Part shown: positions 1 to 64,000 of the stretch, one piece after another
Layout of the letters: every line of letters begins with the position of its first letter
Numbering within the stretch: position 1 is the first letter of the stretch
DNA from: Capitulum mitella
Lineage: Eukaryota > Arthropoda > Thecostraca > Pollicipedomorpha > Pollicipedidae
Length of the DNA stretch: 64,000 nucleotides
Reading direction: 5' to 3'
Assembly: GCA_030062745.1 (NCBI GenBank)
Contig: CP099839.1
Coordinates: forward strand, 28,023,451-28,087,450
Notes under the pieces: generated by a model
The model's input: the letters and a program-made list of their open reading frames with translations, nothing else
Told to the model about the DNA's origin: nothing
Database searches by the model: none
Position numbers and translations under genes: made by a program

Positions 1-379
1 GTATCATTCTTCAACACTGTTCAAGTACAATATGCACCTGTTCGAACCGTTACATGCTTATAACGCAATGTCCGTTGTAGCGAGGGCCCGGCGAGGGCCG
101 GGCCAGTCTCCGGTCTCTACAAGGTCTCTAGGTCGGGCCAGTCTCCGCATTGTCCGTTCTCCGTTGTAGGTCGTCCGTTGTCCGGGGTTGGCAGATAATT
201 TTATAATATTAATATTCATAATTTTAGTCATTTCGAATGGAATACGACAACCAATATGCATTCCAAGGCCGTGGGTCGTACTTGACGCAACCTTATGTCA
301 GTGACCTAAGATGACTGGGTGTGAAAATTGACAAGGTGTAAAATGAGGCATGAAAGGTACGCGAAGTTTGATGTGTGCG
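1..379. other. No gene seen
   Basis: About 380 bases without a recognisable gene. A short local duplication of the phrase gggccagtctccg occurs near 100-150. Nothing else can be supported. Confidence 0.4.
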
Positions 380-452
380 CCTTTTGGTTTTTGGGCTATT
401 CTCAGGAAACCGGACGGGGGTTGTCATAACTCCCTAGCCCGGCGCACTTTAA
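380..452 (+). repeat. Terminal fragment of TTAA element family B
   Basis: The stretch ending in cctagcccggcgcacttTAA resembles the right end of the element at 12280-13602. Both have an A-rich run, then ccgga.ggggtt, then cata/catt, then c(c)cggcccggcg and a terminal TTAA (449-452). Only this right end is present, so it looks like a truncated, diverged copy. The relationship is read by eye. Confidence 0.4.
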
Positions 453-608
453 TATAGTATTGTAGATTAAGTACTCCGGATCACGATTTTTCATCTTTGT
501 GTGTTGATAGTAAGGGAGAAATGCCAACGCAAACTAAGGTGGTGGGGTGAAAAGGGTGGCTTTAGACATGCATGATTCTGGCTGAGAAGTCGCGGTGTTG
601 CGTTCAGC

Positions 609-681
609 GGTCCTGTGGCGCAACGGATAACGCGTCTGACTACGGATCAGAAGATTCCAGGTTCGAATCCTGGCAGGATCG
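609..681 (+). tRNA. tRNA-Arg(ACG): tRNA-Arg (anticodon ACG)
   Basis: A 73-nt cloverleaf can be folded directly. The acceptor stem pairs 609-615 (ggtcctg) with 674-680 (caggatc), including one G:U pair, and G681 is the discriminator. The A box is tggcgcaacggataa. The anticodon arm is gtctgactacggatcagaa with anticodon ACG, which reads as inosine-modified ICG for arginine CGN codons. The T arm is ccagg-ttcgaat-cctgg and contains the B box gttcgaatcc. There is no intron and no encoded CCA. A short T run at 686-689 is a plausible RNA polymerase III terminator. Both the stems and the internal promoter boxes are intact, so it is probably functional. Confidence 0.96.
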
Positions 682-1496
682 GAACTTTTGGTTCTTCCGT
701 AGTTGAGGTCCGTAACGAATACGAAGTCTTGGTACGATTTACATACACGTAGTCTGATGTATAGATGCCCAACATGACTAACATATAAGCAATGTGGACA
801 AAATACATGCGTGTGTACTGTATAGGCTCGCAAGCTTGGATGCCGCCAAAGCCCGCTTGATTATTTCCCCAGTACAGAGAGTTACGATCGTACCCAAAAG
901 TGTGGTGTTGAAGAATGTTTGCCAGCTCTTAAAACACGGTATAGCCTTTCAGAAGGGTGAACGGTTTCATGAAGATAAATCTTAACGCCTTAAATGGAGA
1001 CAAAACTGAGTTCAGTGGTGTTTTTTTAAGTTATTGTTATCCCGCGGTCTTACCCATGTCTCGAACTTCTCTCAGCAGTCCTGGACTAAAGAAAATACGG
1101 AACAGTTATTTTTGCTCTGATATGGAAGTAATGAGTATGTAGTTTTTTAGCCTCATCCAATTAATATTTTACACCTCGCTGGACTATGAGAGGTGGTTGT
1201 CATGAGTAAGTGCTGTGTATGTCGTTTTTTTCTTAGACTGCCGGTGAATGGCTTGAATCGAGAGCCTAAAATTTTCATTAGCTGACGTTTCATCCTTTTC
1301 GCATCCTTGTCCGGAATTTTTGTCCCTTATCCCAGCATTTACCAGGTCATGTCAGGTCAGGGAGTGTTCACGTCACTTTCGGGGTCTCCAAGCCGTTTTT
1401 CGAGACCTGAGCCACATTTTGGCTGTTACTTCAGGAGTTTTGAGGAGAAACCGAGCCAGTTTAAGACACAAGACTACTTGGACATAAGGTTGAGAG
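682..1496. other. No gene seen
   Basis: About 800 bases between the tRNA and the pogo-like element. Only short chance reading frames are present; I recognise no coding, repeat or regulatory signal. Confidence 0.4.
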
Positions 1497-3235
1497 TAGG
1501 GGAGACCGGGGTCAAATGTAACACGGGACAATTGTAACAGAAGCTTTTACTTCGAAACTTACAGATGGATGACGCTGGAGGCACTACTGGACATGCGCAG
1601 TAAACTGTTCTTTTTCCTCACGGGGTTTCAGGCCAGTGCGGCGGGTGAGTCGATTGTGCTCTTCACAATTGTGTTTTCTGGAGTGTATTGTAACTTTGTT
1701 TATCTTTTAATATGATCAGCTCATTCACGTATCGTACTAGACACGGATTTAAGAGTTTGTGTGGGGTGGGTGGGGGTACCTGGTCAAAAAATGAGTGCAT
1801 CAGTTGCCGCCCGCGCCGCCTTGTTTTGCGTCATTTTTGTCTTAAAGATGGCGTGGCGTGACGGAGACAATTGTAACATTTTTGCTGGGACCAAATGTAA
1901 CAGTATTACAACTGACCCCTATGGCCAGACCATTAAACCCACATTTATGTAAAATATCAATGCACTTGGCATAAATGTAACCACTGGGGGCGGAGACTAT
2001 CGAAACATGCCCCGTCCAATTAATCAACGTGCAATTTTGTTCCCAAATTCAATATCAATATGATTCAGAAATCATACTTACGGTATTGTTGTCACCAATC
2101 CTTGATTTATCTTTTAGGTACTGTTTTTTCAGTTTTAATTTTAAGACGCTGTTACATTCTTGGCGGCTATTCACCGTGGTCTTACCGTAGACGTTTCACC
2201 TTCACAGCGGATTTATTAAGATATTTTATTATTTTATTTATTGATTATTTTAGTGATTAAATAATTCTAGTTTGACTTCATTTGGATATTTCCGGGGGAA
2301 GTATGGGACAGTTGTATATAGTTTAATTTGTCGTTCTCTGAATGTTACATTGGAAATACATTATGATATCCATGCATCATGGATGATGTATATCATGCAT
2401 CATTCCTGGAGAGGCTGATACATTCGGGATCGACAAGCCTGGTCCATCGGGGATCGAACAGCCTCGTCTATCGGGGATCGCCTCGAAGCAGCTCACCCCT
2501 GAAGCGATTCGGCCACTACCCATGGCAGGTCCAAGAAAAAACAGCCGCGCGGGTCAAAAGCGAAAGGCCGCAATTCTGACTGACACTCTAGAAAAGAGAG
2601 CGATAGAGTTAAAAAAGAGTCGAAAGGATTGCAAACAAGCATCGAAGAAACTCAATCTTGACAAGGACAAGCATGAAGAGAAGACAAAGGCTGATGGGAA
2701 GAGGGCTCGGAAGACGGCAGGCAGGGAAAGCAGCAGTGATGATGAAGAAGACGTCTTCTGCTTTTGATGAGGCGTCAGTTCTTGGCCTGAGAAAGGTAGA
2801 GCTGTTATCTAATTCAGGAAAAGCTGCTGGAGTACTTGAGCCTTACGCCGTTGCGAAATCGTATTTTTTATACTGGAGCTGTGATTTTATTCCAGGAAAG
2901 GCTCAAGATGTAAGAGACAATGTTGTTCAATAAAGGCTGTTTTCGACAAAAGTGTCTTTCACTACACCACTACACCATTCGCTAATATGTTACATTTGAC
3001 CCTAGGTGTTGTTACAATTTACCCCGTACCTGGGGTTAATTGTAACAGCTGAAGTAACTTTTTGAAACAGTAATTTCGATACCTTAAAGTCGTTATTTCG
3101 GGATCTTTTCATATCCGCTACAAAGGCAAAATATCAGGGTTTGTGACAACGCGAGAAAATGTTCCCCAACCCGAAATATTTTCATCCCAGGACCGAAAAG
3201 GTAAAAAATGTAACATTTGACCCCGGTCTCCCCTA
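1497..3235 (+). mobile_element. Decayed pogo/Tc1-mariner-type DNA transposon with ~26-bp inverted repeats
   Basis: The left end reads TA-GGGGAGACCGGGGTCAAA and continues TGTAACA. The right end is its reverse complement, finishing GGTCTCCCC-TA (3225-3235). The matching inverted repeats are about 26 bp with at most one difference and are flanked by TA, the target used by the Tc1/mariner/pogo group. Inside both ends the words TTGTAAC, TGTAACA and their complements recur (about 1524, 1870, 1895, 1975, 3010, 3040, 3205), suggesting subterminal transposase-binding repeats. The middle carries a lysine-rich reading frame like the C-terminal tail of pogo-like transposases, and a polyA signal at 2929-2934. 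The catalytic DDE core is not seen, so the copy is internally deleted and non-autonomous. Confidence 0.8.
2522..2767 (+). pseudogene. C-terminal remnant of a pogo-like DDE transposase
   Basis: An 81-codon frame inside the element at 1497-3235. It reads AILTDTLEKRAIE early on, then a K/R-rich stretch, and ends in an acidic serine cluster SSSDDEEDVFC. The order ILTDTP-like motif, basic linker, SSSxDEED and then Cys is typical of the tail of pogo/jerky-type transposases, where a cysteine-rich finger often follows. Here the frame stops just after the first Cys. Another frame continues with YWSCDFIP, which could be the eroded finger after a frameshift. No catalytic aspartates lie upstream, so the gene is broken. 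The family assignment is inferred from motif order only. Confidence 0.55.
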
Positions 3236-3664
3236 CATATAAGTGTTACATATAGGTGTAAACGATCAGTGATCGCTCCGAGGTCATGTGAGGTCATTGG
3301 CCTGTTACATGGCGTGAAAATGGCTCCGAACTGGTAATGAGGTAATTGTTTCTGTTTATTTCAATGTGACAGTGATCTTTGTCTTTAAAAGTCAGCACCG
3401 CAGTATGTTACAGGCAGATGCCATTTTCGGGACAAGTAGCGTAATAAAGGGTATCAGTGGTAACCTTTCCCAGCAGTAGGCACTCCAGTAAGCAACAGTC
3501 AACTGTCATTTTCGGGGCAAGTAACGTAACAAGGGTTGTCAGTGATATTTGAATTTTTATTATTTGGGCATTAGCGTTAAGAGAAAAACAGTTCCTTACC
3601 ACAGCGGTTGACCAATTTTAAGACCATGTTGCTACTAAGCAAGTTTTACGGAGCGAAATTCTGT

Positions 3665-4876
3665 TTAACCCTATTCCCGGAGGGCTAGACGGTATGGTCG
3701 ATTCCCGGCAGGGGGGGGCGGGTTCGGCCCCACCCTGAGATCTCGGGAACTACTCGTCCGATTTCATCGCAACAAACGGCAATCGATTTGCCGTGACGTG
3801 AACTACACTTTTATAAAAAGAAATTTTAAGAATTTTGAAATTTGTGGATACAGGGGGGCAAAAATCTCAAAATGGGGGGTACTTTTGGACTTCTTATAAC
3901 TCCGTTGTTTATCGACCGATTGCAATGAAACTGGCATGAATCGAGAGATTATGGATAGGGCTTTTACCATGGGTCTACAAATCTAAAATTTTGAAAAAAA
4001 TTCATAGGCGTTCACCGGGTTTCAAAAATAGGAGGATTAGTTTTCTAACAACTGAATGAACAAAAAAGGTAAAAGCACTTTTTTGGCTTCTGCTAGTCAT
4101 GCTATGCTGAAAAAGTACAAATCGCATTACAATGTCTGTGTAATGTTAGCATAGGCGGTGCCAGGCACACGAAAAAGGGGGAACAGTCATAATCACACGT
4201 TCTTCAGATCAGCTTGTGACCTTTGACCTTAAATGACCTCCAGTGACCTTGGGGTCTCCTGGAATGATCTCGTGTGCATTTGATATTATCTGTAAACGTT
4301 TTCAATCATTTAAGTCACTCTATTCCAAAAATTTTATGGCTATTGCGATTTAGGGTACGCGCACTGACATTTTAGGTCATAGCTCCGTGACCCGACCTGA
4401 TATCAAGCCGAAACTTGGTACAGAGGTAGAGGGCACCGTTCTACGTCATATATATTCCGGGTTTGACATTTGAAAAAAAACGGCGCCGAAATTATTGCAA
4501 AAAACAAAGTTTGACTTTTGACCTTGACCTGACCTTGCAAAGTGACCTCAGATTATAAAATTTCGTGTGCACATTGCGCAACTATTTAGCTATACATCCA
4601 TATGAAGTTTTAAGTTCTATCTTAAAAATTCTGTTTTTGGCAGATATTTTCCTTTTACCCTCAACATGGCCAAAAATGCCCTGAGGTGCCTCCGAAAAAC
4701 GTTGCCTGGCTCCGCTCCTGAGCAAAGTAGAATTTTGAAATTTTGTCACGGCACGCAGAAAGAATAGCTAGGAAAAGTCACCAAGTTTCGTAAAGCTGCG
4801 TTAAAAAGCCTGGAATTGGCAAGCAAAAAACCCGAGGGGGGCGGATTCAGCCCCCCCCTGCCGGGAATAGGGTTAA
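3665..4876 (+). mobile_element. TTAA-flanked element family A, copy 1 (non-autonomous)
   Basis: A 1212-bp unit bounded by TTAA on both sides. It starts TTAACCCTATTCCCGG and ends CCGGGAATAGGGTTAA, a perfect 16-base inverted repeat including the TTAA. A second inner match (CCCGGCAGGGGGGG at about 3703 versus CCCCCCCTGCCGGG at the far end) makes the terminal repeat two-part. TTAA duplication and CCC-starting ends are hallmarks of the piggyBac superfamily. No transposase frame exists, so the copy is mobilised in trans or is a relic. Near-identical full copies lie at 7712-8920 (reversed) and 60985-62194. The interior holds conserved TGACCT words. Confidence 0.85.
4217..4229 (+). promoter_or_regulatory. 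Perfect DR1 nuclear-receptor half-site pair in family A copy 1
   Basis: TGACCT-T-TGACCT, which reads as AGGTCA-A-AGGTCA on the other strand. This is the DR1 arrangement bound by HNF4 and RXR/USP-type receptors. Another TGACCT follows at about 4234, and TGACCTTGACCTGACC-like words lie near 4520. Whether any receptor binds is unknown. Confidence 0.4.
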
Positions 4877-7711
4877 GCACTACGATCCCAGCGGAGACGG
4901 AAAACGATTAGGTACGCTCCTTTGTGATCCGAGAGGTCGCTACATGTGCAGCGTTCAGATTAGTTATTCTTAGGGATCAGATAAGTTATTCTTAGAAAGG
5001 AACGTACTTTGTTTCGTTCCTCTACCTCGATTAGAAGAGCATTGAGGTGGGGATAGGAACCCTCGTCCGGAACGTAGGGACAGATGCTTACCTCCGGTGA
5101 AAATAAGTATGTCAGATATGTAAAACGGGTTAAACATAACCAGTGAATCCCCTTTGGGAGCGATCGTGCCGCATACTGTGTTGCACCCGTTTGAACGCAT
5201 ATTGAATCTGTTATCAGAATTTCTGGAGTAAAGGTTGCATCAGACCTTTTCATTTGACGGGGATCTACAAACGTATGTGTATATAAGGTGGATGACTATA
5301 GTGGAAATGACCGTCATGGAGGACCATGGGTTTCACGAGGCCAAAACGACATAGATGGTATCAAAACACCAGATTACAATCTCTCGTCTTCCTCGTGCAT
5401 GTTAGCTTTTGAGAAGTCTTTCTTCAACGAAGAAAACTTCGAACGTGCGCGGTGTCAGCATGATCTTAACGTATCTTAATACAGCTGCCAGCTCATACGC
5501 TATAGGTTGCAAGTTACGAACTGTGCTATGCGACTCACGAATGGCAGCTGACGGTACCTTCGGTTGGTTGTTCGACCGCAAGAGGGCACCACCCGTGTTG
5601 GGCTGAGGTGTTAGGTAGGAACGCAGTGCGGCGTTGCGACTGAAAGCGGACTGAATGACTTATGGCACAAATATTGGGGTGTGTACTTACAGCCGATTGA
5701 ACCGAGAGTTGGTTTGATGGTCCTGCTTTGTCCTGTGCAAATGTTTCAGAATGACCCGATGCGAAGAGCAGTAACGTATTTCCAGGGTTGTACACAGGAT
5801 TGCATTGGAACTTTTCCAGTCCGTGGGACAATCGATCTTTGTTTACGTTAAGCGGAAAAATGGGTTGTGAAGAGCCGGCTTTCCAATATGAGGAATGAAT
5901 AGAACGAAAGTCGTGTGTTAAGGGATGCCTAAGTCGCACACTCTTTCAGATCAGTACCTTCGATAGCCACGGCAGTGGGAACAGTAACAGATTAAGTGAA
6001 TTTTATAATGCCGCGACGGCGCAGTGCCAGCGCTGAAGATCGGGGACGGTGAGGGAGCACTGTGTAAAACCGCCGGCTGGCAACAGACGTCAGCTATTGT
6101 CAGCCAGGTTATTGGCAATCGCATCAGTGAAACATCCGACGCTTGCTGGTTTTCGTGTGTAGGATCAGAAGTAGCATTTTCAGATGTTTTTCGGGCGGTT
6201 TTAAGTATGCGTTTTCGTCATTATGAAGGACTTCGCAACTTTACTTGATATTGCAGCGGACGTTCTGAGTAAAGGGTTGTCGTCTGGTGGATAATGGGTG
6301 CGTTTGGAAGCCGTTACTGGAACGATGGTCGTGGAGCGTGATAAGTTCACATCTTGGACTCAGCGATGGGATGTAGATCTTTCGTTTACCACATTTGAAA
6401 CCGGAGAGGACGTATTTTGTTTTTTATTCATTATGCATATTTTTTCTTTCACGGTTCGTGATAAGCGGCGCAGGGTGGGTCCTGTTAAATTGATGTCGAT
6501 ATTTGTAGAATTTCGCGTAGTTTCATTACATACGAACAAATTTCACATCCTCCACTCCACAGTGGGATGATTTTTTTTGTTTGTTGTGCTTTGTTCGTTG
6601 TTTGAGATGCAGATAGTCTCGCACTTTTGGTTATCTCTGTATAGGAGTTTACACCAGCTGGTTATTTGTTATGGGTTCCATTGAGGCCACTTTAGACATT
6701 TTAATTTGAATACAGCATTCGTAGGACGTGATGAGTTTTCATGGTTTGTCATGTGTAAAGTCATTTGTGTCGTTGCGGTGCAAAGGTCTACCGTATGTTG
6801 CGATTGCATTGTTTGGCCTTGCAGGCGTTGTCATGTGCAACAAGCTCCAGCGTTCTTTAGAGCACTGCGCTTTGCCAGCACTGAAGCCTGGCCCAGTGCC
6901 TGCCCGCAAACGTAACCAGCGCATTAAGCTGCCTTTGTGATTGCCGAACGTAACGTAAGATGGTGCTCCGGGTGTGCTGCAGTTTTTGTTTCACTGACAG
7001 GTTATTAATGGGAGTTTTGGCTGAGAAGGTTGGTATTGGGATAGGTTTTGGGATTCGGATTTTCGTATGGGTACATTCGAATATTCGGATCGAATATTCG
7101 AATCTTTTGAAGTTGGTGCCACTTCGTCCAAAAAGGTGGGATCAGAGCAACATGTGAAAATCAGACTGACCTGCAATGCCTGGACAACTTGGAAAACTTT
7201 AAAGCTGCCACCGGCGCCGAACTCCGGGCGGACATCGTCCAGGCAAGGGAGGGGTATGACGTCATCGACGGAGGGCGCTGTGATTGGCAGCCATGTTGCT
7301 CTGGAACCAGAGATACAGACCGTGAAGCCTATACGATACGTATAGCCTATACGGCGCTTCGAAATGATTAGTTTGAGAAGGAGATATAGATGTGGGAAAG
7401 CAACAAGGACTAGGATCCGCTTGATCTTCGGTATTACCCCTAATCACTCTGTGACATGTATTTCCAGCATCGACATCAAAATGTGATTTTTGTGAGCGGT
7501 GTACGTACATGTTTTTACGTCATTTTAAAGCGCGCAGTTGAACGTGGTTAAGGTCGTGCTAAACATACTATGTTTAAAAATAATCACAGTTTCGCAACGG
7601 GAAATTCGAATGTTGTCGTGAGGATAGTATGTAGGAACTCCCGGGGTCTCAGTTCTCGGTTCGATTTGGGACTAGTATATGTCCGTGATGATGGAAAATC
7701 AGCATATGTGC
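4877..7711. other. No gene seen
   Basis: About 2.8 kb between two family A copies. Reading frames here (the longest is a 134-codon frame on the - strand, 5535-5939) show no motif, no codon bias and no plausible splice context. Near 7070-7110 the words cgaatattcgg and gaatattcgaat cluster; a similar cluster recurs at 9280-9430. Otherwise nothing is recognised. Confidence 0.4.
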
Positions 7712-8920
7712 TTAACCCTATTCCCTGCAGGGAGGGCTCAATCCGCCCCCTTGGGTTTTTTGCTTGCCAGTTCCAGGGTTTTTAGCGCAGCTTCACGGAA
7801 CATGGTGACTTTTCCTAGCTATTCTTTCTACGTACTGTGACAAAATTTCGAAATTCTGTTTTGCTCAGAGGCGGAGTTAAGCGACGTTTTTAGGAGGCAC
7901 CTCAGGCCAATTGTGGCCCAGTGGACAATAAAAGGAAAGTGACTGCCAAAAATAACGTTTTTAAGATAGACGTAAAACTTGGTATGGATGTATAGCGAAA
8001 TAGTTGGGCAACGTCCAAATATGATTGTGTTCATCTGAGGTCACTTGATAAGTTCAGATCAAGGTCAAAAGTCAATTTGGTTTTATAGTGGTAACTTCGG
8101 CGGTATTTTTTTAAATGCCAAACCAGGAATATATATGACGTAGAATGGTGCCCTCTGCTTGTGCATCAAGTTTCAGCTTGATATCAGGTTGGGTCACGGA
8201 GCTATGACCTAAAATGTCAGTGCGCGTGCCCTATATCACAGTAGCCAAAAAAATGGAATTTTGGAAATAGAGTGAATTCATATGATTGAAAACGTTTACA
8301 GACAATATTAAATGCACACGAGATCATTCCAAGCGACTCCAAGGTCACTGGAGGTCATTTAATGTCAAAGGTCACAAGTTGATCTGAAGAGCATATGACC
8401 ATGACTGTTCCCCCTTTTTCATGTCCCTGGCACCGTCTGTGCTAACATTATGCAAACATTGTGATACGATATGTACTTGTGTAGCATGACATGAATAGCA
8501 GAAGCCAAAAAAGTGTTTTTACCTTTTTTCGTCACTCAGTTTTTGGAAAACTAATCATCCTATTTTGAAAACCCTGTGAACGCCTATAAATGCCCTCAAA
8601 ATTTCAGATGTGTAGTATGGTAAAAGTCCTATCCGTAATTTCTCGATTCATGTCAATTTCATTGAAATCGGTCCATAAACAACAGAGTTATAAGAAGTCC
8701 AAAAGCACCCGCCATTTAGATATTTTTGCCCCCTGTATCCATCCCTTCCAAAATTTTGAGTTTCTTTTTTGAAAAATGTAGTTCACATCATGGCAAATCG
8801 ATTGCCGTTTGTTGCGATAAAATCGGATGAGTAGTCTCGAGATCTCGGGGGGGGGGCCAAATCCGCCCCCCCCCTGCCGGAAATCGGCCATACCGTCTAG
8901 CCCTCCGGGAATAGGGTTAA
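7712..8920 (-). mobile_element. TTAA-flanked element family A, copy 2 (reversed)
   Basis: A 1209-bp copy in the opposite orientation to copy 1. It begins TTAACCCTATTCCC and ends GGGAATAGGGTTAA. The order of internal landmarks is that of copy 1 read backwards: the cttttcctagctattctttc block, the TGACCT-rich block, the gtcaatttcattgaaatcgg block, then ccataccgtctagccctcc. It has no transposase. The DR1 equivalent at 8362-8374 has one changed base (ATGTCA-A-AGGTCA). Confidence 0.85.
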
Positions 8921-11900
8921 GCTTCTTGTACACAATGCCAAATCATGCCCATGCTTAACGGCGGGGTTCAGGTTCTCTCACCGTTGTCTTTTTTTCTTTC
9001 TGTCGACTGCTGCCGACCCGGCGTCTCTGATCATCGTTGCCGGACACGGAACAAATATCAGATTATTCTCGAGGCTGTTCGTCTCTCCACGAAATATGAT
9101 AAGCAGATCCGTGTCGCAGTTGGGAGAGGAGGAGCATATGTCAGTAGTGTCATTCTCAGCATTGCTGTCATCCAAAGTGATGCACAGAAGCCAAAACAAC
9201 GGTAGGCAATGCCTCAGTTAGCATTCCGCTTGGTTGTGTATAATTTGGTTCATATATTCAGATTGTGCGGCGAAATCCAAACGAGTATTCGAATGTTCGG
9301 TTGGCATTCGAATATTCGACAAATATTCGGATGAAAAAGTGGCCGACGGAGCGTTTGCGGTATCTTGAAATTCAAGACTGGAGCATTCGCCGAATCCAAA
9401 CATTCGGCCAAATATTCGAATGACCTCAAGACCTTATGTGTAAATTTCACACACCGGCGTAATGAAAATGATTGTGTCATGTTTTGTGGTCAGTCGAGCG
9501 TATGATTGGAACCAGTTGAACTTGACCGATAAATGTAATTGCATTTGTTTATCCTCGTACGTCCTGCGACTCTGTTGCCTTCTGAGCCCCGTTCATAAAC
9601 CGACCTGCCAGGCACACCAGGTTACCATGATTGGCGCATTCTGCCAAACGGCGCTCGTAAACTAACCTGCGGCGTCACCGAGGTTACCTTGATAGGCGCA
9701 CGGACTTGCCTCCCAGTTACCTCGGTGGGCGCCGCGGTAGGTCTGGAACATGTGTGGCCTCCACTAAACTGTACGCAGTCGACCCGGCCCAAGATACGGG
9801 CGTCGTGCTTCAGCAGAGGTTGCGATTCATCTCCACAGCGTAATAATTGACGAAGTTCAAATGGCGTTCGAGAACTAACATATGGACATGTCCGGGGACT
9901 GATATCTCGGTAATTGGCGAAACAGGCTCGCGAATGGGACTCTGGCTATCGAATGCCAAGTTGACGTCCCATATTGCTTACATTGCTCATCATTGCCAAA
10001 CTTGGTCTTTGATGAGCAATGACCTTTTTCCAGGTGGCTTTATTTCAGTTGCTGGGTCTAATAAGCGTAGTATAAACATTTGACATTGTCTTATACATCC
10101 AAATTTTGGGTAAGATTGGTATATGTTTCATTAAATTTGCATACAAAGCTAATGAGTGATCTGGTTTCTGCATTATTTAGTTAGTTGGATAATTGGGACG
10201 TTGGAGAACTCTGCTTGTGTCATGCTGTCCATGGGTTGCAAGCGAGGCCGAAGGCCGAGTGAGTCGTACTTCAGCTTGCGAAAAAAAAAATCATATTGAA
10301 AGCGGCCTGCCTGGCTTGGCCCGGCCATAACGTTTCGTGGATATAATGGAAACGTGTTGACACATGACGTGATGCAAATGTTGCGGCGCAATGATCAAAA
10401 CAGGTAAGTTTAAAAAGCCTACTGTTGATGAGAACAGCATTTCCTTTGCAACGTATATGATAACATAACTTTGCGTAACTGAGGAACCGCAGGATGCCGT
10501 AAATAGGCATCCCTTTGTATTGCCAAATGCATGAAGACAAATTAATGATGCTAGCAGCAGCGTAGTAGCCCACGCCCGGCATGCGTCCCACAAGGCGTCG
10601 TACTGGATCTATGTTGTAATGTTCGTGGGATCGTAAAGTTATTAGCTTGCTAACACCGACAGATTTGTAGGCCTGGGTAGTTGTTAATTTGAAGACGTGG
10701 GCGCATAGAGGCATGGCAGATAAATTTTGTCAGGTAGGACTAGCATATATTAATTCTATCTACACCTACATGGCTAATTCATTGAGACATTCAGAATTAT
10801 TATGATACAGTCATTAAATTGTATCACCTATAATAACATGATTGAGTGATCGGTAGATGCCATCAGTTTGAAGTGAAGATCACCAAAACCACTTATTGGC
10901 GCGAAACCAGTCAGATCAGACGTGAACTAGCTGAAGCTAGTCAGTGCTACTGGCTTGGCCTCAAGCAGGTAAAACTTGGCTTTTTACACTGCCTGATCAG
11001 GCCAATACGACAGTAGAACCCGGATGATATGTGCGGTTTTCATGTTTTGTTGGCACTCCCGTATCATTTCTTTTGGAGATATGTTGGGAGACGTTCATCA
11101 GGGATCCTAAGAATGCCAGTTATAAGGTCATGCAAGTCATAGTTCATTTTAACTGAAGTCTGCGACGGTCTGACGTTGGCGTTTGCGCAAGGCCTTGTGC
11201 CGATACAGCCCCTGTTCTGAGACAGAGGTGGTGATAGTGACCAAATTATTGCAGACGAAATTGAATAGGTAGCAATTTTTCTTGGTGTTGCGTTAAGTGA
11301 ACCTGTACCTTTCCAATTTTTTGTGTATCCGCGCAAGACACTTCATACATGTCATGGATTTCGTCTGGGCATTCGTCTTGACATTCAGCACCTCATAAGA
11401 CAGACAGCAGGTCATGGGCACAATTAAGTTCATGATCTAGGTTAATTTCAGTTTTATTTTTGGAAGAGCAGGAGTTGTGACAGACTTCACGCACCCTGTA
11501 CTGTCTTGTTAATTGCCACCATTCTCGCCACGCTCCATGTTCTTTTGAGGCTGGCGGCGCACGACCGTCACTTTTGGGGTTTTGACCATATCTGTCACGT
11601 CCTCAGTGATAGATCACTCAGATGATCACCTATAAGCCTTCAAGATGACTGCTTGCGATTGTTATTTTAGTATTTGAAATATGTCATTTGGTTCTCGAGA
11701 TAAACGAAACGACAAAATGCCCCAGCCGTTGTCGGATTCAAACGATCCTTTCGGCATAAATGACGTGAATCCATGGCAACTGCACGTAAACAACACTGCT
11801 GCGTGGCCCATTCAGCCTTTAAATGTTGCCAGTGGGTTAAGCTGCCCATGCAGCGGGAGACTTCACGAAAAATACTACTCGTGGTGTCTTGGTGTGCTGT

Positions 11901-12279
11901 AGTTTTCGCATGGCAGGTTATTAATTACTTACCGCCATAATAAAAATGACTGTCTTTTGCTGTCTTGTCTGTTCTGCGTGTGATTGGAATTGGACTTGGC
12001 TGGTCACCGTAATTACACTTCTTGCTCCATACGCCCCACGATCCCGTCGTAGTGACCGCAGTGCTATTTTCGGTTGGGTGTCAGGGTGCCAGAAATTGTT
12101 ATGTGGTGAGAATCAGAACGATGTCGTACGATTAACGATGGTGGTCATATAAGATGTGACCGTGGAAAGGTGTTGATTAAGAAACATAATCCCTGTGAAT
12201 AATGGGCCGCAATTGCATTAAGAAACTTTGCCATTGCTTTCAGTAGCATTGTGATCTAGATTAAATGAAGTCTGGTGAT
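8921..12279. other. No gene seen; one imperfect tandem duplication
   Basis: About 3.4 kb with no recognisable exon. At 9592-9725 a block of about 65 bp is repeated imperfectly (gtaaacYRacctgc, ggttaccWtgatWggcgca, then a third partial unit ttacctcggtgggcgcc). At 9280-9430 the word cattcgaatattcg and variants recur, like the cluster near 7080. The rest is featureless to me. Confidence 0.4.
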
Positions 12280-12778
12280 TTAACCCTCGCCGGGTCGGCC
12301 TCTGGCTCCACCTTCACTGGGCCTAAGGGAGGGTCATGAGAAACTCCCCCCTCCCCCGAAAATCTCGAGAACTATGAGTCCCACAACAAAAGTGCAAACA
12401 TCGTTGGAAATCCCTTTGCAGAACTGTAAAAAAGTACCTAGATTTTTCAGGTAGGCTCAATATTAAGGTTAGCACGGGTCATCTCATGTTCTAGGGACAT
12501 TTTTTGGCTGAGGACTTTGGTAAGCAAGGTTTCTGCGTAATTGGAAAGGAGTGAAACTGCGAAAGGAAGGCCTGATTTACGTATCTAGGTCGGAAAGGTG
12601 CACTTGAGGCCAAATTTGACCATTTTAAGGAAAGTGGGAAATGAAGGGAAAAAATTTGTCTTTTTGTAAAGGCAGTAGTCTTGTTTTTTACCGTTCAAGT
12701 ACGTGTCTTGGCTGGAATACGCCGCAAACGTGTCTTGCACGCATATGAAGTCTGCAGCTGTCATATTGATGTCAGACA

Positions 12779-12794
12779 AGGTCAGCCTAGGTCA
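12779..12794 (+). promoter_or_regulatory. DR4 half-site pair inside family B
   Basis: AGGTCA-gcct-AGGTCA, two perfect half sites spaced by four bases, inside the family B element. DR4 is a known binding arrangement for RXR/USP heterodimers. No functional evidence is available. Confidence 0.3.
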
Positions 12795-12908
12795 GGTTAC
12801 AAAAACCTATGCGTCGTGAGTTTCTGGTGTCTGTCGTATCATCTGTCACGTTAACTTTGAGCAGACGCGGTACAATATCATGTTCTACATACAGCGTCGG
12901 ATCATATG

Positions 12909-12914
<6 letters not shown>

Positions 12915-12949
<35 letters not shown>
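12915..12949. repeat. (TA)n microsatellite
   Basis: An uninterrupted TA run of about 35 bases inside the family B element. Confidence 0.95.
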
Positions 12950-12951
<2 letters not shown>

Positions 12952-13892
12952 TTTCCACGTCATAAAACTCGTGATCCAAAGCATTTTGACTGGAAGTTAC
13001 TTTCGCTACGTCAAGGTTTTCTATTTTGACGAGCAAAAATAAGAGGACTGGGGCAGTGCAAACTGCATAGAAGGAAGGCATGAATGAAATTCATGTTATT
13101 TGTGGCCATGCAGTGTGTTCGCTTTGAAAATAAGCATGATATTTCATAAGGTCACATAAGGCCGGTCTGGGTCGAAAGGGTTTCGTGAATATGTTCTTAT
13201 CTTATATAAGTGGTTCCGAAGCACATCTGAAACGTAGAAAAGGCCGGAAGTTCGGCTGACCTGCAAGGTCCATGACACTGAAATTTCAGAAAAAGTCGAA
13301 ATAACAGAATGGCTGTTTTTGTGGTGTTGTGTCAAGGTGCCAAGTTTCATATTAATCGATACATTTCACAAAATTGCATTGTTTGGGACATGGTCTTACT
13401 TGACCTATCCTAGATCGATATCCAGAGGTGACCCTAAGTTTTAAAGTTAACACAAGGAGTAAAAATGATGTATGTAAAGGTATCCCAGGTTCGTGTCTCT
13501 GTTTTTGTTTTGTTTTTTTTTTCGGTAGACCTTTTTGTTTTTTGCGTAGACTGAAAAAACCGGAGGGGTTTTTTCATTATCCCCCGGCCCGGCGATAGTT
13601 AAAAGGACTGATGGTTAGAGGCGCCATGTGATGATATATGTGATGAGGGTGACGTAAATGTGGTCCTGGTAGGCATAATGTAGTCCATAAGGGTACTAAT
13701 TTGGGAACGCGGCCCTGTCGCGGTCATGTCTTGAACGTCATTGAAACTTGTGTCATGACATCTCTGCATCACACTGCGTTGTCGTTTGATCTTTGTCATT
13801 CTCGTGTCACACCGTCGAACGTCGTTGTCGGATGCGGCGTGACGTTTGGCTGTGCTTGTCGGACTCCAAACAGTCGTGGTTCTGTTTTCCAG

Positions 13893-14074
13893 ATTCCAAC
13901 AGCCCATGTCTGGACCTGCACCCGGACTGTCTGGAGAAGCTGATACCGATGCTGCTGGCCGGCCTGACCGACCCGGACGTGGCGCTCTACTCCACCATGG
14001 CGCTCAAGGACATCTGCCAGGAGGCGCCGCAGTCGATGGCACCCCATTCGGCCCAGGTCCTCCTGGCCTGCAAG
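13893..14074 (+). CDS. IPO13: Importin-13, internal coding exon 1 of 8 in the window
   Basis: Importin-13 is a HEAT-repeat karyopherin-beta that imports cargo such as Mago-Y14 and Ubc9 and exports eIF1A, driven by Ran-GTP at the nuclear pore. The acceptor tctgttttccag precedes 13893 and the donor gtgagg follows 14074. The exon begins with two bases of a split codon and ends on a codon boundary. The protein reads LEKLIPMLLAGLTDPDVAL and continues YSTMALKDICQEA, a HEAT pair that aligns with the middle of vertebrate importin-13 (family knowledge). The eight exons listed here join in phase to about 450 residues, the C-terminal half of a protein usually about 960 long. The 5' half was not found in the first 13.9 kb and probably lies left of the window. 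The coding exons are much richer in G/C than the introns. Confidence 0.85.
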
Positions 14075-14647
14075 GTGAGGGGCCTCCCCGGCCAGGCCCG
14101 AGCGGCAGGTTTGTCGCCCGCGTTCATACTCCCGTGCCCAGCGTCAGTCTCGTATAAGGCTACCTGGGCATCGCGTTATGCTCTTCGCTGTCGTTTGTGT
14201 GCGTTTTCTTGCTGTTTTGATGTTCTCATATCGCGTTGTCGTTGCCTCCCACGAAGTCCATCACGTGCAGCTCAGCCGCGTTCTAAATCTCGTGTTGTCA
14301 TTTCGTCAGGATACCCTCGCCTCCGCGAGCTTGTTTCTTGGCGTAGCGACGTTTTTGATTAGCTGCGGGCGATCCATTCCACTATTGTTCGTCTGGAATG
14401 TGATTGTTAGGGTGGTCAGATTAAGTTTGACATTCATATGGCAGCGGACTTCGTGCAGAAAGCTCTGCTTTCGATGTGCTTTTTACCCAGCTCATACCTG
14501 TCACGTAGGCGTCTTATCTAGGCCGACATTTCTCTACCGTTCTGCCGCTGTGATGAGCCGGCGGCACCGGCGGCCGCCGCGCTGGAAGTGCGGCCCCGTC
14601 TGGGCCGCGCCGATGACGCGTGACGTGTGTGGCCGCGCGTGCGGCAG

Positions 14648-14818
14648 GAGGTGCTCCAGGGCGGTCGGCTGTCGGGACGGGAGTGCGTCCGACTCATGTA
14701 CGTGGTCGGCGCCCTGCTCCGCTTCGTCCCCGACCACCAGGAGAGACTCAAAGGCATGGATGACATCGTTAGGCCATTCGTCCAGGAGTTCAAGCAGCTT
14801 CTGGACGATAAAAACTCG
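14648..14818 (+). CDS. IPO13: Importin-13, coding exon 2 of 8 in the window
   Basis: The acceptor gtgcggcag precedes 14648 and the donor gtgagc follows 14818; both boundaries fall between codons. The protein runs EVLQGGRLSGRECVRLMYVV and then GALLRFVPDHQERLKGMDDIV, a HEAT helix pair matching the family segment where importin-13 has MQALGFLLSAL followed by a helix ending in QQLEKL. The intron before it is 573 bp and the one after is 296 bp. Confidence 0.85.
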
Positions 14819-15114
14819 GTGAGCGCGCTTCAGTCGTCCACTTCCCTTGGCGGCGGCAGCATCTCTGCCTCGTGGAAGTCGTTCTTCAGCTCACAGGGAA
14901 GGACAGGGATGGTCAGTGCCGGATGGCCGTGTGTAAATTCACTCCTGAACAGTGACGACCGGGACGGTTTGGTTCCACGGAACTCGTAGCGGAGGCGTGC
15001 CCCAGCTTTGTGGAGACTGGTCGGGCTCGAGATGCAGACGGACCGTCGCATGTTGTTGCACCGTGCAACATCAGCGTGCAGCCGCCACTGACGACGTCCC
15101 TGCTCCCTCCACAG

Positions 15115-15309
15115 CAAAAGGTGGTCAGCAACAAGAGCCTGCTGGTGGTGCGCGTCAATATGTTCGCCTCGCTGGCGTCTTCGCTGTGGTTCGAGTCGGA
15201 GGAGATGACCGGCCAGTTCGCCCACCCGCTGCTGCTGCTGCTGCGGGAGGTGCTGCCGGCCATGCTGTTTCTGGCCTCGTGCAGCGCCGAGGATGAGGTC
15301 ATCGCTGAG
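15115..15309 (+). CDS. IPO13: Importin-13, coding exon 3 of 8 in the window
   Basis: The acceptor ccctccacag precedes 15115 and the donor gtgagg follows 15309, in phase 0 at both ends. The protein includes SLLVVRVNMFASLASSLWF and PLLLLLREVLPAMLFLA, hydrophobic HEAT helices. The following intron is the longest in the window part of the gene (4334 bp). Confidence 0.85.
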
Positions 15310-18300
15310 GTGAGGCCGGGGCAGCGTCGTTGGGGAACAGCATCATGCTGGTGTTGGAAGGAGCGGATTCTGATTCGACCGTTTCATGGAATAGTCGTAT
15401 GAATAATGCGCGCTTGGGATTCCGTCCTTCAGCAGTTCTTCGCAGTTCAGGCGTAGTTCTTCGCAGTTCAGGCGCAGTTCTTCGGTGAATTGCTGCGCCG
15501 TTCAGATCCATGCTGGGGCTGAACAGAGACTTCCTTTTCATTTCGTTTGATTGTATAGTTTTCAGTATGTTCTTGGTTTCATTTCGATTTAAGGATGCTC
15601 GCGACCAGGGTTGGACATTTCGACATTTTTGGTGGAAAACACGAAAAATGTTTTCCATAGAAGAGCTTGTGCTCCAAAACAGAATTTCATGGCTGTGCCT
15701 AAAATTACAATCTGCTACACCACGGTGTATGAAAATTACGCTACACTCCAAATTGTCACAAAGTGAGTGAAATCATGTCATCTGTTTTGAAACTTACTAA
15801 AAGAAACAATGACAGCATAGCAAGGAAAATAGGCCATCGTCATTAATCAGATTGGCCTTCATCCTCTGTAACAAAAATGACAAGAAATGAGAATTCGGAA
15901 ACCTGTGTTATCCAAAATTGATATGGTGATTGCATTGGCGTTCAGTTCTAGCTCCTTATATGCCAAAGCAAAATCCAGTTAACACTGACTCACCAAACCT
16001 GCCCTCTCACAGAAGGCCGCAGAGGTAACTATAGCCCACAGTCACGCTGCCACAATGTGGGCATTGGGCTCCCAGTGCCATCGATGCTTTCAGAATAATA
16101 ATGAACAATTAAACGGCAAATGGTTGACATGCCAGACAATCAATAACAGAAGTTAAAATGGTCGCATCCCAGCGTAGGCGGAGCGTAATTTGGGCTCTGT
16201 GAGGGTTGGATATCGTGCAGTTATTGGTGGCATTTTTTCACACCCGGAGCATAAAATGATAAACGAGTGAATTTGCATTCCACCATTCCAAGGTACGACA
16301 ATTTGTGGGAATCGGAATGTGATAAATGTATGCAAAAACCATTTCAAATTTGTTTTTATGTCGGATCGCAAGATGAAATTCCGGAGCTCGTCAGCATAAA
16401 TGTCTTCAAATTGCCACTCTCTGCCGGAACATGAGAAATCGCAAACGACAGATTCCGCCGAGAGAAATAATTAAAAGAATCACATGAAAAAGATTGTAAA
16501 AAATCTTCACTGAAAGTTCACACTTTTTTCTTGATGACTTGACTACAATTATGACTGAAATTGACACAAAAATGGTGGATTTTGTCATTCATTTTTCCGC
16601 CACCCGATATCGGGCAACCGGTCTTTTCAAATACCGAAGTCGCGTTTGCTCGCTCGGCACAGTATGTGTGTACAAATCTCACAGTTGTAGAAAATGCGTA
16701 TCTGGTATGGAATTAACTTTGTTTCATTGGTATTTAAAAAAAACAAAACAAAAAGGAGAAGATTGGTTAAAAGGACACCAATGTGGAAAGAGTTTCTCGA
16801 CTACTTTCCTCGTATTAAGTACAACCGAAACGAATTAAATTCAGATTAGATAGGAGAGAACCGGAAGAAATGGAACGCAGGAGACGTAGCGATTGAGAGA
16901 GATGTTAAGCGTGTTTATGCTTGGATTCAATCCCTGGTTGTTGCCGTCGTTTTCCCATGGTGGTAGCATTGAGTCTGCCACAGGGTAGATGGAGAAATGG
17001 AACACGGTATTGAAGCTGTAGTATGCCTACACTCTCAATACGGACTTTCGAGGACGTTGTATCTGCACAGACTGTTTTGCTCGGTCCCGTTTCCTCCTCA
17101 GCAAATCCCTCCTCTCCTTCTAAAGTCTCATTCCTCCTAAGTTTTTTTTTTACAACGAAAAATACGTATGCGTGTTTCGAAGTCTAACATCATTGTCAGA
17201 CGTAGACAGTTAGTCAAGCAGCCCATTGATGCACTAGATTTTTTCAGTCGATAAATGGGTTCTGTTTGGGTGTACGGGTAAAAAGGAACACTACGTGACC
17301 CACCTGTCTCGGTTCTGCCCTTTTGCTAGCGCAAATTGCTGAATGGCAACACTGGGTGTGCTCAAGGGCACTTATTAATCTGCTGATATTTAATCCGTGG
17401 CTATTTCAAGTATGTGAGTTGACACGTGGAACAACAAGGATGATGCATGCGAACAAGCAACAAGAAACAAAGATATACATACCCTTGTTTTCTTTCACTC
17501 TTAACCGTATCATACACGGCCGTTGGGTTTCAGAACGTGGTGGGGGCGAACATTGGTTTTCGGTCGGTTCATTTTAGGATCAGTGTTCAATTTTCCATAT
17601 GACGACAGGAGGTAGGGAGAGGAGAGGGGAGCAGCTGCTGACTTGCAGTGCAGCCTCTCCTGCTTCCGTCGTCCCTGATCTGTATCGAAAACAAAGCTTT
17701 AGATGGGTCTTACGCCGATCACGTAAAGGGCTGGAAGTGAGGAGCCGGGCTTTTGGTCTAGGAGTCATATTCCTGTCCGCCCTTTGGGAATTTGAACACC
17801 TGCGAGTGGGGGCATTGGAAAAGTGACGGGGGATCCCGATGCATGTCCAAACATTGCAGTTTGAGGTGAATGCATTCGAATAATTCAGCCCTTGCCCTGA
17901 AATGGGCAGGGCGTTTGAAAGTGACATAATGCACGCGTGCTCCTTTCGTTTGCGATGCATTTTGGACGCCGGACATCAGGGCCACATGAGACTGTGACTG
18001 ACGTACTCCATGCTCCATCGAAATCAGAATGGTATTTTAGCAGTAAGAACCACAGTGCCATCTCGGGACAAGAAGGCAACTTGGTGCAGGACGAAGCTAG
18101 ATATAGGACAGCCTCAGTAATCAAAACAGTTTATGGTGGCTAAACAGAAAATTATCTGCTCTCCATACGCCCATGAGTGAGCGTGCACCGGTCAGTTGAT
18201 GGACGACTGCCATCGTCTGTGTTCGGAGCCGAGCGTGGTGGCCTGGATTCCAGTTCGTGCTTAGAGTTGTCCGAGACTAGTCCACGCAGCCCTCGCCTCA

Positions 18301-19643
18301 GGATCACCGCGAGGGGCCAAGTCCGCCATATCTCTAGCTCTGGAAGATGTCTGTCGAGCGGCTGTGGTGTGCTTCCGTTGCGTGACTAACTGACGCCCTG
18401 TTGACCTTTCTGCTGAGCACTTGATTATGGGTCGAACGTCCCCAGTGCCTCAGCCATTCTTTGTCAGTCCAGGCTTCGTCACAGTTCGTTGTGTCATGGC
18501 GCCCGTTCGAAGACCTTCTGCACGCACACAGACGTATTTTTTTCTGAGATAACTGGCAAATCACAAGGCTGCTCTAATTTTTTTTGGGATTGCCTACCGG
18601 CAGCGATGCTGCACTTCTCCGCGAGCTCATTATCTCATTGCTGCACTGCATCTCAAGAAATGTTTGAAAACGGATGACGCCTATAGCGATCGGTTGCGGC
18701 AAATAAAATGAACAGGTGTGATGCAAGTAGGCTCAGTAGCGAATATCATTTTGAGCCCCGATCGCTTTTATGGGATTCTTACCGGGAACCGGGCCTGTTG
18801 GGCGCTGGGAACCTGGAAAGGGTTGTGAGACCTTAAGCCATGCGACCAAGGAACTGTTCGCAATAAAACTGCCGTATGTTATCACTACATTGACTAATCT
18901 TTGCATTTTCATTGCTATGTAATCAGTGAATGGTTGCTGGTTGGGCGTTATCCACGCAGACAGAACTTGTCGGTGTGATGAGAATGATTATTTCCGGATC
19001 TGTCACTTGGCAGAATACTGCTGGAAGCGTTCCGGAATGTAGGGATCAGATGTTAGACAGATTATATAACCACACTAGCACAGAGACCATCAAGATCATG
19101 TTCATAATGCAGCTATGCGCATGTGTATTTCGTGGCAACAAACACGCATGACAGTAATCCCGAAACGTATATAAAAATTTCGTTTCAGACGTGTTTTTCG
19201 TTTGTAGGCCTCAAAGAATTTATGCCGCGAAACATAATTTATGCTCCAACACCAAAAACCAAAGCCAAATTTGCAGCCGTGCTCGAGGCAGTGATCAGGA
19301 CAGTTAGGAGTGTCACATATCGGCTTTGTAAGGCGTGATACGTACGCGCGACAGGACAACTCTTCGACTGTTCTCCGTTCTTAGAAGCATCCGGTACGAA
19401 GTCACGACGTCGGGAATGAGACGGAAGACGAAGGGACCCCGCGAGGGAACAGAAGGGCCGGTGTTACGGCAGCTGCCTGCTGGACTGTGTGTGTCGCCAT
19501 GTGCGCGGCGGGCGTCGTGCGGACGCCCGGATGTGCGGACGGTGCGTTGCATCAGGCGCGACGTGTCGCGGGCGGTACGTGGCGGCGTGGCCGGTCACGT
19601 CCGACGCAACCACCTACTGACCGCACCTCTCTCCCCCGGCCAG
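15310..19643 (+). other. IPO13: Long intron of importin-13
   Basis: A 4.3 kb intron running from gtgagg to ctcccccggccag. It contains a small tandem repeat (15434-15484) and otherwise AT-richer unique-looking sequence. I saw no nested gene on either strand. Confidence 0.7.
15434..15484. repeat. 21-bp tandem repeat, about 2.5 copies
   Basis: The unit agttcttcgcagttcaggcg plus one base is repeated from 15434, 15455 and 15476 (partial), inside the importin-13 intron. Confidence 0.85.
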
Positions 19644-19781
19644 TGCATCTGCCACTTCCTGCAACGCAGCATGACCAGCCTGGCCGACTCGATGGAGCCG
19701 TTCGTGGGCCTCTCGCTCAACGTCCTCAGCACGCTCTACTCGAAAGAGCCGCACCCCCAGGTGCTGGACCTCGTGAAACAG
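19644..19781 (+). CDS. IPO13: Importin-13, coding exon 4 of 8 in the window
   Basis: The acceptor cccccggccag precedes 19644 and the donor gtcagt follows 19781, in phase 0 at both ends. The protein is CICHFLQRSMTSLADSMEPF and then VGLSLNVLSTLYSKEPHPQV, ending LDLVKQ. This matches the conserved importin-13 block ending LDLTRQ. Confidence 0.88.
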
Positions 19782-20986
19782 GTCAGTTGTGCAAGGCGGG
19801 TGCACCGCGCTGCCTTGTAGTGCAGGCGATGTGTCTCGACCACGCCCATTCCGACAGTGGTTTTTCATGGCTCACGTCACGCATCAGAAAACAAAGGAGG
19901 TAACGATGTAGCGAACGCGTTCGTGCACTGGCGGGAACTGTCTCGCGCAGCGGGAAACATAGTGTTTCTTCAGCCTATATTTAAACCATCTGATTCGGCG
20001 AACCTTGATTTTGGTAAGCAGGTCATTTGAGGTTCTCCTGCGATACGGCAATCGTCGTCTTCGTGCGTGGCTCGTTATTTTGGACAATTCCGGTATGCGT
20101 AGTACTGCTTAGGCATTATTACTGCGCAGGCAGATGTGTTGCAAAATCGTAAACGGTCGGGCCGGATCTTTTAGTACACCGTGCGCGACGCAGGTCGTAA
20201 GAAGGCGAGGTGCTGGTGCATGACAACATGGCTTATCTCCACAACCACCGGGGTTTGATCAAGGAACTTGAAGACGACGTCACGCTGTGACAGCCGCGTG
20301 CGTCACGCTGTCACATCTCGAGCACATGTGCTCGGAAGATCCTGAACACGTGTCACGGATGTGGTAGATATGCTGTCGCACACCGACATCTAGTACCTGA
20401 TATCTTACAAGACTCGGACAAGTCACAAGACCGTTGACAAGTACCGGCATTGTCGCCTGTGGTTAGCTGGTGTCTGGCACGTCCATGTGCGACCGGCACC
20501 CCGTGCATTGTGCTATGGCCTGGTTCACAGGAGCCTCCAACGAAGAATTGCCGTCGATGGCGACACCAAGGGTTTTTACGCGATCGCGTTCGTAAATTGC
20601 GGTGGCTATTTCTGTGGGTGTTGAAACGTTTGTTGTGTACCAAAAGGGAACATCCGTATTGAAGACATTCGGCTTCGTTTGCCGCGGAGAAAGTCGAGTG
20701 TGCGAGATGTTGAGCACGGACGGACGCCGGCGGGTTTTTGTATCGAGGCCCCGCTGGCGTGGTGCGTCTGTTCCGGCACACGCTGGCTAGATCAGCTCCG
20801 GCGCGTCGACGCCTCAGCGCTGGCCGGCCACATCGCTGAGATCAGCGCGTTTCAGTCAGCGCCGGTGGCGTGTTGATGGCGTCTGGACGGCGGTCGGCGC
20901 GCCGCCGCTGCCCGAGTGTGCCCCCGCCCCCCTCCCGCTGCGAGGCGGGGCCGCCGCTGACGGCCGCCCCTCCGCTGGCCCGGCAG
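19782..20986 (+). other. IPO13: Intron of importin-13
   Basis: A 1205-bp intron, gtcagt to ggcccggcag. No exon-like block or repeat recognised inside. Confidence 0.65.
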
Positions 20987-21203
20987 ATGCTGCTGACGTT
21001 CCGACTGGACGGCCCGCTCGGCCCGGTGATGCAGCAGGTGTTCGGCCAGGTGTGCGCCGGTAGCCTTCGCTACTTCGCCGACGACCTGGGCCGCTTCCCC
21101 GAGTCGCTCGTCAAGTTCCTGGAGGTGCTGGCGCAGCTGATGAAGAAGCAGTCGGCCTACCTGGCCGGCGTGACGTCCCACCTGAGCGAATTGTTCCTGC
21201 TCG
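20987..21203 (+). CDS. IPO13: Importin-13, coding exon 5 of 8 in the window
   Basis: The acceptor ctggcccggcag precedes 20987 and the donor gtacgt follows 21203. The exon starts on a codon boundary and ends one base into a codon. The protein includes PLGPVMQQVFGQVCAG and FPESLVKFLEVLAQLMKKQ, matching the family helix with SFMQLLAQALKRK. The upstream ATG at 20870 in this frame is intronic and is not a start. Confidence 0.87.
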
Positions 21204-21999
21204 GTACGTCCGTGGCGGCCCCCGAACTGGCCCTGCCTGTCTGACACGGGACGCTCTGGATCGCGAGCAACGCCGTACTGTGTGTGAAGCTCCCTCTGGT
21301 GCGCCTGATGGTTGTCAGGGTGTTTATTTTCATATTTTTGTATAGGTTTGGCCCAAATGTGTTGAAGTTGGTGGCGTTGAGATCGTAGTCCATGCTAAGC
21401 CGAGCTTGTTGCTGGATCCTGACTCCGCTACCCGGGTGTTCCCAAATATGGAGTAATTTTGCCCCAGGTGTCCAGCCAGATGGCGCTGGAGGATCTTTAT
21501 CGCGTCTTGTCACTCCACGACACGGCCGCCCCGTGCCTGGCCGACCCTTTCGATCTCGGGCCAAATACAAGTGCCCGTTCCGGGACACGAGCCCAGTGCT
21601 TGTCACGCACCGGGTCTCCTGTCCGGCTCGTTATCCATCAGGCGACGACGACGGCAATTATCATGACTATTTTACTGACTGTTGGTATATTTGAAATTGA
21701 GCTTTGACAGGTGAAAGCTATTTTGTCCCACGGGTGTTAAAAAGAACGGTCCGAATTCTGTTCTCGTTTTTGTTTGCTCTTTTTTCCCCTGTGTTGAGGA
21801 GCTGGCAATCAGCTTTGTGCTCTCCGTAGTCTTCAGCTTTGCGTCATGATTTTTGTATTCGCATAACTGCTGCGCGCTGCTGTGGCCGCAGTCCTGCTTG
21901 TCTGCAGTTTGCGGCCGTCAGACCTGGCCGGTCCTGCCGGTGCACCGGCCGGGTCCGTCTCCCCGGCAGCCTGATGATGTTCGTGGCGCGTGCCGGCAG

Positions 22000-22155
22000 C
22001 CTCGGCGTGCGTGTGCCAGCCGGACCGGCGCGTCATGAAGTCGGCCGCCTCGTTCCTGGCGCAGTTCGTGACGAAGGCGGCCGAGAGCCAGCTGTTCGCC
22101 GCGCCGCTGGAGAACAGCGGCATGCGGCTGGTCAGCAACCTGCTGCTGGCTGTCG
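22000..22155 (+). CDS. IPO13: Importin-13, coding exon 6 of 8 in the window
   Basis: The acceptor gtgccggcag ends at 21999. It was chosen over the later cag at 22017-22019 because it keeps phase with exon 5 (G|CC) and restores the family alignment through LASACVCQPDRRVMKSAASF. The donor gtgggt follows 22155 and splits a codon after its first base. The protein continues LAQFVTKAAESQLFAAPLE and LVSNLLLAVG. Confidence 0.82.
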
Positions 22156-22557
22156 GTGGGTGCTGGCTGCGGTGCGCCGCGCGGTCGCCGAGTCGTGCTG
22201 GGAGCACCGCACCACCACTTGTTTACCGCTGTCGCAGGACAGCTTGGTGGACGTGATACATGAAGACCTTTCGCCTTGGTCGGGCGTGTTGATGGCGGAG
22301 GCGGGCGCAGGGCGTTGTCTCGCACTTTGTCGTGCTCAGAGTGACGTAATTATTATGAACAGCGTGAATGTAAAACGAGCTACTTGCAAGCTCTTGTGCT
22401 GTATGGTCGGATCCAGTGCGACGCCGCGTTTGAAAATGTCTTTAACTCGCGCTGCCTGGCCGATTTCCGGCCCCGCACGTGCAACCGCCGCCGTGCGGGC
22501 CGCGCAGCCCGGTCCCCACGGTCTACGCGGCTTTGACCGGCCGCCGTGTACCGGCAG

Positions 22558-22732
22558 GCGGCGCCGTGCCTCGCGACTGCGTCGACTGCACGGCCGACGT
22601 GTTCCTGGCGCTGAACCGGGTCAACGCCAGCCAGCTGAGCCGGTGGCTGGCCGCGCTCATGGCCCAGGATGACTTCCCCAGCCGGCGAGCCTCCCCCGCC
22701 GACAAGAAGACCTTCGTCAAACACGTGCTGCA
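22558..22732 (+). CDS. IPO13: Importin-13, coding exon 7 of 8 in the window
   Basis: The acceptor gtaccggcag ends at 22557 and the first two bases complete a Gly codon. The protein reads GAVPRDCVDCTADVFLALNR, a strong match to the family block with DCFADILFALNK, then LSRWLAALMAQDDFPSRRAS. The donor is gtcagt at 22733, two bases into a Gln codon. This donor, not the gtgtcc four bases later, is the one that keeps the correct frame into the last exon. Confidence 0.85.
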
Positions 22733-23621
22733 GTCAGTGTCCCGCGCCCGGGGCCGGGCCGCGGAGGGGAACGGTGGCGGATCTAGAACAGGATGCCCGA
22801 TGGCAGGGAGGTTTAGATGGAATGCAAGTATCAGGGGATTTGTAAAGGAAGTTTTTGCCCAATGTTAGTGTTTGAAATACGGAGGCGTTGTGGTTCCGCC
22901 CACGCCAGCCTAGGATGCCACCTTCCATGTAGTGTTTCCGAAACGGTGAAGAAAGCTCGGATGCTCGGAAATTAACTGTAGCTGATTGCGCAGCGTCACA
23001 TTTCTTCCAAAACACGTTTCCATGTTTTGTCAAATCACCATACTATGACGTCGTTGTCAAATATTGGTGGTATTAAGCCTGTTTCCATATGGGGGGGCTT
23101 CAGAAACCCCCTCCGGTTGTTTGCTCGCCATTTTCAGGATTTTGGGGCAGCTTCTTGAAAGTTGGTTACGTTTCCTAACTATTTCTTGTACGTTCCATGT
23201 CAAATTTTCGTTATTAAATTCAGCTAGCAAACAATTTTTTATGTCACTGTATGCCAGTTTTATGCGGTTTAGCCGGCAAGTGACAGAAAATAATCTCAGT
23301 CGGCTGAAATGCCAACCCTGCTAATTAAAAAGAAGAAATGTCTGCAGCTCTGACGCACAGGACTATCTGCAGAAGTTCATTTTCCATTTTCTCATGTTAA
23401 GCTACGTGGCGTGATGTGAAATTAGCTACGCTTTTATGTCGAACTTAATTTTTTCATGTCGCTTTTTTCACATCTTTCACGTATGATTACGTTGGACACT
23501 TGGCACGAAATATAGCTGGACAGTGGACCGCTGACTTGCCGAGGAAAACAGACAAACGTGTAGTCGGTATTTATTAGCCTGCCTTGTCAGTGTCGCTTTA
23601 TGTAATAAACCTTCTCTCCAG
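22733..23621 (+). other. IPO13: Last intron of importin-13
   Basis: An 889-bp intron from gtcagt to ccttctctccag. It contains a diverged end of TTAA element family A (23072-23230). Confidence 0.75.
23072..23230 (-). mobile_element. Truncated family A end within the importin-13 intron
   Basis: It begins TTAAGCCTGTTTCC and follows the left edge of copy 2 (7712 onward) block by block: an aaccccctccgg run, ttgtttgctcgccattttca, ggggcagcttct, gttacgtttcctaactattt, cttgtacgt and caaattttcg. Similarity fades after about 23230, so most of the element is missing or too diverged to follow. Confidence 0.65.
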
Positions 23622-23742
23622 GAATCGGAACAACAAAACGTTTTTGCGGAGCAAAGTTGCCGCCTTCAGTCTGCAGTGTCGCGGCCTGCACGGCACGGAG
23701 TACGCGGCGGCCACGCTCAACACGGGCGACCCGGCCGTCTGA
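23622..23742 (+). CDS. IPO13: Importin-13, terminal coding exon 8 of 8
   Basis: The acceptor ccttctctccag ends at 23621. One base completes the split Gln, then the frame reads NRNNKTFLRSKVAAFSLQ and CRGLHGTEYAA, ending ...TGDPAV and TGA at 23740-23742. The phrase LCRGLHGT close to the C-terminus is a signature of importin-13 across animals, and it fixes both the frame and the gene identity. The tail after HGTEY is somewhat longer than in vertebrates. Confidence 0.92.
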
Positions 23743-23834
23743 TGGGCCGGCCCGGCCGGCCCGGTCCGCCGGCGGGACTTCTCCGGCGCCGGCGGCGGCT
23801 CGGCTCCGCTCTGACTCGGTGACGGCGCCCTCGG

Positions 23835-23981
23835 CGCGGCAGGCGGGGCTCCGCAGCGGTGGCCCGGCCGGCCGCCGGCAGGCTGAGGGTGGTTCGCGAG
23901 TGAGGTGGTTCGCGGCAGGCGGAGCGCGGCAGCGGTGGCCCGGCCGGCCGCCGGCAGGCTGAGGGTGGTTCGCAAGTGAGG
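23835..23981. repeat. 76-bp tandem duplication
   Basis: Two units start cgcggcaggcgg at 23835 and 23911. They share gcagcggtggcccggccggc, cgccggcaggctgagggtgg and ttcgc.agtgag with few changes. Confidence 0.85.
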
Positions 23982-24499
23982 GCGGCCGCTCGGCGGCGTC
24001 TCGGTGTTTTAACGCGGCCGGCAGTAGTGGCCGGCGATAGCCGCGGGTTGACAGGGTCCGGCTGTTGAACGCTGACGGACAGCGTCGCTGCGAACCTCCG
24101 TCCGCACCGCGCGGCGGGCGAGCCCGCGCGTGAGTCGTGCCGTCGACCTCGTTGATCTGTTAGCTGTGTGATTCGGCCGTGCGGCCCGTGTGTGGGGTCC
24201 GGGTTCGGCCGACCGGGTCTCCAGCTGTGTCGCAGCTGGGCTGGCGCTACAGAAGCCCGACAGTACTCTGTGATATTATTTACCATGGCCAGAATGGGCT
24301 GCCGCGATTGATTTGACCGCCGCCGCCTGCCAGGCATTTTATCGCTTTATTTGACGAAGAGCTGTTCGATGATCTGTGGCACGTGCTGTCCGAGCGCGTT
24401 TATCTTTTTTCTATTTTGCGACGTCGGCTCATTCTGATGGTGTTTCACATAGGGCTCGCGACTTCACTGTGCAGACAGTAGCAGGAATGTGTCCGTCAT

Positions 24500-24505
24500 A
24501 ATAAA
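24500..24505 (+). promoter_or_regulatory. Polyadenylation signal AATAAA
   Basis: Canonical hexamer about 760 bases after the importin-13 stop codon. I saw no earlier AATAAA or ATTAAA in the stretch. Confidence 0.5.
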
Positions 24506-25600
24506 TATTGAGCATGAATGCCGCGGTCGATCAGCACGGAAATGTCACGTGCCTGACCGATGAGGAAAGAATGCACTGACGACGAATCATGCCAGGCTTG
24601 GTCCTGGTCTGTTGTGCGGCATGAAGTGTGTCAGGCAGGGGAAATACGACATTGGGTACCCACAATCACCCAGTCGCGCAACCTGTGTCCGTGCGTTGGT
24701 TGTTGGTCGAGAATGGCTGCGATGTAAATCAGTTTGCAACGCAGAACTTGAACGCTTACCTCCATGGACTTACAGTCATGGTCAGCGTAACGGTCTCTCA
24801 TGGTCGTCCGAGGTACGAGCTTGTCAAAAGTTCTTGGAGGGTGCCTTTTGGCGGGAGAAAATTTAAACAAATAGACATTTATCTATGTAGGTATATGGTG
24901 TTAATTCGTTTCTTTATATATGTGCTCATTTATCTGTGTTTTATAAACATTGCTCTAAAAGTATGGAAGTGAAATAACCTCCGTTGCATACATTATATTG
25001 CGTACATGGAGTGGGAAATGTTGGAAATCATTGATACTATGTAAAGTGATTTGGGGCCCATTTTTCCATAAATTGCCATAGAAATACAGAAGTCACAGAT
25101 TCATTGGTGTTGGTTTGGCCACACCAACATCAGGAAAGGCAATACCGCCAATGCTTGTTTGCATATTCGTGAACTCACGTTCCAAAATTCATTCGTACCC
25201 TGTCCTGCCTGCAAAGGAGACAACGTACCAGGGTTGACGATTTGTGTTCTTTTGCGGGGGCCAAGGCTCTCCCGATGTGGGTGTTAACCACTTCAAAGGT
25301 GATTTTGGACTCTCATTATTTTGTCAGTTTTAACATTGGGAAGATGGCTTGTCTTGCGATAAATGATAACCGTAAAAAATTGCCGGCCTTCAAAATAAAG
25401 CGAGCTAAATCCGTTGAGAAACATCAGAGGGAAAGGTTAGGTTGCCGGACTCTCGGATCGGCCCCCAATCATTTACATGAAACGACATCCATACATCTAA
25501 CCTAGGCTGGAAATACCAAATAAAAAACCGACTGGTCAGACATCATCCGGAACGTGACAAGTATGATATTGATTGGACACCGGACGCTTGAGCCCATGTG
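24506..25600. other. Intergenic; contains a repeat shared with 34.3 kb
   Basis: About 1.1 kb between importin-13 and the next CpG island. The right part (about 25370-25493) resembles 34277-34412. They share ggttaggttg.cg, a C-rich run, catt.a...aaacgacatcc and the preceding aaatccgttgagaa / aagtctgttcagag-like sequence. The rest is unremarkable. Confidence 0.45.
25370..25493 (+). repeat. Dispersed repeat family D, copy 1
   Basis: By-eye match to 34277-34412 over about 125 bases, with the conserved end ggttaggttg.cg...aaacgacatcc. Terminal structure is not clear. Confidence 0.4.
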
Positions 25601-25639
25601 GCTGCGCACCCTAACCCAAACCAAACCAAACCACCAAAC

Positions 25640-25789
25640 GGTGTGGCCGAAAAAAACTGCGGCGGCGGCAGCGGCCGGCTGCGGGCCGTGCACGGGAGCA
25701 GAGGGCGCGCACCGCCGCCGTTCGCTGCGGCGCCCGGGGCGCAAGCCCCGCGTCAACGACCTCCGCCCGGCCAGCCGGCGGACCGCGAG
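25640..25789 (+). promoter_or_regulatory. CpG island, possible promoter of the METTL24-like gene
   Basis: A dense G/C and CpG block begins after an AT-richer, CAAACCAAACC-containing stretch and runs to about 25910. It is followed by a good donor site (cttcag|gtgagc at 25906). This is what a 5' end of a + strand gene looks like, and the next + strand gene is the METTL24-like exon at 31130. There is no direct evidence of a start site. Confidence 0.35.
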
Positions 25790-25905
25790 ATGACCGGGTT
25801 CCGCAGACAGTCGCCGCCCGGCCGAGGTGCCGCTGTCAGTTTCTGCTTTCCGGTGGGACCATGCCGGTGTGGCCGTGCTCTGGTGGCTGCCCGGAGTCTC
25901 TTCAG
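25790..25905 (+). CDS. Possible first coding exon of the METTL24-like gene
   Basis: In-frame ATG at 25790, then about 38 codons (MTGFRRQSPPGRGAAVSF onward) ending ...LVAARSLF plus two bases, with donor gtgagc at 25906. The exon closes in phase 2. The candidate exon at 28506 opens with one base, so the join is in frame and would make Ser. This protein part has no family signature. The call rests on CpG context, donor strength and phase and is weak; an ATG upstream at 25598 in the same frame is the alternative start. Confidence 0.25.
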
Positions 25906-28505
25906 GTGAGCTCTCGGGAGAAGCTGGTTTTTTGGCTGTTATGCAGCGATGCTGTGGCGCGCGTGAATGTGATGCGGCTTTCCTTGAATGTGTTTGTTGA
26001 TACCTGTTTGGAGATGAATGAACACAAGTATACTAACTGATGGCCAGTAAAATGTATCAACTGGGCTCTTGTTCGAAACAAACTTGAACCGATGCATCAG
26101 GCAGTACCACAATGCGCACATAAAAGTTCGCAGTTTTCAAGCCGAACATTTATACCTACCATTTTTTTCGGGCCAGTTTTGAGCGAGTTTAGAAGACCAT
26201 GTTTTATATGTCCACATTAAGGCATCCACGACTGGAAGTTTCCACATTCGGCTGAGTAAATTTCTGCACCATAGGCGGTATCCATTTTTCTGGGAAATGA
26301 CTGCCAGTTAACTGATATGAGGTGAAGGCTATCACGGATTTGGTTACGTGGCGGGAGTCTCATATAACCCTCCGGGAAAAGGGTTAAACAATGAGAGCCG
26401 TGATTCCCCCTACAACTCGTTCACGCAGTGTAACATATCGAACAATCCTCCAGGGCACCTGATTCCGGCATGCTCTGGCCAGGTCTGGTCCGGCTAAGCT
26501 GAGCGGTTGGCTGTCAGGACTTGACAGCTATGGGCGACCGATTACTCACAAAAGGTAAGGCCATTCTTCTCTACGCTGCCACGCTATTCTGCAGAATATG
26601 AATAAGCCAGTTTGTCGTTGTGCGGGCGGTGACTAAGAAACTGACTGTGCGGTGCAAAGCAATGGAACGTAGCGCATCTAGTTCGTGGTAAGCGAATCGC
26701 ATTGTCAAACCGATGCACGATACGAAGTTCCTTGTAGCCCCAGCATTGTGTACTGCTGCCATGTATGACGCCTATGTTGGCGTTTCATCTCGAAGTGTCA
26801 AGGCTAACAATCCCACAAGTGATCGGTCAGATATAATGCGCTCGGGTGGGAAATTAAATTGACCTCCCAAGATCGCGAAAACTAGAGGCGCTAGAGCCGA
26901 CAAATAGACAGGAAAGACGCAGGCCTAAAGGAACAGGAACTCTCTTGTGTAGAAGTTCGGTATTTTTAGAATATGCTCTTCAAGATCAAATGAGGTCAGA
27001 GTGTCAAATTCGGTGCGCTTCACCAGGCTTTTGCACGTACCGCGAAAACCGTTCGCCCCATCGCCAAAATGATGAGCTAATTTGTAGAGCACATAAAACT
27101 GCAACCGATGGTATATAAGTTGGAACGCTTGAGTTGGTATTTACGACTGAATTTTGCTTCAGCTCAACTTAAGGCATGAGCTATAATTTCACTGTGTGTT
27201 ATATGCCTTGTTTTTTGGCCTCTCGAGATAGATATTGGGGCTGGATTCGAATTTAACACTCAAAAATACCTCCCCCCAGTACAATTTCTGTCACCAATGT
27301 CACCCAAGATCATCTAATTTCAACCTTGGTCACTGACCAAAAATGACCTGGGGAAGGTGGAGGCCGCGAAAATGTGCTCAGCAGAGCCAACTGCCGTCAT
27401 TCGGCGCAATTTTTCGCTAAATCGAGTATTTAGCACTGGTGAGTAAATACTCCGTCGCGTCCTCCGGCTTCCTCAGAAAAGTACTCGGGCATGACACGGA
27501 GTGCTAGATCGAAAGCAAAACTCAATTGATTCAATTCTGTTTGACACCTATTTACGCCAGCATATGCCTTTCCCACGTAATTTCGGGCGTTGAATTATAC
27601 ATCGTCTTAAAAACACCCCAGAGAGCCAGTTTTGCAGAAAAGAGTGTACCAAGGTCTATGAAGTTCATCTCAGGTTGACGACTTCAGATGACCTAGAAGA
27701 GATACGATGAACGTGTTTTGGTATGAACGTGTCTTCTGTTATCCCCGATATCGTGTTGTACCATTTTAGCCTTGAATTAGGCATTGAACAAGAAACTGAC
27801 GGCGTCTCATTGTTTGGTCTCCACAGAAAATGGATACATGCGATTACATTTTTGGTCACCTTTCCGTCACCTTGTCTGATATCAATATGAAACTACACTG
27901 TAAACTCATTTCGACAATGCTAAGCTACCATCCTGAAACTATAACTACACCGGTAGAAGATGAAGTGGTCTTTTATTTATGTTCCGGAGTTTTGGATGAG
28001 ATGATTAAAATGGAAATTGCATGTTCAGAAATGATTTCTGACTGTTGGCCTGAACGCGTGGCCTGATTTCAGATCACTCAAATTATTTTTGTCTCTGCAC
28101 ACATAAAAAGTTTAAAAGTCCGACTTTAAAGCTCTATTCGTGGCAGCAATTTGAAGTTCATCCTAAAAATGACCATTTCTGGGAAGCATGATTGGACTTT
28201 GACCCGCTCTAACTTGGTGATCTTGCAAGGCCTTAATTTTTTACACCAAAAGACCTGTCATTTAATTTTGTACAGCTGTACTAACTTTGGTGAGGCTGCG
28301 CCTTATCGTCTGTGACCTGTTTGGGAAAAATCTCAGAGGGGAACCAAACTGATCCGGCCCCGTCCGAGTGCTTTAGAAATGCCGCCAACTTCGAAAAGCT
28401 CGGACGGAAAAATGTAACCCTTTATTTTATTCCCTCGCATTTTTATTTCTCATTACCGTACTGGCCGCTCAGAAAGCCTTGTCTTGTTTTCTTTGCGTTG
28501 TACAG
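25906..28505 (+). other. Presumed intron or intergenic; no gene seen
   Basis: About 2.6 kb. A family A end fragment lies at 26368-26387. From about 26850 to 28070 the sequence has the same style as the TTAA elements (gacctcccaagatcgcgaaa, repeated tgacc/ggtca words) but I could not find matching ends. A 78-codon frame at 27830-28066 has no recognisable motif. Confidence 0.4.
26368..26387 (-). mobile_element. Solo end of TTAA element family A
   Basis: The block ccctccgggaaaagggttaa differs at one position from the closing bases of copy 2 (ccctccgggaatagggttaa). The flanking sequence is unrelated, so only the terminus survives. Confidence 0.5.
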
Positions 28506-28727
28506 TGTCACTGCCTGCCTCCGCTGCATCACAGGCCGTCACCGGTCTCTGTGTCCTCCGAGCGCAGCTGGTTGCAGCTGGCTGTGCCGGTGCGTGCTGC
28601 GCTGCGGTGCCGGCGCTCTCGCCGCCCTCTGGGCGCTGGCCGTGCTCAGGTTCGTCTCGGGATGGAGCCCGTCGCCGGCAGCCCTCTCTGGCTACACTGC
28701 AAACTCGCCGGCCACGCCCGTGTTCAA
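28506..28727 (+). CDS. Possible signal-anchor exon of the METTL24-like gene
   Basis: A strong pyrimidine-rich acceptor (cttgttttctttgcgttgtacag) ends at 28505 and a donor gtgagt follows 28727. The frame between them contains a hydrophobic stretch, CGAGALAALWALAVLRFV, that could be a signal anchor. METTL24-type proteins are predicted to have an N-terminal hydrophobic segment. The exon opens after phase 2 and closes in phase 2, matching the acceptor before the methyltransferase exon and making Asn at the join. Phase agreement at both ends is encouraging but has roughly a one in nine chance of happening anyway. Confidence 0.35.
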
Positions 28728-28839
28728 GTGAGTGGCACGCCTCGCCGGCGCGCGGGGTCACACCCTCCGGCACGCAGTGGGACGTCCCGCCAGTCCCCAC
28801 TGGGACGCCTCAACAGGGCTTACTGGGACGTTCCATCAG

Positions 28840-29200
28840 AGCGCACTGACAGTCCCACTAGGGCGCATTGAGACGTCCCACCAGGGCGCACTGACACGTT
28901 CCACCAGGGTGCATTGAGACATCCCACCATGGTCCACTGGGATGTCCCACCAGGATCCACTGACACATCCCACCAGGGTGCATTGAGACACCCCACCATG
29001 GTCCACTGGGATGTCCCACCAGGGCCCACTGACACGTCCCACCAGGGCGTACTGAGACGTCCCACCCGAGCCCACTGACACGTCCCACAAGAGCGTACTG
29101 AGACGTCCACCAGGGCGTACTGGGACGACTGAGCTTCACGATGCGTCCCACCAGGGTGCACTGAGACCTCCCGCCAAGGCGTACTGGGACGACTGAGGTT
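28840..29200. repeat. 23-bp GC-rich minisatellite
   Basis: About 14 units of gggcgcactgagacgtccca plus cca. Unit types alternate (ctgacac, ttgagac, ctgggat) with a local 69-bp higher-order repeat (tggtccactgggatgtccca recurs 69 bases apart, near 28930 and 28999). Every frame is open because the unit is not a multiple of three and lacks stops. The long frames here are artefacts. Confidence 0.92.
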
Positions 29201-29902
29201 CAGGTGTTACGCCCTGCCCTGTGGGCGCGATGAGGTGGGGCGCCGCCGGAGTGGATCGAAGCTTAATACCACCGCCGCCCTACTGACACGTATCCTGTTG
29301 ACAGCCTGCCTCCGACGAAAGCAAACGTCATGTAATATCCTTCTGGCATGATGAGCTTGGTCGGTGCCCCCACGCAGGCACGTCATGGCGGATTTAATAT
29401 CTGTGCTGTGCGCTAGTCGCGTGATGCCTCGTGATGAGTGCAGGCAGTTGCGCACATCTATTTTCAGCACACGCGTATGGTGCGCAATAAGCATGGCTAC
29501 ATGAGGAGCTGAAGCAATATAGGCTTATTGCTGTTGTCTCCGGGCCCTTGTGGAGAATCGGTCGCTGGTCCATAAAAGCCAAGCCACACAACAGTGTTGA
29601 CTGACGTTTTCCCCGTTTCCCCAATTCTGGGAATCCTTTAGCTAAATAAAGTTTCCGAGTCAGGCTTGTGCTCGCCGTTACTTGGGTGATCCGGGTCAGG
29701 ATCTGAATCACAGTGACTTGATCGAGATCAGCATTTGAATCATGGACATTTTGTAAGTCTGATCGAATATCATGTGATTCACGTAGGTTTTTCGAAACTG
29801 ATCCGAATCAAACGTTGGTTTATGAGCTCTTCGTTGGTTCTGATCAGCCATTGATTAAAAACATCAATTACGTATCAGCGTGACCGCATTTACTATAAAA
29901 AA

Positions 29903-29904
<2 letters not shown>

Positions 29905-29948
<44 letters not shown>
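29905..29948. repeat. (AT)n microsatellite
   Basis: An AT run of about 44 bases, followed by interrupted atgtatatatgtatgcatat. Confidence 0.95.
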
Positions 29949-29961
<13 letters not shown>

Positions 29962-30054
29962 CATATATATATGCCTTAACCGTTTTATTTCTATGTAATA
30001 TGGAATATAGATCTATAAAATGCACGAATTTGACATCAGTGAAAGTAATGCAAA

Positions 30055-30205
30055 AGGATCACATACGTTTACGCGGGAGTCATGGAGCCAGGTGGCTTCA
30101 GCCCCGCAACTTTTTTGACTCTTAACATTGATCCTATGGGCGTTGACTGGAAAGAATGGACCGAAAATGGCCCCCCAACTGAAGAGCAGTTCCCGTGCCC
30201 CGATC
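30055..30205 (-). repeat. Dispersed repeat family C, reversed copy
   Basis: Read on the - strand it matches 43467-43618: ggggcacgggaa, a G run, ggccattttsgg, tcctttccagtcaacgccca, ataggrttaatgttaa, gctgaagyc and ggctccatg-like ends. A partial copy lies at 54095-54215. The moderate length and lack of coding suggest a MITE or SINE-like repeat; its ends are unresolved. Confidence 0.6.
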
Positions 30206-31129
30206 ACATGCTTCATTAACACCTTTTATCTTACCTTTCCTTAGTATACTTCGTACTGGTATGTATGTTTCATATAGCTGGATTGTGGAAATTTGAACCT
30301 TGTGGGGCCGTGAAAAAGAGCTGGTTTCTTGCTCACTTGGCAGTCTTTTTAACACAATCTCGTTTGGTGGATCACTACCTGGATGTATTCTTCATAAACA
30401 TATTGCCATGCCATTTTACACCCTGCCTTACATATCTGATTTGATCACATTGACTCAGATTAACGGTGTAGATGATCCGGATCAAAATCAGGATTACAAC
30501 ATTTGGATCCGGATCGGCACTTGAATCACGGCTGTTCTTTTTTTAATTTGACCTGAATCAAATGTGATTCATAGATGCATTTTAAAAATTCATCCGGATC
30601 TAATGCGACCACCCAAAAGAACATGCGATTTTTGATCCAGATCAGATCAGGATCAGAATCAAGTGTAAATCTGACCAAGACGCTTGCATTTCGCGCGTTG
30701 GCACCTGCTGACGTAGAGTGGTAACAGTGGTCCTGGCAAACCGCCAAAAAAACCCAAAACCCGAAAGTTCCGATGGTATGGGGATGTCTTCGAATGTCCA
30801 TGGATGCAGGCTATTGGGTTGTTTTGAACAGCTGAACGTTAAAAGACGTTCAAGTGCCACTTTTGAGAATGCTGTCCTAGGAGAAACAGTGGGGCCAAAA
30901 ACACACGTACAGTTTATCTCACATTCCTCGAGGCCCAGGGTTTGAAGTGCCGCGTGAAATGTGCGTGACATGTTCATGTTTGCTAGAAAGTGTTGCCTAC
31001 GGTGCTGATGGCCGTAGACTAACGTCTGCAGAGTGCAGTCGGCAATGCCCATCAGCAGTTAGCATGACTGGGTCTCGGTTCGCCTGCTCGTTCCTGCGGC
31101 GAAACTCAGCGGACATGCTCTGTTCTCAG

Positions 31130-31988
31130 TCTCAGCGCCACAGACGCGGCCGCGTTCTTCGACGAGCGCGACTACGAGATGTTCCGCTTCATCTTCGACT
31201 GGCTGGAGACGCCGACGTCGCCGTGCCGAGACCTGCGCACTTTCGGCGGCCGCCCGGGCGCCGGCCCGTCCGGCGTCGGCCCGCGCCGGTCGGAGACGAG
31301 CCTCACCCGCTACGTCGGCGGCAATAAGGTCTGCTTCGATGCGCCCATGACGATTAACACGCCGGCCAGCTGCCTGGTCTACTCGTTCGGCGCCGAGGAC
31401 GACTGGAGCTTTGAGCGGGCCATGGTGCGACACGGCTGCGAGGTGCACGCGTTCGACCCGCGGGCGGACGGCGGCGCCGAAGCTGTCACCGCCGGCGTCC
31501 ACTTCCGTAAGGCCGCCCTTCACGCCAAGAGCGGCATCGTGAGCGGCATGCAGCTGCTAACGCTGGACACGATCATCCAAGTTTTGGGCCACCAGGACGT
31601 CCCCATCCAGTACCTGAAGCTGGACATCGACTTCAGCGAGGAGGCGTTCCTTCGACAGCAGCTGACCAGCAAGTTCGGCGGCACCTTTGTCCTCGATGCC
31701 GTGGAGCAGATCTGGATCGAGATCCACCTCCCGCTCGACGTTACGAGCTTGCGCCAGCTGAAGCTCCTGGGCTTCCTGGAGAGGGCCTTCAGAAACCTCA
31801 ACCAGCTGGGTTTCGGGGTGGCGTACACGGCGCCCGATCTGACCGAGAACGGACGGCTGTACCTGTTCCCCGGCGTGGACAGGCCCGTGCGTGCGGTGTA
31901 CCAAGTGCTGCTGGTGCGGGCCGGGCCGGACAGCTGGTCCAGGGAGGACCGCGACCTTCCGAGCAGGCTGGACCTGAAGTTCAGATAG
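31130..31988 (+). CDS. METTL24: METTL24-like methyltransferase, terminal coding exon
   Basis: A long open, very GC-rich exon. Two adjacent acceptors (ctctgttctcag ending 31129 and tctcag ending 31135) keep the same phase. The frame reads ATDAAAFFDERDYEMFRFIF and runs to TAG at 31986-31988. Signatures of the METTL24 / Methyltransf_22-type family are visible: LRTFGG after the first Cys, NKVCFDAPM, LVYSFGAEDDWSFERAM, GCEVHAFDPR, then YLKLDIDFSEEAFL and QIWIEIHLP near the catalytic fold's later strands. These are putative SAM-dependent enzymes of unknown substrate, often expanded in marine invertebrates. The ATG at 31179 is internal to the exon, not the start. Upstream exons at 25790 and 28506 are possible. 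Confidence 0.82.
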
Positions 31989-33239
31989 CGGCCGGGAACG
32001 AAAGAAGCCGTCCGGCCTCGAGCTCACGCATTTCGGGAGGGTTTTCGGGACCTGGAATATTTTTAGCGCCCAGATGTGTATTGGGTTTACAACTGTGCCA
32101 TATGTTGGCTCTCCGCAGCCACCTTGTCAACATTTGCGCCCGCAGAGGACCGAGAACTGAACCGGAGCTAGCAATCAGAGCCGGGCCAAAGGCCGGCGAC
32201 TAAACAAGCCATCAGATCTTGGATTCAAGTAAAGGACCGAGAGTGAAACATAAGGCTTTATTTGTCAGCGACATGCAAGCCATTAGGTTGAAGAAGAGAG
32301 AAGAAGGATAAACAGAGGGTGAGCCCTAGGTTCTGGCAGTGGGTCTGAAACTAAACAATGGGCCATGTCCGTCAAACTTCAGGCTCGGGTCCAGGGGTGT
32401 CGATTTGTGTTCTTTTGTAGGGACTATGCCCCTTCCCCCCTAATGCGGGCCTCGGCCCCTCCAAAGCTGGTTTTGGCTTCCTTCCAATATTTTCTGCCAC
32501 TGTTAGCAAGTTTAGATAAGGACAGGCAAAAAGTATACAATACGGCATGAAGTGACATAAAACATTTAGGAACAAAAAAGTGATAGATTTTGTTTAAAAC
32601 ACGCTCAGTGATCATCGTTGTCATTTTCTATACGCAAAGTAGTGCCAAGGCCCCACCAATGTTTCTCTGAGCCCTGTTAATGTTTTTTTGCAGAGTCCTT
32701 AATCGCAAATGTGTGTGAAAAGATAATAAATAGAATACGAAATAGAACCAAGAATCAGAAATTTCATACACGTAACGATAGTGCAGATAATTGGCCACAT
32801 ATGGGTTCCGGAAAGGTCCTGACTTGGACTTGGTGTTAAAATCATTTATCGTCTTGAGATCGAAACAAATTGTTAAGAAATATATATTTCCACAAACATT
32901 GCAATGTTCCGGGGACACGCCCCTACTGCTTCCATGTATGTTCCAGTTTCGAAGCACGCTGGAAAAAATGCGTTGCTTTATCTTTTCCCTAACTGTCTTC
33001 GAAATGGTGACCAATGGCAGGATCCACTCGCAACACCGGAATTACCATCCCGTTTCCAGGGCAAGCTCGGACTGTCCCTTGCATCTTTCGGCTGGGGTAT
33101 GAAGCCCATCGACAATGAGTGCGCGGTCAACTGGAAACATGCAAACGAGAATTAAAAGACGCATGCAAGTAAAACTACAGAAAGATGCAGATAGGCTCCT
33201 GACAAGTCCTTTAAAGGACCCGCATAAAACCCATATGGG
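31989..33239. other. No gene seen
   Basis: Includes the 3' UTR of the METTL24-like gene, for which I find no clear AATAAA nearby. The rest is AT-rich with no recognised feature. The words gatttgtgttcttttg near 32403 also occur near 25239, hinting at one more dispersed repeat. Confidence 0.4.
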
Positions 33240-33730
33240 CTTACCACATGGATTCCTGATAGGCGATGTCTGGAACCTGTATGGATCCTATGTGTGCCAA
33301 TATGGGTCCTGTATGGGCCCTATATGGGCCTAGTACGAGTTTTGTATGGGTCCCATGTCGGCTCTGTTTTGGTTTTATGAGGGTGCTACGTAGGTGCAGC
33401 ATGGGCTGTGACTGAGTCCTATGTGGGTTCCGTATGGGTTCCGAATGGGTTCTAAAACCCACTGAGGGTCAGCATCAAAACCATATGCAACCTACATAGA
33501 GCCCATTCAGAACCTATGAGGAGCCTACATAGGACCCAGTCAGGGCTTATGCTGAGCCCGCATAGCACCCTCAGAAAACTCTATATAGCCCGCATAGCAC
33601 CCTCAGAAAACCCCATATAGCCCACGTGGGTCCATACAAAACTCGTACTAAGCCTACATAGAGCCCATACTGGCTCACATAGGACCCATACAGGGCCCAG
33701 CTGACGAAACGTTTCGTGGTTAAGCCCATA
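33240..33730. repeat. Long imperfect inverted repeat (foldback) made of TATGGGTCC-like units
   Basis: The left half (33275-33460) reads gtatggatcctatgtg, tagtacgagttttgtatggg (33331-33350), gagggtgcta, gactgagtcctatgtgg, gaatgggttct. The right half (33480-33700) contains their complements in reverse order, including tccatacaaaactcgtacta (33631-33650). The axis is near 33490. Within each arm a roughly 10-bp unit such as tatgggtcc is repeated. The arms could fold into a hairpin several hundred bases long. Confidence 0.8.
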
Positions 33731-34256
<526 letters not shown>

Positions 34257-34276
34257 TGCACCTTGTCATTTCATAA

Positions 34277-34412
34277 ATAACAAAAAAATGATTAAGAAAT
34301 TCCCGTCAGCCAAAATGAAGTGGGTGAAGTCTGTTCAGAGGTTCACATTTGGAAGAAGTTAGGTTGTCGTTCCCCCGGCTCGCCCCCCCCCCATTAAACA
34401 AAACGACATCCC
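34277..34412 (+). repeat. Dispersed repeat family D, copy 2
   Basis: Matches 25370-25493, ending ggttgtcgttcccccggctc, a C run, cattaaacaaaacgacatcc. Confidence 0.4.
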
Positions 34413-34605
34413 TGATCGGGTAGATAACTGAGAACTTCTTGGCAGGCTGTGACTCAGGCCAAGTGAGCGCCAGGGCTACAGTGGCCGTTTGGGCTTGTGA
34501 AGAAGCCTGGGAGGTGCACAGGAGAAAAAGCCTCAGGCCACAGACAGAAACCTGTCAAAAAGACTTCAGATCCAGCTAGACGCAAACCCATTTGTCTTCA
34601 GGCCA

Positions 34606-34768
34606 CAGGTGCAGTCAATGGAGGGGGGGTCCCGGGCCTTCCCCTTAGGCCCGCATTTTTTGTGAAAACCATTGCTCATCGTCTTCCCGGCAGGCGGTTT
34701 TCGTATGATTCAGTTCACACTGAGCTCCGCCCCCCCCCCTCTTTAGGAAAATCTTGGCTGCGCCCCTG
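34606..34768 (+). mobile_element. Short MITE, family E copy 1
   Basis: A 163-bp unit opening CAGGTGCAGTCAATGG and closing ttggctgcgcccctg, whose complement is CAGGGGCGCAGCCAA. These are imperfect inverted repeats. The interior gcccgcattttttgtgaaaa, cttcccggcaggc, ttcagttcaca.tgagctcc matches 36614-36777. Flanks give an eroded cttcaggc / cttcagac pair that could be a target duplication of about 8 bp. Confidence 0.65.
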
Positions 34769-35537
34769 CTTCAGACCGCTGGATGTAAAAGAGTCCACGG
34801 AAATGTTTAGGGAAATATAATGCTGAAGGGAAACTATAAGCCTCTTTTGTATTAGTCTCCAGCCAATCGGCTGTCGTTCTCGCCTGGGCAACAGTAGCCG
34901 TGGACTGCTACAGACACCGAGCTGTTGCTCTGACCAGCCGGACTAAACGTGGCCGTGCTCGAACAGTGAGTCCCAGCAGCCATCTGTGCCAAACAATGCT
35001 TTGAAGTGCCCACTCCCTTCAGGGGCATCTTTGGGGTATCGCTAGCTCGTAATAAACGTGCCCGCTGGTATCCAGTGATTATTTTCTACGCATATTCTTC
35101 TTGAAGACATGATCGTTGGCACTGACGATTGTGCTGTTTGGCGGAACAAATTATTGTTCTGTGAAAAAGGTGGCGACCGGTGCAGAACATATCTGTTGAT
35201 CCCATCAGGAAATCTCTAGCCGTGCTGCTGATGGTGGCTGGTGCTGTTGCTGTTGGCCAAGCTGTAAATCGGATAAGAAGAGCACCTCGTGAACGACAAT
35301 GTCAGGAGAGACGATAGTGTCAAGCTGTAGTTTGCAACCGTCAGGCAGTCCATGGGCTACAACGCGTAAAGGTGGACTGCAGTGAGTTATGTCAGTTTTG
35401 CGTTTGCTACACTTGTTTCTTCTGTTTGTATTGTATGTTATGCTTGTATCATGAATTATGCTGTATTTGTGGTGTTTATTTATGCTGCATTGCATAACTG
35501 TTATTTGTTTTTGTTTGTTTTTGTTCCATCGTTTTAG
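34769..35537. other. No gene seen
   Basis: About 770 bases of ordinary sequence; no supported feature. Confidence 0.4.
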
Positions 35538-35725
35538 ACGAGTACAACAGAAGACAGAAGAAAGTTCATTGACTCTTTTCACATCCAAAGACTCGTGTGC
35601 AAAAATGAGCCCCTCTTTAGTGACTGAACCATTCATTGACGCCCTCCGGCAATACTGGGCGTCGGTACCATTCAGCGCGCCTCCTGAAAAAGAACAATAC
35701 AACTGTGACAAATTCTACCACATGT
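35538..35725 (+). CDS. Orphan exon-like block, function unknown
   Basis: A pyrimidine-rich acceptor (ttttgttccatcgttttag) ends at 35537 and a strong donor gtaagt starts at 35726. The frame between them is open and has protein-like composition: LFTSKDSCAKMSPSLVTEPF and then IDALRQYWASVPFSAPPEKE, ending DKFYHM. I do not recognise the family. It could be one exon of a gene whose other exons I missed, or a piece of a transposon-borne gene. Confidence 0.3.
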
Positions 35726-36613
35726 GTAAGTTCAAAAACAGAATTCACGTATCAATGTAACCAAGGTCCTGTTTAAATCATGGCGTGTTTGTCTGTGCTA
35801 TGTGTATTCAACCGGCCCAAAGGTGACGACGTTCACATCCAAAACAATTGAAAGACGAGATAATCGAAATCATATGCATCTCGGCGCAACAGTATCATTA
35901 TATGCATCTCGGCGCAACAGTATCATTTAGATCAATCCAGTGCTGCCTTTTCAATTTCAACGCCAGCAAACTGGGGTCGAGGAGTGTACAGGGAATCTAA
36001 ATACGACAACCTAATTTCCATGGTTTTTCAGCTTCACCGGCACAGTTACATTGCATGTGCAAAATGACGAAAAAACTGGGTAACTGGGAAACGCTGTTCA
36101 TTTATGCTTCTGTGCGATTAGACGGCAATAAACGATCCCAAAAATCTTACTAGTCGCGCGCCCTGTTTTCGGCGGTACTTGTAGCACTATAGAGCAAACG
36201 CGTGATGGTCACGTTCGAGATTGTCAAATGGCTTGTGGTCACATGGCTCTTAAGCGTTTGTGTACAAGCTTGGAACGAAATACTGATGGTTGATTCAAAG
36301 CCTGTTAAAAATTCTAAATCTGTGTCATTAGTATTTCAGCAGCACGAGCTACAGAGGGACATTTCACACAGTTTTCGTTGAACTGTGTTATGTTGCGACG
36401 TATGTCGCCCGCCAGCCTTTTTACGCTCACTGAAATTATTGGACAAAGCCTGTACAGCTTAGCACCGCTAAGCCTGGGTTTCCTGGCCCTGACGTCAATG
36501 TTCTGGCTCTTTGGCAATGCAATATCCCCATACGACGCTAGGAGAGGAGATTATACTTTTGTTTCTTTTCGTTGGTCACGTCTATGATCGATGGGCTGCG
36601 CCTGAGCCGGAGG
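35726..36613. other. No gene seen
   Basis: Contains the 28-bp tandem duplication at 35872-35927. Nothing else is supported. Confidence 0.4.
35872..35927. repeat. 28-bp tandem duplication
   Basis: Two perfect adjacent copies of atatgcatctcggcgcaaca followed by gtatcatt, starting at 35872 and 35900. Confidence 0.95.
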
Positions 36614-36777
36614 CAGAGGCGCAGCCAATGAGGCGGAGTCCGGGGTCCGACCCCCCTTAAGCCCGCATTTTTTGTGAAAACCACTGTATATCAACTTCCC
36701 GGCAGGCAGCTTTCGTATTTCAGTTCACAGTGAGCTCCGACCTCCCCCCTCTTAAGAAAATCCTGACTGCGCCCCTG
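36614..36777 (+). mobile_element. Short MITE, family E copy 2
   Basis: A 164-bp unit opening CAGAGGCGCAGCCAATG and closing tcctgactgcgcccctg. It shares the interior of the copy at 34606-34768 almost throughout. The target duplication is not clear. Confidence 0.65.
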
Positions 36778-36835
36778 GCCTGAGGTGACGCAACCGGCCT
36801 GTCCTTTTCGCGGTAATCAATCCACCGAGAACTGT

Positions 36836-36854
36836 CACGTGCGTCTACCACGTG
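36836..36854. promoter_or_regulatory. Tandem E-box pair, CACGTG-N7-CACGTG
   Basis: Two perfect E-boxes separated by seven bases (cgtctac), within gtCACGTG...CACGTGac. Two E-boxes 6-7 bases apart is the layout described for cooperative CLOCK:BMAL1 (CLK:CYC) binding. It lies about 5.4 kb past the 3' end of vrille and next to MITE copy 2. Function is unproven. Confidence 0.4.
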
Positions 36855-37975
36855 ACTGGCCTTTGAACTCGGCCATGGTCACAAGTCAAGACCTGCGGAA
36901 CATGTGTTGGCTAGGGCAGTGCGCCACTGTATCTAAGCCGTTCCTTTCGTCTCCGTCATGCTGGCCGATCGGCTACTTTGATACCACTAGTGTTCTGCTT
37001 TGAAACGTGAAATAAAGAAACTGACACCACCTTTGTGCTTAGAAGTCAGCTGTGTGTTTGTGTGTTGTTCCGTTTTTCTTTGAAAGTGTTTCGAATCGGC
37101 TTCCCCAACCTGTTTACGTCCGATGTCTATTTTTACGACTATTTTTAGTCGTGTGACGCAATGGAATATAAAGACTCGATGACCATGTTTGCATGTTTGA
37201 GCTGTTGGTCTGGTATTTGTGAAAACCACTGTGTAACAACTTTGACAACTTTGACGGGCTTCACAAAGCTGTTCGCTTTGATAAGAAAGCATACAGATGC
37301 TGTCATTACCAACTTTCAAAAAGGCTCCCTTAACCGTGCCCGGTGTATGATATTGGCGCTGGACGAATTTTCTCACAAATCTCCACAATTCTCATTGATG
37401 GTGTTTACCATCAAACAGCGCAATTGGGCTGTATTACACATTTACACTTGTCATGATGTTGCGACGCCCGCTGCAGAACATGGGAGAACACCAGTAATGA
37501 CGCATACCCATGCGACGCATACCAAACAAGCTGGCCGCCACCCGGCACCGACCGGAAATGATGCCGGAGAACATTCTAGATTAACCATGGCAACGCTGAT
37601 GTGGGTGTTGTTTCCGCTTCACTTGGTAATTAATGGCTCGAACGGGCATACAGAAGTCCCAAACAAATTGGCTTGAGATTGTTATTTCAAATGAGGAAAA
37701 CTATCTTACCCGGCCAAGCGTCGCTTAACTCGTGTTTTTTGGCAAGGTTTTGTTCGTACAAGTTGTAATTATGATGCAGGTCAAGGTCACCTGATTTCCC
37801 GCTCCCAAAAATCGTCTCGTTCAACCCATATCCAGCAAAATTTGATTGAATTTGTGTTACTTCGAACATCTGTTCTCAAAAAGCTATGTGCTGACCACTT
37901 CCTTTCCTTTTGTTAACCTCATAGTGCTCACATGAGCCTGGTCCTTCGTCCTTTTCCTTGTCGGCATTCACCATG
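36855..37975. other. No gene seen
   Basis: A 171-codon frame (37161-37676, +) is the longest here. It has no motif and an unconvincing composition, and I do not call it a gene. Confidence 0.4.
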
Positions 37976-38986
37976 CAGGGGCGGCAACACAGTTTTGGTT
38001 GTGGGGGACGGGAGATGGGTCGGACATGACCAACCCCCTCCCCTCAAAAAACTCGCCAGATTTCGATAACTTAGTTTTGAATTTGAGGGATTTTTTTGTG
38101 TAAGTTACGCGCGAAAGTAGATGGTTTATATGTTCGTTAAGTCTGACGTCTAATACAACAGTTTTGTTGGGATGTCGGCATGACCAGATGTTTTTTCGTC
38201 TGAAGTCTGATGTGACGTCTCAAGATCTGCCAGGTCGCTAGTCTCGCGGCAGTGCTCTGGTGTTTTGATGCACACACAAGGGATGTACACCTAGCCTTTG
38301 TTGAGGCAGACCAACTTTGAAGGCGCGGGGGCTAGTTTCGCAGCGTTATCTCGGTCGCTTGTGAACAGGGCTCTGGTGGCCGTCCTGTCGGTTTGGGTTC
38401 GGCGCACCGGCCCAGAGAAGTTGCCGTTGACTCAAATAGTGTATATGAACCGCAGAGTCACTCTTTATGAAGCAGGTCATCGAAATAGGTAGCTCTCACA
38501 TGTTTTCTGAAGAACGCTCAGACGTCCATGCTGTCATCTTTGGATACCTACACAGACCGGCACGCCTGCAACTTGCGCGTATATGGAGTGACTGCCGAGA
38601 ACCGTGGGAAAGGCGGGAGACAACGGGCGCGGCGGGCGCACGTGCTACTCGTCGGCGCTTGCGACAGGAGCTCTCATTTGTGAGGATTTGCTCTGTGCAA
38701 AAAACTTCGGCAGCGGAAATAGCTGTCTGTACGACAGAAGTGCCCGCTGCTCCAGGCACTGCAGCATGGTAGGATATGAAGAAAATGATGTCTTTAGTGC
38801 ATCCGCCTTTTCTCCGTTTCAGTAACATTTGATATTTGGAAGCGATTTCGACTATACACATTCTTCTCCAGAATGCGCATTTGTGCTAACATATAAGCTC
38901 CCTCCAAGATAGTGGAGAATTGTCCCCCACACTCCGAAGGTTGTGGGGACGCGTTTCCCACGTCCCCCACGGTGGTAACGTCCCTG
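37976..38986 (+). mobile_element. Candidate hAT-like non-autonomous element
   Basis: The left end is CAGGGGCGGCAACACAG and the right end is the complement of CAGGGACGTTACCAC. Both are followed within 25 bases by GTGGGGGACG. The flanks tcaccatg (37968-37975) and tcacctgg (38987-38994) agree at 6 of 8 positions, as an old 8-bp duplication might. There is no transposase. The pairing of the two ends is an inference. Confidence 0.4.
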
Positions 38987-41733
38987 TCACCTGGTCTTGA
39001 GGAAAACCTCATGCTCATATGTTCACATCACTAGATACGTATTAACCCTTTCACCTTCCGTGAAGATGCTGGGTTCACTGTTGTTGCGACCTTATCTTGG
39101 GGAGCATATATCCCATGTTATCAAAAAATAAAAATCCACTCTTCTCTGTACAAGGTGTGCCAGCATCCTGCACGGCATACGGCACCTTAAGGCCTTAACC
39201 CGCCTTTGCCTTAGTGAGGGCAAATATTGTCCCCTCCCTGACGAATAGTCGAGGTGTCCAAAAAACAACAAGCAACGTCACCGCGTGGCGTGCGATTTTA
39301 TCAGATCGGCCCGGTAGTTCCTGAAATAATGTGTCGTAGGATACTGACCTCATTTGACCATGACCTGTCGCTTAAATCTGACCAAATATTGGTAATGTCG
39401 ATGTGCACAGTACGCATGAAGAATCCAAGTTACCTGTGATGGGGTGTAAATGAAAAGTGACGGCGTTTTACATTGTCCTGTCGGTCATTCAAAATATGCA
39501 GCATCTCTGGCCTGTGGCGTCATTACTGCCCCGAGCCTTATCATTTTTATGTCCGGAAGTTGCACGACAGGAGGCTATCGACAGGCGTTTGAATCATTCA
39601 AATCCGTCCATTATTGCAAAGATAACTAGAGAGGAAGTGTTCCGCTTCCCTTTTCTGTCAAAGGGGGGGGGGACGTTACGTCAGATACGTTCGGGGCGTT
39701 ACGTCAGATACCACAGGCAACAGCAGGCCTGCTCATCCAGGCCGATGTTTTCTCACCACGTCATGTGCTGTCTTCCAGTCCGAAGTCCGAGGCGGGGCAC
39801 CGTGTGTCGCATGGGAAGGCTGCAGAGGGTGGTAAGCTGAGGTCCTCGGTGCGCAGGTCTTCAGGTGTGAGTGCGCGGTCAAGGTGATATCTCGGTATCC
39901 CTGGACTCTTTGGGCTGGTGTGTCGTGCGTGGCCTGGTCACCAATCACGACAACATCGCCGTCTTCAGGGCTGCGAACGGCCCGCGCTCTGGCGTGGCGA
40001 TGCGGTCATTCAGTGCGCTGCTACAGCGGTGGAGCGCTGGAACACAGCCCGCTATGTCTCAGCGCTCCGCCCGTGCCAGTCTGACGTGCGTAGTGAAGCT
40101 TCAGGCCTTCAGCATGACGTCACGCTGGGCTTTTTCTTTCTGGCGGCCTCGTTCTGGAATCGCATGACGCTGGGAGTCACGGGCACCACGGCCCATCGTG
40201 ATTATGTTTTAAACTTAAAACGAGACATCCACTTCGTGACATGCTGCGGGTATTTCAACACATTTGTGAACACGCTGCAAGGCACTGTGCATGGTGATGA
40301 CCAAAATGAGCGTTTTTGCTCGGTTTGTGTGTTGCACGGTCTTGTATTCAATACCTCTGATCATGGTATTTCCGGCCCACTGTTTGTTCTTTTGCCACGA
40401 TCCCCATTTATCTATCATGTGTAGTGGTTCGAACCGCCTATCATCTTTCGTCATCCTTTGCATCATGCATGGGTAATGAAATAATTGTCTGGTCAGGCAT
40501 CCCTCCATGCTTGTCAGTCATCCTAAGCATGGATAATTGGTTAATGGACTGAAGCTGAAGTTGTAATCCAGTACGACGGTCTGCTTGTGAGGACGCACAG
40601 CGTTTTGGTGTCAGGCGTCCAGTCTTATTTTGTATCTTGTCAAGTTTTGTATCTCGTCAGGCGTCAGTCAGTCTTCTGCCTATACGAGTCACGGCATGCC
40701 TCTGAAGAGCCAGTCGTGGCCTGACGAGTATTTTTAGCTTACACTCGCCCGGAGCAGTGTATCAGATGATGAAGTATCAGCGTCATTTTAGCCGTGTCTG
40801 TGAATTTGTTTTTAGTAATTTGACACAATGGAATTTGTAACTGAACGTAACTGAATGCGAAATGTTTTCTGTGGGAGTTACCGCCGGTCTATTGCTCCCA
40901 CCCAGTCAGACAGTCAGTCAAATCGGCAGACATCCACACAACCAAAAATGACCTTGTGGCTGCCGCTGATTTAATCCCATTAGGCTCGACAAAACTGGAA
41001 CATTTATGTAACGGCGCTGAGGATCCCACACCATCGCATGCGATGCAGCCATGAGGGCACTGTTTGCAAATTATAGTACGACCTTGGGCAAGGCGGTACA
41101 CTGACCCTGTCGTGGCAATGAAATTGACCTGCACTAAATCATCATGCATATGATATCTTGCTATGTATTTCACACTGTTTCCCTTCCATTTGGTCTTCTG
41201 AAATATATAAATGACGCCCCGGAAACTCCTCTAAATTCTGCAGCTTTTCTACTTAATGTCTTACTTTACCTGTTACATTTCTATAAATAAACTGCAAGAA
41301 GCATTTGCTTTAACGCGAAAGAATGAACTCTTAACGTGACTTATTTCTCTCTAGAAGATGTCATTTGGAGAGTCTGGTATAAAATGATATGAAACGGGCT
41401 ACCACGTGGTTTATATCCGCTGCCTATAACGGAAGTATGGTAAGCCATTCTACATGTGCGCCATAGTCACGTCCGAACATTTGTGGAGTTTTCTTAAGAT
41501 ACATTCTGACCGCGCACTGTCCAGAGTACATAATCTTCAACAGAACTGATGACGAAAAGGAAGCAATGCATTTATAAGCCGTGAAGAACGATGTGAAATA
41601 CGGCTTTTGATCAGCAAAGAACGTCTCAGCGTAGACGGTTCTCGTTATTGCTTGTTGAATGCTACCCTGAATGCACTGGAGAATTTCGGCTGCAGTGGCG
41701 TCACAAGACAGGTTCATCACAGGCTCACAGCCA
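38987..41733. other. No gene seen
   Basis: About 2.7 kb. TTAACCC words followed by G/C runs at 39042 and 39197 look like ends of further TTAA elements, but their partners were not found. Frames at 39457-40424 have no family match. The right edge is downstream of the vrille gene on the opposite strand. Confidence 0.4.
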
Positions 41734-41739
41734 TTTATT
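41734..41739 (-). promoter_or_regulatory. vri: Candidate polyA signal of vrille
   Basis: TTTATT on the + strand, i.e. AATAAA on the - strand, about 515 bases past the vrille stop codon. Other hexamers further on cannot be excluded. Confidence 0.4.
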
Positions 41740-42252
41740 TTTTCACAGAAAAGCTTATCTTACAATACTCAGTACAAAACACCAAAACAGCTATTGGGAT
41801 GACGGCATCAAGCCAAACAATTATACACCTTTGACGAATAACAATATCATCTTAAACGTGTTTCAGGTAATCTCCTCAAACATCGATCACGAACGCATTT
41901 GAGTCCATCCCTGGATCGGATGGGTCATATTGGAACACGACAAGAAACCGTCAAACATTAACGCCTCCGCCACGACCAAATCGAAGCGAGTTCTCGTGAA
42001 CCGATCGGCAAGACAATGGAAACAGTCACACAGGAAACAATCCACAACGGTTGCAGTCAACCGAAAATGCCACCACCGCTGCGGCGTCGTTGGCCAACTC
42101 CTCCCCACGCAACCGGACAACAGACTCATCTCGGACACGCACGGGTACCGCGGGAAAATTTGGCAGCAGGATCCCCGCGGACCGGCCCGGCCCCATCGAC
42201 CGCCCTGCCGGCCGGCGCCGGCCAGTTTGTACGCAGGACTCAAGCGGGCGGC

Positions 42253-43416
42253 TCAGGCGCTGGCGCCGGAGCTGGAACCGGCGCCGCCGTCGGCGGTCGC
42301 GTCCGTCCTGCTGAGCAGCGAGCGCAGCGACGCCACCTCCATGGAGAGCCGCTCGAGCTCGCTGCGGATCTGGCCGCCGGAGGGCGCCGGCGCCAGCGCC
42401 GGCTCGGCTGCGCTCGAGCGGCGCCGCTTGTTCGCCGGCGAGGCGGCCGCGTCGTCGCTGCCGGCCGAGCGGTCTGACAGGCCCGAGTCGCGCTCGTCGC
42501 CCGACGACGCAGAGTCGTGCGGCTCCTCCTTGACGGCCGGCGGCGGCTGGGCCCACTCGCCGAGCCGCGTCTTGTGGCGCAGCTTGAGCGGCAGCGAGCG
42601 CTGCTCGGCGCCCGGCGAGCCGGGCCCGGCCACCGGCCGCTCGGCCGCCGGCTTCGTCAGGTTGACGGCGGCGCCGAACTCGGGCGTCAGCCGGTCCGAG
42701 TCGGCCGAGCGCGGCCGCCACGGCTCGGCGGCGGGCGCCTCCGGCCGGCGCAGCTCCAGCAGCGACTGCTGCCGGTACACGAACGGCGCCGCCTCGCGGC
42801 CGGGCAGCGCCGCCGGCGCCGATGGCGGCGTCACCGGACGGAACTGGCGCGTCGCGCCGCTGGCGCCGGCCGCCGCGCCCAGCGGGAACGCCGTGGCGGC
42901 GGCGCTGCTCAGCTGCAGCAGGCTGGCCGCCGCCAGCGGCTTGGGCCGCTTGCTGAAGCCCAGGATGCGATCCATGGAGGGCAGCTGCGCCAGCACTTGC
43001 TCCACGTCGATGTGGTTCTCGCCGACGATGCCGAACTTGTCGCGGATGGTGTTGAGCTGCGCGCGCAGCAGATAGTTGTCCTTGGTGAGCTCGGCCACGC
43101 GCGTCTCCAGGATCATGTCGTTGAAGCGGCGCTTCTCTCGGCTGCGTTTGGCCGCCTCGTTGTTGCGGCGACGCCTGTCCCAGTAGCTCTGATCCTTGCG
43201 CGTGTCCTGGATGAATTCGCGCCGTTTCCTCTGGCCCGCACCCGGCTCCTGTGGCTGTGGCGTCGGCAGCGCCTCTGGCGGCGCTATCTGGAGACTCTCT
43301 TCTGTCTCGTGGCTGCCGCCTGGCGGGTAGTAGTAACCGCCAGCCTCCGGGGCGGGAGCGTAGCGGACCTTGACGTCACCATATTGAACTGACCCGAAGA
43401 TATTCTCCGTCACCAT
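42253..43416 (-). CDS. vri: Vrille / NFIL3-type bZIP transcription factor
   Basis: 387 residues in one exon. Vrille (NFIL3/E4BP4 family) is a nuclear repressor of the arthropod circadian clock that binds TTAYGTAA sites, including those in Clock. The bZIP begins RKRREFIQDTRKDQSYWDRR (about residues 63-82). The basic region RRRRNNEAAKRSREKRR is at 81-97, and the zipper has L103, L110, L117 and I124 at heptad spacing. KDxSYWDRRRRNNEAAKRSR and the following DKFGIVGENHIDVEQVLAQL are vrille/NFIL3 signatures. The remainder is Ala/Pro/Ser-rich and acidic, with a possible second nuclear signal ANKRRR. The start is the ATG at 43416, just after a splice acceptor (tttctttccag, AG at 43432-43431); the longer upstream frame is intronic. 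The protein is shorter than insect vrille and near NFIL3 in size. The exon is extremely GC-rich, which gives long false frames on the + strand. Confidence 0.93.
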   Translation of the reverse strand: MVTENIFGSVQYGDVKVRYAPAPEAGGYYYPPGGSHETEESLQIAPPEALPTPQPQEPGAGQRKRREFIQDTRKDQSYWDRRRRNNEAAKRSREKRRFNDMILETRVAELTKDNYLLRAQLNTIRDKFGIVGENHIDVEQVLAQLPSMDRILGFSKRPKPLAAASLLQLSSAAATAFPLGAAAGASGATRQFRPVTPPSAPAALPGREAAPFVYRQQSLLELRRPEAPAAEPWRPRSADSDRLTPEFGAAVNLTKPAAERPVAGPGSPGAEQRSLPLKLRHKTRLGEWAQPPPAVKEEPHDSASSGDERDSGLSDRSAGSDDAAASPANKRRRSSAAEPALAPAPSGGQIRSELERLSMEVASLRSLLSRTDATADGGAGSSSGASA

Positions 43417-43430
43417 CGTGAATGTTCGCT

Positions 43431-43441
43431 CTGGAAAGAAA
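43431..43441 (-). promoter_or_regulatory. vri: Splice acceptor before the vrille coding exon
   Basis: On the - strand the sequence reads tttctttccag, then 14 bases, then ATG. So the gene has at least one upstream exon, probably 5' UTR, in or beyond the CpG islands at 44.5-48.9 kb. Confidence 0.7.
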
Positions 43442-43466
43442 GAAACGACCGTGAGACATCTATCAT

Positions 43467-43618
43467 CAGGGGCACGGGAATACCTTTTCAGTAAGGAGGG
43501 GGGGGGGGGCATTTTGGGTCAATCCTTTCCAGTCAACGCCCATAGGGTTAATGTTAAATTAAAAAAAAAAACGGGTGCTGAAGTCCTCCCGGCCCCATGG
43601 TTCCAACGCCTATGTTTG
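43467..43618 (+). repeat. Dispersed repeat family C, copy in the vrille 5' intron
   Basis: Starts caggggcacgggaa, includes a G13 run and tcctttccagtcaacgccca, tagggttaatgttaaatt, and ends near ccccatggttccaacgccta. It is the same family as 30055-30205 (reversed) and 54095-54215 (partial). It sits just upstream of the splice acceptor of the coding exon. Confidence 0.6.
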
Positions 43619-44519
43619 TCATGCATGCAATGCACTTCGCTGCATTCAGCAAGGCAGAGTTCATTCACATGCATTCAGAAAAGAAGGCAATAGCCCATAT
43701 CTTGTTGTTCACTGCAATACATCCTGCTCCCATATTACGAGTCAGTGGTGAATCAATGCGCTGGTAAGCCATGACTCACTGCATGACAAACCAAAACAGT
43801 GATTCATAACTCGACTGGTTATGGCGGCGGAAAGACTTCATGGCGGAAAATTCCACACCGTCTTAGGGAGTTTTTTTTTCGTATTGCGCAGAGATGACAG
43901 CGTAGTTACGAAACAAACCGCGAGTTCCGGTCACTTCCAACCTTTACGTCGCTTTGTCATAGTCCGTTTTCGCTGAAGGCATGTAAATGACCACGCCATT
44001 CGGGCCTTTGACCAACTTACTGCGAGCAAAAACTTGCTTACAAGATAGAAAATGTCACAAAAACTGGGTGAAAAGTGCAAATGAACCCGATACAATATAC
44101 CCTCGTCAGCGACAGCATGGAATGCGACGAGGGTCCGACCCGTTTCTGCCGCTCAAAGGCGTATCCAGAAGAGGGGTGAAGGACCGGGCTGTCTTACGGG
44201 AGAGCAAACAGATGATGGGACGAAAACATCGCTGGCATTGTGGCACGTCTGATGACAAATTCACACGTATTTTACCTAGGGACCCATTTCAGCAAAATCA
44301 GGCACGCCCCCGCTGCCACTGAAATTCAACCATTCTTCGCCCGTGACCAAACGGGTTGGTGCCCACTCTTGGCAAAACTCCAACTGCGTCGTAACGAAGC
44401 ACCAACAAAGCTTTCAGAAGCCCGCTCATCATGACGCAACTCGCCTCGGCCGATGAACGCCGCGACACTGATAAACCGCCACTCGCGATCTGCCTTCCTG
44501 GCCGGTGTTAGGCTCCCGG
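43619..44519. other. Presumed 5' intron of vrille; no gene seen
   Basis: About 900 bases of ordinary sequence. A TGACGCAA motif (44432-44439) is the first of the bZIP-type sites listed upstream. Confidence 0.45.
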
Positions 44520-44758
44520 TGCCAGACGCCAGGCGAGTAATCTAGGGCGGGGTTGCGTCATGCACGATCCCGCAGATCGGACGCCCCAGGGTACTATTTC
44601 CGAGTGCCCCGACTCGGACTCCGAAGTGCGCGGCGCGGCGCGGCGCGTCCCCGCCGGCCGGCCTGCCCGCCTGAGGTGACGTTCCCGAGCGTTCAGAGAC
44701 GTCACCGCATCCGTGTCGGGCACGCAGCGTCAAGACTCGTGCAGAGCCGGCGCGGCGC

Positions 44759-44766
44759 TTACGTAA
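44759..44766. promoter_or_regulatory. D-box palindrome TTACGTAA, site 1
   Basis: A perfect 8-bp match to the NFIL3/vrille/PAR-bZIP consensus TTAYGTAA in the context gcgcTTACGTAAcac. On the - strand it also reads ac|gtaagc, a possible splice donor. Confidence 0.6.
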
Positions 44767-44935
44767 CACGGCGGAACCGCGGAGGCGGCCGCCGCTGCCA
44801 TGCAGAGCAGCGCTACCCCGTTTCCCCTACGGACAACACCCGACGTCGGCCGCCGCCGCCGATTCCGCGAGCGCCGAGAACTTCTGCAAAGGTCAGCGCC
44901 GACTTCCTCCGAGTTCTGTCCGGGTCGGCACGGGT

Positions 44936-44941
44936 CACGTG
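44936..44941. promoter_or_regulatory. E-box CACGTG 1
   Basis: Perfect E-box in gggtCACGTGagcc, first of four within 156 bases. Confidence 0.6.
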
Positions 44942-44969
44942 AGCCGGTCTTCCGGCCACCGGGCGGCCG

Positions 44970-44975
44970 CACGTG
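44970..44975. promoter_or_regulatory. E-box CACGTG 2
   Basis: Perfect E-box in gccgCACGTGcggt, 28 bases after the first. Confidence 0.55.
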
Positions 44976-45068
44976 CGGTGGCCGGTCGTCTCGGCCGGCC
45001 TACGTGCCTGCTCCGACGACCGACGAGGGCGGCGGCGGCACGCGACCTGCGGCGCGCCGCGGACGCGT

Positions 45069-45074
45069 CACGTG
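45069..45074. promoter_or_regulatory. E-box CACGTG 3
   Basis: Perfect E-box in gcgtCACGTGcccg. Confidence 0.55.
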
Positions 45075-45085
45075 CCCGAACGGGT

Positions 45086-45091
45086 CACGTG
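45086..45091. promoter_or_regulatory. E-box CACGTG 4
   Basis: Perfect E-box in gggtCACGTGtgcc, 11 bases after the third; its left flank equals that of the first. Confidence 0.55.
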
Positions 45092-45213
45092 TGCCGCGTT
45101 GGCTGCGTATCGATCGTCGCCGGCGACCCCGTCCGGCGGAAGGCGCGGAGGCGGCGGCCGGAGGCGGGGCGGCCGGCCGCCGCAGTCGCCCGGTGGCGGC
45201 CGTCGCGGCGCGC

Positions 45214-45221
45214 TTACGTAA
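45214..45221. promoter_or_regulatory. D-box palindrome TTACGTAA, site 2
   Basis: A second perfect TTACGTAA in gcgcTTACGTAAcgc, sharing its 5' flank with site 1 at 44759. The two D-boxes bracket the four E-boxes. Confidence 0.6.
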
Positions 45222-46300
45222 CGCCCGCCGCTCGCCGGGAGTGGCCGGACGAGCCGGCTATTTCGGGAGGGTGACGGAGCCCGGCCGCCGCTCGACCAAG
45301 GGCACGCGGCAGCCGGCCGGCACGGCGCTGCCTGCGGCGGCTGCTCGGCCGCCGGCTGCTCGCAGCTGCCGCCGGGCCGTGGCTGCGGGGGCGGGCGCGA
45401 GTCACGGGCGGGCCTGAGTCACCGCGGCAGGACGCGGACGCCGTCGGCCGTGACTCACCGACTCCGCGCGGCCGCGGATCACCCCACGGACCGGTTGCAT
45501 CACACGGCGACGTGGCCGCCGGACCGCGCCGGGCACGGCCGCGGCTCGGAGGCCGTGCCAGGGCCGCCTCCCGGGCCCGGCGCCAGACTGCCAGGCCTGC
45601 CGGAAAGCCGGAACAGCTGCCGGCCGCCAGCCGACACCTGTTTGTTTGGCGAGGCCTGCCGCCTGCCGTCGGAGTACGCGCCGGGTGATGCAACGCGCCC
45701 CGGTGTCCGGTGCCAGCCGCTGACTCAGCCGCCAGCGGCGCGCGGTCGCAGCGGCTCAGACCAGGTTCCCGCCGTTTCCAACCAGCCGGAGCTGCTCAGA
45801 GCCGGCTGCAGCCGCAACAGACCAGGCTCCCTCAGTCTATCCCGGCTGCAAACGTCACAGGGCTCAGCAAATGTCAAACGTGCTCTCCGAGACGGACCCG
45901 GACGGAGCCACGTCCCTGACCACGGAGAACGGGCCGACGGCTCGCGTCCGCCACCGCGCTGCGCCCCCCTGTCCGCAAGCCGCGCCGCGGGCCGGTCTCC
46001 AGCGCCGGCCCGGTGAAGCGCCTGTGCGCCGACCGGGCCGGGCCGGACCGCCTGAAACGAGGCGCGCCGGCGCGGCCGGCCGGGCGGCTTTCCCGGCGCG
46101 GCTGGCCGCCGGAAGTGTTACGCGGCCCGGCCCGGCCCGGCACAGACGGCCGGTCGACGGCCGCGGCGCCGACTCACGCCGAGATGTGGGACGCGCCGCC
46201 GCCGGGTCGCTGTCCCGCCAGCAGAGCGCGGCCGCCGCCAACGCCGGCCAGGCATCGAGGCGATCAGCACACGGCACGCGGCGAATGGCACGGCTTCTGG

Positions 46301-48480
46301 GTTTCGCAGTTTTACGATGCCGGACATTTCTCGAAGAGATCGTGGATATTCTCTCAGGATATGCCCTGCTTTTGCACCACAGGCCTACTGACGGCGGCGC
46401 CACCGAGGTTGAGGAAGAGGTATTCGCAGACTCTGGCTCCTCCTTCACAGAAATGTTGGCAACGACCCCTACGCCAACCGTCGTCAATCCGTTATAGCTG
46501 CAGCAGTTGGCCAGAGAAAACGGTTCCGACGTAGATCACAGCGATGTCCCTGAGATGCCACGGACAATGCCTGCTGGAGACCTTCGACTGCGGCCAAATT
46601 TTCCCCGCGCCCAATTAAACAATGCAATTGAAACACACCGCAGGGGCTGGCAGAGACCGGCAGGCCAGGAAGTAACGCTGGCGGCTCCGCCAGATCATTA
46701 GTTAGATACTGCAGACATGCAAGACGCAGCATTTTGTCTGGTGTTCGGCTAATGGCCCACTATTCCGGAAACAGTGTGCAGGTCACTGTAATGGCCAGTC
46801 CGTCAGTCACCCTCCACAGATAAACACTGCAAACAATCTGCTACCGCATTCCTCAGAAGACTTCATGACCTGACAGAACGCCGACGAACGCCGCAGAAAT
46901 CGGTTGACAGACCAGACATCGTCAAATCTCTGCCGTGATGCCCCTCTCCGACAGTTCCGCGCACGGCACCGAAGCACCGCACGACTCGACTCCGGACGAC
47001 GCCCGGCCCACAGCCTCCCGGGGGAGGGCGACAGGCTCGCGGGGCCTATCGCACTCGCCGCCCCTGCGCCGGCCGGAAGCCAGGGTCACCACCCCCGCCG
47101 CACGGGCAGGGACGGCCTCCTCGCACGGCGCGGCACGGCGCGGCGTCTCACACCGGCGTCTTTGTGCCGCTGCACTGGGCCCGCTGACGTCAATGGGATT
47201 GCACAAGCTGGCGGGGTCACGCACCGAGCCCGGCCAGGGCGGGGGCCAGCCGCCGCACGGTCAGTTGCATCAGGCGTCCGGGCGGCGGCGGCAGTACGTC
47301 CGAAGTCCGCCCAGGACGAGCCGACATTCCATCCGGGGTCGCCGCGCCGGCCGCCGGCGGTTTCGGCGACCGCCGGCGGCTCGCCCTCCAGCAGAGTCGG
47401 ACTCCCAGTCAACGCTGGGCCCGGTCCGGCACCCGGCTGCGGCAGGCGTAGGAGGTCCCGGAGGTCCCCCGGCCACGGAAAGCCCACAATCACAGCGCGA
47501 CGCATCACGGCGTGACTCGGCACAACGTGCAATGCCGCGACGATAAGCCACGTATCGGCAGTGCTACTGAAATCTAGGAAACGAAATGGCATGATGCGAC
47601 TAAAAGGCGGTGCAATGCATGACAGCTCCTTAAGCGGCTGCTTTGTGATGTGAACACGGCATGACAACTTCGGTTTGCCCGGGCAGAAGTCCAAGCTTCC
47701 CATGCCGAAACGAACGCAAAGAAATGTGCACTCGTTGACCGACAGCACGTGCAGCTTTAGACTTGTCGAGAAGTCCTTCCTTCACCAGGGCTAAGGACCT
47801 ATCTAGCTTACTGCATGACAAAGAAGCGCTAAAAACTTCGTCCACCGTCGCGGGAACCAAGGTCCACCTACTTCAGAAAGCCCTGATGAACAGGAGTGAC
47901 ACGTTCCCAAATTTCCGGGCATTCTGAGCTTACGGCATTCTGAACCCTTCTGTTAACTGGGGGGAGGCGGTGATGCACCTGCATCCCCAACATACAATAA
48001 TGAGTTCCACCCGTGCTGATGAAGGTGTCGGATCTACACGACCTGTCGGCGACGCGTGACAGGAACGTGCCGTCCGAATGAACCCGGTGTGCTTTGAACT
48101 TTCCACTGTCTGAGGGCGAAGCCGCGTTACCCAGTTTCAATGAGCTCAACTGAAATCAGGCATGCTATGGGCGACGACTGATGATGACCGTTTCGGGTTC
48201 ACATATCATTTAACACGATACAACGTTGGGGACCAAACACCGACCGGATCAAAGATCAGCTGAACAGCCCTCATTCGAGCCTCACACAGCTCCACACAGC
48301 CTGCGTTCGGACAAACGAACACAGTGCCAATAGCAGTCTCCGTGCATTGGCGCGGTGCACTGGCGTTCACCTGCTAACCACCGAACAAATCTTTCTCACC
48401 TTGCACTATTTGATGAGCCTCGGCTGCAGTTTCCGCCTTGCGTGGACCTATGTTCCGTCCACTGACTGCCCTTCCGCGCG
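46301..48480. other. Upstream region of vrille with a second CpG block
   Basis: No gene recognised. A G/C-rich block at about 46930-47530 holds a full CRE (TGACGTCA, 47185-47192). The several frames of about 200 codons on both strands are overlapping composition artefacts. The rest (47550-48440) is ordinary sequence. Confidence 0.45.
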
Positions 48481-48860
48481 TCGTCCACGAGACCAGCTGG
48501 CGGTGTGTATTCGTACCACGAGGCGACGCGACCAACTGCTCCGACGGACGGCGCCGCGGCCGACCTCGGCTCGCCGGTGACGCCACCACGCGGCGCCGGC
48601 CCGGCCGCATGACGTCACCGCTGACGTCACCCGGCCGGTTTTGCCAAGCGGGGCCAATCGGCGCTGCGCGGCGGCGTCCGGCGCGGCGTCACATCGGTCC
48701 GCGGCGCCGGCGGTGATTCAGGGAAGCCCGCGCAGTGGCCGGCCCGCGGCCGCGGGTTCTTACGCGCCGGAACGGGCTCTTACGGCCGGCCGCCGGAAGG
48801 TGGCACGTAATGGGTGAGCCACGCCGGACGAGAGGTGGCCCAGGTGAGTGGCGGACAGGG
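48481..48860. promoter_or_regulatory. Third CpG block with paired CRE sites
   Basis: Two TGACGTCA palindromes at 48610-48617 and 48622-48629, four bases apart, in a dense CpG context. This could be a distal vrille promoter or the start of an unseen gene on either strand. The + strand stretch ggcccaggtgagtggc near 48840 contains a donor-like CAG|gtgagt. Confidence 0.4.
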
Positions 48861-51599
48861 TGGCCGGCGTCGGAACCGGGGCTTTCCGGTCTGTTCAGAC
48901 CACAGGAGAACCGCAGACGTTCTGAAAACTAACGAAGATATAAATAGCTGCTTGATGCGGCGAACAAATACAGCGAGGTCGGTGATGACTTCGCTAAGCG
49001 CCTTTTGTCTGAAGGTCATAAAACGGGCTGCAGGTAAATGGCATGGAAAGTTGAGCACATCGAGAAAGACGTATTATAAATGCACATAAGCATGCATTCA
49101 GTAAAACAACGATCGTGAATCATTTCACATGCAGAAATCAACAATGCTATAATCTTGTTTAAATAGCTCTATAAGAAGGCGTATAGTCTGCCGAAACGAT
49201 GTCTGGCTTTCCTGACCTTGTTTTCATCCGGAGCCGATCTCTGAGGTATTGTTCATGCGTCTGAGATGGGGTGCGGTGGCGAGCTGAACGTGCATGGTAC
49301 TACATAGACCCAATTCAAACAGACGTAACTTCTCACAAAGTGATGCCTGGAATTAGGGCATCGAATGAAACTCAAAATAATGAACGTCGTAACTCCGAGA
49401 TCCGTTTCAGTCCTACCAAAGGCAAACAGACCAGTCGGCACGTTGGTAACACGTCAGCTGCATTTATTTGTTTATTTATTTACGTCGCAGGATCATCCCA
49501 AAACATGACCGACGTCACAGGGGCTATTCTCGATCCCCAGCCACCACACCTGAGGGGTAGAAAAGGTCAGAGAAACACACAAGCAGTACATTCGTCCCAC
49601 ATGTCAAATTAACTTTGTCCAGAAATGTTAAAAGGGGAGGCTGCCATGCGCAACCTAACATCACCGACGGCCGTAAGATGTCGCAGTAAGGTAATGCTCA
49701 GCTGGAGTTTGAACAGTCGAATAAACGTATCAGCCACATCTGGTGGTAAGGTGTTGAACAACAAGGCGGCGATATACGAACTGCCTCTTTCCAGTCATCG
49801 AACCACCGATACGAGGTAGGCTGAGCAGGCGGTCCTGCCGGGCATGTCTCACATGATCCAACCGTTCACTGTTCAGACAAAACGATGCGGCAAGGTGCGC
49901 TGGTTCGCCTGTACACCGGATGTTATGAAGTAACGCCAGCGCCTGGTGCTCAAACATGTCTCGGGAAAGAAGCCAGTCCAGGTTTTCCCGCACGGCAGAA
50001 ATGTACGTATGTTTTCTCTTACCGAATATCAGGCTTTCAGCGATATTGGGAATTTTCTATACGGCAGCCATGTTTTAAGCCAAATCGTTTCCATAAACCG
50101 TGAAGCAATACCGGGCGTGAGAGAAAACAAGGACAGAGACAGTGACGGTCAGGGTACCAGAAGGGAGCCAGTGACCGAGGTGGAAGATGCCGGCGGTCTG
50201 CCGGCATCGTCAGACGAAGGACACATAGTTGCCCAGTGGAGCCGACAGCGGAGAGCGACCTTAACCGTAGGCAGACGTACTAATCACAACTGCAGCAACT
50301 CCTCCCATTTGTAGTTTATAGTGGTCACAGCGGTGACGTTTACCTTTCGCGTACACTGGTTTTCAGCTCACGAGTGACGACAGCGGCATCCTGCCGTCAC
50401 GACTGCAGAACAGTGTGAAAACTCGGCGACAGAGCATGTGTTGCGCACTGTTGACTGTTGCAATGGCGCGTTAAAGCTTCTCACATGCCACAAGCTATGC
50501 GAGACATTGCGTCCTGATCATGGCCAAGGTAGACCGGAATGTTTAAAATGTATACTGTGATACAATGACGTGACATTTGGTCAATGCCTCTGCTAACTCG
50601 AGCCGCATGAATGAACACTCGTTGAACAGAGTAACTTATAACAGAGGGTTAAGGTAGATAAAAATTGGCCAGTTTTAGAGACGTGATTGCTTCCAACACC
50701 CTCCTTTGCAGCTAAGGGTGGGACCGCACCACGCAGCATTAGATACCTCAGATTGCCGCGGACAATGGCGTAGGTGACATTGGGGTTCACCATGAATTAT
50801 GTGACTGGCGTGGGGAGGGCGTTAGTGTGTGACAGACTGTTACAGCAGGGAAGATGAAGTTTGGCAGATGGCCACGTAACGCTGTCTCATCAAGGAAGAA
50901 AAGGGCTAATAGCCTAAAAAGCCCAAAAAGAGTGACGTCGAGCAAATGTTGTAGTTCTAGAGCCCTTTGATTATAATTAACTAGCGTCATAATCATTTAG
51001 CGTTATAATCAACCAGGGTCGGTAATTATCGATGCTAATAAACTAAAACAAGTGATGCGCCATTCAAAAGGGCCGAACAGACAAGCAGGGGAGGGGCTGG
51101 CTCAGCGGTACGTAATGTTAGAGGTGTTGTGAATGTTTGATTGGACGTTACGATGCGTTTCAATGCGATAAGTAAGTTAAAAAACAATTGATAAACACCA
51201 AGAATGTTTTACGAATTTCATGGATTGCCTCCTAACGAAACTGCTCGAAGGCATTACGTTGTAAAATGACATTTACCGTGTTTAGCTAGGAGTGTGGAAA
51301 TTGTAATGTATGTTGCTTCGTCCGCATGACTCTCCATAACTTTCTTTGTAATGTTTTCTATTTTCAGACGACGATTCTGGTGTTTTTATTTATCCTCTTC
51401 TTCGGTAAAAAAGAAAGCATTACAAAACACACGTACGAATGAGGTGGTCAGCCATCACTGTATTAAAATAGCTTGCTTCCAAGACGGGAAACATTTTCCA
51501 CCATCCATTCCACTGATTTCCAGATGGATAATGTGCTCCAAGGTAAATAATCCCGATAACCGGTTCTTCATATTACTGGCTTGACGCAAGCGCACTACG
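48861..51599. other. No gene seen
   Basis: About 2.7 kb without recognisable exons or repeats. A 122-codon frame at 49946-50314 has no motif. Confidence 0.4.
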
Positions 51600-51960
51600 C
51601 CACTTCAGCGGAAGACGAGGCGCCGCTGCCCGTCTAGCGGACCCAGCGCCGCACGGCCTGGCTATTGGCCGGGCGGACTGCTCGCTGCGGTCGAGTCGAC
51701 CGCGAACCGGCCGACAATGGGCCCGGGCCGCCGCCGCCGCGCTCAACAATCCAAATAAACGTAATCCCCGGCAATGGGAACGGACCGGCGACGACCGATT
51801 TTTTCCGCCGGCCTTCCTCGCCGGCTAAAAATACGCCGGCCGCCGCCGCACAGGATCAGATGAAGGTCACTGCGGCCGCTGCAAGGGGCCCCTGCGGTCA
51901 CGCTGACGTAGTCTCCGCGGGAGCTGCATGGTGATCAGTGCAATCACGCAATGACGCAGG
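51600..51960. promoter_or_regulatory. Isolated CpG island
   Basis: A dense CpG block of about 350 bases containing an inverted CCAAT box (ctattggccgg at 51660) and ggctaaaaatacgcc, which could be TATA-like or MEF2-like. Promoter-like, but no gene could be attached. It might be a distal vrille promoter (the - strand gene lies to the left) or belong to a gene off the window. Confidence 0.35.
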
Positions 51961-53902
<1,942 letters not shown>

Positions 53903-54094
53903 TGTTGTATGTGTAATGTTGTAATGTGTAATGTTGTAATGTGTTGTATGAAATTTCTGATTCTTGATTCTTTGTCCCATTTTGTATTCCGATACTTTTT
54001 CACATACATTTATGACTTAAGACTTTTGCGAAAAAACATTGGTAGGATCCAGAGCAGAGGCGGTTAAACCTCTTTGGACATCGGGGAGGGGGGC

Positions 54095-54215
54095 AAGCAT
54101 GCTTTTACCTCGTTTCTTTCCATGCAGCGTCATAGGGTTAATGTTAAATGTTTTCCAAAGTCGGAGGGGGCGATTGCCCCTCTTTGTCCCTGTTCCAACA
54201 CCCCGAGCCAAGGAG
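54095..54215 (+). repeat. Partial dispersed repeat family C
   Basis: Contains ctttccatgcagcgtcatag and ggttaatgttaaatgttttc, aligning with the core of 43467-43618, then a G/C run and gttccaacaccccg. Confidence 0.5.
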
Positions 54216-54735
54216 AACATTGGTGGGGTCTAGACACTACCGGACGTATAGAAAACGACACCCGTGAACAAGGCCATGTATTTTTTATCATAATAAGGCA
54301 TCAATGTTCATAATTTTTAGACAAAACATTACACTAAAAGGGAAGCCTGGGCGTTATAATCGTCTTTTCCATGATTTGAATTGCTAATTCTCTCCTTATA
54401 TAAAGCGCCCATGGCACATTCAGGGTACAAGTGAGCGCATTTAGGCCACAGGCAAGTGCATTTCCGCCACCCTGTTCCACCGTGCCACCGTGCTAATGAA
54501 GCCGGCTTCATTAGCTGGGATCCGATGTGGGCCGAAAGAGGAACTATGGTTTACATATACAGGTACGATGTGGGTCGAGGGGAACCTTGGGCTACAAATG
54601 CTTGATCTGCTGTTAGACTATATACTAAGCTGCAAACTGTCCAAGGTTAGGTAGCTGACTGTTTTTTTTTTACCAGACATGCAGCCTTTAATGTGTGAGG
54701 TGAGGACAATCGTCAAATGTGTTGACGCCTGGTAA
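54216..54735. other. No gene seen
   Basis: About 500 bases with repeated words aagtgagcgcatttaggcca / caagtgcatttccgcc near 54430 and nothing else recognised. Confidence 0.4.
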
Positions 54736-56480
54736 ATGACGCCTGGTCGTTTTTACTCGGTTTTCAAAACCAGTGGTTACAATTCCGATGCACCAAGGTC
54801 AGCATGGCAAAGTGATGAGCTCCATCATGCCGGCCTTGGAGACCTGCAGGTGCCAAAACAAGACCATATAATGCATGGAATTTCATTGCGGATGCTTAGT
54901 GCAAAAAACAGTTTCCCCTGTACAACATTCAGAAATCACGCACCAAGTCGAGTGAGAACTACATGTGGGCAAGTTCCGAAACCATTTGCTCAAGGAAGAC
55001 CTACACTGTTGTGTACATCGTATGAGGACCAAGTAAATGAGTATGCTTCGGACATGCCCAAAATATTTTGTGGTGTCACAAGAAGCGACTTGAGAGGATT
55101 GGCGTTTGGTGCCACAGAGGCCAGCAGAATCAACCGCCCGTTTGTCAGGAATCCCCAAACGGCAGGTGTTAAGTGAACGCGGCTCTTCCTAGCCCACCAC
55201 AAGGACATCGCACTTCACTCACCGGAGCCCACGAGCATCGCTAGGCTGGCCGGATCTCGAAAATCGGAAGAATATTTTCTATTCTAATAGCCTGGATGAG
55301 CTCATGGAGGCACATGAATGTCGGCCAAGTAGTATGTTCAACGCAGATGAAACTACCGTGTCTACGGTCATGGATCCTCCAGGAGCTCTAAGCAGAAAAG
55401 GGACCAGGCGCGTGGGGATCGTCAGACGTGCTGGAAGGGGCGAAACAACACTGCCGTGGTGTGTCGCACCGCGGCAGTGTTTACTCATATTACCGGAGCG
55501 TTTATTCATATTCGCACGCAAACGTCGCAATCCGCGCCTCGAAAGGATGCACCACCAAGTTCTGTGTTCGCCATGACAGACAACGGACGGGCACGCGCAG
55601 GACACATCCCTGCAATGGTCAGATCACTGCGTCGCTGAAACTTGTGCGTCAAGAGACAAACGGCAGCTGTTGTTGATGGACAACCATGCAAGCCGCGTTT
55701 CCCTGGAGGCAATCGAAGTCGAACGCGAATGCTCGAGATGTATTTACGCTGCCAGCGCATATGTCACAACGACTGCAGTCTCTCAGTGACACTGTGGTCA
55801 GATCGATCAAGACACGCTATAAGACTGAAGTGGCTCGCTAGACGCGGGAGAACGCAGGTCAGCGCGTTACGGTGCACGATGTATGAGCTCTTCGGAACTG
55901 CATGCATGGAGACAGCGACGTGAGACAAAACTTTGAACAGCACCGGAATGTGTGGGGACGTACTGTTGAAAAGTGGAACATTTGCTGATGACAGATATGC
56001 AGCAATGGAGCACGTCCTGGCCGGTCGAGCCTGCAGGTGACGATGCCGATGCTGTAGGTGACGAGACCGATATTGCATACGATGAGGCTGATGCTGCAGG
56101 CGACGAAGCCGACGCTTAATTAGTGTCGCACATAGCAGGCATGCTATTGGAAGTCTGCGGGCCTGTCAACACTGCGAACCTTTACAGAGCAGATACTCTT
56201 GACGGGGCCAACGCCCTGAACGAATCTCAGCACCAACTACTCCAAATGCAGGAGTCTGAAACAAACATCAGTGACTTGCTAGTGCTACAGCGTCCGTCGC
56301 CGAAGGAGACAGTACACCGGCGAAGAGCGCGGCGACCGCTGTCATTGACGTCAGCGCCGTCTGAGACAAAACCTGAAGACACACGATGTTCTGCTGACCT
56401 GATGTCACATGAAAAGTTTGCTGTGATAACTGCCGGTGACCTAATGTTTGGCGATGCAATGCAAAGCTTCCTCTGAGTTC
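54736..56480 (+). pseudogene. Broken pogo/Tigger-type DDE transposase
   Basis: Segments match the pogo/jerky transposase order. An N-terminal part has SYEDQVNEYASDMPK and GVTRSDLRGLAFGATEASRI (typical GxTRxDVRxLA), then NRPFVRNPQTAGVK, where the usual Trp codon is a TGA stop (55174-55176). This is followed in frame by HHKDIALHSPEPTSIARLAG. After a frameshift near 55270 comes SMFNADETTVSTVMDPPGAL with catalytic Asp at 55346, then RKGTRRVG. Further shifts lead to APRKDAPPSSVFAMTDNG and LLMDNHASRVSLEAIEVERE with the second catalytic Asp at 55679. An acidic Asp/Ala repeat follows (56040-56118). A polyA signal lies at 56545. At least one nonsense change and several frameshifts make it inactive. 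Terminal inverted repeats were not found. Confidence 0.8.
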
Positions 56481-57430
56481 AGTGACATCAGCCACTGTGG
56501 TCTTTGTCGTTCAGATGCTTCATGACCTAGCCCTGTTTTTAGTTAATAAAGGTATTATTTTGTAGGTCAGGTGTTTTGTTTAAATTATGTAATCCGATAA
56601 TACAAAACACTACTCATATACTATAATCATATGCCAGAAGTCAATGGCCGCCCGTGTTCATGTGTTCCTCCCTCCCTCGACGTTACGTTAGCGACGTATA
56701 ACGGAAGTTCTTCCGGAGATAGCAGGTGCTTTATGGTGGGAATCTGGTAGAAAAATTTGCCTACCATAGTGATGATCATGTAAAATAGCCAAGAGATCGT
56801 AACACTGCCCATATTTTTCCAAGACGCCACTGAATGGGATATGCCATTTTTCTAGTCGTATGCTGGATAAAGCATGACATATCATTAGGCATTTGAAGAG
56901 GCAACAAACGGTGATCGGTTACATTCGCCATTGAGATATTTTAAGAATGTCTTCTTTTGCAGAATTCTACGTGAAAAATAGGAATACTGGATGGCATATG
57001 TTTGTGTCCGAAATGTTTTCCTTTACAGTTTTGTCTCGTATCCAAGGAATGAGAAATTGCAAAAGTGCATTGACATTGTAAGTCACCTAAATGCCCCATT
57101 TGCAAGGATCTGCATAAATGCATACATATAAAATATGATAGTTTTATTGTCCAATAAGCAATCCATTTTGTTAGAGAAACGTTCAAAGACTACTAAAAAG
57201 TTCAAAGATACAGCAGTTCCATTTACATGTATGCACTCTTCACTTCAAACACAGGAAGACTTTTCGCTTAAGTTGGCGCATTACGGGTGCTCTTCCCTAT
57301 AAGAGAGAGCACCCGTCAGCAGAAGTAGCAGCCGCAGCAGCAGGGCCGCTATGTATATACGCAAAGTGACACTGCTGCCGTCAGCACATAAACGACAAAA
57401 AAGGTCGATGGTAGCGGTTTCCCGTTTCCG
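56481..57430. other. No gene seen
   Basis: About 950 bases; includes the polyA signal AATAAA (56545-56550) of the dead transposase. Nothing else. Confidence 0.4.
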
Positions 57431-57860
57431 GCGGGGATAGGCCCACGCACGCCTGCAGCTCCGAGGGACGATGCCTGCGGAGGCCCCAGCTCTTACATCA
57501 CCGCAGTGCACAAACACGATCTCGCTGAACCCAGACGCCGTCATGGGCAGGGACTCACCGGCCCCGTCCCGCGCTGCGGTGAGATCACCGGGCGGACGGC
57601 GTTGCACCGCGCCAGCTGACGTCATCGTCAACAGGCGGCGGCGGGGCGGCGGCGGCGGCCGCGCGTGTCGTCGGCGCGTCGCCTCGATCGGCGCCCGGGG
57701 CGAGGCGCGCTGACCTCTGACCCGCCCGGCTGCCCTCAGGCGCCCGGCCGCCGGCGGGGACGGTCAGCGCCGTGGCCTGCGCAGCGCCCTCCTGTATGTC
57801 ACGTTTGGCTGCAGCCACCTCCGTCCCGAGCGATGTAAACATCCTTGTCATGTCATGCGG
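57431..57860. promoter_or_regulatory. CpG island with a CRE site
   Basis: A dense CpG block with TGACGTCA at 57617-57624. On the - strand an 88-codon Ala-rich frame opens with ATG at 57851 (MTRMFTSLGTEVAAAKRDIQ), which could be a first exon. On the + strand there is an 80-codon frame. Neither has a family match. It may be a promoter of a gene leaving the window or a distal vrille promoter. Confidence 0.35.
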
Positions 57861-59173
57861 GGGCGTCGACGGCGAGAGGAGTATCTTGAGTCAGAGGATA
57901 AGCGTTACTGTCTGGCCGTGGAAAGCTTTATGGTCGCACCAGGCAGCCTATTAGGTCGTTTCCCATGATATCATGTCTTTTCGGGGTATGGCCTGACCTG
58001 AAGAGCGGGTGGTATTGATGGGCCGCAATCTGTCTGCTCTCAAGATTCGCGAGGTAAGGAAAACATAGCCGGAAGTTAGCGAGGCTGGGGGAGGCCCTCT
58101 GTCGCCACTCCCCACTATCTGCGACTGTAAACCAGGATGACTGCCGCTTTTGCTCTGGGCCGCATGACGTAATCGCCGGCCATTCGTTTCCCCATCGCGT
58201 ACCCTGATTTGAGGAACTCCCGGCCCGCTCCTACGAATTTTGCATCGAACGATTACTTTGGGATTCTTGCCAGCAGCAATGATGGCAATGCGCAACAAAC
58301 GCGAGACGTTGTTGCCTGTATAATACGACACTCGTGTGACGCACGACGTACAGAAGACGTCACACAATGCCGGGACGCACCACGGAGACAGGCATAAACC
58401 ACCGCGTCACAGTCTGCCAGAGCTCCGAGCGTCTGACGTGTCTTAGTTTGTGACGCAGTAAGCAAGATACTGGATCGAGTGAGTGACGCATCGGGTGTTG
58501 GCGTCACGCGCCAGTGTTTGGGATCTTTTTTAGGCCCTAGATTCATCAACGCATGGATGATTATCACAGCAGTGCTGCGCAATACGAAAGCGAGATACCT
58601 ATAACCCAGCTCTTTGCTCATTTGTGGTGTGTTGGCTGTTTGCAATAAAATACAATGTTTGCATAAAATTTATAGAATTATATCTTTTGAAGAAAGGACA
58701 GGATCGGTAGACTACCTCATTAGTGTCGTATATGTTGTTTCGGGATTTTTTTCGCGTCAGGGGCGCAGTCAGAATTCCGCCCCGGAGAGGACCAGCACAA
58801 ACCTAAGCTCCCTTATTACTGAAAATTGTTGGGATCTATGGCACGTGACTTTAGAAGTATGGAGATTTGTTAACTATTGTCATTTTTAGTGAGCAAAAAA
58901 CTTTACATTTTCAACCCTTTTGTCCCTCTTGGACACACTCCTATATGATGTAGGTGTATGGTTAACCTGCGTTTTGGTGTCGTAAATGTTAAACCAGTGA
59001 AGTAATTCCACAGTCGCCGTTAGTGCATGCATACACGGACGGATCCAGGAACGGGGGTGAGGCATCGGAGTCGTGGCCACCTATCGTCGCAAAAGGGGTC
59101 GACATGTCTTGGCCCGTTTTCGTACTGAAAATTTCAGTTTTTTGTTTTCGAAGCGTGGTTTTCATATCTGAGT
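57861..59173. other. No gene seen; one MITE-like end
   Basis: Ordinary sequence. At 58757 the phrase caggggcgcagtcagaattc matches the terminal repeat of MITE family E (34606, 36614), followed by ggagaggaccagcacaaacc, similar to the stretch at 53085. No matching second end was found. Confidence 0.4.
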
Positions 59174-59350
59174 AGCCCAGCCTTGGTGGACTGCCCAGTG
59201 CTGGTCGAATCCTTTTTGATAATATTTCTAAGCACTCTTTTGGCGACTTCGTAAGAATGAGTCAGAGAGTTTCGGCAAAACGGTCAGTCTGTTGATAGAC
59301 GGCCGTTCGTAGTTCCTGGGACTGCCGATTAGTCTGAAGCTGATCGCCTC
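59174..59350 (-). repeat. Left arm of an inverted duplication carrying a retroelement-like coding relic
   Basis: Read on the - strand it encodes RLIGSPRNYERPSINRLTVL then PKLSDSFLRS, and is about 175 bases long. The same sequence lies inverted at 60180-60352. The tail with RPSINRLxxLP resembles the C-terminal end of BEL/Pao or Gypsy integrases (RPxxKLxxLP), which is an inference. Confidence 0.65.
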
Positions 59351-59590
59351 GTCAACGTATGTCACTGAATCCTTCGTTGACGAATACCTATTGTTTGCTT
59401 TTTTGGAGCGCGGTATGTTTGGACATCCAAAACATGCTATGATACAGGGGAAGCTACGTCGGGTCGAACGAGGTCGCCGAAGGTCAGTTAGTGAAAAAAC
59501 AAAATTATTTCTTTTCCTCAAGACTTGCTCTAATGACTTCAGCTGGATTCTGAGAGGATGCATTTCGTTGACCTTGGTTGACGTCGGATG

Positions 59591-59878
59591 ACCTCAGACA
59601 GGGACATAGCCAAGGGGGGGGCATGGGGGCCATGCCCCCCTGAGACAAGGGACTTACACTAAATACATGGCGAATTCGCATGAATACATAATAGTGATCA
59701 TATACATATGTTGCAAAAACAAGCATTATATGTTTTCCTGTACATTAAGTATGAGATAAATTGCCTAAAATTCTTATCTTTTCTTGAAAAGTTTGTCATA
59801 TGCCTGTTGTATATGACAAAATTTAACATTTACACCCCCCCCCCCGAGGAGAATCCTGGCTACGTGCCTGACCTCAGA
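59591..59878. mobile_element. hAT-like MITE with perfect 8-bp target duplication
   Basis: The element spans 59599-59870 (272 bp). It opens CAGGGACATAGCCAAGG and closes cctggctacgtgcctg, whose complement is CAGGCACGTAGCCAGG. It is flanked on both sides by acctcaga (59591-59598 and 59871-59878). CAGGG ends with an 8-bp duplication are diagnostic of the hAT superfamily. It contains long G and C runs and no coding sequence. The intact duplication suggests a fairly recent insertion. Confidence 0.85.
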
Positions 59879-60179
59879 TGACTCAAACATTTCACTTTAC
59901 AGACGGACATGTAAGGGTATCCTACCTATTAGCAAATCAAGGCATTCTGTGAAGTCTCGCCGTATCAAAATGTAGCATTTTTAAATATTGACCCAGGCCG
60001 ACTTTAATTGTCCTTACTTAGGCCATCCTCGTTTTGTGGGGAGTCCATCATGCGGACTGCGATTTCACAGAATTCGGTTGCGATCGGTGTAGTGGACTCG
60101 GAAAAAGAAAAGAATAGACAGGAAGGAATACTACCTTTTCAACGTTTGACCTTGTCGGACATAAATAGACAACTATCAT

Positions 60180-60352
60180 CAGACATTAAACTAATCGGCG
60201 GTCCCAGAAACTACGAACGGCCGTCCATCAACAGACTGGCTGCTTTGCCGGAGGCCGTCTGAGCTATTCTTACAAAGTCGGAAAAGAGTGCTTTGAAATA
60301 TTGTCAAAAAGATTGTGACCAACGCTGATCAGTCCACCAAGGCTGAGATGTT
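60180..60352 (+). repeat. Right arm of the inverted duplication
   Basis: On the + strand it encodes KLIGGPRNYERPSINRLAAL and is the inverted counterpart of 59174-59350. The match continues past the stop codon (TGA, 60260-60262) through ttacaaagtcgg, agtgctttgaaatattgtca and cagtccaccaaggctga. Confidence 0.65.
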
Positions 60353-60984
60353 CAGGTATAGAAAAAATGATTCGAAAATAAAACACTGAAATTTTCCATT
60401 CGAAAAGGGGCCAGAACATGTTGAACATTTTGTGACAAAAAGGGCCACGGCTTCGATGCTCCTCCCCTTCCTGGATCCTCCGATGGCAGGTTTTTTAAAA
60501 AAAACGGCCAACCATTTTTTATTATTATTTTCCAGTATCTAATTTTTACCTCCTGAACCGCTTCAAAATGCAGAAATAGCTCGCTTGTATCGTTTGCCGT
60601 CCAGTCATCGTATTGCAGTTCATATACTAAGCTATGAGACGGCGTGCATTTCACGATTTGACACTGTTGTCCTAAAATGTTTTACATCCACTTATTCGAT
60701 CACTTCCTGAACAACTTTCTGATCGTAGCGACTCACCTTCTGGTCTTTACTGAATGCCTGGGGAGATTCCGAACAACGCCTATATTCCATCTGAAGCTCC
60801 AGGGGTAGGAGCGCGACGAAGATTGGGGGGACCATTTGTCCAGGGCCGCCAACCTCCATGGATGGCGCCGATCTCCAGCATTGGCGCCATCCGCTTCGAA
60901 TGAAATTGGTCGTTACTTACGTATTTACGGATTTAAACGCACATATATCGACGTATTTTTTATTTAGATAGATGTACGAATCCC
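60353..60984. other. No gene seen
   Basis: About 630 bases of ordinary sequence. Two near-identical phrases ggatggcgccgatctccagc and attggcgccatcc near 60860 form a small palindrome. Confidence 0.4.
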
Positions 60985-62194
60985 TTAACCCTATTCCCGG
61001 AGGGCTAGACGGTATGGTTGATTCCCGGCAGGGGGGAGCGGATTCGCCCCACCCTCTGAGATCTCGAGAACTACTCGTCCGATTTCATCGCAACAAACGA
61101 CAATCGATTTGCCATGACGTGAACTACATTTTTATAAAAATGAATTTTCAAAATTTCAAAATGTATGGATACAGGGGCAAAAATGTCAAAATGGCGGTAC
61201 TTTTGGACTTCTTATAACTCCGTTTATCGACCGATTTCAATGAAACTGGCATGAATCGAGAGATTATGGATAGGGCTTTTACCATGGGTACACAAATCTG
61301 AAATTTTGAGAAAATTCATGGGCGTTCACAAGGTTTCAAAAATAGGATTAGTTTTCTAACAGCTGAATGAACAAAAGAGTCAAAAACACTTTTTTGGCTT
61401 CTGCTAGTCATGTTATGATAAAGAAGTGCAAACCGCATCACAATGTTTGTATAATGTTAGCATAGGCGGTGCCAGGGACATGAAAAAGGAGGAACTATCA
61501 TGGTCAAACGTTCTTCAGATCGACTCGTGACCTTTGACCTTAAATGGCCTCTAGTGACCTTGGGGTCACTTGGAATGATGTCGTGTGCATTTAATACTAT
61601 CTGTAAACGTTTTCAATCATTTGAATTCACTCTATTTCAAAAAATTCATTGTATGGCTATTACGATATAGGGTACACGCACTGACATTTTAGGTCATAGC
61701 TCCGTGGCCCGACCTGATATTAAGCTGAAACTCGATACACAAGTAGAGGGTACCATTCTACGTCATATGTATTCCGGGTTTGGCATTTGAAAAAAAAACA
61801 GCGCCGAAATTATCGCAAAAAAACAAATTTTGACTTTTGACCTTGACTTGACCTTGTAAAGTGACCTCAGATAAACAAAATTACGTCTGCACATTACCCA
61901 ACTATTAAGCTATACACCCATATAAATTTTAAGTTTTACCCTAGGAACTCTGTGTTTGGCAGACATTTTCCTTTTACCCTCAAGATGGCCAAAAATGGCG
62001 TGAGGTGCCTCCCAAAACCTTTGCCTGGCTCCGCTCCTGAGCAAAATAGAATTTTGAAATTTTGTCACGGCGCGTAGAAAGAATAGCTAGGAAAAGTCAC
62101 GAAGTTTCGTGAAGTTGCGTTAAAAAGCTAGGAATTGGGAAGCAAAAAACCCGAGGGGAGGCAGATTCGGCCCCCCTGCCGGGAATAGGGTTAA
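60985..62194 (+). mobile_element. TTAA-flanked element family A, copy 3
   Basis: A 1210-bp copy in the same orientation as copy 1, from TTAACCCTATTCCCGG to CCGGGAATAGGGTTAA. The interior follows copy 1 closely along its whole length, with scattered substitutions and small indels. The DR1 is intact at 61528-61540 (TGACCT-T-TGACCT). No transposase. Confidence 0.87.
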
Positions 62195-62880
62195 GAGCGC
62201 CCGATCTGCAGACGGGGCACCAAATATATGAGGGGCACCTAATCTGTAAGGGGAGGGGCGTCTGGCCTGAAAGGTGCGCCTGTATGATAGACGTGTCTGG
62301 TCTGTAAGGCGTCCCGTACGAACGCCTAACCTGCAGACACCAAATATATGAGGGGCGCCTGATGTGTACGGGGTGCTTCGCTCGCCAAGGGCGCCGAGTC
62401 CCCGAGGGGTGCCTGACCTGTATGGTGGGTGTCTGGCATGCAAGGGGCACGGGCATCGTAGACATGTCTGGTCTGCAGGGTGTTCCGTTCGGGCGCCTGG
62501 TCTGTAGAGGGGGCGCCAAATGTATGAGATGTGCCTTATGTGTACGGAGCGCCTCGCTCGCCAAGAGCGCCGAGTCCCCGAGGGGCGCCTGATGTGTAAA
62601 GGGCGTCTTGTTCGCCAAGGGCACTGAGCCCCGGAGAGACACCTAATCTGTACGGGGGATGACCTGTTGGGGCGCCTGGATCGTAGACGTGTCGGCTTTG
62701 TGAGGGGAGCCAAATTATTTAGAGGGGTCTCATCTGTACGAGAAGAGGGGGCGCCTGGCCTGCATGGGGCGCCGGGCATTCCAGTTACCTGGCCTTTACG
62801 ACAGCGCTTACTTGTAAGGGGCGCCATGTCCACGAGGAGTAGCTGATCATTGTATGGGGGAAGGGCGCCTGGAGGCTGAT
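62195..62880. repeat. GGGGCGCCTG-type degenerate minisatellite with higher-order structure
   Basis: Directly abutting family A copy 3. Units of about 20-25 bases share ggggcgcctgatctgta. A larger block recurs: caaatatatgaggggc (62220, 62340; variant 62515), ctcgctcgccaagrgcgccg (about 62368 and 62551) and cgtagacrtgtctggtctg (62287, 62457). So a composite unit of about 120-180 bases is superimposed. The long - strand frames across it are artefacts. Confidence 0.8.
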
Positions 62881-62886
62881 GGTTTT

Positions 62887-64000
62887 TAACCCGCGCACGA
62901 CCGTCGGTCCGTCCCGAACATCGGCGACTGGGGGGGGGCAGTTGACTGCCCCCCCTCTAACTCGCGAACGGTTGGTCGCACGATAAAAATAAGCATACCG
63001 TTGGAAAGCCTGTGACGAGTAGAGCTCGAAACTGGTCTCATTTTTAGTTTTGGATAATATTTAAGCCAATTTACGCCCTATATATGTTTTCTCATAGCCG
63101 ACTGCATGAGACCGAGAAATGGCCTGAATCTCAAGGGCTATGACTAATAACGCATAGGTAAAGGCACCAGCGCACAAGTAAATGTCCGCGGATGCCGATA
63201 CACGTCTAATTTCCTCAGATTTGTTAAATATATACGTCGAAACGTTGAGTTAAAGACACCGTAATTCTCCCGTCAGCAGTCAGTGTGCGCCGCGGCCGTA
63301 TGCGGTACCAAATTGACGGGAACTAATTTTGGCGTTCCTTTATTTTCGCGAAAAAAGACGATCTGTGTCAATGTTATTGATCTTTGTGGTTCTTGTGATG
63401 GTTTCTCATGCTTAAAGTTTGGGAAAAATTGATTAGTTCTAATCTACAAAGTTGGCGGAGCTTTATTCGCGAGAGCCTGTTTATTTCCAAAATATGCTAC
63501 TTTTTCAAACTTTTTGAGGTTCCTGCTATTAATTACGTCCGTGCAAGCTAGTTCTGCCATTTTCTACCCATTCTACCCAATCGATATCGTCGATTTTGAC
63601 GGTGGTACATTTTGACTCACTACAGTTATTCGTGACCTGACCTCAGGTCAATGGTTGGAAGTCGCTGATACTTTGCCCAATGACGGTAACTAGATGTCTG
63701 CTTCACTCCACACTAAAAATGTTATGGAATATTCCGTCAATTTCCGAAAAAAACGGCAATATGTCTTAAAAATGCGCTTGACCTTAGGTCAATGACCCGA
63801 AAAATTCCGAAAATTTTGAGATAGCAGATTTGTTGCATCTGTCATGATCACTAATTCCTGAAAGTATTATTGAGATATCTTGTTTTGCGAAAAAGTTAGA
63901 GGGTGCTAAACTTTTTTTGACATAGGTCTGTTTGACCTGACCTAGGTCAGGCACCTGAGGTGACCTGAGGTCAAAAGTTTGACACAAGACGTAAAATTGA
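62887..64000 (+). mobile_element. Probable partial TTAA-type element running off the window
   Basis: Starts TTAACCCGCGCACGACC, followed by a G8 run, its complementary C run (ggggggggcagttgactgcc) and ctaactcgcgaacgg. This is the same plan as families A and B (TTAACCC, G/C arm, ctcg.gaac). The right part carries three everted AGGTCA palindromes. The right end is beyond 64000, so the call is tentative. Confidence 0.4.
63638..63949. promoter_or_regulatory. Cluster of everted AGGTCA repeats
   Basis: TGACCTcAGGTCA at 63638-63650, TGACCTtAGGTCA at 63779-63791, TGACCTAGGTCA at 63938-63949, plus further TGACCT words to 63975. These are nuclear-receptor half sites in everted arrangement. No functional evidence. 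Confidence 0.3.

Follow-up and report, generated by a model that had tools for sequence, protein, structure and literature searches.

The question raised by this locus is whether the dense group of transcription factor sites upstream of a vrille gene of Capitulum mitella is a control region of that gene, and whether the circadian clock acts through it. The window, that is, the whole stretch of 64,000 nucleotides that was analysed, contains the gene and the sites listed in Table 1. In the reading that we favour, and regard as fairly probable, the region is a cis-regulatory module of vrille, an upstream or first-intron enhancer, which would be older than the separation of two vrille copies. It would most likely be driven by CLOCK/CYCLE through the E-boxes and would receive bZIP input through AP-1 and D-box-type sites. 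Enhancer function, the binding proteins and rhythmic activity are predicted here from the DNA sequence.

The vrille gene and the sites upstream of it

The product of the gene has a detectable Pfam bZIP_2 domain. In a comparison with the PDB at E 0.001 the only matches are two NFIL3 sequences, and the NFIL3 structures are found with E 2e-18. All 12 of the 12 NFIL3 residues checked, seven base contacts and five residues named beside them in the excerpt of PMC10941009, are identical. These results support the naming of the gene as vrille in the initial annotation. It is assigned to the vrille/NFIL3-type factors, with a name that rests on the similarity to NFIL3 and on general features of vrille.

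A putative splice acceptor is located 14 nt before the ATG, and an upstream exon is therefore expected. The two candidate first exons place the module differently, the one at 44322-44276 leaving it upstream of the start and the one at 48465-48400 enclosing it in intron 1, and for this reason the region cannot be called the promoter. It may be the promoter, an upstream enhancer or an intronic enhancer of vrille.

Table 1. Features of the vrille locus, with positions in the window; strand is given where assigned
Feature	Position	Strand	Remarks
vrille/NFIL3-type bZIP coding sequence	42253..43416	-	387 aa, one coding exon from ATG
14-nt 5' leader and AG of putative splice acceptor (TTTCTTTCTTTCCAG)	43417..43432	-	direct sequence reading
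Candidate first exon	44322-44276	-	Inr-like start, donor AG/GTAAAA; module would be upstream of start
Candidate first exon	48465-48400	-	Inr-like start, donor AAG/GTGAGA; module would be in intron 1
Whole module as queried	44553..45800	-	counterpart C10:17454000-17455060, upstream of second vrille
CRE-like half sites	44677 and 44699		motif search
D-box palindrome TTACGTAA	44759..44766		within 13-mer GCGCTTACGTAAC
E-box CACGTG	44936..44941		in GTCACGTGAG
E-box CACGTG	44970..44975		in CGCACGTGCG
E-box CACGTG	45069..45074		in GTCACGTGCC
E-box CACGTG	45086..45091		in GTCACGTGTG
D-box palindrome TTACGTAA	45214..45221		within 13-mer GCGCTTACGTAAC
TATTTCGGGA	45259..45268	+	ten bases common to C10 module, matching series position, opposite strand relative to gene
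AP-1 site TGAGTCA	45415..45421		motif search
AP-1 site TGACTCA	45451..45457		motif search
TTGCATCA/TGATGCAA	45495..45502		D-box#8 of mouse list
TGATGCAA	45686..45693		D-box#8 of mouse list
AP-1 site TGACTCA	45721..45727		motif search

The module region has a GC content of 76% and a CpG observed/expected ratio of 1.25. The initial annotation described four perfect E-boxes within 156 bases, bracketed by two perfect D-box palindromes and surrounded by AP-1 and CRE-like sites, at 1.3-1.8 kb upstream of the vrille coding exon. The six E-boxes and D-boxes were located at the positions claimed, three AP-1 sites (searched as TGASTCA) and two CRE-like half sites are also present, and the D-boxes are 1.34 and 1.80 kb upstream of the vrille ATG at 43416 on the minus strand. 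Two features go beyond that description. The region contains two TGATGCAA/TTGCATCA sites, of which the one at 45495 is presumably ATF/C/EBP-like. In addition, both D-boxes share one 13-mer, which occurs at 12 places in the genome searched (16 contigs, 477 Mb), as does its backwards control, likewise with 12.

The two copies of GTTACGTAAGC on the gene strand could alternatively be splice donors of alternative first exons and not D-boxes. Such donors would agree with the minus-strand GTTAC followed by GTAAG at 45217 and 44762, and with the same orientation of both copies within the same 13-mer. However, a donor would have no need of the full palindrome that is seen here, and a splice donor with C as the final base of the exon is a poor one. 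This explanation appears extremely improbable.

Site density compared with chance and with the genome

Over the whole window, CACGTG shows no enrichment (19 observed, 17.9 expected). The local E-box cluster is unusual, unlike this overall count. In simulations of 2000 regions of 1175 bp per Markov model, four E-boxes within 156 bp appeared in 0%, 0% and 0.25% of cases when the models of order 1, 2 and 3 were trained on the region, and in 0% for all three orders trained on positions 44000-49000. At least one TTACGTAA appeared in 0%, 0.1% and 2.1% of cases with the first training set and in 0.2%, 0.3% and 1.6% with the second.

A background of 258,112 bases, in which some loci overlap and from which we left out the vrille loci and most of those loci that had been selected for such sites, contains 86 CACGTG and 2 TTACGTAA. 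Its stretches of more than 60% GC have 0.62 E-boxes per kb, which corresponds to a probability of about 0.006 for four or more in 1175 bp. No 156-bp stretch of this background has more than two E-boxes, with the exception of L015, where five are found in what is read as a short tandem repeat. Equal site density in unrelated GC-rich stretches had been named in the initial annotation as an observation that would speak against its reading; among the stretches fetched, such density was seen at L015 and at two loci, L048 and L051, that were fetched because of their E-box clusters, and the remaining stretches do not speak against the reading.

At L048 4056-4186 (C1:9447055) there are five E-boxes in 131 bp, at what is read as an exon edge of an ADAMTS-like metalloprotease gene, and about 1 kb from this array, at L048 2876-3005 (C1:9445875), three TTACGTAA and one TTACATAA are found in 130 bp. 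The GC-rich L051 4880-5103 (C1:38483579-38483802) contains four E-boxes in 224 bp with CTTACGTAAG between the first two; no gene served by this E/D-box island at C1:38.48 Mb was found within the 20 kb examined.

Groups of E-boxes are common in the genome. Pairs with a gap of 0-30 occur at 6633 places versus 2887 for the backwards control, triples with gaps of 8-38 at 1069 versus 336, and E-boxes with window-like spacing at 407 forward and 466 reverse places versus 146 and 127. The control word has no CpG and is therefore not a close match as a control, and many of the places listed, not all, are tandem repeats. The abundance of pairs and triples would suit an explanation in which a GC-rich island holds the sites by chance and the likeness of the two vrille copies, described below, comes from shared base composition. 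The AT-rich TTACGTAA inside a region of 76% GC counts against it.

The second vrille copy and its matching module

A bZIP search of the genome gave 14 matches, among which a second vrille (on contig C10), two PAR-bZIP (Pdp1-like) genes and two C/EBP-like genes were recognised by reading the translations. The two vrille proteins are about 50% identical, with 53% (103/193) and 46% (89/192) in their two halves. In the C10 vrille (L025 about 2850-2940) the frame is interrupted in a GC-rich, proline-coding run, and the C-terminal half is in another frame. When the proteins around both genes were compared, no gene apart from vrille was recognised among the matches in the stretches compared, and the rest were read as repeats. 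Two stalked barnacles have 16 chromosomes, and an old genome duplication has been reported for barnacles (PMC11331182); with no shared neighbour genes recognised, we can only infer that the two vrille copies descend from a whole-genome duplication.

The ATG of the C10 vrille is at 17459275. One group of E-boxes upstream of it has five members in 431 bp (17454589, 17454675, 17454955, 17454970 and 17455014) and one more at 17455210, and a second group is located at 17457338, 17457525, 17457541 and 17457569. A TATA box is found at 17459070, about 4 kb downstream of the C10 module, and is closely preceded by a CRE (TTGACGTCAA) that was recognised by eye.

In gene orientation, from 45727 to 44759, the series of sites in the window is AP-1, TGATGCAA, TGATGCAA, AP-1, AP-1, TATTTCGGGA, D-box, four E-boxes and D-box. 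The C10 series, from 17454375 to 17455019 and about 4.3-4.9 kb upstream of the ATG, is AP-1, TGATGCAA, AP-1, TATTTCGGGA, two E-boxes, TTGCGCAA, TTACGCAA and three E-boxes. The order of sites agrees between the modules, but the strands of single sites do not always agree: TATTTCGGGA is sense in C10 and antisense in the window. By blastn the two modules are unaligned beyond short GC-rich matches.

With positions 44553-45800 as the query, rarity-weighted sharing of 9-mers places the C10 module as the best of 2470 overlapping 800-bp segments with a score of 27.4, compared with a mean of 15.0 (SD 3.4, maximum 24.1) for 405 other segments of more than 60% GC. In the reverse query with the C10 module, segments of the window starting at 44801-45701 take all ten top places of 2279, the best with 25.6; the 449 segments of more than 60% GC, with these ten included, have a mean of 9.7 and SD of 3.5, and the best other locus reaches 18.3. 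When shared 8-mers, each of which may be on either strand, are chained collinearly, the C10 module again comes first, scoring 14.4 in gene orientation and 9.9 when reversed; the 818 background values have a mean of 7.0, SD of 1.5 and maximum of 13.0. The two modules are each other's best match in the rarity-weighted and order-aware scans, within a comparison background that is small, overlapping and not random with respect to promoters, consisting of the window and stretches mostly near bZIP and PAS genes. These rankings argue against shared base composition as the source of the likeness. Unweighted counts of shared words, which are dominated by GC-rich words, fail to set the C10 module apart and place other GC-rich loci above it, as a chance island would predict. 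Taking both sides together, we consider the chance island quite unlikely.

E-box, AP-1, TTGCATCA and D-like sites occur together within 800 bp only in these two modules in 285,690 bases, for four motif classes that were selected with both modules already known and with some of the loci overlapping. Since a similar series of sites, identically ordered, has been retained at the second vrille copy, the cluster is probably a genuine clock switch; this conservation is seen within one genome. The module would predate the separation of the two vrille copies, and the similarity suggests common descent of the modules.

For the second E-box cluster of C10 no counterpart was found in the window module; its best matches are at 62 kb of the window and elsewhere. 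Two other candidates for correspondence were rejected. Window position 47183 was considered as a homologue of the C10 TATA/CRE promoter, both containing CCATTGACGTCA and AGTGCAGCGG by eye, yet it is absent from the 15 best segments listed for the C10 promoter query. Window positions 49462-49971 were considered as a conserved element upstream of the C10 vrille, where one copy is found. The genome search, in which 40 of the 143 candidates were scored, gives at least 42 matches including its own place, the others being 72-83% identical, and this sequence is therefore an interspersed repeat.

Putative inputs and comparison with known systems

In the favoured reading, the conserved order would be AP-1, TGATGCAA, AP-1 and TATTTCGGGA, followed by the E-box array and, within or next to this array, D-box-type sites. 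CLOCK/CYCLE would most likely drive vrille rhythmically through the E-boxes. The bZIP proteins (AP-1, PAR-bZIP/Pdp1, C/EBP and possibly VRI) would use the AP-1 and D-box-type sites, and their input may tune phase and amplitude or pass on acute signals.

The feature expected of such a gene, a cluster of canonical E-boxes upstream of vrille, is present. CLOCK-like (C9) and CYCLE-like (C4) exons, named by reading translations, are found in the genome, together with timeless and CRY matches, for which no promoter was located. The fly proteins CLK and CWO bind to E-boxes upstream of vri (PMC5096704). E-boxes alone are described as poor predictors of clock genes (PMC5499816), which counts against a plain CLK/CYC reading. 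The period profile PF21353 has no match in this genome and none in the control genomes. No E-box was found in the 8 kb beside the first timeless hit, for which the position of the timeless promoter was not located.

Tandem E-boxes spaced by 6-7 nt are common in some CLK/CYC enhancers and are not required. Here, a search at 6-7 nt from each E-box found no second E-box-like sequence with zero or one mismatch. The flank GTCACGTG occurs at 8 of the 14 vrille-module E-boxes and at 22 of 106 background E-boxes (Fisher P 0.007), and it also suits factors of the USF/MITF/TFE type. Both observations would favour an alternative in which the region is a conserved vrille enhancer with E-boxes that serve other bHLH factors (USF, MITF/TFE, MYC/MAX or CWO-like repressors), vrille responds acutely to stress or light through the AP-1 and TGATGCAA sites, and the clock is not the main input. 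The presence of two TGATGCAA and three AP-1 sites in the module is consistent with an acute response, as is the induction of the mammalian relative E4bp4 by acid (PMC6687812). The position of vrille as a CLK/CYC target in flies (PMC5096704) and the CLOCK-like and CYCLE-like exons speak against this alternative, which we consider unlikely.

The 8 kb ending within the CLOCK-like gene contain one perfect GTTACGTAAC in a GC-rich stretch (L049 4501, C9:17281500), only two isolated E-boxes and no E-box cluster. This pattern, seen at one gene, is what control of Clk by VRI/PDP1 and of vrille by CLK/CYC would lead one to expect, and points weakly to such an arrangement. In flies, elements of the vri locus are partly more open at dusk and others at dawn (PMC11161047), which would fit a mix of inputs.

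The D-box forms were taken from the list in PMC6687812. The window module contains four listed sites; 33 GC-rich segments average 0.24 such sites and have 2 at most. Sites of the TTAYGTAA type are present. In the mouse liver ranking, among the forms given in the excerpt of that paper, TTACGTAA is only 18th, TGATGCAA is 8th and TTACGCAA is 10th. The Kd of NFIL3 is 0.042 uM on TTACGTAA and 0.81 uM on TTGCGCAA; a central C to T change lowers the affinity approximately 12-fold and CpG methylation approximately 14-fold (PMC10941009). In place of the perfect TTACGTAA, the C10 module contains TTACGCAA, TTGCGCAA and TGATGCAA, and a search of the 15 kb that precede the C10 vrille ATG found no TTAYRTAA. 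Because the perfect D-boxes are missing from the C10 module, we say only that VRI may act on its own gene through them, and they are the least supported part of the initial reading. No report of VRI self-regulation was found in the titles or abstract openings of the papers listed in literature searches. That reading, a circadian promoter or enhancer with a self-feedback loop, can be kept as a probable vrille enhancer with likely clock input, in view of the matching C10 module and the CLOCK-like and CYCLE-like exons. Promoter status, with two competing candidate first exons, and self-feedback are only possibilities.

A speculative and, in our opinion, very unlikely extension is that autoregulation of vrille through high-affinity D-boxes in a CLOCK-driven enhancer is an old crustacean wiring that was split between the copies after duplication. 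The window copy with strong D-boxes would then produce a tight, self-limiting vrille pulse, and the C10 copy would work with weaker D-box variants, the extra E-box cluster and the TATA/CRE promoter. Two vrille pulses timed differently, for example daily and tidal, could result in this shore animal.

The circadian enhancer of Drosophila vrille was reportedly described by Blau and Young (1999) and Cyran (2003). The present locus resembles this enhancer (PMC5096704) in the several canonical E-boxes upstream of vrille and in the CLOCK-like and CYCLE-like genes of the animal. Unlike the fly enhancer, it is known from sequence alone, it has two perfect D-box palindromes with AP-1 and TGATGCAA sites in the same kilobase, and there are two vrille copies with one module each. 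The fly V/P-box (D-box) targets of VRI/PDP1, such as the Clk enhancer (PMC11161047, PMC11668059), are similar in the TTAYGTAA-type sites, in a VRI with the 12 NFIL3 residues and in the GTTACGTAAC upstream of the CLOCK-like gene. However, the sites here join an E-box array beside the own gene of the D-box binder, and the perfect form is not in the second copy. The combined module of zebrafish per2 (PMC2759001) also has E-boxes and D-boxes in one short control module, but it belongs to another gene and animal group, and the gene here encodes a D-box binder.

The clock control regions of crustaceans are little known; in a study of krill, the Clock promoter region was resolved too poorly for a comparison of sites (PMC11668059). 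The vrille module, present in two diverged copies of one genome, offers a short piece of DNA that lends itself to testing; it also suggests that the logic of control may be traceable by the order of sites where the sequence no longer aligns.

Elsewhere in the window, long CA/GT microsatellites at 33.8-34.3 kb and 53.7-54.1 kb give rise to spurious repeat ORFs, and an ORF of similar peptide repeats at 28820-29206 on the minus strand is probably a minisatellite.
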